Shown: positions 1-49,478 of the stretch, piece after piece | Position numbering within the stretch: position 1 is the first letter of the stretch | Layout: the number at the start of each line of letters is the position of its first letter | Source: Opitutaceae bacterium | Lineage (GTDB): Bacteria > Verrucomicrobiota > Verrucomicrobiia > Opitutales > Opitutaceae | Direction: 5' to 3' | DNA length: 49,478 nucleotides | Assembly (NCBI GenBank): GCA_030693515.1 | Contig: JAUYAK010000104.1 | Location: 1 to 49,478, forward strand | The notes under the pieces: generated by a model | Seen by the model: the letters and a program-made list of their open reading frames with translations, nothing else | Databases searched by the model: none | What the model was told of the DNA's origin: nothing | Program-made: the position numbers and the translations under genes

Positions 1-650
1 GGCAAGCTCTTCGGCTCCTGTCCTCGGAAGCGACCAAACAGCTACCCGTCAACGCGGATGTCTATGTCCACTAAATCGAGGCAATCTCATCGAGACGTGC
101 CGAGTAAAAAGAAAAAGCGGAAGAAACGCTGGCTTCGGGAACTGAGAAATAAGCTAAGGGCGGAAAGCAAACCGGTCTACGCCCCCGAGATTCTGCTGCC
201 GGCAAGCAAACCGCCCGCCCGTGAGCCAAAGTGGAGGCGAGTATTGGTTTTTGTGGGTAGCGGTGCTTTGCCGGTGCAAAACGACAAGAGCGCAAACCTG
301 CCGAGCGAAAACATCAAATGTCAACCCAAGCGCAGGCGTCCGTGATACCACCATGCTCGATGCCCGTCGTCACCGCGGCGTCAGTGTCTCTTTCGACCGC
401 CCCGCGGGATTGACGAGGAAGATATGGGGCGCCAACGATTTCCCTGAGCGGTAGCGGTCCCTTCCGCGGGGGGTTGTCCACGGCTCTCGCTCAGGGGAGG
501 GCGCGCGGACGAACCCTCCTATTCTTTCGCTCACCAGACGTCCGGCTAACCGAGCTCAAGCGGGGGCTCCGAACGGGGTCAGGCTTTGGGGCTTGGGGTC
601 GGACGGCGCCGTGGTTCTAAATCTTTGAACGGGCACGCTTATTTTTCGCC
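1..650. other. Region without a confident gene
   Basis: I see no recognisable gene here. A + strand open frame at 58-345 would encode a 95-residue, very basic protein (an early Lys/Arg-rich stretch), but it has no ribosome binding site, no family I recognise, and competing frames on both strands. Base composition looks less GC-rich than the conserved genes further in. The stretch 575-587 contains GGTCAGGCTTT, which recurs at 1980-1990 on the other side of the zeta-like cassette. This looks like degraded accessory DNA. Confidence 0.4.
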
Positions 651-935
651 ATGAACGAAACTACGCCGATTAAAAACGTCCGACCCGTCACGATGCTGTT
701 CGCCGATGCGCCGAGCAGTTTTTCTGAAATGGCAGAGGCAGCGGAACTCGTGTTCGTAGAGGAGGCAACCGAGGCGGGAACCCGATACGTGATCGATTTC
801 AATGAGCTGGACGCTGCGCGGCGTGACCATCCGTTGGTCCGGCAACTCACGACCATTTCCGCCGAGCCAAGGAATGGTTCGTTCAGGCAAATCTGCCTTG
901 AGGTGAGATGTCGCGTTGGCCTGTCTTGGGCGTGA
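651..935 (+). CDS. Small hypothetical protein, 94 aa
   Basis: The frame opens with ATG at 651 (MNETTPIKNVRPV) and stops at 935. The product is acidic in its first two thirds and ends in a Cys/Arg-rich tail that looks less protein-like, so the 3' part may be disrupted. I see no signal peptide, membrane segment or motif and do not recognise a family. It lies 130 bases upstream of the zeta-like kinase gene on the same strand, so it could belong to that accessory cassette, but there is no overlap to prove coupling. It may be spurious. Confidence 0.3.
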   Translation: MNETTPIKNVRPVTMLFADAPSSFSEMAEAAELVFVEEATEAGTRYVIDFNELDAARRDHPLVRQLTTISAEPRNGSFRQICLEVRCRVGLSWA

Positions 936-1065
936 TACTCGTGCTCATGAATGACCAGAGGTTCACCAAGGCGGCCAACTGCAGGGGTGCGGCTAACAAT
1001 GCGAAGGGCACGAACCCCAACCGCGTCGGGCGCTCACGGCGCTCGGAGTAAGCCTGCGTGTCGCC

Positions 1066-1581
1066 TTGAAACCTCCCCGCTGCATCATCATTGCCGGGCC
1101 GAACGGGGCGGGCAAAACCACCTTCGCGACCGAGTTTCTGCCGCGAAAGCGTGGGATCACGCGTTTTGTTAATGCCGATCTGATCGCGGCGGGACTTTCG
1201 CCGCTGGCACCTGCCCGGGCGCAGATGTCCGCCGGGCGACTGTTCCTGCGCGAAATGGACCGCTACGCGGCGGCACGGGAGGATTTTGGTTTTGAGTCCA
1301 CTCTCAGTGGTCGGACTTACCTCACTCGAATCGAGCAATGGAAGGAGCGGGGCTACCACATCGAAATCGTGTTCCTCTGGCTGCCATCGGCCGAGCTGGC
1401 GAAAGCGCGTGTCGCCGCGCGCGTGCGGGAGGGCGGCCACAACGTTCCGGCGGCTGATATCGTGCGCCGCTATCGGCGGGGCTGGGAAAACTTTGAGCGA
1501 CTTTACGCCGGACTTGCGGATGCGTGGAGCGTCTTCGACAATTCAGTGGCTCCGATCCGAGTCCTCCGCGAACTCCCATGA
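1066..1581 (+). CDS. Zeta-toxin-like P-loop kinase/ATPase
   Basis: This is a 171-residue P-loop protein of the zeta toxin-like group. The N-terminus carries a clear Walker A motif, GPNGAGKTT, at residues 11-19. It is followed by VNADLIAAGL, the position where zeta kinases have a conserved Asp, and by FGFESTLSGRTYL, a conserved Glu/Ser/Arg segment. Classical zeta toxins phosphorylate UDP-N-acetylglucosamine. Chromosomal short forms like this one are often stand-alone or paired with a small protein, and their substrate is mostly unknown. The start is probably TTG at 1066, because no ATG or GTG lies in frame between the upstream stop at 994-996 and the P-loop. The stop overlaps the ATG of the next gene (ATGA at 1578-1581), so the two are translationally coupled. 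Confidence 0.8.
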   Translation: MKPPRCIIIAGPNGAGKTTFATEFLPRKRGITRFVNADLIAAGLSPLAPARAQMSAGRLFLREMDRYAAAREDFGFESTLSGRTYLTRIEQWKERGYHIEIVFLWLPSAELAKARVAARVREGGHNVPAADIVRRYRRGWENFERLYAGLADAWSVFDNSVAPIRVLRELP

Positions 1582-1784
1582 AAAAATCCAATTTCGACGA
1601 GCCCCTGACGAAAGCCGCCGCGGATTCTTTGCGGCGTGCCGCGAACGTTGCCCGCGAACGCGCCGCTCGCACTACGGGTTTTGTCGTCATGTGGAAGAAT
1701 GGGCGGGTCGCGAGAATCCCCGTCATGAAATCGAAGAAGCGCGGAGCGCCTTCAGCCGGATTGGCCGCGTCGGCGGCCAAGTAA
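1578..1784 (+). CDS. Small partner of the zeta-like kinase, 68 aa
   Basis: The ATG at 1578 overlaps the stop of the zeta-like gene by four bases. The 68-residue product has a helical, Ala/Arg-rich N-terminal half (residues 10-30), then TTGFVVMWKNGRVARIP, which reads as a short beta-hairpin, and a basic tail. Small proteins with a terminal aromatic/basic hairpin of this kind commonly follow short chromosomal zeta-like ATPases. I infer a cognate partner, possibly an antitoxin or regulator. No conserved toxin-neutralising domain is recognisable, so the antitoxin role is a hypothesis based on position and size. Confidence 0.6.
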   Translation: MKKSNFDEPLTKAAADSLRRAANVARERAARTTGFVVMWKNGRVARIPVMKSKKRGAPSAGLAASAAK

Positions 1785-2216
1785 TACCAATCGCCCTTAA
1801 ATTCTAGACTCTCGATTGGGTGGGACGTGCCCGTCCTCGACAATCGTTCGGAAGTCCCTCCTTCGAGGGGCGTTGGCATGATCCGCTTCGCCCTAGCCGC
1901 TAACGAAGCCTTCGAGGGCAGACTATTGCTCGGGCCGCTCGTTGCAACCAGGGCCGGGCGGGGGCAGGGAGCCGAGTGCGGTCAGGCTTTATGTTTTTGG
2001 GCTGATCACTTCGCCGACGTGCGCGTGCGCCGGTCAGGTCGTCAGGCCGAGCAGGCCGCGGGTGAGCTGGAAATCGACCAGGCCGCGTTCGCTGGCGACG
2101 CCCGATTGCTGGCGCTTTGCGACGGCGGCGAGGCGCGCGACCATGGCGTCCGCATCGGCCGGTGGTGGCTGCCGCAGGGGGGCGTTTTTGAACTATGAAC
2201 GGCCTCGTTTCGCAGC
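1785..2216. other. Non-coding or decayed region
   Basis: No intact gene is visible. It contains a second GGTCAGGCTTT (1980-1990, first copy at 577-587), a repeated CTTCGAGG motif, and a short minus-strand open frame at 2034-2192 that looks like the tail of a lost gene (separate entry). Together with the metH fragment immediately to the right, this is a graveyard between the zeta-like cassette and metH. Confidence 0.5.
2034..2192 (-). pseudogene. Possible C-terminal remnant of an unidentified gene
   Basis: On the minus strand an open frame with no start codon near its beginning reads a protein-like tail: FKNAPLRQPPPADADAM, then an Ala/Arg helix, then GLVDFQLTRGLLGLTT before a TGA at 2034-2036. 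A stop (TAG) lies directly upstream of FKN. The amphipathic pattern and natural-looking ending suggest the last 50 or so residues of a real protein whose 5' part is gone. I cannot name the family. Confidence 0.25.
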
Positions 2217-2342
2217 TCAGTAATCCATCCACGAAAGGCCCGTCCGTTTTTTAGCATCGGCGACGACGTTTTTTTCGCGTGGCGTAGGCGTCGATTTGGT
2301 CACCGCCAAGTTTTCCCGCTGTGAAGTATTTTGAACCGGGTG
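2217..2342 (-). pseudogene. Degenerate, frameshifted duplicate of the metH 3' end
   Basis: Read on the minus strand, this stretch first gives SKYFTAGKLGGDQIDAYAT. After a run of A it continues, in a different frame, as NVVADAKKRTGLSWMDY and then a stop. The intact methionine synthase just upstream ends [19 protein letters not shown], then [19 protein letters not shown]. About 38 residues therefore align, with one frameshift at the A-run. The similarity stops abruptly before SKYF. This is a decayed tandem copy of the activation-domain tail, lying about 50 bases beyond the functional stop codon. Confidence 0.8.
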
Positions 2343-2392
2343 GTTGACCTGCCTTCGCCCAGGCTGCGGCGCGGCAAGGATGCACGCCGCAA

Positions 2393-5214
<2,822 letters not shown>

Positions 5215-5218
<4 letters not shown>

Positions 5219-5297
5219 TGATGAACACTGATGGGCACTGATGATCGGAAGTGGAATCGAGCATCAGTGAAAATAAGTGCGCATCAGTGGTTCAAAA
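5215..5297. repeat. CACTGATG direct and inverted repeat between metH halves
   Basis: The 82-bp gap between the two metH parts, plus a few bases, consists largely of CACTGATG direct repeats on the left and CATCAGTG inverted copies on the right. The outermost arms AACCACTGATG and CATCAGTGGTT are exact inverted complements of 11 bp. The likely GTG start of the downstream half lies within the left arm. Similar CACTGATGAA-type repeats occur as dispersed intergenic repeats in environmental bacteria; that is recalled knowledge and was not searched here. Confidence 0.8.
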
Positions 5298-5300
5298 AAC

Positions 5301-6392
5301 TCAGGCGACTGCTAGGGGTTCGAGGCCGCTGAGACGCAGGGCGCGCGCGGCTTGGGGGAGCATGCGCGGGGCGCGCCCTTTCACGGCCTGCGCGATGGCG
5401 GCGATGTGCGGCGGCGTCGAACCGCAGCAGCCGCCGACCATGTTGAGCCAGCCGTTGGCGGCGAATTCGCCGAGGACCTGGGCCATGTCAGCCGGCGACT
5501 CGTCGTAGCCGCCGAAGGCATTCGGCAGGCCGGCGTTCGGGTAGCACGTGGTGTAGCAACCGGCGAGGCGCGAGAGCTCCTCGACATAGGGGCGCATCGC
5601 GGCGCCACCAAGCGCGCAGTTGATGCCGACAGAAAACGGCTGCGCGTGCGCAATGCTCGCGTAGAACGCCCCGATGGTCTGGCCCGAGAGCGTGCGGCCG
5701 GAGGCATCGGTGATCGTGACGCTGATCATCACGGGCACGCGCGCGGCGTCGCCGCGCTGATCGAAAACCTGCTCGATGGCGAAGAGCGCGGCCTTGGAAT
5801 TCAGCGTGTCGAAGATCGTCTCGACGAGCAGCGCATCCACGCCGCCGTCGAGCAGCGCCTCGATTTGTTCGGTGTAGGCACCGACGACTTGGTCCCACGT
5901 GACGGCGCGGTAGTCCGGGCGGTTGACGTCGGGCGACATCGAGAGTGTGCGGTTGAGCGGGCCAATGGCACCGGCGACGAAGCGGCGGCGGCCCGGGGTG
6001 GCGGCCTCGGCGGCGAGCGCGGCGCGGCGCGCGCAGGCGACGGCGGCGAGGTTGATGTCGCGGACGAACGGCTCGCACTGGTAGTCGGCCATGCCGATGG
6101 AGGTGCTGGAAAACGTGTTGGTCTCCACCAGGTCCGCGCCGGCGGCGAAGTAGTCGGCGTGGATTTGCTCGATCACATCGGGCCGCGTGATCGAGAGGAG
6201 GTCGTTGTTGCCCTGCAGATCGTGGGGGTGGGATTTGAAGCGTTCGCCGCGGAAGTCGGCCTCCCCGAGCTTGTAGGTCTGGATCATCGAGCCCATCGCG
6301 CCATCGAGCACGACGATCTTCGAGGCGAAGAGGCGGCGAAACGCATCCTGGGCGTCGGCCGGGCCGGGCGGCTGATGGGCGGGCTGAGTCAT
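5301..6392 (-). CDS. metH: Methionine synthase MetH, homocysteine-binding part
   Basis: A 363-residue homocysteine S-methyltransferase domain corresponding to the N-terminal module of MetH. It supplies the zinc-bound homocysteine thiolate that accepts the methyl group from methylcobalamin. It shows VLDGAMGSMIQ near residue 29, VETNTFSST, the first zinc Cys in GINCALGG and the Cys pair in GGCCGSTPPH. It ends RLSGLEPLAVA, exactly where full-length MetH would pass through the linker into the pterin domain, and a true TGA stop follows. It is the first gene of a two-gene operon with the larger part, 82 bp apart. Split MetH proteins are known in some bacteria. The two proteins should function as a complex or by diffusion. 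Confidence 0.95.
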   Translation of the reverse strand: MTQPAHQPPGPADAQDAFRRLFASKIVVLDGAMGSMIQTYKLGEADFRGERFKSHPHDLQGNNDLLSITRPDVIEQIHADYFAAGADLVETNTFSSTSIGMADYQCEPFVRDINLAAVACARRAALAAEAATPGRRRFVAGAIGPLNRTLSMSPDVNRPDYRAVTWDQVVGAYTEQIEALLDGGVDALLVETIFDTLNSKAALFAIEQVFDQRGDAARVPVMISVTITDASGRTLSGQTIGAFYASIAHAQPFSVGINCALGGAAMRPYVEELSRLAGCYTTCYPNAGLPNAFGGYDESPADMAQVLGEFAANGWLNMVGGCCGSTPPHIAAIAQAVKGRAPRMLPQAARALRLSGLEPLAVA

Positions 6393-6436
6393 GGCGGGAA
6401 GCTAGGGCGAGACCGGGGGTTGGCAAGCGACATATC

Positions 6437-6462
6437 TACGCATCCATATTCGTTGATGCGTA
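6437..6462. promoter_or_regulatory. Inverted repeat upstream of metH, candidate operator
   Basis: TACGCATC (6437-6444) and GATGCGTA (6455-6462) form a perfect 8-bp inverted repeat with a 10-base AT-rich spacer, 45-70 bases upstream of the metH start. Placement in the metH promoter region and dyad symmetry suggest a transcription-factor site, for example for an ArsR/SahR-like or MetR-like regulator. No such regulator gene is in the window, so the identity is inference. It could also form an RNA hairpin in the metH leader. Confidence 0.45.
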
Positions 6463-6503
6463 TGACTGAGATGAGGGTTGCTAAGCGGGGCGGGGCGCGG
6501 TGG

Positions 6504-6714
6504 CCTGCCGGGGTTCGTCGTTCTTTATTGATTCCGGAAACAGGGAAGGCCGTGCAAGCCGGCCACAGTTGCGCTGCGGTAACGCATCACAGACCCCCAT
6601 CCTGCGCGAGCGGGAGCAGAGCCAATCCGCGACTCCGGTCGCGGGTGAAGGCGGGGGCGAGGCGCCGCGAGTCCGCTCGCGGCACACATGCGGAGTCCGA
6701 ACACCTGCCCGGGA
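6504..6714 (+). promoter_or_regulatory. Cobalamin riboswitch
   Basis: On the + strand the B12 box GAGTCCGAACACCTGCC (6693-6709) matches the consensus rAGYCMGgAgaCCkGCC. Upstream, GGGAAGGCCGTGCAAG (6543-6558) with the following GCGCTGCGGTAA matches the conserved cobalamin-aptamer core (GGGAA, then GGTGNAA, then CNNCTGTNA). The left P1 side lies near 6504-6512. The element ends about 140 bases before the btuB start. By the known mechanism, adenosylcobalamin binding would repress the receptor. Exact ends and the expression-platform hairpin are not resolved by eye. Confidence 0.9.
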
Positions 6715-6851
6715 TTGCTCACGCGTGAGGCGCGATTGCGCGCGCCACCCGCGAAAACTTCATCGCAAAAATGAAGCGTGAGAGTGTGCCCGTGTCGCCG
6801 TCCGCGGCGCCCGGTCCTGCTCTTTGCGCCCAGCTCGATCCGCAGGACTCC

Positions 6852-8729
6852 ATGAAAACGAATCGTTCCCCCGCCGGGCGCCGTGTGCGCCGGGCTTTGC
6901 TTCGTGCCGCCGGCCTCGCGACGCTCCTCGCGTCCGCCGCCAGCTCACTCGCGCAGACGCCGCCGGCCCAGCTTACGCCGGTCGTCACGACGGCCACCCG
7001 CACGCCGGCCGAGGTGCAGACCCTCGGCACGGCCTTCGAGACGTTCTCGGCCGAGGAGCTGGCGCGTCGCCAAGTGCGCACGCTCGCGGGCGCGCTGGGT
7101 GGCGCGCCGGGAGCGCCGGCGTTTGCGACCGGGGCGCCGGGGGCCGTGACCTCGCTCTTCCTGCGGGGCGCGAATTCCAACCAGACCCTTTTCCTAGTCG
7201 ACGGCCTGCGCCTCAACGACCCCAACACCGACTACGCTGTCTTCCTCGGCGGTGCGTGCGTGGGGGCGTGCGACAGCCTTGAGGTGTCGCACGGCCCGCA
7301 GAGCACGCTCTACGGCGGCGAGGCGGCGGGCGGCGTGATTGCGCTGCGCGCCCAGCGCGGTGCGGGTGCGCCGAGCGGCCGCGTGGGGATCGAGGCGGGC
7401 AGCTTCGGCACCGTGCAGGGCTCGATCGCGGCGCAGGGCGAACGGGGCGCCACCGCGTGGAGCTTTTCCGCGCAAGGCGGCCACACCGACAACGAGCGCG
7501 CGAACAATGCCTTCGACTCCACCAACACCGTGCTCCGTCTCGACCGCACGCTCAACGCGCGCGTGAGTGTGGGCGGCACGGCCCGCTGGTTCCACGGCGT
7601 GTATGGCTCGCCCGGCGACCGCTTCACCAACGACCCCGACAACGAGGAGCGCGAGAGCAACCTGCTCGCGACGGCATTTGCTGACGTGAAACTCTCGCCC
7701 GTGTGGACCGCGCGCACGGTGCTGGGCGGGCAGGACCGGCGCTTCACGGCGGAGAGCCCGCGTGCGGGCCGGCCGACGGCCTTCACCGTCGTGAAAAACC
7801 GCCGTGCCGTGATCGACACGCAGACGAGCTACACCGGCTGGGAGCGTCACCGCGCCACCGCCGGCCTCACCGCCGAGGCCAATCACACGCGCAACACCGG
7901 CTTCGGCGACATCAACAAGAAGCAGGGTCTGCTCGCGGTCTTCGCGCAGGACGAGTGGTCCCCTGCGGAGCACGTTTTCCTGACTGGCGGCCTGCGCAGC
8001 GACGACTTCGACACCTTCGGCCGTGCCACGACGGGCCGCGCGACGGCCGCGTGGCTTGCGGTGCCCGCGACCCTCAAATTCCGCGCGAGCCACGGCACCG
8101 CCTTCCGCTCGCCGAGTTTCCTTGATCTCTACGGGCGCAGTGCGTTCTACACGGGCAACCCCGCGCTGCGCGCCGAACGCGCGCGTGGCACCGATGCGGG
8201 CGCGGACTTCTATTTCGCCGCGCGCCGGGGCACCCTCAGCGCGACGTGGTTCGAGACGCGCTTCACCGACCTGATCGCGAGCACGGCGAATTTCCGCAGC
8301 GTGGAAAATATCCAGCGCGCCCGCACCCGCGGCGCGGAGATCGCGGCGCAGTTTGCGCAGCCGGGGGTCGGAGGCATCCGTGCAAACTACACCTACCTGG
8401 AGGCCGACAACCGCACGACCGGCACGCGACTCCTCCGCCGCCCACGCCAAGGCGGCAGCGTCGATGCGTGGGCCGAGCCCGCCCGCGGAGTCACGCTTGG
8501 CGGCGGCCTGGCTTTCGCCGCGCACCGGCGCGATGTCGATGCGCGCACGTTTCGCCAAATCGACGCCGAGGACTACACGGTCGTTCGTCTCTACGGATCG
8601 TGGCAGGCGACGCCACGCCTCGCGTTGAAGGCGCGTTGTGAAAACCTGCTCGGTGAACGTTACGAGGAAGTGAACGGCTACCCCGCCCTCGGCTTCGGTG
8701 CGTTCGCCGGGGTCGAATGGAAGTTCTGA
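6852..8729 (+). CDS. btuB: TonB-dependent outer-membrane receptor, probable cobalamin receptor BtuB
   Basis: A 625-residue outer-membrane transporter. The ATG at 6852 starts a good signal peptide (twin Arg region, then LLRAAGLATLLASAASSLA). An in-frame ATG at 6771 would put 27 non-signal residues in front and is less likely. The mature protein begins with a TonB-box-like PVVTTATRT, then a plug domain with SLFLRGANSNQTLFLVDGLRLND and GPQSTLYGGEAAGGVI, then a beta-barrel ending in the aromatic terminus GVEWKF required for outer-membrane insertion. The cobalamin riboswitch directly upstream is the main evidence that the ligand is a corrinoid. The gene is divergent from metH. Confidence 0.88.
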   Translation: MKTNRSPAGRRVRRALLRAAGLATLLASAASSLAQTPPAQLTPVVTTATRTPAEVQTLGTAFETFSAEELARRQVRTLAGALGGAPGAPAFATGAPGAVTSLFLRGANSNQTLFLVDGLRLNDPNTDYAVFLGGACVGACDSLEVSHGPQSTLYGGEAAGGVIALRAQRGAGAPSGRVGIEAGSFGTVQGSIAAQGERGATAWSFSAQGGHTDNERANNAFDSTNTVLRLDRTLNARVSVGGTARWFHGVYGSPGDRFTNDPDNEERESNLLATAFADVKLSPVWTARTVLGGQDRRFTAESPRAGRPTAFTVVKNRRAVIDTQTSYTGWERHRATAGLTAEANHTRNTGFGDINKKQGLLAVFAQDEWSPAEHVFLTGGLRSDDFDTFGRATTGRATAAWLAVPATLKFRASHGTAFRSPSFLDLYGRSAFYTGNPALRAERARGTDAGADFYFAARRGTLSATWFETRFTDLIASTANFRSVENIQRARTRGAEIAAQFAQPGVGGIRANYTYLEADNRTTGTRLLRRPRQGGSVDAWAEPARGVTLGGGLAFAAHRRDVDARTFRQIDAEDYTVVRLYGSWQATPRLALKARCENLLGERYEEVNGYPALGFGAFAGVEWKF

Positions 8730-8745
8730 CCAATCGCGGATTGTT

Positions 8746-8777
8746 ATTCGTCCGGCCCGCGGCTAGACCGGACGAAT
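8746..8777 (+). terminator. Hairpin after btuB
   Basis: ATTCGTCCGG (8746-8755) and CCGGACGAAT (8768-8777) are perfect 10-bp complements with a 12-base loop, 16 bases after the btuB stop and 44 bases before the TPR lipoprotein start. There is no strong T-run, so it may act as an mRNA-stabilising or attenuating hairpin rather than a full terminator. Confidence 0.5.
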
Positions 8778-8821
8778 CCTCAACGTGCTCGTCGCGTCAG
8801 GCGGCCGTTCGATTTCCCTTC

Positions 8822-10996
8822 ATGAAAATGTCCTCTCGTATCCCGCTCCTCGTCGCCCTTGCCCTGGCCTGCCTGCTCGCGGGCTGTTCCGCGGAGAGCA
8901 AGCGGCTCCGTCAGCTTGAGCGCGCCTCCGAATTTCGGAAGTCCGGCGATGTCGAGCGGGCCCGCATCGAATACCAAAACGTGCTGCAGAAGTTTCCCGA
9001 CGACGTGACCGCCAACGAAGCGCTCGCGACCATCTGGCACGAGCGCGGGGCCACGATGCCCGCGATGAACTACCTCACCAAGCTGGTCGGGGTGGCCCCG
9101 GGCAATTACGAGGCGCGCATCAAGCGCGCCCGGCTGCTGTCCAGCTTGGGCGTGCGGCACGAGGCTCGCCGCGAGGTGCTCGCTATTCTGGAACGCACCG
9201 CCGTCGCGCCCGAGGCGCTGGCCGTGCTCGTCGAGACCATGCGCGGGCCGGACGAATTCAAGGCCACGGAGGAGATGCTCCGCAATTTCCCCGACAAAAA
9301 CACCCCTTGGTATCATATTGCCAACGCCGCGCTGGAGAATCTCCGCGGCGATCGCGCCAAGGCCAAGACCGCCCTCGATCGTGCCGTATCGCTCGATCCC
9401 AAGTCGGCGCCCGCGCACGCCGCGTTGGGCCTGCTGCAGGCGGCGATGAACAATCCGACGGCCGCCGCTGCCAGCCTTAAGACCGCGGCGGAGCTTGCCC
9501 CCTTGCGGTCGCCGCTCCGGCTGGCCTATCCGGCCTATCTCGCGCAAACCGGCTCGGTTCCCGCGGCGATCACGGCCATCACGGAGATCACTCAGCAGGC
9601 GCCCGACGCGCAACATGCGTGGCGCGCCCTCGCCCAGATTGCGCTGGCCGAGAAACGCCACGACGACGCGCTGGGATTTCTCGGCAAGGCGCTCGCGCTG
9701 GACGGCTCCGACTACGAGGCGCAGATCCTGCGCGCCCGCGTCTGGCAGGCGCAGGGCGACTTGCCCAAGGCGATCGCGGAGTATCGCCGAATCGGCGAGG
9801 TCTTCCAAGGGCTTGGCATGGAGAAACCCCACCTCGGGATGGCGCTCCTCCAAGCCAACGATCCCGCCGCAGCCACCGTCGCCCTTGAGCAGGCCCTGGC
9901 CTTTTTCCCGGACAATCTCGAAGTGGTGATGCTGGTCGCGCAGCTCCACCTCAAGGCCGGCCAGCACGACCGCGTCGTCGCGGCGATGGCCGGCGTCCTC
10001 ACGCGGCGGCCGGACTTGGTCCAGCCCTACCTGCTCCTCATCGAGTCGTCGAAGGCGCTCGGCAAGCTCGATGCACTCGTCGCCGCCTTCCAGCAGAACC
10101 TCGCGGCCAATCCGCAGAGCGCGCTGCTGCACTACATGCTGGGGCTTGCCTACTGGCACCAATCGAAGTTGCCCGAGGCACGGCGGAGCCTGGAACAGGC
10201 GGTCGAGTCGACCCCGGGCTTCATTCCCGCCATCGTGGACCTCGGCAACCTGGACCTAGTGGAGAAGCGCCCGGCGGATGCGCTGCGGCGGGCCCAGGCG
10301 CTTACGGCGGCGGCGCCGAAGCAGGCCGCCGGGCCGCTGCTCGCCGCGCGCATCCACGCCACCGAGCGGCGTTGGGCCGAGGCGGAGGAAGCCGCCACCG
10401 AGGCGGCCCGTCTCGATCGCACCCAGGTGATCGCCTATGGCTTGATCGCGGATTCCTTTGCGGCTCGCAAGGCCGAGCCCGGCCTCGCCGCCAAAGTGGA
10501 CGCGTTTCTCGCGCGCATGCCGGCCGACGATCTGACGGCGCTGCGGGTGGCGGCGCAGTCGATGGTGATTCTCGGCGAGTTTACGCACGGGCGCGATCTC
10601 TACGAAAAGCATCTCGCGCAGGCTCCGAATGACATCATGGCGTTGAATAATCTGGCCAACCTCTACGCCGAGCAGCTCGGAAAACTTGATCGCGCGTTTG
10701 AGCTGGCCCGCAGGGCCCGGGCTTCGGCTCCGGCCGAACCCTCCATCGCCGATACGCTCGGCTGGATCCTCTATCGGCGTAAGGAATATGCCGAGGCCCT
10801 GCCCCTGATCGAGGAGGCGGTGAAGGGCATGGCCGGCAATCCCGAGATTCAGTATCACTTCGGCATGGTCAATCGCGCCCTTGGCCGGACGGAGCCGGCG
10901 CTCGCAGCGCTGCGTCTCGCCGTCGCGGCCAGCGGCGACTTTGCCGGCAAGGCCGAAGCGCAGCAGACGCTCGCGGAGCTGGAAAAGGCGAAGTAG
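8822..10996 (+). CDS. TPR-repeat lipoprotein
   Basis: A 724-residue protein whose ATG at 8822 begins a lipoprotein signal (ALALACLLAGC, lipidated Cys21). Nearly all the rest is tetratricopeptide-like helical repeats, for example AEFRKSGDVERARIEYQNVL, then repeated A-x8-L-x6-P spacing through to the C-terminus. The architecture resembles the PEP-CTERM/EPS-associated TPR lipoproteins (PrsT type), but no exopolysaccharide genes are adjacent, so the partner is unknown. It is probably an inner-leaflet outer-membrane or periplasmic scaffold. It follows btuB in the same direction after a hairpin and converges with the RapA gene, with only 12 bases between them. Confidence 0.8.
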   Translation: MKMSSRIPLLVALALACLLAGCSAESKRLRQLERASEFRKSGDVERARIEYQNVLQKFPDDVTANEALATIWHERGATMPAMNYLTKLVGVAPGNYEARIKRARLLSSLGVRHEARREVLAILERTAVAPEALAVLVETMRGPDEFKATEEMLRNFPDKNTPWYHIANAALENLRGDRAKAKTALDRAVSLDPKSAPAHAALGLLQAAMNNPTAAAASLKTAAELAPLRSPLRLAYPAYLAQTGSVPAAITAITEITQQAPDAQHAWRALAQIALAEKRHDDALGFLGKALALDGSDYEAQILRARVWQAQGDLPKAIAEYRRIGEVFQGLGMEKPHLGMALLQANDPAAATVALEQALAFFPDNLEVVMLVAQLHLKAGQHDRVVAAMAGVLTRRPDLVQPYLLLIESSKALGKLDALVAAFQQNLAANPQSALLHYMLGLAYWHQSKLPEARRSLEQAVESTPGFIPAIVDLGNLDLVEKRPADALRRAQALTAAAPKQAAGPLLAARIHATERRWAEAEEAATEAARLDRTQVIAYGLIADSFAARKAEPGLAAKVDAFLARMPADDLTALRVAAQSMVILGEFTHGRDLYEKHLAQAPNDIMALNNLANLYAEQLGKLDRAFELARRARASAPAEPSIADTLGWILYRRKEYAEALPLIEEAVKGMAGNPEIQYHFGMVNRALGRTEPALAALRLAVAASGDFAGKAEAQQTLAELEKAK

Positions 10997-11008
10997 CGCC
11001 GGTCGGCC

Positions 11009-13855
11009 TCAGTCGGCGCGTTCGCCCTCGAGGATCACGCGAACGGAGTCGAGCCGCAGGCGGGCGGCCGCGATGGCGGTGCGCGTGCGTTCGAGCTGCT
11101 CGCGTGCGAGCGCGATCTCCTCGGGCCGGATATGGTCGTTGACGCGCGCGAGATCGACGAGCCGCTGAATCTCGGCCTGCAAGGCCGAGGTGGCGCGCTC
11201 CTCGGCGGCGGCCGTGAGGGCGCGCGTGCGGGCCTCGGCGCATTTGGTCGCGGCCTCGACCATGGTCTTGAGCACCTTGGCGTTGAAGCTCCGCTGCTCC
11301 AGGAAGCGGTGCGGCGGCTCATCCTCGAAATCGGCCGCGACGGCTACGACCTTGCGCTCCTCCGTGTGATCGGTGCCGCGCAGATCGACGAGCACGCGCA
11401 CGGGCGTCGGCGCGAGGAAGCGATCCACCTGCCAGCGCGTGTCGGCCACGGTCTCCAGCACGAAGACGGCTTCGAGCAGCAGGTTCGGCACATCGGTCAC
11501 GATGCGGCCAAACGCCGTCGTGCCGGCCGGCGAATCGATGAGGAGGTCGATCGCGTCCTGCACGAGCGCGTGGTCGGCGGAGAGGAAGCGGATGTCTTCG
11601 CGCGTGATAGCGCGGCTGCGGTTGAAGGTCGCGAGCATCCCGTCGGCCGGGAGAGAGGGGAAGGCCTCGATGTAGGCGTGGCTGGGATCGAGGAAGACGT
11701 CGCCCTCCTCGTGCTCCTTCACGCGCACGCCGAAGTGATCGAGCAGCGCGAGGAGGAAGGTGCGCAGGAAGGGATCCGCGTCGGCCGCGCGCACTAGGGC
11801 GAGCACGCCTTCGGCCACTTCGCGGTTGAAGGAATTGAGCTCCAGCAGGCGATCGCGGCCGCGGCGCATCTTCTCCGTCAGCGCGGCGCGGAAGGCGACC
11901 GTCTCCGCGACGAGCGCGTCGAGCGCGGTGGCGTTTGCCCCGTCATGCGCGAGCGCCACCGCGAGGAGGCGATCCTTGAAGGCCTCCTGGTAGTCGTTGC
12001 CGCCGTGGAGCGGCGTCTCGAAGGCAGCGAGTCCGCGGTGATACCACGCGACCACGCACGCATCGGCGCTGCCCGCGAGGTGCGGGGCATGGAGACGGAT
12101 CGTCTGCGTCTGCCCGATGCGGTCGAGGCGGCCGATGCGCTGCTCGAGCAGGCCCGGGTTGAGCGGCAGATCGAAGAGCACGAGGTCGTGCGCGAACTGG
12201 AAGTTGCGGCCCTCGCTGCCGATCTCGGAGCAGAGGAGGAGCTGCGCGCCGCCGGGCTCGGCAAACCACGCGGCCTGGCGGTCGCGCTGCACGAGCGGCA
12301 GGCCCTCGTGGAAAAGCCCGATGCTCACGTTGGTCTTTTCCTTCAGCGCGGCCTCGAGAGCGGCGGCCTTGCGCTGGCTTTTGCAGATGAGCAGGACTTT
12401 TCGCGCGCGGTCCTCGAGCAGAAAGGCGACGAGCCACTCGAGCCGCGGGTCTTCCTTGAACGAATAGCGGAGCCCGGCGTCGGCGCCCGTTTCCTCGGCC
12501 TGCAATTCCCGCGCGACGCGGGCGAGGAGGGTGAGGTTGCCGCCGGCGTCGAGCGGCACAGGGCAAAACTGGCGGCGCGGAAACCCGGCCATGGCCGCGC
12601 GGGTGTTGCGAAACACCACGCGCCCCGTGCCGTGCTGATCGAGGAGCGTCTGGAGCAGCGCCTCGCGCGCGCCGGCTTTTCCCGCGGCGAGCGCGTCGAG
12701 GTGCGCCGCGAGCCGCGCCGGATCGCGGTGGAAGATTTTTTCCAGCGCCGCGCGGTCGGGGGCCGCGAGCGGCTGGCGCTCGATGATCTTTTCGGCGATG
12801 GCGGCGACGGTGCCGAAGCCCTCGGCCTCGGCGCGGAATTTTTCGAGGTCCGCGTAGCGGTGCGGATCGAGCAGGCGCAGGCGCGCGAAGTGCCCGGCGA
12901 GGCCGAGCTGCATGGGGGTCGCGGTGAGCAGCAGCAGGCCGGGGCTGATGGCGGCGAGGCGCTCGACGAGGGTATAGGCGGGGCTCGCGCGCTCGGGCGA
13001 CCAGTCGAGGTGATGCGCCTCATCCACGACGACGAGGTCCCAGCCGGCGGCGATGGCCTGCTCGCGGCGGGTCTCGTTGTCGGCGAGAAAGGCCACGCTG
13101 CCCAGCGCAAGCTGCGTGGCATGGAAGGGATTTTTCCCCGGATCGCTCTGCTCGCAGGCGAGGCAGCGCGCCTCGTCGTAGATGCTGAACCAGAGGTTGA
13201 ACCGCCGCAGCAGCTCGACGAACCACTGGTGCGTGAGCGACTCGGGCACGAGCACGAGCGCGCGTTTCACCTGACCGACGGCGAGCAGCCGCTGGAGGAT
13301 GAGGCCCGCCTCAATGGTCTTGCCGAGGCCGACCTCGTCGGCGAGCAACACGCGCGGGATGCGGCGGGCCGCGACCTCATGCAGCACGTAGAACTGGTGC
13401 GGGATCAGCTCGAGCCGACCGCCGAGGAAGCCGCGCACCGCCGACTGCCGAAATCGCGCCTGCGCCTGCAACGCGCGGAGCCGCAGGTCGAACACCTCGC
13501 CCGGGTCCGTCTGCCCCGCCATGAACCGCTCCGGCGGCGAACTCACGCCTGCGACGTCTGAAATCGCATCCTCGCGCACGCGGCGGCCGCCGCCGACGTA
13601 GGTGAGGAGGCCGTCTTTTTCCTCGACCGATTCGATGGCGAGCGGGGCGCCTTCGCGCGTCGCGACGGTTTCGCCCGCGCGGAACTGCACGCGCTTCAGC
13701 ACGGCCGTGCCCAGCGCATAGAGGCGTTTCTCCGCGGCGGCGGGAAACGCGATCGCGATGCGCTTGGCCGCACGATCGACCGACACGACGAGTCCGAGCC
13801 CGAGTTCCGGCTCGCGCTCGCTCACCCAACGTTGTCCCACCACACCCAATGACAT
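11009..13855 (-). CDS. rapA: RNA polymerase-associated SNF2-family ATPase RapA
   Basis: A 948-residue Swi2/Snf2 helicase-like ATPase, close to the length of E. coli RapA (968). An N-terminal Tudor/SH3-like region (about residues 1-100) precedes motif I LADEVGLGKTIEAG (171-184), the DEAH box (278-281), LLLTATPMQ (motif III) and the C-terminal lobe with CSEIGSEGRNFQ and LLEQRIGRLDRIGQ (motifs V and VI). A Rap-specific C-terminal region follows. RapA recycles RNA polymerase stalled after termination. It is the last gene of a long minus-strand run and starts 43 bases after the NRPS-like stop. Confidence 0.92.
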   Translation of the reverse strand: MSLGVVGQRWVSEREPELGLGLVVSVDRAAKRIAIAFPAAAEKRLYALGTAVLKRVQFRAGETVATREGAPLAIESVEEKDGLLTYVGGGRRVREDAISDVAGVSSPPERFMAGQTDPGEVFDLRLRALQAQARFRQSAVRGFLGGRLELIPHQFYVLHEVAARRIPRVLLADEVGLGKTIEAGLILQRLLAVGQVKRALVLVPESLTHQWFVELLRRFNLWFSIYDEARCLACEQSDPGKNPFHATQLALGSVAFLADNETRREQAIAAGWDLVVVDEAHHLDWSPERASPAYTLVERLAAISPGLLLLTATPMQLGLAGHFARLRLLDPHRYADLEKFRAEAEGFGTVAAIAEKIIERQPLAAPDRAALEKIFHRDPARLAAHLDALAAGKAGAREALLQTLLDQHGTGRVVFRNTRAAMAGFPRRQFCPVPLDAGGNLTLLARVARELQAEETGADAGLRYSFKEDPRLEWLVAFLLEDRARKVLLICKSQRKAAALEAALKEKTNVSIGLFHEGLPLVQRDRQAAWFAEPGGAQLLLCSEIGSEGRNFQFAHDLVLFDLPLNPGLLEQRIGRLDRIGQTQTIRLHAPHLAGSADACVVAWYHRGLAAFETPLHGGNDYQEAFKDRLLAVALAHDGANATALDALVAETVAFRAALTEKMRRGRDRLLELNSFNREVAEGVLALVRAADADPFLRTFLLALLDHFGVRVKEHEEGDVFLDPSHAYIEAFPSLPADGMLATFNRSRAITREDIRFLSADHALVQDAIDLLIDSPAGTTAFGRIVTDVPNLLLEAVFVLETVADTRWQVDRFLAPTPVRVLVDLRGTDHTEERKVVAVAADFEDEPPHRFLEQRSFNAKVLKTMVEAATKCAEARTRALTAAAEERATSALQAEIQRLVDLARVNDHIRPEEIALAREQLERTRTAIAAARLRLDSVRVILEGERAD

Positions 13856-13898
13856 GGCGGCATGAGGCCCGCCCGTGGCGTCGTTCCAAGTAAATTAT

Positions 13899-16526
13899 CT
13901 ACGGCACCGCCGCCGGCCTTGTGGCCAGCGCGCGGGCCAAGGGTTCCAGCCAAATGTCTCGGATGGGGGCGTCGAACACTGCGCCGTGGTCCGCGGAAAT
14001 CATCGTCACTGCGGTTTTGGGGCCGAGCAGTTCCTTCCACGCGGCGTAGCGGGTGCCGTTTTCGGAAAACACCGCGAGCGTCGGACCGTCGTAGCGGTGC
14101 GCGACATAGGCTTCAGCGAGGCGGCGCGAACCATACCAGAACGCGGGCCGGCGGTTGCGCGGGACGAGCACCCGGGAGATGGCGGAGGGCCGCCGGCCGT
14201 GGAGGTGGGTGAGTTGAAACATCACCCACTGCTTCAAGGGGCTGTTGCGCGCGTGCCAGCGCAGGCGTTCGCCGACGTAGCGGCCGATTTTCCTCGGTTC
14301 ACGCCATAGGCTGCGCGTGTGGCGGGCGGCCCAGTCGAGCCACGTTTCGTCCAGCGGAGTGCCGACCCCGTCGAATAGGTAGCCGCCGGGCGCCCACTCC
14401 GTGCGATACGGCTGCATCGGATCGAGGAGGAACAGCAGCTCGACGGCCTCGCCCGCGCGCCGGAGTTGTTGCGCCATCTCGAGCGCGACGATGCCCCCGA
14501 ATGAAAATCCCGCGATCCGATACGGCCCGCCCGGCTGGACCGTGCGCACGGCGGCGAGGTGGAGCGCGGCCAGTGCCTCGACCGAATCGGCCTCCACGAA
14601 ACCGAGGCCCTGCGCCCAGTGGGCGATGGCATAGAGCGGGGCGTCGATCCGCCAGACGCCGTGCGCCGCGAGCTTGAGATCGGCAGCGTTAAAAAAAACC
14701 GGCCGGGATCGGCCCGTCTCCACCAGTGGAAAGAAGAAGCTCGGCACGCCTGCCGCGGCTGTATCGCCGCAGATACGATCGATGTGTGCAGCGAGGCGCG
14801 CGAGCGTGGGGGCCTCGAACACGACTTGAAAAGGGAGGGCGACTTTGAACCGGCTCTCGGCCTCGGTCATCATGCGGACGGCGGCGAGCGAGTCACCGCC
14901 GATGGAGAAGAAATGATCATCGGCCGCAATCGCGGGCACGTTCAGGATGCGCCGCCAGATGCCGGCGAGTTTGCTTTCGGTGGCGTTGAGCGGGCGTGAA
15001 GCCGCCTCAGGCGCGGCCGGGCGGAGGTTCACGGCTTGGTGTCGAATCGCCTGGCGATCGATCTTGCCGCTCGGAGTGCGCGGTAAATCGGCGACGAAAA
15101 GCCAGCGCGACGGAATCATCTGCGGCGACAGTCGCGCCGCGAGCCAGGTGTGCAGCTGGACCGGCGTCACGCTCCGACCGGCTTCCACGATCACAGCCGC
15201 GACGATCGAGCGTGAGTCGGCCGAGCTGTCGAACCAGGTGGCTGCAGCTTGCGCGATCCCCGGGCAGGAAAGGATCGCGGTCTCGACCTCGCGCGGCTCG
15301 ATGCGCACGCCGCGAATTTTCATCTGGTCGTCGTTGCGCCCGAAATAGATCAGATCGCCCGTGGCATTCCGCGCCACCAGATCGCCGGTGCGGTAGAGTC
15401 GCTCGCCGGTCGCGGCGTGCGGCACGAAGCGCTCGCGCGTCAGCGCCGGGTCACCGCGGTAGCCGCGCGCGAGGCCGAGGCCGCCGATCCACAATTCTCC
15501 TTCCGCGCCCGCGGCGACGGGCGCGCCGTGTTCGTCGAGGAGGTGGATCGTGGTGCGGGCGATGGGCCGGCCGATCGAGGCGGAGATGGGGGAGTCGCCG
15601 GCCGTGTCGTGTGTCACGCGATGAGCCGTGGACCACACGGTGGTCTCCGTCGGTCCGTAGAGATTCCACACCTGATCGCCGAGGGTGAGGAGCCGCCGCG
15701 CGAGCGCGGGCGGCACGGGCTCGGCGGTGGTGATGACGATGCGCACGTGCGGAAAATCCGGCGCCTCGGCCAGCACGACGGACCACACGGAGGGGCCGAC
15801 CTGCACGACCGTGACGCCGTGGCGGCGGATGTCGGCCGCCAGCCCGCGCGGGTCGAGCCACGCTTTGCGGCCGCGCAGCAGCAGGCTGCCGCCGCTTGTG
15901 AGTGGCACGAATAGCTCGGCGACCGAAATGTCGAAGCCGATGGTCGAGGTCGCGAGGTAGCGGTCGGACGGGCCGAAGCCGAGCAGGTCGCGCGCGGCCA
16001 CGACCAGGTTGACGGCGGCGCGGTGTTCGATCTCGACGCCCTTGGGTTCGCCCGTGCTGCCCGACGTAAAGAGGATGTAGGCCAACTGTGCGCCGCCGGG
16101 CGCCGCCGGTGGTAGCGGTTCCGGGGCCACTAGATCGGACACGACGGCGAACTCCAGTCCGGAGCCGGGCAGCGCAATCGCACCGAGATCGTGATCGGTG
16201 AGCACGAGGCGCGCGCCGGATTTTTGGCGGATGCGCGTGTTGCGCTCCGCTGGATCGTCGGGATCGAGCGGCACGTAGGCACCGCCCGCGTGCAGGATCG
16301 CGAGGAGCGCGGCGACCATGTCGGGCGAGCGGTGCATGAGCACGCCGACCGGCTCCTCGGCCGCGAGTCCGCGGCGCCGGAGAAAAGTCGCGATGGCCGC
16401 GACACGCTCCGTCAGCGCGCGATAGGTGATCGTGCGCTCGACAGCGACGATCGCGATCGCGTCAGGCGTCACCTGCGCCTGGGCGACGACGAGAGCGGCG
16501 AGGTTGGCGGCGAGCGGATCGTGCAT
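13899..16526 (-). CDS. Stand-alone A-T-TE NRPS-like synthetase
   Basis: An 875-residue single-module protein with no condensation domain. The adenylation domain (about 1-500) has LFTSGSTGEPKG (A3), FDISVAEL (A4), NLYGPTE (A5), ERLYRTGDL (A7), GRNDDQMKIRGVRIEPREVE (A8) and PRTPSGKIDR (A10, Lys488). A carrier domain follows, with FFSIGGDSLAAV (phosphopantetheine Ser546), then a thioesterase with GFSFGG (Ser675). Asp199 of A4, which binds the amino group in amino-acid-activating domains, is present, so the substrate is probably an amino acid rather than an aryl or keto acid. The gene lies 7 bases after a cytochrome P450, implying joint action: the acyl group is activated and released by the TE, with oxidation by the P450. 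The product is unknown. Confidence 0.9.
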   Translation of the reverse strand: MHDPLAANLAALVVAQAQVTPDAIAIVAVERTITYRALTERVAAIATFLRRRGLAAEEPVGVLMHRSPDMVAALLAILHAGGAYVPLDPDDPAERNTRIRQKSGARLVLTDHDLGAIALPGSGLEFAVVSDLVAPEPLPPAAPGGAQLAYILFTSGSTGEPKGVEIEHRAAVNLVVAARDLLGFGPSDRYLATSTIGFDISVAELFVPLTSGGSLLLRGRKAWLDPRGLAADIRRHGVTVVQVGPSVWSVVLAEAPDFPHVRIVITTAEPVPPALARRLLTLGDQVWNLYGPTETTVWSTAHRVTHDTAGDSPISASIGRPIARTTIHLLDEHGAPVAAGAEGELWIGGLGLARGYRGDPALTRERFVPHAATGERLYRTGDLVARNATGDLIYFGRNDDQMKIRGVRIEPREVETAILSCPGIAQAAATWFDSSADSRSIVAAVIVEAGRSVTPVQLHTWLAARLSPQMIPSRWLFVADLPRTPSGKIDRQAIRHQAVNLRPAAPEAASRPLNATESKLAGIWRRILNVPAIAADDHFFSIGGDSLAAVRMMTEAESRFKVALPFQVVFEAPTLARLAAHIDRICGDTAAAGVPSFFFPLVETGRSRPVFFNAADLKLAAHGVWRIDAPLYAIAHWAQGLGFVEADSVEALAALHLAAVRTVQPGGPYRIAGFSFGGIVALEMAQQLRRAGEAVELLFLLDPMQPYRTEWAPGGYLFDGVGTPLDETWLDWAARHTRSLWREPRKIGRYVGERLRWHARNSPLKQWVMFQLTHLHGRRPSAISRVLVPRNRRPAFWYGSRRLAEAYVAHRYDGPTLAVFSENGTRYAAWKELLGPKTAVTMISADHGAVFDAPIRDIWLEPLARALATRPAAVP

Positions 16527-16533
16527 GGGGCGA

Positions 16534-17865
16534 TCAGGTGATCGGCGGCCGGGGCTCCAGCTTTACGCCAAAGCGGCTGGCGGGCTCCCAGTGGAACGCG
16601 CCTTTGACGGGCAGCCCGTCGCCAAGCGAGGCCGGCACGTAGGCGCGGGCGAGGGCGCGGAGGAAAATCACGCTGAGCCCGATCGCGAGATCACCAAACG
16701 GGCACTGGTGCGCATCGAGGCCGAATGGCGCGAACTGATCCGCGCCGGGGTCTTTTTCCGCGAGGAAACGCGCGGGATCAAAGCGGAACGGTTCGGGAAA
16801 CGTCGCCGGCGATTTGTGCGGCTCCCAGAGGCAGATACGCACGGTGGCGTGCTTCGGGATTAGCCACCCCTCGAACACCAGGTCACGCTGCGCCACGCGG
16901 ATGAGGCGCTCGCTCTGGTCCATACGAAGCGTCTCGATCACGAAGGCCTCGGCGAGCGAGCGCCGGCCGGTGGGTGGAACCTTCGAGGCGTCCTCGTGCG
17001 CGATGGCGTCGAGCAGCGTGGGATGGTCGGCGGCGTATTTCACGAGCCAGCGGAAGAGCGAGTAGGTGTCGTAGCGGCCCATCTCCACCATGTAAATCAG
17101 GTTGCCGAGGAGCGTGGCGTCGAGCGTGCCCTCGCGCACGAGCTGGCCCAGAATGCTGGCTTCCGCGCCAGGCGGGTGCGAGGTCGCGGCGCCGCCGAAC
17201 TCCGCGAGCAGGAAGTCGCGGATCTCCGCGAAGGCCGCGTGCTGCTGGGGCCCGAGATTCCACACGAGTCCGTAGGGGCCGAGGCGGTGGTAGCCCGCCA
17301 GCACACGCTCGAATTGCGGGGTGCCGAACTGCGCGCCGAAAAAAATCTGGATCAACATGCCGCTGGCGATGGCGTTGAGCGTGCGGATGAGATCGGCGGC
17401 GGAATCCTCGGCGGCGCGCGGCTGGGTGGCGTAGCGCGCGAGCGCATCGGCCGCGATGGCGTCGAGCCCGCGGCGGTTGGCCGCGAGGTCCTCGCCGCGG
17501 ATGGCGCGCTGCAGAGCCTTGCGGTAGCGGCGGTGGTCCTCGCCCTGCATCTGGCGGAGGAAGCCCTTGGGGAAAAGCGGCTCGAGCTTCAGTGTGACGG
17601 GTCGCAGCGCGTCGGCGTGTTCGCGGAGAAGGCGGCGGCCGAGTTCGAGGCCGACGATGCACACCCAAAACTCGTCCCACGCGATCGCTTTGAAAATGGG
17701 GCCGACCTCGGTGGCGCGGCGCAGGAGAAAGGTGCGGTCGTTTTTCTCGATGACATCGAGCCGCACGAGATCGCCGGGGGGCAGCGGGTGCCGCGACACG
17801 AGCGCGCGGGCCCGCGCGTAGGCGACGGAGCGGCGGGGGAACTTGGCGCGGAGTTTCTTCAGCAT
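16534..17865 (-). CDS. Divergent cytochrome P450
   Basis: A 443-residue P450-like protein. The ExxR motif is ETLR (311-314), followed by a PERF-type region (FPEPFRFDPARF). The heme-loop Cys is Cys388, in FAPFGLDAHQCPFGD. This loop departs from the FGxGxHxCxG consensus: the second Gly is Asp384 and the Gly after Cys is shifted by one. The I-helix segment GRYDT (263-267) keeps the Asp-Thr pair of the AGxDT motif but has Arg for Gly. The start is MLKKLRAKF at 17865; a longer frame upstream has a low-complexity antisense-like sequence. It is coupled to the downstream A-T-TE gene (7-bp gap) and begins 19 bases after the PhoPQ-related gene. Confidence 0.85.
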   Translation of the reverse strand: MLKKLRAKFPRRSVAYARARALVSRHPLPPGDLVRLDVIEKNDRTFLLRRATEVGPIFKAIAWDEFWVCIVGLELGRRLLREHADALRPVTLKLEPLFPKGFLRQMQGEDHRRYRKALQRAIRGEDLAANRRGLDAIAADALARYATQPRAAEDSAADLIRTLNAIASGMLIQIFFGAQFGTPQFERVLAGYHRLGPYGLVWNLGPQQHAAFAEIRDFLLAEFGGAATSHPPGAEASILGQLVREGTLDATLLGNLIYMVEMGRYDTYSLFRWLVKYAADHPTLLDAIAHEDASKVPPTGRRSLAEAFVIETLRMDQSERLIRVAQRDLVFEGWLIPKHATVRICLWEPHKSPATFPEPFRFDPARFLAEKDPGADQFAPFGLDAHQCPFGDLAIGLSVIFLRALARAYVPASLGDGLPVKGAFHWEPASRFGVKLEPRPPIT

Positions 17866-17884
17866 GGCGCCGCGCGAGAAAATT

Positions 17885-19318
17885 TCAGCGCGTGAGGAAA
17901 CCCTTCGGGCGCTTGGGCTCGGGGGCGGGGAAGGGCAGGGTGTCGGGGAAGATGGCCACGTCGGTCGTGAGCTTGAGCGGATGAGGCGCGCCGATGTCGA
18001 AGGACAGCTCAAGGAAGAACGCGGTCCAGCCCTGTGCGGGTTTCGGGACCGAGGCGGTGAAGGTGCCGCGGCCTTCGACCGGCGACGATTGCCAGACGGG
18101 GCCGAGCGTCTCGAGGCGGAAGTCGCGCGCGGCGGGATTGGTCGCCTGCCAGAGGAGCACGGAGGTCGGCTTGGTCTTGGTCGTGACGGTGAGCGAGCCG
18201 TCGCTGCCGGTTTGCCACGTGAATTGCGGCAGCGCCGTGCGGTTCACGATGGCGTGGTGCCACGCGAGGAGGGTTTGGGTGGCGTCGCTGTTGCGCAGCG
18301 AGTGATCGGTGTTGGGCACGTGGCGCTGGAATTTTTCGCCCGGCAGCTCGTTGAAAAAAAACTGCGACGAGTCAGCCGCGAAGAACTGATCACCGCAGGC
18401 GTTGATCATGAGCTTCGGCATCGTGAAACGATCGACGTAGGAGATCGGATCCTCGATGGCGTAGAGGGCCTTCAGTTCCGGCGTGCCGTTCCAGTCCATG
18501 ATGGCGTGCCGGACGTAGTCGCCGACGGCCGGCGCGTAGAAGCCATAGGAGCGGAAATGGTGGACCATCGATGGCTCAAGGTTGAGCACGTTGATCACGA
18601 GGGGGCAGATCGCGACGACGCGGCGATCGACGGCGGCGGCGGCCCACGAGGTCCAGCCGCGCTTTGAGGCGCCGGCGACGACGAATTTGTCCACGGCCGC
18701 ACGGCCGCCTTCCGCGCTGGCGAGAAAGGCGGTGACGGCGTCCATCGCGCGCACGGCGGCCTTCGTCATCGGCAGGCGCGCGGGCCAGCGTTCGTCGCCC
18801 GTGCGGAGAAACTTGTCCCAAGTGTAGGCGATGAGGTCGTCTTCCTTGCGCTCCACGCCGTCGCCGCCGAAGACGAGGGTCTGGTTAGGCACCATGCGCA
18901 GCTCGATGGCGACGGACTGGGTGCCCTTGGCGAGATCGAGGAGCGAACGCGAGGGCTTGGGCGGCGCGGCGGCGGGGGCGTTGGCGCCGCCGCCGATCGT
19001 GAGGAGGGCGGTGGAGTGCGCGAGATTGTCGGGCTTCACGATGAGCAGCCAGTGGCGCCACTCGGTGCGGTTGACCTCGGCGGTTGTGAGCCAGTTTTGC
19101 GAAACGAGATCGAGGGTGTAAACGGTGGCGCCGGCGGCCTCGTCGCGGGACTCGGCGACTTTTTTCCAGGAGAAGCTGGGATCGGGCGCAGCGACGTAGC
19201 GGTCGAGGGCGGTCGTGGTTTTTCCCTGGCGGGCGGTGTCGGCGGCGGTGGCGAAAGGCGCCGCGACGGCGAAGATGAAAAGGGCGAGACGAGTGAGCGA
19301 CGACGAAGGGCGGTGCAT
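17885..19318 (-). CDS. PhoPQ-activated pathogenicity-related (PqaA-like) secreted protein
   Basis: A 477-residue protein with an N-terminal signal peptide (RLALFIFAVAAPFATA). The body has the alpha/beta-hydrolase-like fold typical of the PhoPQ-related family: an early YTLDLVSQNWLT segment with WRHWLLIVKP, VVAGASKRGWTSW at the nucleophile elbow (GASKRG), MINACGDQFF and NTDHSLR near the C-terminal catalytic positions. Family function is poorly defined; a role in the cell envelope or periplasm is expected. The ATG at 19318 is chosen because the signal peptide follows directly. It sits between sorB and the P450 gene in the same orientation. Confidence 0.85.
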   Translation of the reverse strand: MHRPSSSLTRLALFIFAVAAPFATAADTARQGKTTTALDRYVAAPDPSFSWKKVAESRDEAAGATVYTLDLVSQNWLTTAEVNRTEWRHWLLIVKPDNLAHSTALLTIGGGANAPAAAPPKPSRSLLDLAKGTQSVAIELRMVPNQTLVFGGDGVERKEDDLIAYTWDKFLRTGDERWPARLPMTKAAVRAMDAVTAFLASAEGGRAAVDKFVVAGASKRGWTSWAAAAVDRRVVAICPLVINVLNLEPSMVHHFRSYGFYAPAVGDYVRHAIMDWNGTPELKALYAIEDPISYVDRFTMPKLMINACGDQFFAADSSQFFFNELPGEKFQRHVPNTDHSLRNSDATQTLLAWHHAIVNRTALPQFTWQTGSDGSLTVTTKTKPTSVLLWQATNPAARDFRLETLGPVWQSSPVEGRGTFTASVPKPAQGWTAFFLELSFDIGAPHPLKLTTDVAIFPDTLPFPAPEPKRPKGFLTR

Positions 19319-19375
19319 GGGCGGGGTTGAATGAAAGGAGCTGCGCCAGGCGAGGACGGCAGTGGTCACGCGCGG

Positions 19376-19720
19376 CTACTTGGCCGCGGCCCGCTCGGCG
19401 CCGTAGAGTTTCACGAGATAGTCGGTGAGCGGATCGATCGCGGTGTCGGGAATCGGGGCGCCGAAGGTCTTCTGCATCTTGATCACGGTGTTTTTCCAGT
19501 AGGCACGTGAGGAGGCCGGCGGCTGGGTGAGCACGTAGTCCGAGGAGTGGCAGGTGGAGCACAGCGCGGTGGCGAGCGCGGCGCCGGGCAGGGGTGAATC
19601 GGCGAGGCGGGCGGTCTCGGTGGGCAGCGTGATCGACACGACGCGGGGCTGGGCGTCGGCGGCGAGCAGCGCAGCCACACCGAGGGTGATCGCAAGGGCG
19701 GGGAGGAGGGGGCGTTTCAT
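19376..19720 (-). CDS. sorB: Cytochrome c subunit of sulfite dehydrogenase (SorB-like)
   Basis: A 114-residue periplasmic c-type cytochrome. A signal peptide (LLPALAITLGVAALLAADA) precedes a single heme motif, CSTCH, followed by VIKMQKTFGAPIP, whose Met is a plausible distal ligand. The ATG overlaps the stop of the upstream sulfite dehydrogenase gene by four bases (19717-19720), the usual arrangement for sulfite:cytochrome c oxidoreductase. It accepts electrons from the molybdenum subunit. Confidence 0.85.
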   Translation of the reverse strand: MKRPLLPALAITLGVAALLAADAQPRVVSITLPTETARLADSPLPGAALATALCSTCHSSDYVLTQPPASSRAYWKNTVIKMQKTFGAPIPDTAIDPLTDYLVKLYGAERAAAK

Positions 19721-20955
19721 ACGGCTTCGATGCGGACGGGTTCGACGACGTTGCGCGCGTAGCCGGCCGGGTTCCAGAGCGGCTCGAGGGGCTGGGATTC
19801 GCCGAGGCGATTGAGGGCACGGGCCATGAGCGTGTGCGGGCCGCGCGCCGCGGGGGTGAAGGGAATCGTCCACTCACGGAAACCGTAGCGACCCTGATCG
19901 GCGCCGAGCGTGGCGGCGCGCCAGGTGCGGCCGCCGTCGCCGGAGAACGCGACCTCGCGGATGCCGTGTCCGCTGTCGAACGCGATGCCGCGCACGCGCG
20001 CCTCGCGGCCGGCGGGCAGCGTCGCGCCCTCGGCGTGGCTTGTGATGAACGAGCGGATGGTGAAGCGCGCGATGGGCACGGTTTTCTTCGGCGCGGTGCC
20101 GGGCGCGATAGCGTGATGCGGCGTGTCGGGCATCCGATACGCGGTCGCCTGCCAGAAACCGCTGAAGTCGCGGTCGAGCACCTCGATGTCGTGCACGTGC
20201 TTGATCCAGTAGGTGCCGAAGTAGCCGGGCACGACGAGACGCAGCGGGTAGCCGTTGAGCACGGGGAGATCAGCGCCATTCATGCCCCATGCGAGCATCA
20301 CCTCGCCGTCGAGCGCGTGATCGAGGTCGAGGGCCTTCACAAAATCCGGCGTGCCCGGGAGCGGCGCGCGGTCGAGGCCATCGAAGGCCACCTGCCGTGC
20401 GCCTGCGGCGACGCCGGCCTTTTCGAGCAAGGCGCGCAGCGGCACGCCCGTCCAGCGCGCGCAGCCCATCGCGCCGTGGCCGAGCTGGCCGCCGTTGACG
20501 CGGGGCGTGAAGAAGCCGCGGCTGTTGCCCGAGCATTGATTGACCGCGACGAGATCGACGGGCGTCGCGAGGCGCTTCAGTTCATCGAGCGAAAGCGAAA
20601 GTTCGTTTGCGACCTTGCCGCGCACGCGCAGCCGAAAGGTTGAGAGATCGATCGACGTCGGGATGTCGCTGAGGTGGTAGCGGACGAAGAACGCGTCGTT
20701 GGGCGTGAGCACGCCGTCGTTGAACACGGAGAACGGCGTCTCGAGCTGCGGCGGCCGCGCGGTGAGGCGGATGAGCGGGCGCTTCTGCGGGTAGGCCACG
20801 AGTTCGCGCTCGCCGTTGGCAAACGGCAGCGTGATGCCCTTGGCCCCGGTGGTGCCGGCGACCGCATCCGCGGCCCGCGCCAGTGAAGATTGTCCGAGCG
20901 CAGCGCCGGCGGCGAGCAAGCCGGAGGCCCGGAGAAAACGGCGGCGGGGGTGCAT
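19717..20955 (-). CDS. sorA: Molybdopterin sulfite dehydrogenase (SorA-like)
   Basis: A 412-residue sulfite oxidase-family protein that oxidises sulfite to sulfate in the periplasm. The N-terminus HPRRRFLRASGLLAAGAAL is a Tat signal, consistent with export after cofactor insertion. The molybdenum-ligand Cys141 lies in AVNQCSGNSRGFF, followed by the pterin-binding segment GCARWTGVPL and GYPLRLVVPGYFG. The C-terminal Ig-like dimerisation domain spans about 290-412. The start at 20955 places the Tat motif at the N-terminus; upstream in-frame sequence is not signal-like. It is first of the minus-strand run and is divergent from the SnoaL-like gene. Confidence 0.9.
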   Translation of the reverse strand: MHPRRRFLRASGLLAAGAALGQSSLARAADAVAGTTGAKGITLPFANGERELVAYPQKRPLIRLTARPPQLETPFSVFNDGVLTPNDAFFVRYHLSDIPTSIDLSTFRLRVRGKVANELSLSLDELKRLATPVDLVAVNQCSGNSRGFFTPRVNGGQLGHGAMGCARWTGVPLRALLEKAGVAAGARQVAFDGLDRAPLPGTPDFVKALDLDHALDGEVMLAWGMNGADLPVLNGYPLRLVVPGYFGTYWIKHVHDIEVLDRDFSGFWQATAYRMPDTPHHAIAPGTAPKKTVPIARFTIRSFITSHAEGATLPAGREARVRGIAFDSGHGIREVAFSGDGGRTWRAATLGADQGRYGFREWTIPFTPAARGPHTLMARALNRLGESQPLEPLWNPAGYARNVVEPVRIEAV

Positions 20956-21088
20956 CGGCGGGAGGTTGGCGGCGGACGCGTTGAGCGCAAGGCTCACGGT
21001 GCGGATCGGTTTTGCCCCTTGCCCGATGCGCCGCCTTGCAGGAGAATGTTGGCTCACATCGATCGGTAAACCCTCAGCCCCTCCTCCC

Positions 21089-21448
21089 ATGACAACCGCC
21101 GCCATCGCCAAACGTCTCGTCGCCCTCTGCCGCAAGGCGGAGTGGGAAACCGCCCATAAGAAACTCTACGGCATCGCCGCCGTCAGCATCGAGCCCAACG
21201 CCACCCCGAACTTTCCCAAGGTGACGAAGGGCCGCGCCAAGATCATCAAGAAGGGCCACGCCTTCGGCGAGATGGTGGAGAAGATGCATTCGCTCAAAGT
21301 CTCGGAGCCCGTGGTGGCCGACAGCTCGTTTGCCTGCACGATGGCCATGGACGTCACGATGAAGGGCCAAGGTCGCATGAAGATGGCCGAGCTCTGCGTC
21401 TACCAAGTAAAGAAGGGCAAAATCGTGTCGGAGCAGTTTTATTTCTGA
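21089..21448 (+). CDS. SnoaL/NTF2-like small protein
   Basis: A 119-residue protein with the alternating helix/strand pattern of the NTF2/SnoaL-like fold: an N-terminal helix MTTAAIAKRLVALCRKAEWE, then helix-turn segments and strands ending MAELCVYQVKKGKIVSEQFYF, the typical closing strands of the family. It has no signal peptide and is probably cytoplasmic. Function within the family varies widely (ketosteroid isomerase-like, polyketide cyclase-like or non-enzymatic). The ATG at 21089 is the natural start. It stands alone, divergent from sorA and convergent with the DUF1016 gene. Confidence 0.7.
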   Translation: MTTAAIAKRLVALCRKAEWETAHKKLYGIAAVSIEPNATPNFPKVTKGRAKIIKKGHAFGEMVEKMHSLKVSEPVVADSSFACTMAMDVTMKGQGRMKMAELCVYQVKKGKIVSEQFYF

Positions 21449-21486
21449 CCCCGCCGAAACGGCACCTCTGGCGGCGCAGGGTGCGA

Positions 21487-22512
21487 TCAGGCTTTGGCGG
21501 AGGCAGGCAGCACTTCGCGGACGACTGCGGCGAGTTGCTTCGCCGTTGGCAGCTTGCCTCTGAATTCCGCCGGCAGCTTGGACTGAAGCTCATACTGCGC
21601 CACGCCGATGGGGTTGGTCTTCGACTTCAGCGCGAACTCCACCTCCACGTCGTCCTTCTCCGCGCAGAGGATGATGCCGATGGAGGGGCGGTCGTCCGGG
21701 GCGCGCTCCTTTTCGTTCAGGAGGTTCAGATAGAAATCCATCTTGCCCGCAAACTCCGGCTCAAACGCCACGACCTTGAGGTCGAACGCGACGAGCGCCT
21801 TGAGGAAGCGGTGGTAAAACAACAGGTCCACAAAGTATTCCTTCGCGCCGAGGGCCAGCCGGTATTGCCGGCCCACGAAGCAAAACCCGTAGCCGAGCTC
21901 CAAGATGAAATTTTGCAGCCGGCCGATGAGCCGGTCCTCCAGCTCCCGCTCCTTCATCGGCCGCGCGATGCCGAGGAATTCCAGGTTGTAGCGGCTCTTC
22001 AGCATCTCGTCGGCTTGCTCCGCGAAATGCTCTGGCAGCGCCACGGCAAAGTTGTGCGTCTTCTTCTCCGCCTTCGCGCGCTCGTAAGCCTGCGCTTTGA
22101 TCTGGTTGAGCAGCACCGCGCGGCTCCAGCCGAATTGCGCCGTGGCGCGGAGGTAGTAGAGGCGCGCGGCGGGGTCGGTGAGCTTATTGAGCATCTCCAC
22201 GTGTTGCCCCCATGGAATGGCTCCCACCAATTCTCGCACAGCTTGTGCGAGAATTTCAGGCTTCGCCGTTTCAACACCACGAGGCCCCAATTCTCTCACA
22301 GCTTGTGAGAGAAATTCAGGCGACGTATGGTCCGCGTAGAGCTGTAGCATGCGCCAGACGTTGCCGGAGGAGAACCCACGCAGGTCAGGAAATTCCGCCC
22401 GCAAATCGGCCGCGAGCCGTTCCACCACGGCGTCACCCCAGCCGAGTGTCTGCTGCTTCTCCGCGATCCCGCGCCCGATGTCCCAGTAGAGCAGAACCAA
22501 CTTGCGATTCAC
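21487..22512 (-). CDS. DUF1016 (YhcG-like) PD-(D/E)xK nuclease-family protein, 5'-truncated
   Basis: A 341-residue DUF1016 protein. An N-terminal helical domain starts at NRKLVLLYWDIGRGIAEKQ. A nuclease domain carries FVGRQYRLALGAKEYFVDLL and LVAFDLKV, the spaced Asp and DxK of a PD-(D/E)xK fold. Family members usually have about 30 more residues before the LYWDIG segment; here only a short unrelated open stretch precedes a GTG start at 22512, so the 5' end looks lost. The gene begins 42 bases after the stop of the XamI-type endonuclease, as third gene of the restriction operon. It contains two 23-bp palindromes spaced exactly 60 bp, encoding the duplicated QAVREL segments. Confidence 0.85.
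   Translation of the reverse strand: MNRKLVLLYWDIGRGIAEKQQTLGWGDAVVERLAADLRAEFPDLRGFSSGNVWRMLQLYADHTSPEFLSQAVRELGPRGVETAKPEILAQAVRELVGAIPWGQHVEMLNKLTDPAARLYYLRATAQFGWSRAVLLNQIKAQAYERAKAEKKTHNFAVALPEHFAEQADEMLKSRYNLEFLGIARPMKERELEDRLIGRLQNFILELGYGFCFVGRQYRLALGAKEYFVDLLFYHRFLKALVAFDLKVVAFEPEFAGKMDFYLNLLNEKERAPDDRPSIGIILCAEKDDVEVEFALKSKTNPIGVAQYELQSKLPAEFRGKLPTAKQLAAVVREVLPASAKA
22229..22315. repeat. Two palindromes 60 bp apart inside the DUF1016 gene
   Basis: TTCTCGCAC-AGCTT-GTGCGAGAA (22231-22253; arms extend to 11 bp) and TTCTCTCAC-AGCTT-GTGAGAGAA (22291-22313) are near-identical hairpins with the same pentaloop. Their start positions differ by exactly 60 bp, so they encode a 20-residue period (SQAVREL and AQAVREL). 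The arms differ by compensatory changes: C to T on the left and G to A on the right. Confidence 0.85.
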
Positions 22513-22554
22513 TGCGCGGCCGGTGACGCCCTTAAGCGAGGACGCGGGCCAGAA

Positions 22555-23478
22555 CTATCTCGCCTCGGTCGAGCTGATGTAGCTACCGAGCTTTGCCAGA
22601 TCGTGAGCCCAAAAAATCGTGAGCCCCGAGTCCTGCGCTTGCAGTAGATTATTCACTTTGAAAACTCCGCCGATCACAGCGGTCGGCACCACTTGGCTGG
22701 TGCCAAAAGAGCGCTGCCACTCCACCGCCTTGGCTGCGGCGTCGTTGTTGAGACGTTTGACCGAGTTGGTGGCGCTGTTCGACACCTTGCACTCAATGGG
22801 CATCAGACGCGTGTCATTGAGCCGCAGAATCACATCGGCTTTGCGGGTTCCGAGCAGACACTCGGAGCAGAACTCCCCTCGCTTTGGGCCTTCCACGATC
22901 GTCGAGATCGCGGCGCGCGGGACTTCAGTGTATTTCAATGAGACAAGGTAGTCTTTGACCAACGCTTCCTGGGTTGATTTGCCGTCGCCGCGGCGTGCAG
23001 TGGAGATGCGTTGCGCGGCGAGAAGAACTGACGACGCCAAGAGCGCGGCGGACTTCTCCTCAGGCGTCGGAGACCGCCGTTCCACAATCCAAGGAAAACG
23101 AAACGGGTCGATGGTTTGCTGGATCACGGAGAAAACTTTTCTCAACTTCTTCTTGTCGGCGCTGAGGACGCCGGGCGCGAGCGACGGCACCGCGGCGAGC
23201 ACTTTCAGGTCGTCATCCGAGATTGGCGGGCCGGACAGGTAACGCAGGGCTTCGCCAAGGTTGTCCTTGTAGGATGCTGCGAGACTGGCGTCCGAAATGC
23301 GATTGGGAGCCATCTCACCCAAGTGCTCGAACAGGGTTGTGAAGAGCTGGCGCGATTCTGTGAAGTGCTGTTTCCACGCTTCGGTGGGAGCGAGGCGCCC
23401 CGCGCGAAATGCAGCGGCGGACTTCTCGGCATCCGCGGCGAACTGCTTCGCCGTCCAAAGCGGGGGGACCTTGTTCAT
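22555..23478 (-). CDS. XamI-type type II restriction endonuclease
   Basis: A 307-residue protein matching the XamI endonuclease family. The catalytic PD-(D/E)xK motif is visible as ADVILRL (Asp215) followed by MPIECKVSNSATNSVKRLN (Glu229, Lys231). The ECKVSNS segment with downstream KRLN is characteristic of this family. XamI itself cuts GTCGAC; specificity of this homologue is inferred only. The ATG at 23478 overlaps the methyltransferase stop by four bases (23475-23478), so methylase and endonuclease are co-translated in the order that lets protection precede cutting. Confidence 0.88.
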   Translation of the reverse strand: MNKVPPLWTAKQFAADAEKSAAAFRAGRLAPTEAWKQHFTESRQLFTTLFEHLGEMAPNRISDASLAASYKDNLGEALRYLSGPPISDDDLKVLAAVPSLAPGVLSADKKKLRKVFSVIQQTIDPFRFPWIVERRSPTPEEKSAALLASSVLLAAQRISTARRGDGKSTQEALVKDYLVSLKYTEVPRAAISTIVEGPKRGEFCSECLLGTRKADVILRLNDTRLMPIECKVSNSATNSVKRLNNDAAAKAVEWQRSFGTSQVVPTAVIGGVFKVNNLLQAQDSGLTIFWAHDLAKLGSYISSTEAR

Positions 23479-24974
23479 GCCGCAGGGAAAATCTCGTCTC
23501 CGAGCAGCGGGATGACCATCGCGTCGCCCGGCTCGAATTTCACCATGCCGCCGCCGTAGGTGCGTCCGCCCGTGGCCGCGACGTTGCGATTCAGCCATGC
23601 AACGATGCGATCTTGGGTGGCGGCGCTCATGGGCTGCAGCGGTGTCAGACCATGCGCGATGTTGATGAGGCGAGCGCCGCAGGCATTACGCGCGAAGCAA
23701 GGCGGCCGGCGCCCCATGTAGCTCATCACGATCGCTGGCGGTGGTTTGAGTCGGACGCGCCACCACGGCTTGCGGTGCTGCGCCGTGTAGGAGTCGGCCG
23801 CACCAACGAGCGACGCGGCTTCGAGAAACGTGTCGACGCGCCGGCGCTCGGCGGCGGAAAGCTCATGCAAATCGGCCGGCAGGTCGATCACCCGGCGTAG
23901 ACGTGAGGAATCGTGGATGAGACCGTTTGCGTCGATAATGTCCATCGCGTCGGTCACACACGGAAAGAGATATCGCTCTGGAATCAGGCGCTCCGTGTCG
24001 GGCGTGGCGATCCAAGCTTCGTTCAAGCCTGTGACTTGACCCCGGCTCACCTGAAAAAAATCGCCCAGCATGGGGCCGAGTTCCGATGGGGACGGCATCG
24101 GGAGGCCGTGGCCTGGCCATTTGGTCAGTGAGAGCAACTGCTGGCGCTTCGCCTGAAACTGCGGTTGCACGGCGCGGAGCATCAGATCACTTACGGCGAC
24201 GTGATCGTCGCTCCCCTCGCTCCAGCCAGTAATGACCGAGGTAGTCAGCGCGTCGTCGAAAATCCGCTCGGCGGGATGCGCGCGGACCAAGCGGTCTCCG
24301 CCCATTCGGCAAAAAAGGGCGCGCATGCTTTCGCCGTAATTCGTTTCCATCCATTCGGCCGCCGTGACAAAGCACCCGATGTCACCTGGCCGCGACAGGA
24401 GGTGCGACTTGAGAAAAAAATAGAGGTGCAGCCCCGCGAGCTGGCTGCCCGGCAGGCCGAGTTGCCGCATCTGCGCCGAATACCAGGCCTTGTCTTCGGG
24501 TCGAATGTCGTGGTGACGAACGTAGGGTGGATTGCCGACAAAAGCAGTCACTCCAGCGATGCGTGGCAGATTTAACGCAATATAGTCGTCGCAAATAACC
24601 TGAACTTTCAGGCCGGCCATTTGGGCGTTGATCCGGGTCGCCTCGGCGAGGGCCGCGTCTTTCTCGACCGCAATCACTTTTGCGCGCGGCCAGCGTCGTG
24701 CGGCGGCAAGAGCATAGCGGCCAGTCCCGGCTCCGGCGTCCACGATGCGTGCGGGGCTCGTTTTTGCCGCGATTTGATCGAGCTGAAGATCGATTAACCA
24801 CTGGGGTGTAAAAGTCGCGCCTTGCGCACGGCGATCACGGGCGGAAATCGACTCGATGAAGAAGTCCCCAAGTGGATCGGAACCACGCAAAACTCCAGGC
24901 AGCACCGCCTGCACGTCTGCCATGCGTGTGCCTCGCCCCAGCTTTGCTGCTGCTTCTGTGATGCGCCGGTTCAT
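23475..24974 (-). CDS. N6-adenine DNA methyltransferase of the XamI-type system
   Basis: A 499-residue gamma-class N6-adenine methyltransferase. SAM-binding motif I is IVDAGAGTGRYAL (about 77-89), and catalytic motif IV is NPPY (148-151). A long target-recognition region follows to the C-terminus. The N-terminal SISARDRRAQGATFTPQWL is typical of such enzymes (GAxFTPxxL). It is the first gene of the operon methylase-endonuclease-DUF1016, with 77 bases between its start and the recD2 stop. Codon and base use looks less GC-rich than in neighbouring housekeeping genes, consistent with transfer. Confidence 0.88.
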   Translation of the reverse strand: MNRRITEAAAKLGRGTRMADVQAVLPGVLRGSDPLGDFFIESISARDRRAQGATFTPQWLIDLQLDQIAAKTSPARIVDAGAGTGRYALAAARRWPRAKVIAVEKDAALAEATRINAQMAGLKVQVICDDYIALNLPRIAGVTAFVGNPPYVRHHDIRPEDKAWYSAQMRQLGLPGSQLAGLHLYFFLKSHLLSRPGDIGCFVTAAEWMETNYGESMRALFCRMGGDRLVRAHPAERIFDDALTTSVITGWSEGSDDHVAVSDLMLRAVQPQFQAKRQQLLSLTKWPGHGLPMPSPSELGPMLGDFFQVSRGQVTGLNEAWIATPDTERLIPERYLFPCVTDAMDIIDANGLIHDSSRLRRVIDLPADLHELSAAERRRVDTFLEAASLVGAADSYTAQHRKPWWRVRLKPPPAIVMSYMGRRPPCFARNACGARLINIAHGLTPLQPMSAATQDRIVAWLNRNVAATGGRTYGGGMVKFEPGDAMVIPLLGDEIFPAA

Positions 24975-25051
24975 CTGTCAGGTGTGTTTTTTGCGCGGCT
25001 CGGAAAAGGAATGCGAGCGTATCTTGGTTGATGAATTGAGCCGGGTGACAC

Positions 25052-28000
25052 CTAAAGAATGTTGGCTGCGGCGATCTTCTCGCGCAGGTGCGTGCAGCGC
25101 ATTTTCGATTCCGCGTTGCGCACGGCCATCGCGTAGGCGGCGGGGTCGCCGACGAGGAAGACCTTCTTCTTGCCGCGCGTGATCGCGGTGTAGAGCAGGT
25201 TGCGCTGGAGCATCATGAAGTGCGCCTTCAGCAGCGGCACGATCACGACGGGATACTCGCTGCCCTGGCTCTTGTGGATGCTGATGGCGTAGGCGGGAGC
25301 GAGGTTGCCCAGTTCGCCGCGTTCCAGCGATTGGCGCGTGCCGTCGAAATCCACCTCGAGCGCGCCGGTCGCGGGATCGGCGGAGACGACGGTGCCGATG
25401 TCGCCGTTGAAGATGCCCTTGTCGTAATTGTTGCGCAGCTGGATGACCTTGTCGCCCACACGAAACTCGGTGCCGCCGGCGCGGATTGAGGTGGGCCGGC
25501 GCGTTCCGGCGCCGGCAGGGCTGCCGAAGGCGGGCCCGGGGTTGAGGGCGGCTTGGAGCTGCGTGTTGAGGTTGGCGACGCCGGCGACGCCTTTGTGCAT
25601 GGGCGCGAGCACCTGCACGTCGTGGATCGGGTGCGGCCATTTCAGCTTCTGCGGGATGAACTCGGTCACGAGTTGGAGGATTTTGCGCACGCAGTCCTCG
25701 GCATCGGTCGCGGCGATGAAGTTGAGATCGGCCCAGACCTGGGCGGCGGAGACCTCGGCGGCGACCGGCGGGGCCTTGGGTTCGCCGACGTTGATCGCGT
25801 GCGCGGTCGTGACGATCTGCGACTGGCCTTGCTGGCGGAAGATGACGGAGAGGCGCGTGACGGGCGACGCGTCGCCGGCCTCGCCGCTGGCCGCGATCAG
25901 ATCCTTGAGCACGTTGCCGGCGCCGACGCTCGGCAACTGATCGGTGTCGCCGACGAGGAGGACGTGGGCGCGCGAGGGGACGGCCTGGAGCAGCGCGGCG
26001 GCGAGGCGGTTGTCGAGCATCGAGGCCTCGTCCACGATGAGGAAGTCGGTGGCGAGGGGCTTGTCGTCGGTGGCGAGGAAGCCGCCGGCCGCGGCGTCGT
26101 AGCCGAGCAGCCGGTGAATCGTCGTGGCGAAGCCGCCGGTCGTCGCCGCCAAGCGCTGAGCGGCGCGACCGGTGGGCGCGGCGAGATGCACGCGGACCTG
26201 CTTGGCCTTCAGAATCTCGACGAGCGCACGGAGGATGGTGGTGTTATGCGTGACGATGTAATCATCCGTCACGTAGAGCCCGGTGGGAGAATCAATCGAG
26301 ATACAGCAGCATTCGGCTTCGCCGGCGGGCTCGACGGCCGTGAGACGGAGGCGATGGCCGAGGCGCGCCCGGGCTTTCGGGCGGCAGGTGCGGCGGATTT
26401 TTCGTTCGAGGCTGAAGAGGCTGCCAGGCGCGGGGTGTTGGAGAAAAATCGTGTGCGCGGGGAGCCCGGTGAGTTTTTTTCCGCGGTGGGTGTAGGTCGG
26501 ATGTTTGACGACACCACGGGTGGCGATGCAGCCGAGGGACCAGGCGAGGTGTTGGAAATCTTCAGCAAGGCGAGGACTGGAAGTGGTAAACGAAACGACC
26601 CCGAGTTTATCGACTGTGCCATCGGTATCGAGGAGGCCGCGGAGGAGATCGAGGCGCTGCGTGGCAGAGGCAAAGAGGTAAGCGGGGGGGATAAACTTGG
26701 CGTGGGATTTGACGGCGAGGCCGAGGATTTTCAGGGCTTCGCGGAGGGGATTGGGGAACCCCTTTCCGCGGCCGACGATGCGCCACGTAATCGTCGGGAC
26801 GCCGGCCGAGAAGACTTGCTTCAGGCGCAAGTCGAGCGATTGGAGGCGGGTGGAGAGACTGGCCACGAGGGCGGAATCGGTCGTGGTGATGAGCACGGCG
26901 TCGCTTAGGGTGCCATCGCCGATGAGTGCCCCGAGGATGTAGGGATCGACAGGAAGCGGGGCGGGTGCTTCGCCGAACGAAGCCGTGAAGAGTGGAATGC
27001 CGAGGCGATCACACTCGGTGCGGTCGAGGTCGATACGCCGGCGGATAGTGCTGAGGGGGAGGACCCGCCAGCCGCGAGAGCGGATTTTTTTCCTTTTCTC
27101 CGGGCTCCAAACGGAAGTGCGCGTCCAGACGCGCCAGAGGTGATCGTCGCAGCAGCGAGTGACGCGACCATCGGAGAAAATGACGCGGTAGGTCGGTTTC
27201 TTACCCTGCGGATGGATGCTGCGCACGGCGACGGCTTGGCCTTCGGCAGCGATGACGAGGTCGCCGGGGCGTATCTCGCCGATGGTGCGGAAACCGGTGG
27301 GGGTGAGCACGCGGGCGTCGAGAGGCTGGGCTTTCCCCGTGCCCGGTCCGCCGGTGAGGATGGAGAGCTTGTGCGCGAGGGCGCAGCGAAGCGCGGTGCG
27401 CTGGAGCGCGGCAAACTCGAAGCCGGCTTTCTGCTCCGCCCATGCGACCGCGGCCTCGATTTTGATCGGCGGGAGGCCGCTGGGCACGCGCGTCAGGCGG
27501 GCGACGGTGGCGGCGATTTTTTGCTCGGCGCGGTCGTGATGCGGGAGTTGCACGAGGCCGGAGCCGGGCAGGGGATTGGCGGTGGGAGGGGCTTTATGCC
27601 TCGACGAAAGCGGGTCAATCAGTCGGTCGGGGCGTAAAGCCCCTCCCACAGTTTCGATGGGCCAGTGGCGGACGAGGGATTTGTTTTCCACGAGGGCCGC
27701 GATGCGGGCTTCGAGGAAGCGCGAGTCGGTCTCGAGCAGGCCGGCGGAGTGGGTGACGAGATCGGCCTCGCGGTAGGCGGTGTGGCCGTCCTCCTGCAGG
27801 GTCTCGAGCGCGTAGATGAGGCCGGCGTCGAGGCGCGGCGGGGCGTCGTTGGCGAAGCCGAGGTTGATGGCGATGCGGTCGGCGGTCTTGAAGCCGATGC
27901 CGTCGATCTCGCGGGCGGCGCGGTAGGGTTCGGTGGTGAGGATGGTCTTCGCGCCGGGGCCGAAGTGCTTCACGAGCTTGAGGCACTGCGAGGGCGTGAC

Positions 28001-28522
28001 GCCGTAGGTCTGGAGGAAGATGTAGAGCTCGCGCTCCGTGCGCTTGGCGTCCCAAGCCTGCTTGATCGCGGTGGCGCGTTTTTTGCCGATGCCCTCGACA
28101 TCGCGTAGGCGGCCGGACTCTTCGCTGAGCACGCGGAAGGTGTCGGTGCCGAAGGCATCGACGATCTTGTTGGCGTAAACCTTGCCGATGCCGGGCACGA
28201 GGCCGCTGCCGAGGTATTTGCGGATGCCGTAAACCGAGGCGGGCAGCTCGCTCTTGAACGCCGAGATTTTGAACTGCGCGCCGTGCTGGGCGTGGCGCGT
28301 CCATTCGCCGGTGAGGTGCAGCGTCTCGCCGCACTCGACGCTCGGCAGCGCGCCGACGATGGTGACGAGCTCGGCGCGGGCCTTGGCGTCGGCGCGCGGC
28401 GCGGGCGGGAGGTCGGGGCGGAACTCCGCGATGGTGTAGTGGTTCTCCTCGTTGAGAAAAATGATGCGCTCGAGCACGCCGGTGAGCGTGGCGGAGGCAG
28501 AGGAGGCGGCGGGCGGAGGCAC
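25052..28522 (-). CDS. recD2: RecD2-type ATP-dependent DNA helicase with intein in the P-loop
   Basis: A 1156-residue precursor from GTG at 28522; TTG at 28606 is an alternative but would abut the divergent gene's ATG. The mature helicase would be 793 residues. The N-terminal region has the RecD2 OB/helix-hairpin-helix part (GLVPGIGKVYANKI, VEGIGKKRA, IDGIGFKTADRI). The helicase core has LTGGPGTGK, interrupted by an intein directly after Lys, then TTILRALVEIL, APTGRAAQRL, FLIVDEASMLD, LLVGDTDQLPSVGAGNVL and AYAISIHKSQGSEYPVV. RecD2 is a 5'-3' SF1B helicase acting in DNA repair without RecBC. A 68-bp palindromic repeat also lies in frame in the linker before the core. Without splicing the P-loop would be broken. 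Confidence 0.95.
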   Translation of the reverse strand: MPPPAASSASATLTGVLERIIFLNEENHYTIAEFRPDLPPAPRADAKARAELVTIVGALPSVECGETLHLTGEWTRHAQHGAQFKISAFKSELPASVYGIRKYLGSGLVPGIGKVYANKIVDAFGTDTFRVLSEESGRLRDVEGIGKKRATAIKQAWDAKRTERELYIFLQTYGVTPSQCLKLVKHFGPGAKTILTTEPYRAAREIDGIGFKTADRIAINLGFANDAPPRLDAGLIYALETLQEDGHTAYREADLVTHSAGLLETDSRFLEARIAALVENKSLVRHWPIETVGGALRPDRLIDPLSSRHKAPPTANPLPGSGLVQLPHHDRAEQKIAATVARLTRVPSGLPPIKIEAAVAWAEQKAGFEFAALQRTALRCALAHKLSILTGGPGTGKAQPLDARVLTPTGFRTIGEIRPGDLVIAAEGQAVAVRSIHPQGKKPTYRVIFSDGRVTRCCDDHLWRVWTRTSVWSPEKRKKIRSRGWRVLPLSTIRRRIDLDRTECDRLGIPLFTASFGEAPAPLPVDPYILGALIGDGTLSDAVLITTTDSALVASLSTRLQSLDLRLKQVFSAGVPTITWRIVGRGKGFPNPLREALKILGLAVKSHAKFIPPAYLFASATQRLDLLRGLLDTDGTVDKLGVVSFTTSSPRLAEDFQHLAWSLGCIATRGVVKHPTYTHRGKKLTGLPAHTIFLQHPAPGSLFSLERKIRRTCRPKARARLGHRLRLTAVEPAGEAECCCISIDSPTGLYVTDDYIVTHNTTILRALVEILKAKQVRVHLAAPTGRAAQRLAATTGGFATTIHRLLGYDAAAGGFLATDDKPLATDFLIVDEASMLDNRLAAALLQAVPSRAHVLLVGDTDQLPSVGAGNVLKDLIAASGEAGDASPVTRLSVIFRQQGQSQIVTTAHAINVGEPKAPPVAAEVSAAQVWADLNFIAATDAEDCVRKILQLVTEFIPQKLKWPHPIHDVQVLAPMHKGVAGVANLNTQLQAALNPGPAFGSPAGAGTRRPTSIRAGGTEFRVGDKVIQLRNNYDKGIFNGDIGTVVSADPATGALEVDFDGTRQSLERGELGNLAPAYAISIHKSQGSEYPVVIVPLLKAHFMMLQRNLLYTAITRGKKKVFLVGDPAAYAMAVRNAESKMRCTHLREKIAAANIL
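26243..27331 (-). mobile_element. Intein with LAGLIDADG endonuclease, class 3 signatures
   Basis: A 363-residue insertion sits between GGPGTGK and TT of the recD2 Walker A motif. It starts with Ala, not Cys (AQPLDARVLTPTGF, then RTIGEIRPGDLV, block A). Block B shows RVTRCCDDHLWRVW, with Trp just after the His region. Two LAGLIDADG motifs, YILGALIGDGT (intein residues 131-141) and DLLRGLLDTDGT (228-239), mark a DOD homing endonuclease. The C-terminal blocks are ECCCISIDSP and DDYIVTHN, with Thr before the penultimate His and +1 Thr. Absence of an N-terminal nucleophile plus Trp (block B), Cys (block F) and Thr (block G) fits class 3 inteins. All key splicing residues look intact. Confidence 0.93.
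27582..27649. repeat. Palindromic repeat inserted in frame in recD2
   Basis: GTGGGAGGGGCTTTA (27582-27596) and TAAAGCCCCTCCCAC (27635-27649) are perfect 15-bp inverted complements. The stem continues imperfectly inward (TGCCTCGAC against GTCGGGGCG). The 68-bp element encodes about 22 extra residues (GGALRPDRLIDPL, then SSRHKAPPT) in the variable linker before the helicase core. The GTGGGAGGGGCTTTA arm is of the kind seen in dispersed palindromic repeats of Opitutaceae-like genomes (recalled, not searched). Confidence 0.85.
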
Positions 28523-28605
28523 GGGGACGCCGAGGTGAAACGGCTTTGGGCCGCGATGCAAACCGGTGTTGCCCGCTTCGCCGCGGGCGCGCCAGGCTCC
28601 GCGCA

Positions 28606-29067
28606 ATGGATCCTGCGGTTTCCAATTCCTTCCTCCCGGTCATTCAGCTCGCGATCACGCCGGTGATTCTGATCTCGGGCGTGGGTGCGCTCATGCTCAC
28701 CCTGACCAACCGCATGGGCCGCATCGTCGATCGCACGCGGGGACTGGCGGAAAAGGTGCGGACGGCGGGCGGTGCCGACCGCGTGCATTTTGAGACTCAG
28801 CTCAACATCCTCTGGCGGCGCGCTAAGCTGATCCGCGTCGCCGTCACGCTGGCCGGCCTGAGCATGCTGCTCTCCTGCCTGCTGGTGATGGCGATCTTCG
28901 TGGATGCGGCGGCGGCGCGGAATTTCGCGGCGCCGCTGGTGGTGATTTTCCTCGGCAGCGTGGTGTGCCTCTTCGCGGCGCTGGTGGCTTTCCTGCGCGA
29001 CGTGTGGATGTCGCTCTGGGCGCTGCGGCTCGAGGTCGAGCGGGCGCGGGTGAAGGTCGAGGACTAG
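28606..29067 (+). CDS. DUF2721 membrane protein
   Basis: A 153-residue membrane protein from ATG at 28606 (MDPAVSNSFLPVIQ). The first hydrophobic helix (LAITPVILISGVGALMLTL) is followed by a conserved cytoplasmic stretch, NRMGRIVDRTR, and RRAKLIRVAV. Two further helices (LAGLSMLLSCLLVMAIFVD and LVVIFLGSVVCLFAALVAF) precede a charged C-terminus. NRxxRIVDR between helix 1 and a long amphipathic segment is typical of DUF2721, whose function is unknown. It is divergent from recD2 and converges with the HAD gene, overlapping it by four bases. Confidence 0.85.
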   Translation: MDPAVSNSFLPVIQLAITPVILISGVGALMLTLTNRMGRIVDRTRGLAEKVRTAGGADRVHFETQLNILWRRAKLIRVAVTLAGLSMLLSCLLVMAIFVDAAAARNFAAPLVVIFLGSVVCLFAALVAFLRDVWMSLWALRLEVERARVKVED

Positions 29068-29720
29068 CCCGCGGTGGGCGCGGCGAGCGCCCGGTGCAGG
29101 GTGACGAGATCGGGAAAGACGGCGTCGGCGTTGGCGGCGCGCAGCTCGGTGGTGTCGTGCGTGCCGGTGGTGACGCACCAGCAGGGGAAGCCGCCATTAT
29201 GCGCGGCCTGCACGTCGAAGGGCGAGTCGCCGACCAGCAAGGTCGAATCGGCGTGCGCGCCGAGCTGCGCCAGCACGTGGGCGGCGAATTCGGGCTGCGG
29301 TTTTAGCCACGCGGTGTCGCGTGCGCCGAAGACCCCGCGGACGAACGGCGTCACGCCGAGGTGATCGCAGATGCGGCGGGCGTGCTCGCCGCGTTTGTTG
29401 GTGAACACGGCGAGCGTCACGCCCGCGGCGTGCTGCGCGCGGAGCAGCTCCAGCGCCCCGGGCAGCAGGACCACGTCTTCGAGCAAGATCGAATCGGAGT
29501 AGGCGACGTGCAGGGCCACGGCGGCGGGGATCTTTTCCGCCGGCAGAAAATGCGCCATCGCCTGATGGATGCCGCCGCCGACGGCACGGCGGACCTGCGC
29601 CAGGGTGGGCGCCGGCACGCCAAACTGCGGCAGGGCGTGGCAATATCCGCGGTGGATGGTCGTGAAGGCATCGACGAGCGTGCCGTCGAGGTCGAGCAGG
29701 AGCGTGGCAAAGCGGCGCAT
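29064..29720 (-). CDS. HAD-family phosphatase, phosphoglycolate phosphatase-like
   Basis: A 218-residue HAD hydrolase. Motif I is LLLDLDGTLVDAF (Asp10 nucleophile, Asp12 acid/base), motif II is VFTNK, motif III Lys lies in AWLKPQPEF, and motif IV is VGDSPFDVQAA. The four-helix cap between motif I and II (HRGYCHALPQFGVPAPTLAQVRRAVGG) is of the phosphoglycolate phosphatase (Gph) type. The exact substrate cannot be fixed from sequence. The ATG at 29720 is chosen since motif I follows within ten residues. It is monocistronic, divergent from the Mla operon across a 177-bp gap that contains a CCCGCGG/CCGCGGG hairpin (29786-29809). Confidence 0.85.
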   Translation of the reverse strand: MRRFATLLLDLDGTLVDAFTTIHRGYCHALPQFGVPAPTLAQVRRAVGGGIHQAMAHFLPAEKIPAAVALHVAYSDSILLEDVVLLPGALELLRAQHAAGVTLAVFTNKRGEHARRICDHLGVTPFVRGVFGARDTAWLKPQPEFAAHVLAQLGAHADSTLLVGDSPFDVQAAHNGGFPCWCVTTGTHDTTELRAANADAVFPDLVTLHRALAAPTAG

Positions 29721-29897
29721 GGAGCCGGCGATTGCGGCCGTCCGCCGCGGCGGGCGCAAGCTCGCGCCGGAAAGAAATCGCCCCGCCCGCGGAACCCCTG
29801 CGCCGCGGGTGGGACGAAGGGTGCGATGCCACCCCCCGCCCTCCGTCCGCCCGAATTGGTTTGGCGCGGGCGGGTGTGACGGGTGGAGTCCATCGCG

Positions 29898-31025
29898 ATG
29901 CCCGAGGCTTTGGAAACAGGGGAAGCGCGCGCCACCGCAAACGAGGCCGACGGCCGGCTCGATGTCGTGGTCGGCGGCGTGTGGCAGGTCACCGAGCCGC
30001 GGCCCGCGTGGTCGCGCGTCCGCGGTCCGGTCCGGCCGGCGCGCGTGCGTCTAAGCATCGCGGACCTCGAGACCTGGGATACGTCGCTGCTGCTGTTTCT
30101 TTTTGAGGTGAAGGAATGGTGCCGCGTGGCGGGCGCGGAGTGCGACACCTCGGCCTTGCCGGAAAAGATTGGCGCGATGCTCGATCAATTCGGCACGGCG
30201 CATGGTCCGCGCCCGCCCGCCGATCGGGCGGACAGCTTCGTGGCCGGGGTGGGGCACGCGACGTTCGGCACCTGGGCGCGGGCGCGCACGGGCACGGCGT
30301 TTCTCGGCGAGTGTGTGCTGGGTGTGGCGCGGCTCATCCGGCGCCCCCGCGATTTCCGCTGGGGCGACTGCCTCCACGAGATGCAGCAATGCGGGGCGAT
30401 GGCGCTGCCGATCGTGAGCCTGATCAGTTTCCTCGTCGGCCTGATCATGGCCTACCAGGCGGCGGTGCAGCTGCGGCAGTTTGGCGCCGACATCTACGTG
30501 GCCGATCTCGTGGGGCTTTCGGTGGTGCGCGAGATGGGGCCGATGATGGCGGCCATCATCCTCGCCGGGCGCACGGGCGCGGCGTTTGCCGCGACGCTCG
30601 CCAACATGAAGGCCAACGAGGAAATCGATGCGCTCGAGACGCTCGGCATCCCGCCGGTGGATTTCCTGGTGCTGCCCCGGCTGGTGGCGCTGACGATCAT
30701 GATGCCGTTGCTCGCGCTCTACGCCGATTGTCTGGGCATCCTCGGCGGCATGGCCGTGGGATCGGGCGTGCTCGATATCCCGCCCGCCGCCTACTGGATC
30801 GAGACGCAGAGCATCGTCGATCTCTCAGATCTGAACTCGGGCTTGGTCAAGTCGGTGGTCTTTGGCCTGCTCATAGCGGTCGCGAGCTGCTGGCGCGGGT
30901 TCCAGGCGGAGCGCAGCGCCGCAGGCGTGGGGCTCGCGGCGACCTCGGCGGTCGTGACCTCGATCCTGCTCGTGATCGTGGCGGACGCGGTGTTTGCCGT
31001 CATCTTCAACATCCTGGGCTGGTGA
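29898..31025 (+). CDS. mlaE: STAS-MlaE fusion, ABC permease for phospholipid transport
   Basis: A 375-residue inner-membrane permease of the MlaE family with an N-terminal STAS-like (MlaB-type) domain, about residues 1-100 (RVRLSIADLETWDTSLLLFLFEVKEWCRVAG). The MlaE core follows, with ALPIVSLISFLVGLIMAYQAA, VREMGPMMAAIILAGRTGAAFAA and NEEIDALETLGIPPVDFLVLPR. GTG at 29883 is an alternative start five codons upstream. With the downstream ATPase, MCE protein and lipoprotein it forms a lipid transporter maintaining outer-membrane asymmetry. The separate MlaB protein of proteobacteria is replaced here by the fused STAS domain. Confidence 0.92.
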   Translation: MPEALETGEARATANEADGRLDVVVGGVWQVTEPRPAWSRVRGPVRPARVRLSIADLETWDTSLLLFLFEVKEWCRVAGAECDTSALPEKIGAMLDQFGTAHGPRPPADRADSFVAGVGHATFGTWARARTGTAFLGECVLGVARLIRRPRDFRWGDCLHEMQQCGAMALPIVSLISFLVGLIMAYQAAVQLRQFGADIYVADLVGLSVVREMGPMMAAIILAGRTGAAFAATLANMKANEEIDALETLGIPPVDFLVLPRLVALTIMMPLLALYADCLGILGGMAVGSGVLDIPPAAYWIETQSIVDLSDLNSGLVKSVVFGLLIAVASCWRGFQAERSAAGVGLAATSAVVTSILLVIVADAVFAVIFNILGW

Positions 31026-31032
31026 ACCGCCG

Positions 31033-31821
31033 ATGAAGCTCAGTCCTCCCGCCCCCTCGGCCCCGCCCGCCATCGCAGTGGAAAAACTCCGCGGCGGCTA
31101 CGACGGCGAGATCATCCTCGATGAGGTGACGTTCACCGTCGCGCGCGGGGAGGTGTTCTTTGTCATCGGCGGCTCGGGCTGCGGCAAGAGCACACTGCTC
31201 CGGCATCTCGTGGGGCTGAACCACCCGATGGCGGGCGCAGTAAAATTTTTCGGCCGCCCGTTTTCCGATGCCACGCTCGCGGACCGCCACGCGCTGCTGA
31301 AGACCTTCGGCATGCTTTTCCAGGGCGGCGCGCTCTGGAGCTCGCTCACGCTGCGGCAGAACGTGGCGCTGCCGTTGGAACACTACACCCCGCTCAAGCG
31401 CCGCGAGATCGACGCCATCGCCAACCTGAAGCTCGCGCAGGTCGGTCTCGCGGGTTTCGAGGATTACCTGCCCGCGGAGATCAGCGGCGGCATGAAGAAA
31501 CGCGCCGGCCTGGCGCGCGCCCTGGCGCTCGATCCCGAGATCGTGTTTTTCGACGAGCCTTCGGCCGGGCTCGATCCGGTGACCTCGCGCAAGCTCGACG
31601 AACTCATCCTCCACATCCGCGACACCTTCGGCACCACCATCGTCGTGGTCTCGCACGAGCTGGCCTCGCTTTTCGCGATCGCGGACCGCCTCATCATGCT
31701 CGACCGGGCGGAGAAGGGCATCATCGCGGAAGGCAAGCCGCACGAACTGGCGGCGAACAGTGACGACCCGCGCGTGTCGGAGTTTCTCCGCCGTGCGAAA
31801 CCAAGCCCAGTTGCCCGATGA
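31033..31821 (+). CDS. mlaF: ABC transporter ATP-binding protein MlaF
   Basis: A 262-residue ATPase. Walker A is GGSGCGKST, the Q-loop is FGMLFQGGALW (Gln-Gly-Gly is typical of MlaF), the signature is ISGGMKKRAGLARAL, Walker B with catalytic Glu is VFFDEPSAGLDPV, and the H-loop is VVVSHE. It energises the MlaE permease. It begins 7 bases after the mlaE stop (ATG at 31033). A 112-bp gap with a CCTTTGCG repeat separates it from mlaD. Confidence 0.93.
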   Translation: MKLSPPAPSAPPAIAVEKLRGGYDGEIILDEVTFTVARGEVFFVIGGSGCGKSTLLRHLVGLNHPMAGAVKFFGRPFSDATLADRHALLKTFGMLFQGGALWSSLTLRQNVALPLEHYTPLKRREIDAIANLKLAQVGLAGFEDYLPAEISGGMKKRAGLARALALDPEIVFFDEPSAGLDPVTSRKLDELILHIRDTFGTTIVVVSHELASLFAIADRLIMLDRAEKGIIAEGKPHELAANSDDPRVSEFLRRAKPSPVAR

Positions 31822-31864
31822 AACCTCCGATTCGCCCCGCACTCCGGTCGCCTCACCCGCGCCG

Positions 31865-31899
31865 CATGGAAAAACCTTTGCGGCCGCTGCGTCCTTTGC
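31865..31899 (+). repeat. CCTTTGCG-type short repeat in the mlaF-mlaD gap
   Basis: The stretch contains ACCTTTGCGGCCGC and then TGCGTCCTTTGCGTGAG, reiterating a CCTTTGCG unit, in the only sizeable gap within the Mla operon. Repeats of this type are common between genes in related environmental genomes as far as I recall; no database was consulted. It is non-coding. Confidence 0.45.
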
Positions 31900-31933
31900 G
31901 TGAGTCTCCCGCCCTAGAACCGCACCAGCCTTG

Positions 31934-32935
31934 ATGAAGACCAAAGTCAGCCCAACTATCGTCGGAGCATTCGTGATTGGGGCGGTGGTGCTCGGCATCG
32001 TGGCGCTCTTCGCGTTCGGCGGCTTCAACTTCTTCGCCAAGCCGCAGCGCTTCGTGGTGTATTTCGACGAATCGGTGCACGGCCTCGACCAGGGTTCCCA
32101 AGTGAAGCTGCGCGGCGTGCGGGTGGGCCGCGTGGTCGATCTCACGATCCGCTACGACGGGCAGAGCAACCGCTCGGTCGTCGCCGTGGTCTGCGAATTC
32201 AGCAAGGACGTGATCAGCGACAACCGCGGCCAGCCGATCAACGTGACCGACCGCGCCGAGCTGCAGGCCATGGTGCAGCGCGGGCTGCGCGCCCGGCTCG
32301 AGGTGCAGGGCTGGGCCACCGGTTTGCTTTTCGTGGGCCTCGACTTCCTCGATCCCATGGAGAACCCCCCGTCCGTGGCGGTGCCCGACGACCGGTTCGT
32401 CATCGTGCCCTTTGTGCCCTCCGCCATCGCGGAATACCAGGCGAGTATCACCGAGATTCTCGCGGGCCTGCGCAAAATCGACTTCGACGGCATCTCCAAG
32501 GGCCTGACCACGCTGATGGCCGATGTCCGCCGCCACCTCGATGGCGTCGATCTTCGTGGGGTGACGGAGCAGTGGAAGCGCGCGGGCGCCCAGGTGGAGA
32601 CACTCGTGAGCGGACCCGACATGAAGCGCGCGTTTGAGACGCTCAACACCGCCATCGCCGAACTGCGCGGCACGATCGCCAAGATTGACCGGCAGGTCGA
32701 TCCGATGGCGAAGGACGTGCACGTCACACTCGCCGACGCGCAGCAAGCCGTGAAATCGTTTCACGATGCCGCGGCCGCGGCGCGGGACTTTCTCCGGGCG
32801 CAGTCGGGCCTCGGCGACGATCTCGCGGTGACCTTTGAGCGGGTCGGCGAAGCCGCGGAGTCCGTGAAGCGCCTCGCGGATTTTCTGGAGCGCAACCCCA
32901 GCGCGATCATCACCGGCCGCAAGGTGCCGCAATGA
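31934..32935 (+). CDS. mlaD: MCE/MlaD-family substrate-binding protein
   Basis: A 333-residue inner-membrane-anchored MCE protein. One N-terminal helix (VGAFVIGAVVLGIVALFAFGG) precedes the MCE domain (FVVYFDESVHGLDQGSQVKLRGVRVGRV, about residues 40-150). A long helical C-terminal tail follows (about 170-320, RRHLDGVDLRG through VGEAAESVKRLADFLERN). MCE proteins form hexameric lipid channels bound to MlaE; the extended helical tail suggests a periplasmic tube-like or needle extension as in PqiB/YebT or LetB relatives. The ATG at 31934 is taken; a TTG lies directly before it. Confidence 0.9.
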   Translation: MKTKVSPTIVGAFVIGAVVLGIVALFAFGGFNFFAKPQRFVVYFDESVHGLDQGSQVKLRGVRVGRVVDLTIRYDGQSNRSVVAVVCEFSKDVISDNRGQPINVTDRAELQAMVQRGLRARLEVQGWATGLLFVGLDFLDPMENPPSVAVPDDRFVIVPFVPSAIAEYQASITEILAGLRKIDFDGISKGLTTLMADVRRHLDGVDLRGVTEQWKRAGAQVETLVSGPDMKRAFETLNTAIAELRGTIAKIDRQVDPMAKDVHVTLADAQQAVKSFHDAAAAARDFLRAQSGLGDDLAVTFERVGEAAESVKRLADFLERNPSAIITGRKVPQ

Positions 32936-32968
32936 AGCCGTCGTGAGTCCCGCCGAGATTTTCCCTGC

Positions 32969-33589
32969 ATGAAAACCCGCCCATTTCCGTTCTCCCGGCT
33001 CGCGCTCGCCGCCGCGGGGCTGCTCGCCGCCGCCGGCTGCTCGATCGTGCCGGAGGCGAAGACGGACCCGATGCGGTTCTACGTGCTCGCCACCGCGGCC
33101 GCGGGGGCGACGCCAGTGGCCAGCGCGCCCGCGGTCCAGCTGCGCGAGGTCGAACTCGCGAGCTACCTGCGCTCCCGCCCGATGGTGGTGCGGCGGGGCG
33201 CCAACGAACTGGAATTCCGCGATTTCGCCCGCTGGGGCGAACCGCTTGAGGCCGGCATCGCCCGCGTGCTCCGCGAAGAGCTGCTGGCCCGCGGCGCCGC
33301 CAGTGCCGTGCTCACCGCCGGCTCGCGCCGCGAGGCGACGAAGATCGACGCCACGCTGACCGTGCGCGTGCTCGCCTGCGAAGGCGAAGCGGGCGGCGCG
33401 GTGGCGTTTCGGGCCGTGTGGGAACTGGCGCCGGCGGCGCCCGAGTCGAAGGTGCCCGCCGCGCGCGGCGATTTCCACGCCCCCGATCTGCGCTGGGACG
33501 GCAAGAGCGAGGCCGCGCTCGCCGCGCAGCTGAGCCAGGCCGTGTCCGCCCTCGCCGCCCAGATCGCGGGGGAGCTGGGGAAGAAGTAG
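32969..33589 (+). CDS. ABC-type transport auxiliary lipoprotein (PqiC-like)
   Basis: A 206-residue lipoprotein. The signal LALAAAGLLAAAGC ends in the lipidated Cys. The mature part has RFYVLATA near the start and LRSRPMVVRRGANELEFRDFARWGEPLEAGIARVLREEL, the recognisable core of the ABC-transport auxiliary (PqiC/YmbA) family. It ends AQIAGELGKK. These proteins sit on the outer-membrane side of MCE transporters and contact PqiB- or MlaD-type tubes. It is the last gene of the Mla operon, 33 bases after mlaD. No mlaA or mlaC is present. Confidence 0.88.
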   Translation: MKTRPFPFSRLALAAAGLLAAAGCSIVPEAKTDPMRFYVLATAAAGATPVASAPAVQLREVELASYLRSRPMVVRRGANELEFRDFARWGEPLEAGIARVLREELLARGAASAVLTAGSRREATKIDATLTVRVLACEGEAGGAVAFRAVWELAPAAPESKVPAARGDFHAPDLRWDGKSEAALAAQLSQAVSALAAQIAGELGKK

Positions 33590-33612
33590 GGCGGGTCGCT
33601 CAGCCTGCCCGC

Positions 33613-34437
33613 TCACGCCGCGGGGCGATAGACAACGAGGAGTTCACGGGCCTGGGTGCGGTTGGCGCCGTGGCAGCTGATCTGGCGGCGCACGAGCAAT
33701 TCGTGGCATTCATCGGCGCCGGCGTAGAGCGCCCGCGTCTCGGGCGTGTCGTGGTTGGAGAGTGCTACGATCGCACCTCTTTGCCGGGCCGCATGGCAGC
33801 ACGCCGCGAGGTCGCTCTGCTCCTGCGGACCGAAGGCCGTGCGCGCATAGGCGGTGAAATTGGCCGTCGCGCTCGCCGGCACATAGGGTGGATCGCAATA
33901 GACAAAATCGCCCGCGCCCGCCTGCGCGAGCACAGCGCGGAAATCCGCATGCAGGAGTGTGCAGCGTTGGAGCAGCACGTGGAACGTGAGCATCTCGGCG
34001 CGCGGGAAGTAGGGCGCGGCGTAGCGGCCGAACGGGACGTTGAACCCGCCGCGGGCATTGTAGCGGCAGAGCCCGTTGTAACCGTGCCGGTTCAGGTAAA
34101 CGAAAAGCGACGCGCGGCGCGCGGGATCGGTGGTAGCGTTGAACTCCTCGCGCCGCTGGTAGTAAACGGCGGCGGAGTTGGCCTCGGCGGAGAAAAGGTC
34201 GTGGCACTCCGCGATGAAGGCCTCGGGCGCGTCTCGCAGCCGCTGATAGACCGCGATCAGGTCGGCATTCGTGTCAGCGAGCAGGCTGGTCGGCAGACCG
34301 AGGTTCAGGGCCACTGCGCCGCTGCCGACAAATGGCTCGACGAGGCGGGTCGCGGTCAAGGGCACGACTGCACCGATGGCCGGGACCAGCTTGGTCTTCC
34401 CGCCCGCCCACTTCAGGAATGGTCGTTGCAGCTCCAC
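33613..34437 (-). CDS. dam: Dam-type DNA adenine methylase (orphan)
   Basis: A 274-residue alpha-class N6-adenine methyltransferase of the Dam family. Motif I region FLKWAGGKTKLVPAI is at the N-terminus (10-14, WAGGK), the VEPFVGSGAVALNL segment follows, and catalytic DPPY is at 182-185. The start is GTG at 34437, which leaves the usual six or so residues before FLKWAGGK; the open frame extends much further upstream but only as antisense to the next gene. No restriction partner adjoins it, so it is an orphan. Dam enzymes of this group methylate GATC; specificity here is inferred. Confidence 0.88.
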   Translation of the reverse strand: MELQRPFLKWAGGKTKLVPAIGAVVPLTATRLVEPFVGSGAVALNLGLPTSLLADTNADLIAVYQRLRDAPEAFIAECHDLFSAEANSAAVYYQRREEFNATTDPARRASLFVYLNRHGYNGLCRYNARGGFNVPFGRYAAPYFPRAEMLTFHVLLQRCTLLHADFRAVLAQAGAGDFVYCDPPYVPASATANFTAYARTAFGPQEQSDLAACCHAARQRGAIVALSNHDTPETRALYAGADECHELLVRRQISCHGANRTQARELLVVYRPAA

Positions 34438-34658
34438 GTGGGCGGACCCTACGTCGTGCGATCGATCGGTCAATCTGAGACAGAAAAAATGGGTGGTCGG
34501 ATGCCCTCGCAGGAAGGCCTGCATTTTTCCTGCCTGTTTGCGTCCGAAGTCCTGGGCTTGGCGATTTCCTCGGAGCGGGCTCTGCCCGCTTTCCTGGATT
34601 TGTTCGGGGTGCGAATTTCCGGACGCGAAGCCGGGCCGCCTATGGGCTGCTTCGGTGA
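34438..34658. other. Intergenic region with hairpins
   Basis: This 221-bp gap lies between the glycosyltransferase-like gene and dam, both on the minus strand. It contains a 7-bp hairpin, AGCGGGC-TCT-GCCCGCT (34574-34590). It also holds GCAGG-AAGG-CCTGC followed by ATTTTT (34509-34528), which has terminator shape only on the + strand, where no gene ends. I see no gene. The dam promoter is presumably here. Confidence 0.5.
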
Positions 34659-37600
34659 TTAGTTCACGCCCGACCGGTGCGCGGCTTGCCGCTGCCAGAT
34701 GCTCGCCCCGTCGCGCCACGGCGCCGCGACCCTGCGCCATTCCCCGGCCAGGCCCCAAGCCCGGGCAGGAGGCGCCGCGCCGCCCGGCCCGGGCGATTCG
34801 CTGTTGTAGATGATGGCGAAGACCGGTCGTCCGCTGCGCTCGATCGGTGCGAGCAGACTTTCGGTGAGCATGCCCGGCTGGGCGAAATCGACGCGGATGC
34901 AGGTGAGGTCCGTGTAATACATCACCGAGCCAGCGGCCAGATTGGCCAGGACGATTGCGTTGGCGGGAGCGTGCGTGCGAAGCCACTGAGCGACCACCGC
35001 GTGCTCCCGGTTTGCGTGGAGCCAGAAGAGCACGCGCTCCTTGAAACTGCCGGTGACAAGCGAACCCAACAGACCCACGACCAAGACGGTGGATGCGGCC
35101 ACCGAGCGGAACCCGCCGCCGGCCTCGAAAAGGCGCAATCGGAGGTGCGGCAGCAGGTGCTGCAAAGCGAGCAGGCCCATGATGACGAAGGCCGGAGCCG
35201 CAGGCAGGACGAAACGCATGCCGCACCAATGGTCCCAGGTGCACCAATAGAAGGCATAAAAGGTTAGAAACGGGACGACCCAAGCCAGCAGGATCAGGCG
35301 CGTGCGCCCGGGAACCCCGCGCAGAAAAAACACTGCCGGGCCGATGCAGACCACCGGGGTGAAAAGCGCGGGCAGCCACTGTGCGTAGGACCGAGCGGTC
35401 AGGAGGAAAAATTCCCGGCCAATCATCGTCCGGAGGTCTCCGTAGCCACTGGCCCCGATGCTCCCGTAGAGCGTGTGGTTGAGCCAGGCGAGCCAGAGTG
35501 CAAACGGCAGGCCGCCGCCGAGCCAAAGCGCCAGTGCGCGCCACCGGCCAGCCAGGCAGATGACGATCGGAAGCACACAGAAAATATTGGTCGGACGGAT
35601 CAGCACGGCGACCGCCGTGGCGACGCCAGCGAGGAAGGCCCGCCGCGGGTGGGCCTCACACGTCCACGCCAGATAGATCGCCGCGGTTACCCAGACCAGG
35701 GCGGGCACATCGCTCATCGGCTGGAGCGCGTGGAAGACATAGACGGGACTCAGTCCGACGATGCCGGCGGCGAGCCAAGCCCAGCCGTCAGCGAGCCCTG
35801 CGACGCGGGCCATGCGCTGAACGAGCACGACCCCCGCAATCAAATGCAGCCACAGACAGGCGCCGACCGCCCCATCGAGCGGCATGACCTGCGCCAGAGC
35901 TGCAACCAACAGCGGAAATCCGATCGGGTAGTTCGGCGCCATTCGGCCGTCCGCCGTGGGGCGAAACGTCCCCGGCACATAGGGCGCGACGTCGGACGCG
36001 TTGGTGACTGTGGTCAGCGGCGCGTGAGGTGTCGCCGTGATTTTCCCGCTGGCCAGAAGCTTCGCCGTATTGAGATAGCCGCCGGAGTCGTTCGGTCCGG
36101 CGGTCGTGTCGAGGTGGCCGCCCAAGAAAACGGCATAGGCCGCGAGGGCCAGCCACGGCACCAGCTTCATGCTGCCGGCCGGGACGCGTGGGAACGTGAT
36201 GGATGCGAGGCCGGTCGGTCGCGCACGAAACGCGGTCCGGGCGGTGAGAACGGAAGCGATGAATCCACCGGCGAGAAGCCACGACCAGAGCGCGAGAATT
36301 TTTCCGACGAACCAGGAGATCCGTCCGAGCTCCACGGGTGCGGTGAAGGCGATCCATGAAGCCGCGTCGCTGTCGTGGACCACAACCCGAAAGGTATCCG
36401 ATGGTGCGCTATAGTGGACTCGCCGCCACCGGGTCGGTGAACTGAAAGGGTCGCTCCAAGCCTCGGCTAGGCTGCCGCGGTGATCGCGGAGCGTCACCGA
36501 AACGCGGGGTGGGTGAAATTCGCCCATGATGCGGAACAGCAGAAGGGGGAAACTCGTCCGGAGTGGGCGACTGATGTAATCGGCCGTGAAGGCTGCGCTG
36601 TCCGCGGTCCCGGTGCCGAAGAGCGGCAGTTGTTCGCGGCCAGAAATCGCGACCAAGGCGCCGGGGACAAATTCAGCCGTGGCGTCTGGCGATTCCCATT
36701 CGATTCTCAGCGGCGGCCGGATCGAGGCCGGCAGGATCCGTTCGATGAGCGGATCGCGGAGGAGCCGCAGGGCTTCGTCGAGATGTGCGCGGGCCCAGCC
36801 GTGGCGCGCCGTCAACTCGGAGCTGTCGCTCTGGCGGAGGGCGAGTTGCAGGGCGGATGCGCCCGCGGCGTCCGGCACGGGGAACAATCCGACGCGATCG
36901 CGATGCGACAGCGGTGAGAGGAGCGCGTGGGCGACCAGTATCACCCAAAGTGCCGCCCCGGCGAGATACCGGGAATCCTGCGCGACTGCGCCGCTGACGA
37001 GCAGGCAGAGACAGGCGGCGTTGACGATGACGCCCGTCGCAAACACGGCCGGCGCCGCGCCGCCGCCCGTTGCGGCAGAGACGACAGCCATCAATCCGGC
37101 CCAGAGCGCGAGCAGCGGCAGCATGGAGCCAAGGCCGACTGTGGCGGGGCGCCGAAGCATCCAGCGAAAAACACAAATCACGGCCGGCGCCCAGAGCACG
37201 AAGCACCACCCCGCATGGGAAAATGGCCACGCGACCGGTCGTGCGTCCGCCATGGTCCACGATGCCCAGCCGGCCGTGCCGGCACGCAGCGCCACCCACG
37301 CAATCCCCATGACGGCAAGGGCGGCATGGGCCGCGGATATTCGAAATTGAGCCCGCGTGGATCCCGCGTCGCGGCGCGTCTCAACCGCGGACCACAGCGC
37401 GAGGGCGAGGGCGGGTGCGATTCCGGCCGACGCGTTCAGGACGTTGAGCAGCCCGCAGGCAAAGCCGGCTACAACGTGTGACGGGCGGGCGCGGGCCGAT
37501 CCGGCAAGCGCAAGGTGCATGAGCGACAGCACCACCGTGATGGCCGAGGTGTCGCTGCCGGTGACCGGCCCGAGGAGCAAGAAGGCCGGGCTGAGGAGCA

Positions 37601-38030
37601 GCGCGGCGGTGCCGACCGCGAGAATGGCGAAGGTCGCCGTGCGAAACTGCCCCGCCAAAACGTGAAAAAGAACGGCGAGCGCGAGCGCCCCGAAAACCGT
37701 GGCACTCAACGCAAGAATCCGCGCGTCGATCTGGCCGTTGAGCCAGACCCAGGTGATCGGCCACAGGCGGGCGCCGGCGTCGTGCGTCTGGAAAAGGAGC
37801 GACCACACGGTCGAGTCACCCCGGAGCCACGGCAGATAAACCTCACGGACGTCGCGCAGCAGCACATCGATCGGCGGCAGGTCGGTATTGGCCGCGGCGA
37901 TCGCCCGCATGGCGGCGGCGGCGATGAAAAACAGAAGCGTTGCGCCGATCCAAAATTGAAGCCCACGACGATGGCCGGAGGGCGCGCATGATTTGCCGAC
38001 GGCAGGGTCGGTGGCGGGCGCCGGAGTCAT
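34659..38030 (-). CDS. Double-length polytopic membrane protein, GT39/ArnT-like C-terminal half
   Basis: A 1123-residue protein with about twenty hydrophobic helices in two blocks. Block 1 (about 25-410) starts LQFWIGATLLFFIAAAAM and then DLPPIDVLLRDVREVYLPWL, a plausible first-loop acidic site. A soluble, beta-rich segment (about 440-590) includes PPRVSVTLRDHRGSLAEAW. Block 2 (about 600-1000) opens with HLDTTAGPNDSGGYLNTAK, which resembles the Asp-bearing first loop of GT-C (GT39/ArnT-like) lipid-linked sugar transferases, and ends in a soluble domain. It is probably an envelope glycosyltransferase; donor and acceptor are unknown. Typical members are half this length, so it looks like a fusion or internal duplication. 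ATG at 38030. Confidence 0.7.
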   Translation of the reverse strand: MTPAPATDPAVGKSCAPSGHRRGLQFWIGATLLFFIAAAAMRAIAAANTDLPPIDVLLRDVREVYLPWLRGDSTVWSLLFQTHDAGARLWPITWVWLNGQIDARILALSATVFGALALAVLFHVLAGQFRTATFAILAVGTAALLLSPAFLLLGPVTGSDTSAITVVLSLMHLALAGSARARPSHVVAGFACGLLNVLNASAGIAPALALALWSAVETRRDAGSTRAQFRISAAHAALAVMGIAWVALRAGTAGWASWTMADARPVAWPFSHAGWCFVLWAPAVICVFRWMLRRPATVGLGSMLPLLALWAGLMAVVSAATGGGAAPAVFATGVIVNAACLCLLVSGAVAQDSRYLAGAALWVILVAHALLSPLSHRDRVGLFPVPDAAGASALQLALRQSDSSELTARHGWARAHLDEALRLLRDPLIERILPASIRPPLRIEWESPDATAEFVPGALVAISGREQLPLFGTGTADSAAFTADYISRPLRTSFPLLLFRIMGEFHPPRVSVTLRDHRGSLAEAWSDPFSSPTRWRRVHYSAPSDTFRVVVHDSDAASWIAFTAPVELGRISWFVGKILALWSWLLAGGFIASVLTARTAFRARPTGLASITFPRVPAGSMKLVPWLALAAYAVFLGGHLDTTAGPNDSGGYLNTAKLLASGKITATPHAPLTTVTNASDVAPYVPGTFRPTADGRMAPNYPIGFPLLVAALAQVMPLDGAVGACLWLHLIAGVVLVQRMARVAGLADGWAWLAAGIVGLSPVYVFHALQPMSDVPALVWVTAAIYLAWTCEAHPRRAFLAGVATAVAVLIRPTNIFCVLPIVICLAGRWRALALWLGGGLPFALWLAWLNHTLYGSIGASGYGDLRTMIGREFFLLTARSYAQWLPALFTPVVCIGPAVFFLRGVPGRTRLILLAWVVPFLTFYAFYWCTWDHWCGMRFVLPAAPAFVIMGLLALQHLLPHLRLRLFEAGGGFRSVAASTVLVVGLLGSLVTGSFKERVLFWLHANREHAVVAQWLRTHAPANAIVLANLAAGSVMYYTDLTCIRVDFAQPGMLTESLLAPIERSGRPVFAIIYNSESPGPGGAAPPARAWGLAGEWRRVAAPWRDGASIWQRQAAHRSGVN

Positions 38031-38327
38031 CGGTGGAGGCGAAGGCCCCGGGCGCAGGGATGAGCACCTATGGCGCGGCCCGTATCATCGCCGTGAATTT
38101 CGCCGGACGAACCGCGCATCGACCTCAGGCTGGGCATGACTTTTCTCGCAATCTAATTTGCTCCCGCTGTCAGCCGGCGGGTGACATCGCAGGGATGGGG
38201 CGCCACGCGTCCCGGAGACGAGGCAATTGGCAAGCGACCGGCCCGGTGCGATGGGGTGAGGCCGTGCTGTCCTTCCGGGGTTCGGCGACACTCATGGGCG
38301 CGACGGTGCGTGAGCGAAGTGGGGAAA
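38031..38327. other. Intergenic region between glycosyltransferase-like gene and uvrC
   Basis: No gene is visible in these 297 bases. The stretch CAATCTAATTTGC near 38150 is the only AT-rich patch and may hold the promoter of the minus-strand glycosyltransferase-like gene. No clear repeat or terminator stands out. Confidence 0.5.
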
Positions 38328-39806
38328 TCAAGCCGATGGGTTTAGGAACCCGTGCAGCTCGGCCGCCAGCTTCCCGCCGAAGCCCTCGACCTCGGCGATC
38401 TCCTCCGCGCTGGCAGCGCGCAGCCGGTCGATGTCGGCGAAGCGCGCCAGGAGCGCGGCGCGGCGCACGGGGCCGAGGCCGGGGAAATCGTCGAGCACGC
38501 TTTCGCGGATTTTCTTCGAGCGCAGGTCGGCATTGTAGGTGTTGGCGAAGCGGTGTGCCTCATCGCGTAGGCGCTGGAGCACGTTGAGCCCGGGATGGTT
38601 CAGCGGCAGGTTGAGCGGCGCGCGTTCGTCGGGAAAAATGATCGTCTCGTGCTGCTTCGCGAGGCCGATGAGCGGCGGAGGCTCGAGCTCAAGCGCGACA
38701 AACGCCTTCAGCGCCGCGCCGATCTGGCCGCGGCCGCCGTCGATCACGACGAGGTCGGGGAGGGGTTTCTTTTCCTCGGCGAGGCGGCGGTAGCGGCGGC
38801 CCACGACCTCCTCCATCGCGCGGTAGTCGTCGTTGCCGATGAAGCTCTTGATCTGGAAGCGGCGGTAATTGTCCTTGTCGGGACGGCCGTCGGCGAAGCG
38901 GACCATCGAGGCGACGACGAACGTGCCCGAGATGTGCGAGATGTCGAAGCACTCCATCGTGCGCGGGGGCGTGGGCAGGCGCAGCGCGGCCTGCAAGGCG
39001 GCCAGCGCCTCGGCGTCGCCCTCGGGCCGGGTGTGATCGGTGCGTTCGAAGTGGCGGGTCTTGCGCAGTGTCTTCTCGAGGGCAAAGACGACGTCGCGCA
39101 GTTCGGCCGCTTTTTCGAATTCCTGCCGCGCGGCGGTGGTGGCCATCTCGGCTCGCAGGGTCTCCAGCCATTCGCGCGATTTGCCTTCGAGGAAGGCGCA
39201 CGCGGCCTCGACGCGCGGGCGGTAGGTCTCGGCGGTCACGATGTTGTCCGTGCCGTAGAGTTCTTCGCGCACGTCGTCGTAGAGCCGCCAGGAGCCGTCG
39301 GGGAGCTGCTGGGGCGTGGCGTCGGCGAGGAGGATGCCGAACTGCCGGCGCATCTGGGCGAGGGTCTTGCGCAGGAGCCCGCTGTGGGCGAAGGGGCCGA
39401 AGTAGCGCGACCGGTCCTCCTTGCGCAGCCGGGTGAGGCGGAAGCGCGGCAGCTCCTCGCCGAGATCGACGCGCACGAGGAGGAAGCGTTTGTCGTCGGT
39501 GAAGTCGGTGTTGTAGCGCGGGCGCCACTGCTTGATCAGCTTGCCCTCGAGCAGCAGGGCCTCGGGCTCGGACTTCACCTCGATGGTCTCCACGTCGGTG
39601 ATGAGCTCGATGAGGGCGCGGATTTTGGGCTGGGCAATGGTGCGGGCGCGGCCGCGCTGGAAATAGGAGGAGACGCGTTTTTTCAGGCTGTTGGCCTTGC
39701 CCACGTAGATGATGCGACCGAGGCGATCCTTCATCAGGTAAACGCCGGGTTTGTCCGGCAGCGCCCGGACTTTCTCCTTCAACGTGATGGGCTGGTGATC
39801 GCTCAT
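38328..39806 (-). CDS. uvrC: Excinuclease ABC subunit C
   Basis: A 492-residue UvrC, shorter than the 600 or so residues of E. coli but with all modules. These are GIY-YIG nuclease (PGVYLMKDRLGRIIYVGKANSLKKRV near residues 20-47), UVR motif for UvrB binding (EFEKAAELRD), RNase H-like C-terminal nuclease (MECFDISHISGTFVVASMV, VIDGGRGQIGAA) and helix-hairpin-helix DNA-binding tail (FPGLGPVRRAALLARF and AAELHGFL). It makes both incisions in nucleotide excision repair. The ATG at 39806 precedes SDHQPITLKEKVRALPDKPG. It is divergent from cinA. Confidence 0.95.
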   Translation of the reverse strand: MSDHQPITLKEKVRALPDKPGVYLMKDRLGRIIYVGKANSLKKRVSSYFQRGRARTIAQPKIRALIELITDVETIEVKSEPEALLLEGKLIKQWRPRYNTDFTDDKRFLLVRVDLGEELPRFRLTRLRKEDRSRYFGPFAHSGLLRKTLAQMRRQFGILLADATPQQLPDGSWRLYDDVREELYGTDNIVTAETYRPRVEAACAFLEGKSREWLETLRAEMATTAARQEFEKAAELRDVVFALEKTLRKTRHFERTDHTRPEGDAEALAALQAALRLPTPPRTMECFDISHISGTFVVASMVRFADGRPDKDNYRRFQIKSFIGNDDYRAMEEVVGRRYRRLAEEKKPLPDLVVIDGGRGQIGAALKAFVALELEPPPLIGLAKQHETIIFPDERAPLNLPLNHPGLNVLQRLRDEAHRFANTYNADLRSKKIRESVLDDFPGLGPVRRAALLARFADIDRLRAASAEEIAEVEGFGGKLAAELHGFLNPSA

Positions 39807-39874
39807 CGCGGGGACGGACGCGGAAACATCGCTGGCATTTTCGGAGAATCCGCCTAATTTCCCGCCCCGCAAGT

Positions 39875-41221
39875 ATGGTTTCCGCTCACAATTCCGATGG
39901 CTCCGCCCCGGGCCGTCCGGCCCGCCCAGTCCGCATCGAACTTCTCACGCTCGGTGATGAGCTGCTCCTCGGCCTCACGGCCAACGGGCACCTCACCTTC
40001 ATCGGCGCGCAGCTCGGCCGCCGGGGCGCGCTGCTCCAGCGCAACGTCACGATCACCGACGAGGCCGACGCGATCGAGGCGCAGTTCCGGGAGAGCTGGG
40101 CGCGCGCGGATGTGGTGATCACGACGGGCGGCCTCGGGCCGACCTGCGATGATCGCACGCGTGATGTCGTCGCGGCGGTGCTCGGGCAGAAGCTCGTCTT
40201 CGAGGAATCGATCAAGCGGGCGATCGAGGAACGCTTCGCGCGGTTTGGCCGCAAGATGACGGACAACAATCTCAAGCAGGCCTACACGTTCGAGCGCGGC
40301 GAGGTTTTGCCGAACGCCAACGGCACCGCGCCCGGCCTCTGGGCCGAGCAGGACGGCAAGGTGCTCGTGATGCTGCCCGGCCCGCCCAACGAACTGCAGC
40401 CGATGTTTATCGATCAAGTCATCCCGCGGCTCGCCGCGCGCGGGCTGCTGCTGGAGCGCGAATCTTACGTGCAACTCCGGACAGCGGGGCTCGGCGAATC
40501 CGCGCTCGAGACGAAGCTCCAGCCGATCTTCGACCGCGCGGGGCCGGGGCTGAGCGTGGCGTTTTGCGCCCATCAAGGCGCGGTGGACTGCCGGGTGAGC
40601 TCCCCCAGCGGCGCGCTCGCGGCCTCCGACCTCGAACGCATCGCGGGCGAGTGCGTGGCACTGCTCGGCGACGATTTCGTGTGCCATGGCCACGACTCGC
40701 TCGCGCGCGTGTGTGCGGAGCTCTTGCGCGCGCAGGAGAAGAAACTCGCGGTGGTCGAGACGGCGACCGGCGGGATGCTCGCGCAGGCGTTCACCGAGGT
40801 GTGCGGGGCGTGCAAGTTTTTCGCCGGCGGTGTCGTGTGCTGCTCCAACGACGCCAAGATGCAGCTCCTCGATGTGCCCGAATGCCTGCTGCTTCAGCAC
40901 GGCGCGGTCAGCGACGAGGCGGCGGTCGCGATGGCGACCGGTGCCGCTGAGACGCTCGGCGCCGACTATGCGCTGGCCGTCACGGGCTTTGCCGGCGCGG
41001 CCGAAACCGCCGGGTCGCCCAACGGCAATCCCGTCGGCACGATGTTCATCGCGCTCTTTTCGCCGGCCGGGGTGTGGTCGAAGAAACTCAGCTACCCCGG
41101 TCCGCGCCCGACCGTGAAGGTGCGCGCCGTGAACGCCGCGCTCGACTGGCTGCGCCGCGAACTCCTCCGGGCGCAGCGTGGCGAGGCCCTGCCTGTGCGG
41201 CGCATCGGCGTGATGCAATGA
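39875..41221 (+). CDS. cinA: CinA-family protein
   Basis: A 448-residue two-domain CinA. The N-terminal MoCF-like domain (about 20-190) shows ELLTLGDELLLGLTANGH and TTGGLGPTCDDRTRD and, in this family, acts as an ADP-ribose pyrophosphatase-like domain. The C-terminal domain (about 285-440) is of the NMN-deamidase (PncC) type, with AVTGFAGAAETAGSPNG and PVGTMFIAL. At the PncC nucleophile position, normally ESCTGG, the protein reads ETATGG (Thr for Ser), so deamidase activity is uncertain. Its stop overlaps the ATG of the next gene (ATGA at 41218-41221). Confidence 0.92.
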   Translation: MVSAHNSDGSAPGRPARPVRIELLTLGDELLLGLTANGHLTFIGAQLGRRGALLQRNVTITDEADAIEAQFRESWARADVVITTGGLGPTCDDRTRDVVAAVLGQKLVFEESIKRAIEERFARFGRKMTDNNLKQAYTFERGEVLPNANGTAPGLWAEQDGKVLVMLPGPPNELQPMFIDQVIPRLAARGLLLERESYVQLRTAGLGESALETKLQPIFDRAGPGLSVAFCAHQGAVDCRVSSPSGALAASDLERIAGECVALLGDDFVCHGHDSLARVCAELLRAQEKKLAVVETATGGMLAQAFTEVCGACKFFAGGVVCCSNDAKMQLLDVPECLLLQHGAVSDEAAVAMATGAAETLGADYALAVTGFAGAAETAGSPNGNPVGTMFIALFSPAGVWSKKLSYPGPRPTVKVRAVNAALDWLRRELLRAQRGEALPVRRIGVMQ

Positions 41222-42033
41222 GCGCGATCCGCGCGTGGCTCCTGCTGGCGCTCGGATGGGGCACGGTCGGGTCGGCCGCGGCGGAGCCGGTGCCCCAGGT
41301 CGGGCCGGCGCGAGGCGCGCTGCTCGTCGTGGGTGGCGGCAGCATGGCGAAGCTCTGGCCGGTCTTTCTCGAACTCGCCGGCGGCAAGGATGCGCACATC
41401 GTGGTGATTCCGACGGCCGGCGAGAACATCACAGGTGACGACAGTGCAGTGAAGGCGCTGCGTGCGCTCGGTGTGGCGCAGGTGGTGCAACTCCATACCC
41501 GCGATCCCAAGGAGGCGGACACCGAGGTGTTTGTCGCCCCGTTGCGCGCGGCCCGGGGCGTCTGGATCAGCGGCGGGCGGCAGTGGCGGCTGGCGGACTC
41601 GTATCTGGGCACGCGCACGCTGCGCGAATTGCGGGCGTTGCTTGACCGCGGCGGGGTGATCGGTGGCAGCTCCGCCGGGGCGACGATTCAAGGCAGCTAC
41701 CTCGTGCGCGGCGCGCCCTCGGGCAACGCGATCATGATGTCGCCTGGGCACGAGGTGGGGTTCGGCTTCCTCCGCCAGACCGCCATCGATCAGCACGTGG
41801 ACACGCGCCAACGCGCCGAGGATCTGCGGCCGGTGCTGCGCGCCCACCCGGCGCTGCTCGGCCTCGCGCTCGACGAGGCGACAGCGCTCATCGTGCGTGG
41901 CGACCGCGCGGACATTGTGGGCGCGGGGGGCGTGCGTTTCTTTGCGACGCCCGAGGCGCCGGCGATTTTGCTCCGGGCGGGCACGATCTACGATCTCGCG
42001 GCGCGGAAAGCCGTCGTGAGCGGCGCGCCGTGA
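41218..42033 (+). CDS. Secreted cyanophycinase-like peptidase (S51)
   Basis: A 271-residue S51-family peptidase. A signal peptide (AWLLLALGWGTVGSAAA) precedes GALLVVGGGSMAKLWPVF. The catalytic Ser lies in VIGGSSAGATIQG, the typical GGSSAGA elbow of cyanophycinases and dipeptidase E. GIWxxGG-like VWISGGRQWRL and HVDTRQR near the C-terminal half are also characteristic. Family members cleave beta-Asp-Arg dipeptide units or Asp-Xaa dipeptides. A secreted form would act on external or periplasmic substrates. It is translationally coupled to cinA by the ATGA overlap. Confidence 0.85.
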   Translation: MSAIRAWLLLALGWGTVGSAAAEPVPQVGPARGALLVVGGGSMAKLWPVFLELAGGKDAHIVVIPTAGENITGDDSAVKALRALGVAQVVQLHTRDPKEADTEVFVAPLRAARGVWISGGRQWRLADSYLGTRTLRELRALLDRGGVIGGSSAGATIQGSYLVRGAPSGNAIMMSPGHEVGFGFLRQTAIDQHVDTRQRAEDLRPVLRAHPALLGLALDEATALIVRGDRADIVGAGGVRFFATPEAPAILLRAGTIYDLAARKAVVSGAP

Positions 42034-42081
42034 CCGCGGATTTTTTTTCGGCGGAGGGTGAGCGGCTCCGCGCCGGCCGAC

Positions 42082-42834
42082 TTACTTCTTCGGCAGTTCG
42101 ACCGTCACGGCGGGCGTGGCGTCGGCTTTCTTTTCCTCGGTGGCAGGGACGGCGGAAGCGGGCATCGTGGCGCGGAGCATCATGGCGCGCTGCATCCACG
42201 GGTTGCCGAGGCCGCCGGAGTCGAGCTGGCCGAGCTGGTCGATGAATTTCTGGGCGTCGGTGGCATTGCCGGCTTCGACGGCGAGGCCGGTGAGATGGTA
42301 GGCGGCCTCACTGCGGGCGGTCTTGGGCTGCTTGGTGTCGTCGGCGAGGGCCTTGAGTTCGGTGGTGGCCTCGGCGGTCTTGCCCGTCTGGAGCTTGGCG
42401 AGGGCGCGGCCGAGACGGGCGCGGGCGGCGAGGGGGCCGGGAGGCAAGATCGCGGCGGCGCGGTCGTAGCCGGAGATGGCGTCGGCGGCTTTGTTGGCGG
42501 CGTAGGCCTCGTCGGCGAGGCGGAGATGGGCGATGCCGGCGAGCGTGTGGCCCGGCTGGGCGGCGATGAAGGCCTTGAGCTGGTCGTTGGTCGTGGCGGC
42601 GGCGTAGGCGGCGCCGATCTTTTCTTCCTTCTGACGCGCGAGGTAGTCCATCAGGCCCTTGCCGGCGATGGCGGCGACGACGGCCACGCAGAGCACGAGG
42701 ACGAGGGTCCGGTGGTTTTTCCAGAACAGGCCGACCTTGTCCTCGAAGGTGAGCACGGGCGATGCGTCGGCCGGGACGAGGTTGCGATCGTCACCGGCGG
42801 GCTGCGGGGCGGAGGGAGTGGCGGGCGTGCTCAT
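42082..42834 (-). CDS. Membrane-anchored TPR protein (YfgM-like)
   Basis: A 250-residue protein with a cytoplasmic N-terminus, one membrane helix (TLVLVLCVAVVAAIAGKGLMDYLA, about residues 43-66) and a periplasmic tetratricopeptide-like region (about 75-215, with repeats such as HLRLADEAYAANKAADAISGYDRAAAI). It ends in a Lys/Glu/Ala-rich tail. The layout matches YfgM-type ancillary SecYEG/chaperone factors, but sequence identity to them cannot be judged here. The ATG at 42834 is chosen over an in-frame ATG 13 codons upstream because it gives a normal N-terminus. It is convergent with the peptidase gene; a GCGGAG/CTCCGC hairpin (42051-42071) lies between them. Confidence 0.75.
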   Translation of the reverse strand: MSTPATPSAPQPAGDDRNLVPADASPVLTFEDKVGLFWKNHRTLVLVLCVAVVAAIAGKGLMDYLARQKEEKIGAAYAAATTNDQLKAFIAAQPGHTLAGIAHLRLADEAYAANKAADAISGYDRAAAILPPGPLAARARLGRALAKLQTGKTAEATTELKALADDTKQPKTARSEAAYHLTGLAVEAGNATDAQKFIDQLGQLDSGGLGNPWMQRAMMLRATMPASAVPATEEKKADATPAVTVELPKK

Positions 42835-42906
42835 GCGGACAGGTTGGGTTGGTTGAACCGGAGACGAGAGCAAATGCCCCCGGCCGTGTCCATGCCGGAA
42901 ACGCCC

Positions 42907-45565
42907 TCAGAACAGGGGTGCGTCGTTCTTTGGGTCGGCGAGCAGGGCTTCGAAGCGCGGGTCGCCGCGCAGGGACGCAAAGAACGGATGCGTGCGGATT
43001 AGCCCGGCGGGGTAATGGTTCGGCTTCTGCAGGTTTCGCGTCAGGCCGGCGATGGCGCCATCCGTGTCGCCCGTCCGGGCGCAAGCGGCGGCCAGCCAGT
43101 AGTGGATCTCCGAGCCGTCGAGGGCGTCGCGGCTCTCGGGCAGCAGGGCCGCCGCCTCGCGGGTCAGTCGCATCCCCTCGTCGGGGCGCCCAAGGATTAT
43201 CTCCATCGCGCCGAGGTGGAACCGGGGCACGGGATTGGCCGGCTCCCGCTCCAACTGCGCCTTGGTCGTGGCGTGGGATTCTGCGATGCGCGCGCGCCGC
43301 CGGGACATCGCCGTGCGCGAGATGCATGGTCGCGGAATCAATCGTGCCGTGGGCGGTGTGCATAAGTTCGGGATAGTAAGGCTGCAGCGCATCGAGGCGC
43401 TTGAACTCGGCGTAGTCGTCGCGCCGGATCGCCCAGCTTTTCCGATAATGCAGCGCCATGGGCGACTCCCGCTGCGTGGGCGTGAGGCGGGCGAGGAGTT
43501 CGTCCGCGCGCTGAAGCGAGCCTGTGGTCACGCTTTCCGCGTTGGCGAGATACAGTTCCTCCGCCAACTGGCCGGGCAGCAGCGCAATGATGCGCCGTCC
43601 CAGGGCGAATGCCTCGTCCCAGCGGCGCACCCAAAACAACGTCGAGGCCAGATGGCGCAGATTGGGAAGGTTGGCCGGGTCGAGGTCCACGGCGCGGCGG
43701 AGGTTGGCCAGCGCCTCCGCCCAGCGGCCCTGCCGGCGCTGGATGAGGCCGAGCGACGCGTAGCCCGTGGGATCGTGGGGCTGGAGGCGGACGATTTTGT
43801 CGTAGGCCGCGGTCGCGCGCACGTAGTCGCGGTCGGCATGGTAGGCGTGGGTGCCGGCGAGCCGGATGACGTCGAGCGAGTCGGGCGCGAGGCGCACGGC
43901 CTGCGCGATGGCGGCCGCGCCCTGGGCCTTGCGCTCGGCGCTGGCATCGCGAAACCAGAAGACATTCAGCGCGTGGACGACCGCCAGCTCGCCCCACGCG
44001 GCGGCGAAGCCGGGATCGAGTTTCACGGCGTCCGCGAAGCGCTGCTCGGCGTGCGCGAGGGCAGCCCTGCTCGAGGTCGGCGCCCGGTTGCGGATGTCGC
44101 GGCCTTGGAGAAACAGGTCGTAGGCGGCGGAATTTTCCGTAGGGCGGCGGACGATTTGCTGGCGCGCCTCGGGCGAGATGGCGGCGGAGAGCGCGGTGGC
44201 GATTTCCGCCGCGAGCGCGGCCTGGATGGCGAAGATGTCGGTGAGCTCGCGGTCGTAGCTTTTGGCCCACACGTGCTCGTCGGTGCGGGCGTTGATGAGC
44301 TGGCCGGTGACGCGGACGCGGTTGCCCACCCGGCGAACGCTGCCCTCGAGGAGGTAGGCGACGCCCAGGTCGGCGCCGATCTGTTTGATGGGCTTGGTGG
44401 TGGCGCGATACTGCATCACCGAGGTGCGGGAAACGACGCGCAGCTCGGCGATGAGCGCGAGGTTGGTGACGATGTCCTCGTGCACGCCGTCGGCGAAGAA
44501 GGCGTTGGCGTCCTTCTCGTCGCTCATGTTGGCGAACGGGAGGACGGCGATGGACTTGTTGGAAATCGGCGGGAAGGCCGGCGCGGCGGTCGTCGAACTC
44601 GGCGTCGCGGCAACCGGCGCGGGAGCGGGAGCGGGCGCCGGGCGCCCCCGTCCCGCGGCGACCACGACGAGCGCAATCAGCCCTGCGGCCGCGGCCCCGT
44701 AAACCAAGAGGCTCCGCCGCACGCGCCGCGCGGCCGGCGAGCGGCCGGCTTGCAGCGCGGCCAAGTCCGCCAGCAACGCCGCGCCGTCGCGGTAACGCCG
44801 CTGGGGTTGCGGGTCGCAGGCGCGGAGAATGATTTCGTTTAACGCGAGCAGGGCGCGGTGATCGGGCAGGCGGTTGAGTTCGGCCGGGAGCTGGGGGAAC
44901 TCCTGCCGGTCGAGGCCGGTCGCGAGTTCGTAGAGCACCTTGCCGAGAGCGAACACATCCGCGCTCGGCGCGCCCGGGCCCTCGGGCGGCACGTAGCCTT
45001 CCGTCCCGATAAACGTCCGCGCGCTGGCCACGGGCGCGACGAGCCCGATGTCCGCCAGCTTCGGCACGCCGCCCACGAGGATCACGTTGGACGGCTTGAT
45101 GTCGCGGTGCACGAGCCCGCGGCGGTGCAGGCCGGCGAGCACGCGCGCCAGCTCAACGCCGAAGCGCACACAGTCCGCCGTCGGCAGCCGCCCGCGCCGG
45201 GTGCGCAGTTCCGCCAACGTCAGCGGCACGTAGCTCGCCGGCTCGATCGCGCGGCCCCGCTCCGCATCGTCGGCCAGCTCCATCACGTAGTAGAAAAATC
45301 CCGCCGCCTCGTTGCGCCCCACGTGCAGCAGCGCCATCTGGATCGATTCGCCGAGGGAGACCTCGGCGAATTCCTTCAGCCCCTTGAACTCGCGCTCGAA
45401 CGGCCCGGTATCCTCAAAACGCTCGCGCCACACGAGCTTGATGGCGCGCCAGACGCCGGTCACGCCGCGCGCGAGCCATACGTCGCCATAGCTGCCGCGC
45501 CCGATCGGGCGGACGAGTTCGTAGTCGGGGATGACCGGCGGGGCGGGCTGGTTTTCTCCGGTCAT
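42907..45565 (-). CDS. Ser/Thr kinase with TolB-like and TPR domains, frameshifted
   Basis: The ATG at 45565 starts a Hanks-type kinase (Gly loop GRGSYGDVW, Lys43, HRDIKPSN at 153-160, DIG instead of DFG at 172-174). A single membrane helix (about 272-292), a Pro/Ala linker, a periplasmic TolB-like domain (SIAVLPFANMSDEKDANAFF) and TPRs follow. The frame breaks near 43288-43297 within a (GC)n run. The kinase frame becomes Arg-rich nonsense, while a second frame continues the TPR domain (RIAESHATTKAQ, then FHLGAMEIILGRPDEGM) to a stop at 42907. The span of 2659 nt is one base over a multiple of three; gaining one GC unit or losing one base restores 886 residues. It overlaps the sigma gene by four bases. 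Confidence 0.88.
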
Positions 45566-46202
45566 CCGAGCTGCCCCGGCAGTTTCTCGACCTCGGCCTT
45601 GAGCTGCTTCTTGAGGCGGTGGCCGATCAGGTAGACGGATGCGGGGTTGATCCCGAGCTCGGTCGAGACCTTGAGCACCGGCCATTGCTGGCGCACGTAG
45701 AGCTCGAAGACCTGAAAGTGCCGCGGCTTCACCGCGCGCGCGAGGCGCTCGACCGCGGCCGACAGAATGTGGCGCTGCCACTCCTGGTCCCACTCGTCCT
45801 CGTCGTTGGCCGGCGCGGGCACGCGCTCGAGCGTCGCCGTGCGCCGCCCGTCGAGCTGTCGCGCGGCGACGCGGGCGTATGCGCGGGCAGTTTCCCGCGG
45901 CGCTCAAATTGATCCGCGATGCGCCAGTGCGTGAGCTTCATGAGCCAGCCGCGAAACGAGCCTCGGTCCGGGTTGAGGTCGAAATCCTTGATCGTCTCGG
46001 CCACGCGCTTGAACACGTCCTGCGCCACGTCCTCCGCATCCTCGTGCGCGAGGCCGGCGCGGCGCGCGCGGCCGTAGATGAGCCGGCGGTAGAGCCGGTG
46101 AAATTCCGCCCAGCTCGCGGCATCCTGCCACTCGCGCACGCGAAACAGCAGCGTCGGCCGCGTGAGCAGCGAGGTGCCGGGATGGGGGCGGGAGGAGTTC
46201 AC
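45562..46202 (-). CDS. ECF sigma factor, frameshifted
   Basis: GTG at 46202 begins an ECF-type sigma factor. Region 2 is clear (EFHRLYRRLIYGRARRAGLA, then HEDAEDVAQDVFKRVAETI, then FRGWLMKLTHWRIADQFERR). Just after this, near 45893-45903, the frame must shift by one base. The second frame continues as ETARAYARVAARQLDGRR, then TATLERVPAPANDEDEWDQE and region 4 (HFQVFELYVRQQWPVLKVST, then LGINPASVYLIGHRLKKQL) to the stop at 45562. The total of 641 nt becomes 642 (213 residues) with one inserted base. It is co-transcribed with the kinase through a 4-bp overlap, the usual layout of kinase-linked ECF sigma factors in Verrucomicrobia and Planctomycetes. Confidence 0.88.
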
Positions 46203-46231
46203 GCCCGGCTACACCGCCACGGCCGGGGCGA

Positions 46232-46286
46232 TCTTTCAAGAATCTCAAAAATGTTTTCTTCCGCGGTTTTTTGAAAGAACGGCGCC
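46232..46286. promoter_or_regulatory. AT-rich dyad upstream of the sigma gene
   Basis: CTTTCAA (46233-46239) and TTGAAAG form an inverted repeat around an AT-rich core (TCTCAAAAATGTTTTCTTCC). This is the most AT-rich patch in the region. It lies between the divergent sigma-factor and secreted-protein genes, so it probably contains a promoter or operator. No specific box can be assigned. Confidence 0.35.
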
Positions 46287-46307
46287 GGGGCGCGGGTGAA
46301 GCGCCCC

Positions 46308-47075
46308 ATGCACCTCACCTTCTCCCCGCGCTCCCTTGGTTTGCGCTGCCTCACCGGCCGCGCGCTGGCCGCCGCCGCCCTAGTCTTTATGTTCACCGCC
46401 CCACCCCTGCTCTCCGCCGCTCGCGCGGCCCCTGGGCCCGCGACCCCGCCAGACTTCCCGGACACGACGCATGTCCGCGAAGGCTGCTACATCTCGTCTG
46501 TCGCCTATGTCGCCCGATTCGCGGCGGAGTTTCCCGGTGAATTCGGCGCGCCGTGCTCCGTCCACCCGCGAATCTACCCGAAGCGGCACACCGTCGCGCT
46601 CGTGACGTGGGCCGGCGAATGGTGGCTGCGCGACGAGTTTGCCGGCGTGATGCGCCTCAACCTGCCGGCCGCGAGCCGCGAAATCACAGAGACGGTCCGG
46701 CGCCGGGCCGAGGTGACGCTGGACCGCCGGGTGCGGGGTCTCACGTCGAGTGAGCGCGCGCGCATCCTCAGCCTCGGCCTGCACGGGAGTCGCACCCTCG
46801 ATGCCGCGCACGAGATCGCCGAGGCAGCACGGTTGCTCCCGTATGCGAGCGCGCTATATCGCGTCGAAAGCAACGGCCGCGAGATTCCGGTGCTGTTTTT
46901 CCGCCCCAGCCCCGGCTGGATCGCGCTCTACGATCCCCATTTCGGCACTGCCACGGCCGAGACCGACAGCCCGCGCGACGCCGCGATCGTCGAGGCGATC
47001 GCGGAACGGCTGGGCTACCGCGTCACGTCCGTGCGGCGCGATTTCGGACCGTTGCTCGCCGCCACCGGGCCGTGA
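46308..47075 (+). CDS. Secreted protein of unknown function, 255 aa
   Basis: The ATG at 46308 begins MHLTFSPRSLGLRCL, followed by a signal peptide with hydrophobic core LAAAALVFMFTAPPLL and a probable cleavage after ARA. The mature part includes HVREGCYISSVAYVARFAAEFPGEFGAPCSVHPRIYPKRHTVALVTWAGEWWLRDEF. The early Gly-Cys-Tyr with a later His suggests a papain-like (transglutaminase or peptidase C39-like) fold, but I cannot confirm the catalytic set. GTG at 46296 is an alternative start. It is divergent from the sigma/kinase operon, which may be relevant to regulation. Confidence 0.7.
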   Translation: MHLTFSPRSLGLRCLTGRALAAAALVFMFTAPPLLSAARAAPGPATPPDFPDTTHVREGCYISSVAYVARFAAEFPGEFGAPCSVHPRIYPKRHTVALVTWAGEWWLRDEFAGVMRLNLPAASREITETVRRRAEVTLDRRVRGLTSSERARILSLGLHGSRTLDAAHEIAEAARLLPYASALYRVESNGREIPVLFFRPSPGWIALYDPHFGTATAETDSPRDAAIVEAIAERLGYRVTSVRRDFGPLLAATGP

Positions 47076-47102
47076 AACGCCAGCCGGGGCCCTGCGTTCG
47101 TA

Positions 47103-47157
47103 GTTCCGCCTTCATGCGGTGCAGGGTTGAGTTCAATGCCCCGGCTGAAGCCGGAAC
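47103..47157. repeat. REP-like palindromic intergenic element
   Basis: GTTCCGCCTTCA (47103-47114) and TGAAGCCGGAAC (47146-47157) are inverted complements at 11 of 12 positions. A smaller hairpin, CCGGC-TGAA-GCCGG (47141-47154), is nested at the right end. It fills the gap between convergent genes (secreted protein and purU) and could also serve as a bidirectional terminator. Elements of this look are common dispersed palindromes. Confidence 0.6.
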
Positions 47158-47183
47158 GGCGAACACCGTTGCCGGGCGCAGCC

Positions 47184-48041
47184 TCAGTCGAAGACCACGG
47201 TCTTGTTGCCGTAGACGAGCACGCGGCTGTCGAGGTGCCAGCGGACGGCTTGGGCGAGGACGGTTTTCTCCAAGTCACGGCCTTTGCGGATGAGGTCATC
47301 GACCCCGTGGCGATGCGTCACGCGGGCGACGTCCTGGTTGATGATGGGTCCCTCATCGAGGTCGCGCGTGGCGTAGTGCGCGGTGGCGCCGATGAGTTTC
47401 ACGCCGCGCGCGTGCGCCTGGTGGTAGGGCCGGCCGCCGGCGAAGGCCGGGAGGAAGGAATGGTGGATGTTGATCACCGGCATGCCGCACTGCCCAAGAA
47501 AATCCGCCGAGAGCACCTGCATGTAGCGCGCGAGGATCACGAGATCGGCGCGCAGGTCGCGGAGCAGCGCGAGCTGGCGGGCCTCGGCTTGCGCCTTGGT
47601 GTGGGCTTCGACCGGGATGTGGTGAAACGGCAGGCCGTAGCCTGCGGCCGCACCCGCGAGGTCGGGGTGGTTGCCCACGATGGCGACAATCTCGCAGGCG
47701 AAATCACCGGCTTTCCAGCGCAGCACGAGGTCGTGGAAGCAGTGGTTGGCCTTGGAAACGAAGATCGCCACGCGCGGGCGGTGCGAGGTCACGGCCACGC
47801 GCACCTGCATCCCAAGTGATGCCGCGAACGCCTCAAAGTCTCGCGCATCGCGCTCCGCCACGCCCTCGGCGCCAACGGGCGCCCACTCGACCCGCTGGAA
47901 GAATATACCCGCTTCGCGGTCGTGGTGCTGGTCGGCGTGCCGGATGTTGCCGCCGCGGGCGAAAATCCAGCCGGAGACTCGCGCGACGAGACCGGGTTGA
48001 TCAGGGCCGTGGAGGAGGGCGATGAGGGTGGGCGCGGACAT
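47184..48041 (-). CDS. purU: Formyltetrahydrofolate deformylase
   Basis: A 285-residue PurU that hydrolyses 10-formyl-THF to THF and formate, balancing one-carbon pools and feeding PurT. The N-terminal ACT domain (IALLHGPDQPGLVARVSGWIF, residues 6-26, regulatory amino-acid binding) precedes the formyltransferase-like catalytic domain (RVAIFVSKANHCFHDLV). The catalytic Asn-His-Asp set is visible in INIHHSFLPAFAGGRPYHQA and ATAHYATRDLDEGPII. Full length for the family. It is monocistronic; ATG at 48041. Confidence 0.95.
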   Translation of the reverse strand: MSAPTLIALLHGPDQPGLVARVSGWIFARGGNIRHADQHHDREAGIFFQRVEWAPVGAEGVAERDARDFEAFAASLGMQVRVAVTSHRPRVAIFVSKANHCFHDLVLRWKAGDFACEIVAIVGNHPDLAGAAAGYGLPFHHIPVEAHTKAQAEARQLALLRDLRADLVILARYMQVLSADFLGQCGMPVINIHHSFLPAFAGGRPYHQAHARGVKLIGATAHYATRDLDEGPIINQDVARVTHRHGVDDLIRKGRDLEKTVLAQAVRWHLDSRVLVYGNKTVVFD

Positions 48042-48166
48042 GGCTGGCCGGGCAACACAGCGTCAAACCGCGGCCGCTCCAAGCTCCAACTTCCGGGCCA
48101 ATCCCCGCGTGCGGAATGGACGCGGGGCAGGTGGCCCGCCGCCTCCGTGCCCCAGGCGCGGTTCCG

Positions 48167-48751
48167 TCACTTCTTCGTCGGCGCGCCCTTTTTCGCCAGG
48201 TCGTCCTGTTTCTTCAAAAGCACGGAACTGAGTGCCGGATGGGTCTCCATGAACCGAGCGAGCGCGGGATTCGCGATAAGGAACTGGGCGTCGACAATCT
48301 GGCCGGGGGATTTCTGGAGGGCTTTGCGGATGTCGGGATGATCCTTGAGAAACTGATCGAGGGCCAGCGCATCGGGGCGCGTGACCTTTACCCGGGCGAG
48401 GCGGGCGATGGCGCGGCGGAGGAGGAACTGCTGGTCGACCTTGAGCGCGTTGGCCAAGCCGGGTTGCTTTTTCAACAGGGCGTCGACGTCCGGATTTTGC
48501 GCGCGAAAGGACTGCGACATCAGCTGGTCGATGTTGATGCGGAGCGTCTCTTCGAGCTTGGAGTTGGCGTTGAGGACGCGTTCGAGCTCGGCGAGCTCCT
48601 TCTGGACCGCGGCATCGGCCGAGATCGAAGCGGCCTCCGGGGCGGCCGCGGCGGCGGCGCGCGTGGCGACCAGCACGAGCAACGCCGAGACGAAAGCGAC
48701 GCAGCGAACAGGCCGGATGGAAGAGGCGAACGAGAGCGAGGGGAGGTTCAT
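48167..48751 (-). CDS. Secreted protein of unknown function with NPxV-type helical repeats
   Basis: A 194-residue protein with a signal peptide (VAFVSALLVLVATRAAAAAA). The mature part is helical, and its second half reiterates a short pattern, for example NPDVDALLKKQPGLANALK, FLKDHPDIRKALQKSPGQI and FLIANPALARFMETHPALSS. These share (N/H)P-x(2)-x3-L spacing of about 20-25 residues. It ends in a basic KKGAPTKK tail. I do not recognise a named family. The ATG at 48751 sets the signal peptide near the N-terminus. It is divergent from the phosphofructokinase gene. Confidence 0.7.
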   Translation of the reverse strand: MNLPSLSFASSIRPVRCVAFVSALLVLVATRAAAAAAPEAASISADAAVQKELAELERVLNANSKLEETLRINIDQLMSQSFRAQNPDVDALLKKQPGLANALKVDQQFLLRRAIARLARVKVTRPDALALDQFLKDHPDIRKALQKSPGQIVDAQFLIANPALARFMETHPALSSVLLKKQDDLAKKGAPTKK

Positions 48752-48923
48752 AGATTTGGGGATTGCGGCGAACGCAGCGATAATTTGCCGGCTGCGGACG
48801 GGCAATGGAATTCTCCGAGGGGGAGCTTTGGTGGGGCGCGGGGAAATTTGAGTTTGCCACCGCAGGGCGCGACCCGCTTTCCTGCACCTTCACGCAGTCC
48901 AAAATCCTCTACCTAACACTCTC

Positions 48924-49478
48924 ATGGCTGAACTTGTAGGAAACGTCTTGGTGGGCCAGTCCGGCGGCCCCACCTCCGTCATTAATGCCAGCGTCGCGGG
49001 CGTCATCTCGGAGGCGCTGAACCACGAGTGCATCGAGGAGATCTACGGCACGACCAACGGCGTCCTCGGCATCCTTCAGGAGGAGCTGATCGACCTCGCG
49101 GCCGAATCGCAGCAGCAGATCCGCGCCCTCAAGCACACGCCCGGCGCCGCCCTCGGCACCTGCCGTTTCAAGCTCAAGAAACAGGCCGATTTCGACCGCG
49201 TCCTCGAGGTCTTCAAGGCCCACAACATCCGTTACTTTTTCTACATCGGCGGCAACGATTCCCAGGACACCGCCGACAAGATCTCCAAGCTCGCCCAGGC
49301 GCAGGGCTACGAGCTCCGCGTCATCGGCGTGCCGAAGACGATCGACAACGATCTGCCCGGCACCGACCACTGCCCCGGTTACGCCAGCGCGATCAAATAC
49401 ATCGCGACCAGCGTGCGTGAGCTCGCCGCCGACAACGAGGCCATGGGCCAGGGCGACCTCGTCTCCATCGTCGAGGTC
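48924..49478 (+). CDS. PPi-dependent 6-phosphofructokinase, partial (5' part)
   Basis: The ATG at 48924 begins MAELVGNVLVGQSGGPTSVIN. The frame is open to the window edge (185 codons) without a stop, so the 3' part is missing. GQSGGPTSVIN is the nucleotide/PPi-loop start of the PFK fold. YIGGNDSQDTA carries Asp where ATP-dependent PFKs have the second Gly of GGDGS, and GVPKTIDNDLPGTDH holds the catalytic TID and the Lys typical of PPi-dependent enzymes. It phosphorylates fructose-6-phosphate reversibly with PPi. Members of this PPi-type branch are often near 400 residues. Confidence 0.93.
   Translation, partial: MAELVGNVLVGQSGGPTSVINASVAGVISEALNHECIEEIYGTTNGVLGILQEELIDLAAESQQQIRALKHTPGAALGTCRFKLKKQADFDRVLEVFKAHNIRYFFYIGGNDSQDTADKISKLAQAQGYELRVIGVPKTIDNDLPGTDHCPGYASAIKYIATSVRELAADNEAMGQGDLVSIVEV

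Follow-up and report, generated by a model that had tools for sequence, protein, structure and literature searches.

Introduction

Class 3 inteins are defined by the lack of a nucleophile at residue 1 and by a Trp-Cys-Thr set distributed over blocks B, F and G, and their splicing reaction is begun by the block F Cys, as set out in the available portions of PMC5050341 and PMC7664689. The closest described system is DnaBi1, the P-loop intein of the Mycobacterium smegmatis helicase DnaB (structure 6bs8). In the sections available, PMC6195587 reports for DnaBi1 the Trp-Cys-Thr residues without a nucleophile at residue 1, an insertion in the helicase P-loop with a Mg-coordinating P-loop residue as the +1 residue, and a catalytic Cys that is reversibly oxidised with Cys48 as its redox partner. 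The intein analysed here shares the class 3 residues and the P-loop position. However, DnaBi1 is described in the same source as a mini-intein without endonuclease located in DnaB, whereas the present intein is full-length and located in RecD2, a helicase with a role in replication and repair (PMC12143592, available part). Block B also differs, with DxxH in DnaBi1 (PMC6195587, as far as available) and CxxH in the RecD2 intein. Class 3 inteins in P-loop ATPases are well known as a kind of element, but RecD2 was not met as a host in the literature searched: no description of a RecD2 intein was found in the open-access full texts covered. The locus was found in a stretch of 49,478 nucleotides from an Opitutaceae bacterium, here called the window, and the intein, its host gene and its relatives were compared by sequence searches, tree reconstruction and structure prediction.

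Data sets and phylogenetic analyses

Relatives of the intein were collected by alignment-based scans. In genome contigs 295 matches to the pattern and 248 relatives were obtained, and the best 80 of these relatives (78 loci) were kept; from viral contigs the best 80 of 238 relatives were kept. When viral contigs were scanned with a single sequence, 4 pattern matches were obtained but no relative. A quick tree of class 3 inteins was built from 132 rows (160 before thinning), with DnaB and PhoH labels derived from clustering of the flanks; Pfam agreed with the label for 7/7 DnaB and 4/4 PhoH rows checked. The RecD2 tree contained 88 rows, 17 of them filled and 71 empty, the empty rows being partly picked from genera with positives. 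Excluded from this tree were repeats of genes (L001, L003, L204, L205, L209, L213, L219, L222, L226, L228), furthermore L002, L039 (overlapping with L266) and L040-L042, and loci that did not fit the P-loop pattern (L224, L229, L233, L236, L267 and L269, the latter with 81 bases). In the sampling of the class (384 genomes) and the phylum (387 genomes) the partial matches G639:C105 and G613:C43 were left out of inspection. Because the Biopython code for dS is marked experimental, differing same-residue codons and fourfold sites were also counted. Neighbouring frames with dN above or near dS were set aside as probably not being genes in that frame.

The insertion in RecD2 and its splicing residues

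The exteins of the window protein were assigned to RecD2 by TIGR01448 (741.7 bits at a cut-off of 500) and by the Pfam domains HHH_RecD2 (PF14490), OB_YrrC (PF23139), SH3_13 and UvrD_C_2, so that the family score as well as the HHH and OB domains identify the host. The reading frame at the locus is open without a stop across 1195 codons; the coordinates of its parts are given in Table 1.

The first-pass annotation had described a 363-residue insertion precisely at the boundary of GGPGTGK and TT in Walker A, beginning with Ala instead of Cys or Ser, and had read a class 3 signature from a Trp after the block B His, a Cys at the block F position and a Thr before the terminal His-Asn. Each of these features was recovered. 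The intein lies exactly in-frame at this point of the reverse strand, and the junction is confirmed by the intein-free relatives, as in the 71 empty rows GGPGTGK runs straight into TT (64 rows) or TS (7 rows), while the insert stands before TT in every filled row. The alignment of the 17 copies comprises 363 columns with zero gaps; A1, H64, W66, C343, T361, H362 and N363 are invariant in it, and Asn363 is followed by Thr as the +1 residue in all copies. The assignment of the block F Cys could be refined to the third Cys of ECCCIS (C343), the second (C342) being variable with Val in 14, Cys in two and Ala in one of the 17. C343 is kept in 132/132 rows of the wider class 3 set, the RecD2 copies included. 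The complete H-W-C-T-N set is present in 131/132 rows; however, CCx[DE]HLW was itself part of the scan patterns, which makes the conservation of H and W, as that of C60 and C61, circular in part.

When the genome of the window, which comprises 6.65 Mb on 130 contigs, was searched with the precursor protein, no second RecD2 was revealed, since the only other match, L002 (E 1.2e-6), was judged from its translation to be a relaxase-like protein without this intein. As the insert separates the Lys of Walker A from its Thr and the genome yielded no further RecD2, we infer from the sequence, in line with the earlier annotation, that RecD2 would be functional only once spliced.

Table 1. Positions of the RecD2 intein, its host gene and the second-site inteins; plain ranges refer to the window, ranges with a prefix to the locus named.
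Feature	Position	Strand	Remark
RecD2 precursor frame (exteins and intein)	25052..28606	-	1184 aa; start codon uncertain
N-extein, with Walker A ...GGPGTGK at its end	27332..28606	-	
C-extein, +1 Thr (the Walker A Thr) through stop codon	25052..26242	-	
Class 3 intein with LAGLIDADG endonuclease domain	26243..27331	-	363 aa; exact codons A..N
First intein residue, Ala in place of a Cys/Ser nucleophile	27329..27331	-	Ala in 17/17
Block B His64-Leu65-Trp66 (class 3 H and W)	27134..27142	-	invariant 17/17
First LAGLIDADG motif LGALIGDGT with Asp139	26909..26935	-	Asp139 in 17/17
Second LAGLIDADG motif LLRGLLDTDG with Asp237	26618..26647	-	Asp237 in 16/17
Block F Cys343, predicted initiating nucleophile	26303..26305	-	17/17
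Block G Thr361-His362-Asn363	26243..26251	-	invariant 17/17
Second-site inteins	L267:700-2082, L266:339-1721, L042:1081-2463		

Similarity to solved inteins and predicted fold

A phmmer search with the insert returned the class 3 DnaB inteins 6rix, 6riy and 6bs8 and also chains of the gp41-1 intein. In the match to 6rix the Trp is paired with the Trp of the insert, whereas the Cys and the Thr of 6rix are aligned with C343 and T361 in a second domain that is weak (1.5 bits). The structure predicted by AlphaFold from the 17-row alignment reached a mean pLDDT of 88.8 in the best model and of 76.9-83.0 in the other four. When the best model was submitted to Foldseek, the top match was PI-SceI (1ef0; E 3.5e-17, query TM 0.68). 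The class 3 chain 6bs8_B was matched with a target TM of 0.85, and the remaining 6bs8 chains and those of 6rix/6riy with a target TM of only 0.48-0.51. On the basis of the predicted model the insert has a HINT fold, which agrees with the class 3 signature.

Endonuclease domain

The intein of the window matches LAGLIDADG_3 (PF14528) with 38.7 bits at a cut-off of 22.5. It carries both motifs of a LAGLIDADG homing endonuclease, each with its acidic residue (D139 and D237), as had been claimed in the earlier annotation. In the intein L026 (genome G051) a Gly is found at residue 237 instead of the second catalytic Asp and the splicing residues are intact; judged from these residues this copy is probably a natural endonuclease-dead variant.

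Occurrence in Opitutaceae

Full-length copies were detected in 17 of the 252 Opitutaceae genomes, all with 363 aa, all in RecD2 and all at the same point, and the other 16 are 58-96% identical to the window intein. Within the genus of the window the intein is shared by G018 alone. The C-extein of RecD2 was found in 231/252 genomes of the family (E 1e-60) and in 165/165 of its high-quality genomes, 10 of which contain the intein. No RecD2 intein outside the family was seen among the matches inspected in the sampled genomes of the class and the phylum. Among these samples, the flanks of L201 and L287-L293 were judged by eye not to be RecD2-like, and in L202 and L203 the match was confined to intein residues 3-64. 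The earlier statement that inteins in RecD2 are uncommon fits the findings outside this one family, as only one further RecD2 host, from Planctomycetota, was found among the 78 best genome loci.

Relatives in other hosts

Among the best 80 of the 248 genome relatives, 15 reside in Opitutaceae RecD2 and one (L095) in the Planctomycetota RecD2; the other inspected loci of this set have DnaB, PhoH, SNF2-type proteins and other ATPases as hosts. Counting the full-length matches among the kept loci, the insert directly follows GK in 68/76 genome loci and 60/77 viral loci. No close copy was seen in phage or plasmid records, since all 533 phage and 38 plasmid records with a match were below 60% identity.

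In the 132-row tree the 17 RecD2 inteins form one clade (support 100), the sister of which consists of 32 of the 35 DnaB P-loop inteins (SH-aLRT 99). These DnaB inteins (rows L058-L109, mostly Pseudomonadota) are class 3 inteins with LAGLIDADG domain that resemble the RecD2 intein in their AQPLDA...VTHN ends and their site between GK and T, but they have another host gene, and their best segment shares 36-45% identity with the intein of the window. Inteins of jumbo phages (Proteus phage 10, LucasX and phiLBG22) have the same architecture and a GK-type site and, with 40-42% identity, are the best among the phage matches listed; the host is annotated as a helicase in two of the records and the third record is unannotated. 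However, they branch outside the group of RecD2 and DnaB inteins.

The Planctomycetota locus (L095:612-4319) is RecD2 according to Pfam, with the intein in the P-loop between GK and T and with A1, H, W, C, T, H and N all present. Its intein is found on a different branch, and a single clade with the 17 was rejected in a 43-row tree (AU p 3e-4). Since L095 branches elsewhere and a joint clade is rejected, Walker A of RecD2 was probably invaded by class 3 inteins at least twice, independently at the same codon position.

Several further architectures were recorded. Class 3 P-loop inteins also occur in other RecD-like helicases of SF1 that lack the HHH domain of RecD2, in Paracoccus (L106:3833-5998) and in a viral contig (L145:3776-6337). 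A protein of 1751 aa from Verrucomicrobiota (L103:2651-7903) combines methyltransferase and helicase domains with a class 3 intein and has an additional Hint domain at residues 985-1029, and the DnaB frame L081:3263-7012 holds a class 3 P-loop intein together with a second, ordinary splicing-domain intein (PF14890).

Histories of intein and host

In the tree of 88 RecD2 exteins, with its empty rows selected in part from genera with positives, the distribution of the 17 positives required 15 changes, a number equally low in 174/500 shuffles. Filled and empty alleles may be close to each other, as for the filled L027 and the empty L210 (dN 0.011 and 0.014, dS 0.15 and 0.23 for the two exteins). 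The trees of the 17 inteins and of their exteins are in conflict: with the intein data two extein clades were rejected by AU tests (p 1.8e-6 and 1.3e-5), and with the extein data three intein clades were rejected (p 2.0e-8, 5.8e-6 and 8.7e-25), these p-values being optimistic because the tested clades were picked after viewing the trees. Intein and extein distances are nevertheless correlated (Mantel r 0.62, with 0/10000 permutations as high), so vertical descent also contributes.

The comparison of the window with G018, which holds the closest other copy of the intein, gave a lower silent divergence for the intein than for its host. Differing same-residue codons amounted to 17/344 in the intein and 110/705 in the exteins (Fisher p 1.8e-7), and dS was 0.062 and 0.26-0.27, respectively; at fourfold sites only the contrast was weaker (14/223 and 55/426, p 0.010). 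Neighbouring genes with dN well below dS showed dS values of 0.32-0.85. Base composition differs as well, as GC3 in the window is 0.75 for the intein and 0.87 and 0.91 for the exteins. No clear signal of co-conversion of the flanks was seen between the window and G018, the 50 bases on each side being 94% identical. The pattern varies among pairs: L024/L025 and L036/L038 behave in the opposite way to the window pair, the silent positions of the intein being more diverged than those of the exteins, and L031/L034 displays no contrast between intein and exteins at silent positions. Contrasts in both directions are consistent with separate histories of intein and host. Given its scattered presence, the conflict between intein and host trees and the low divergence at silent positions in the pair of window and G018, the intein seems to have been transferred among related species. 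The same three observations lend indirect support to the suggestion of the earlier annotation that homing may still be active.

Proposed mechanism and alternative explanations

Walker A of RecD2 very likely harbours a class 3 intein of full length that is probably active and behaves as a mobile passenger of its host within the family Opitutaceae, with its chemistry and DNA cutting predicted from the conserved residues. After translation, Cys343, which with His64 and Thr361 would form a triad-like centre next to Trp66, would attack the bond between Lys(-1) and Ala1, and the N-extein would then be transferred to the +1 Thr. Cyclisation of Asn363 would follow and the ligated Walker A GGPGTGKTT would be restored. 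Homing would begin with cleavage, by the LAGLIDADG domain, of recD2 alleles that lack the intein, at the junction of GK and TT or close to it, whereupon repair would copy the intein in.

If the boundary had been set wrongly, the insert could be a class 1 or class 2 intein in which residue 1 or the +1 residue initiates and the Trp-Cys-Thr residues are incidental, and class 2 inteins likewise have no Cys or Ser at residue 1 (PMC7664689, available part). Against this stands the junction, which is set at GGPGTGK and T by the 71 empty rows and thereby fixes a residue 1 that is Ala in every copy and not the Cys or Ser of class 1; the WCT motif is present, contrary to class 2, its W66, C343 and T361 are all invariant, and C343 persists in a set spanning many hosts. 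Such a misassignment is therefore considered extremely improbable. A decayed, non-splicing intein in a strain with a RecD2 pseudogene is regarded as very improbable: a stop does occur inside the matched C-extein stretch of two intein-free relatives (G117 and G056), but in the window the frame is open, every splicing residue is kept, dN/dS against G018 amounts to 0.26 in the intein and to 0.16-0.17 in the exteins, and no other RecD2 was found in the genome.

Mostly vertical descent with many independent losses, in place of horizontal spread, would fit the single clade of the 17 copies and the correlation of intein and extein distances. It is judged improbable, since by AU tests extein clades are rejected on intein data and intein clades on extein data (unless recombination of exteins explains this rejection), the intein of the window and G018 is low in silent divergence, and the L028 intein clusters with those of L036/L038, contrary to the L028 extein.

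Second insertion site in RecD2

A second site in RecD2, between SIHK and SQGSEYP, is occupied in 3 of the 252 family genomes (G160, G254 and G091) by an insert of 461 aa that starts with Cys1 and ends with HN before Ser, and that from these ends looks like a class 1 intein. Both inteins are present in G091, the P-loop is empty in G254, and in G160 the contig starts beyond the P-loop. A parallel is DnaB of M. smegmatis, for which a class 3 P-loop intein together with a class 1 intein is described in the available part of PMC6195587. Apart from RecD2, an intein was seen in a ribonucleotide reductase-like frame (L041, genome G199), and the family has several more frames, each about 1500 codons long, in which only part of the second-site intein is matched.

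Possible redox response and implications

By analogy with the reversible oxidation of DnaBi1, the intein could be a redox gate, in which oxidation of Cys343 would block splicing and hold RecD2 back under oxidative stress, with release afterwards; we regard this as a rather unlikely, speculative extension. The disulfide partner of Cys343 may then be, for example, C341, C60 or C61. The parallel would involve a different partner Cys and a repair helicase, not a replicative one: in place of the Cys48 named in the available part of PMC6195587, the RecD2 intein has C60, C61 and C341, and the 6rix Cys in the Cys48 stretch, its equivalence to Cys48 being assumed, pairs with Thr47 of the RecD2 intein. 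C60, C61 and C341 are invariant in 17/17 RecD2 inteins, which is a hint only because many other columns are also invariant in the 17. C341 occurs in all 17 members of the RecD2 clade, in 11/35 DnaB rows and in 28/80 others; C60 and C61 are common in the wider relatives too, in part since they were required by the scan patterns.

With RecD2, a further P-loop ATPase is added to the hosts of class 3 inteins. The family moreover offers a compact natural series, with 17 full-length copies of equal length, closely related genes that lack the intein, indications of lateral movement, what were probably two separate class 3 invasions of one codon position, and a second site of class 1 type, by which the dynamics of homing and the role of class 3 splicing as a stress switch of a repair helicase become directly testable.

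Genes in the neighbourhood of RecD2

Downstream of RecD2 on the same strand (window positions 21487-24974) an Eco57I-type methylase and a XamI-type restriction endonuclease are encoded, followed by a YhcG/DUF1016 nuclease. A D12-class N6-adenine methyltransferase (PF02086) is located at positions 33613-35544 of the window.
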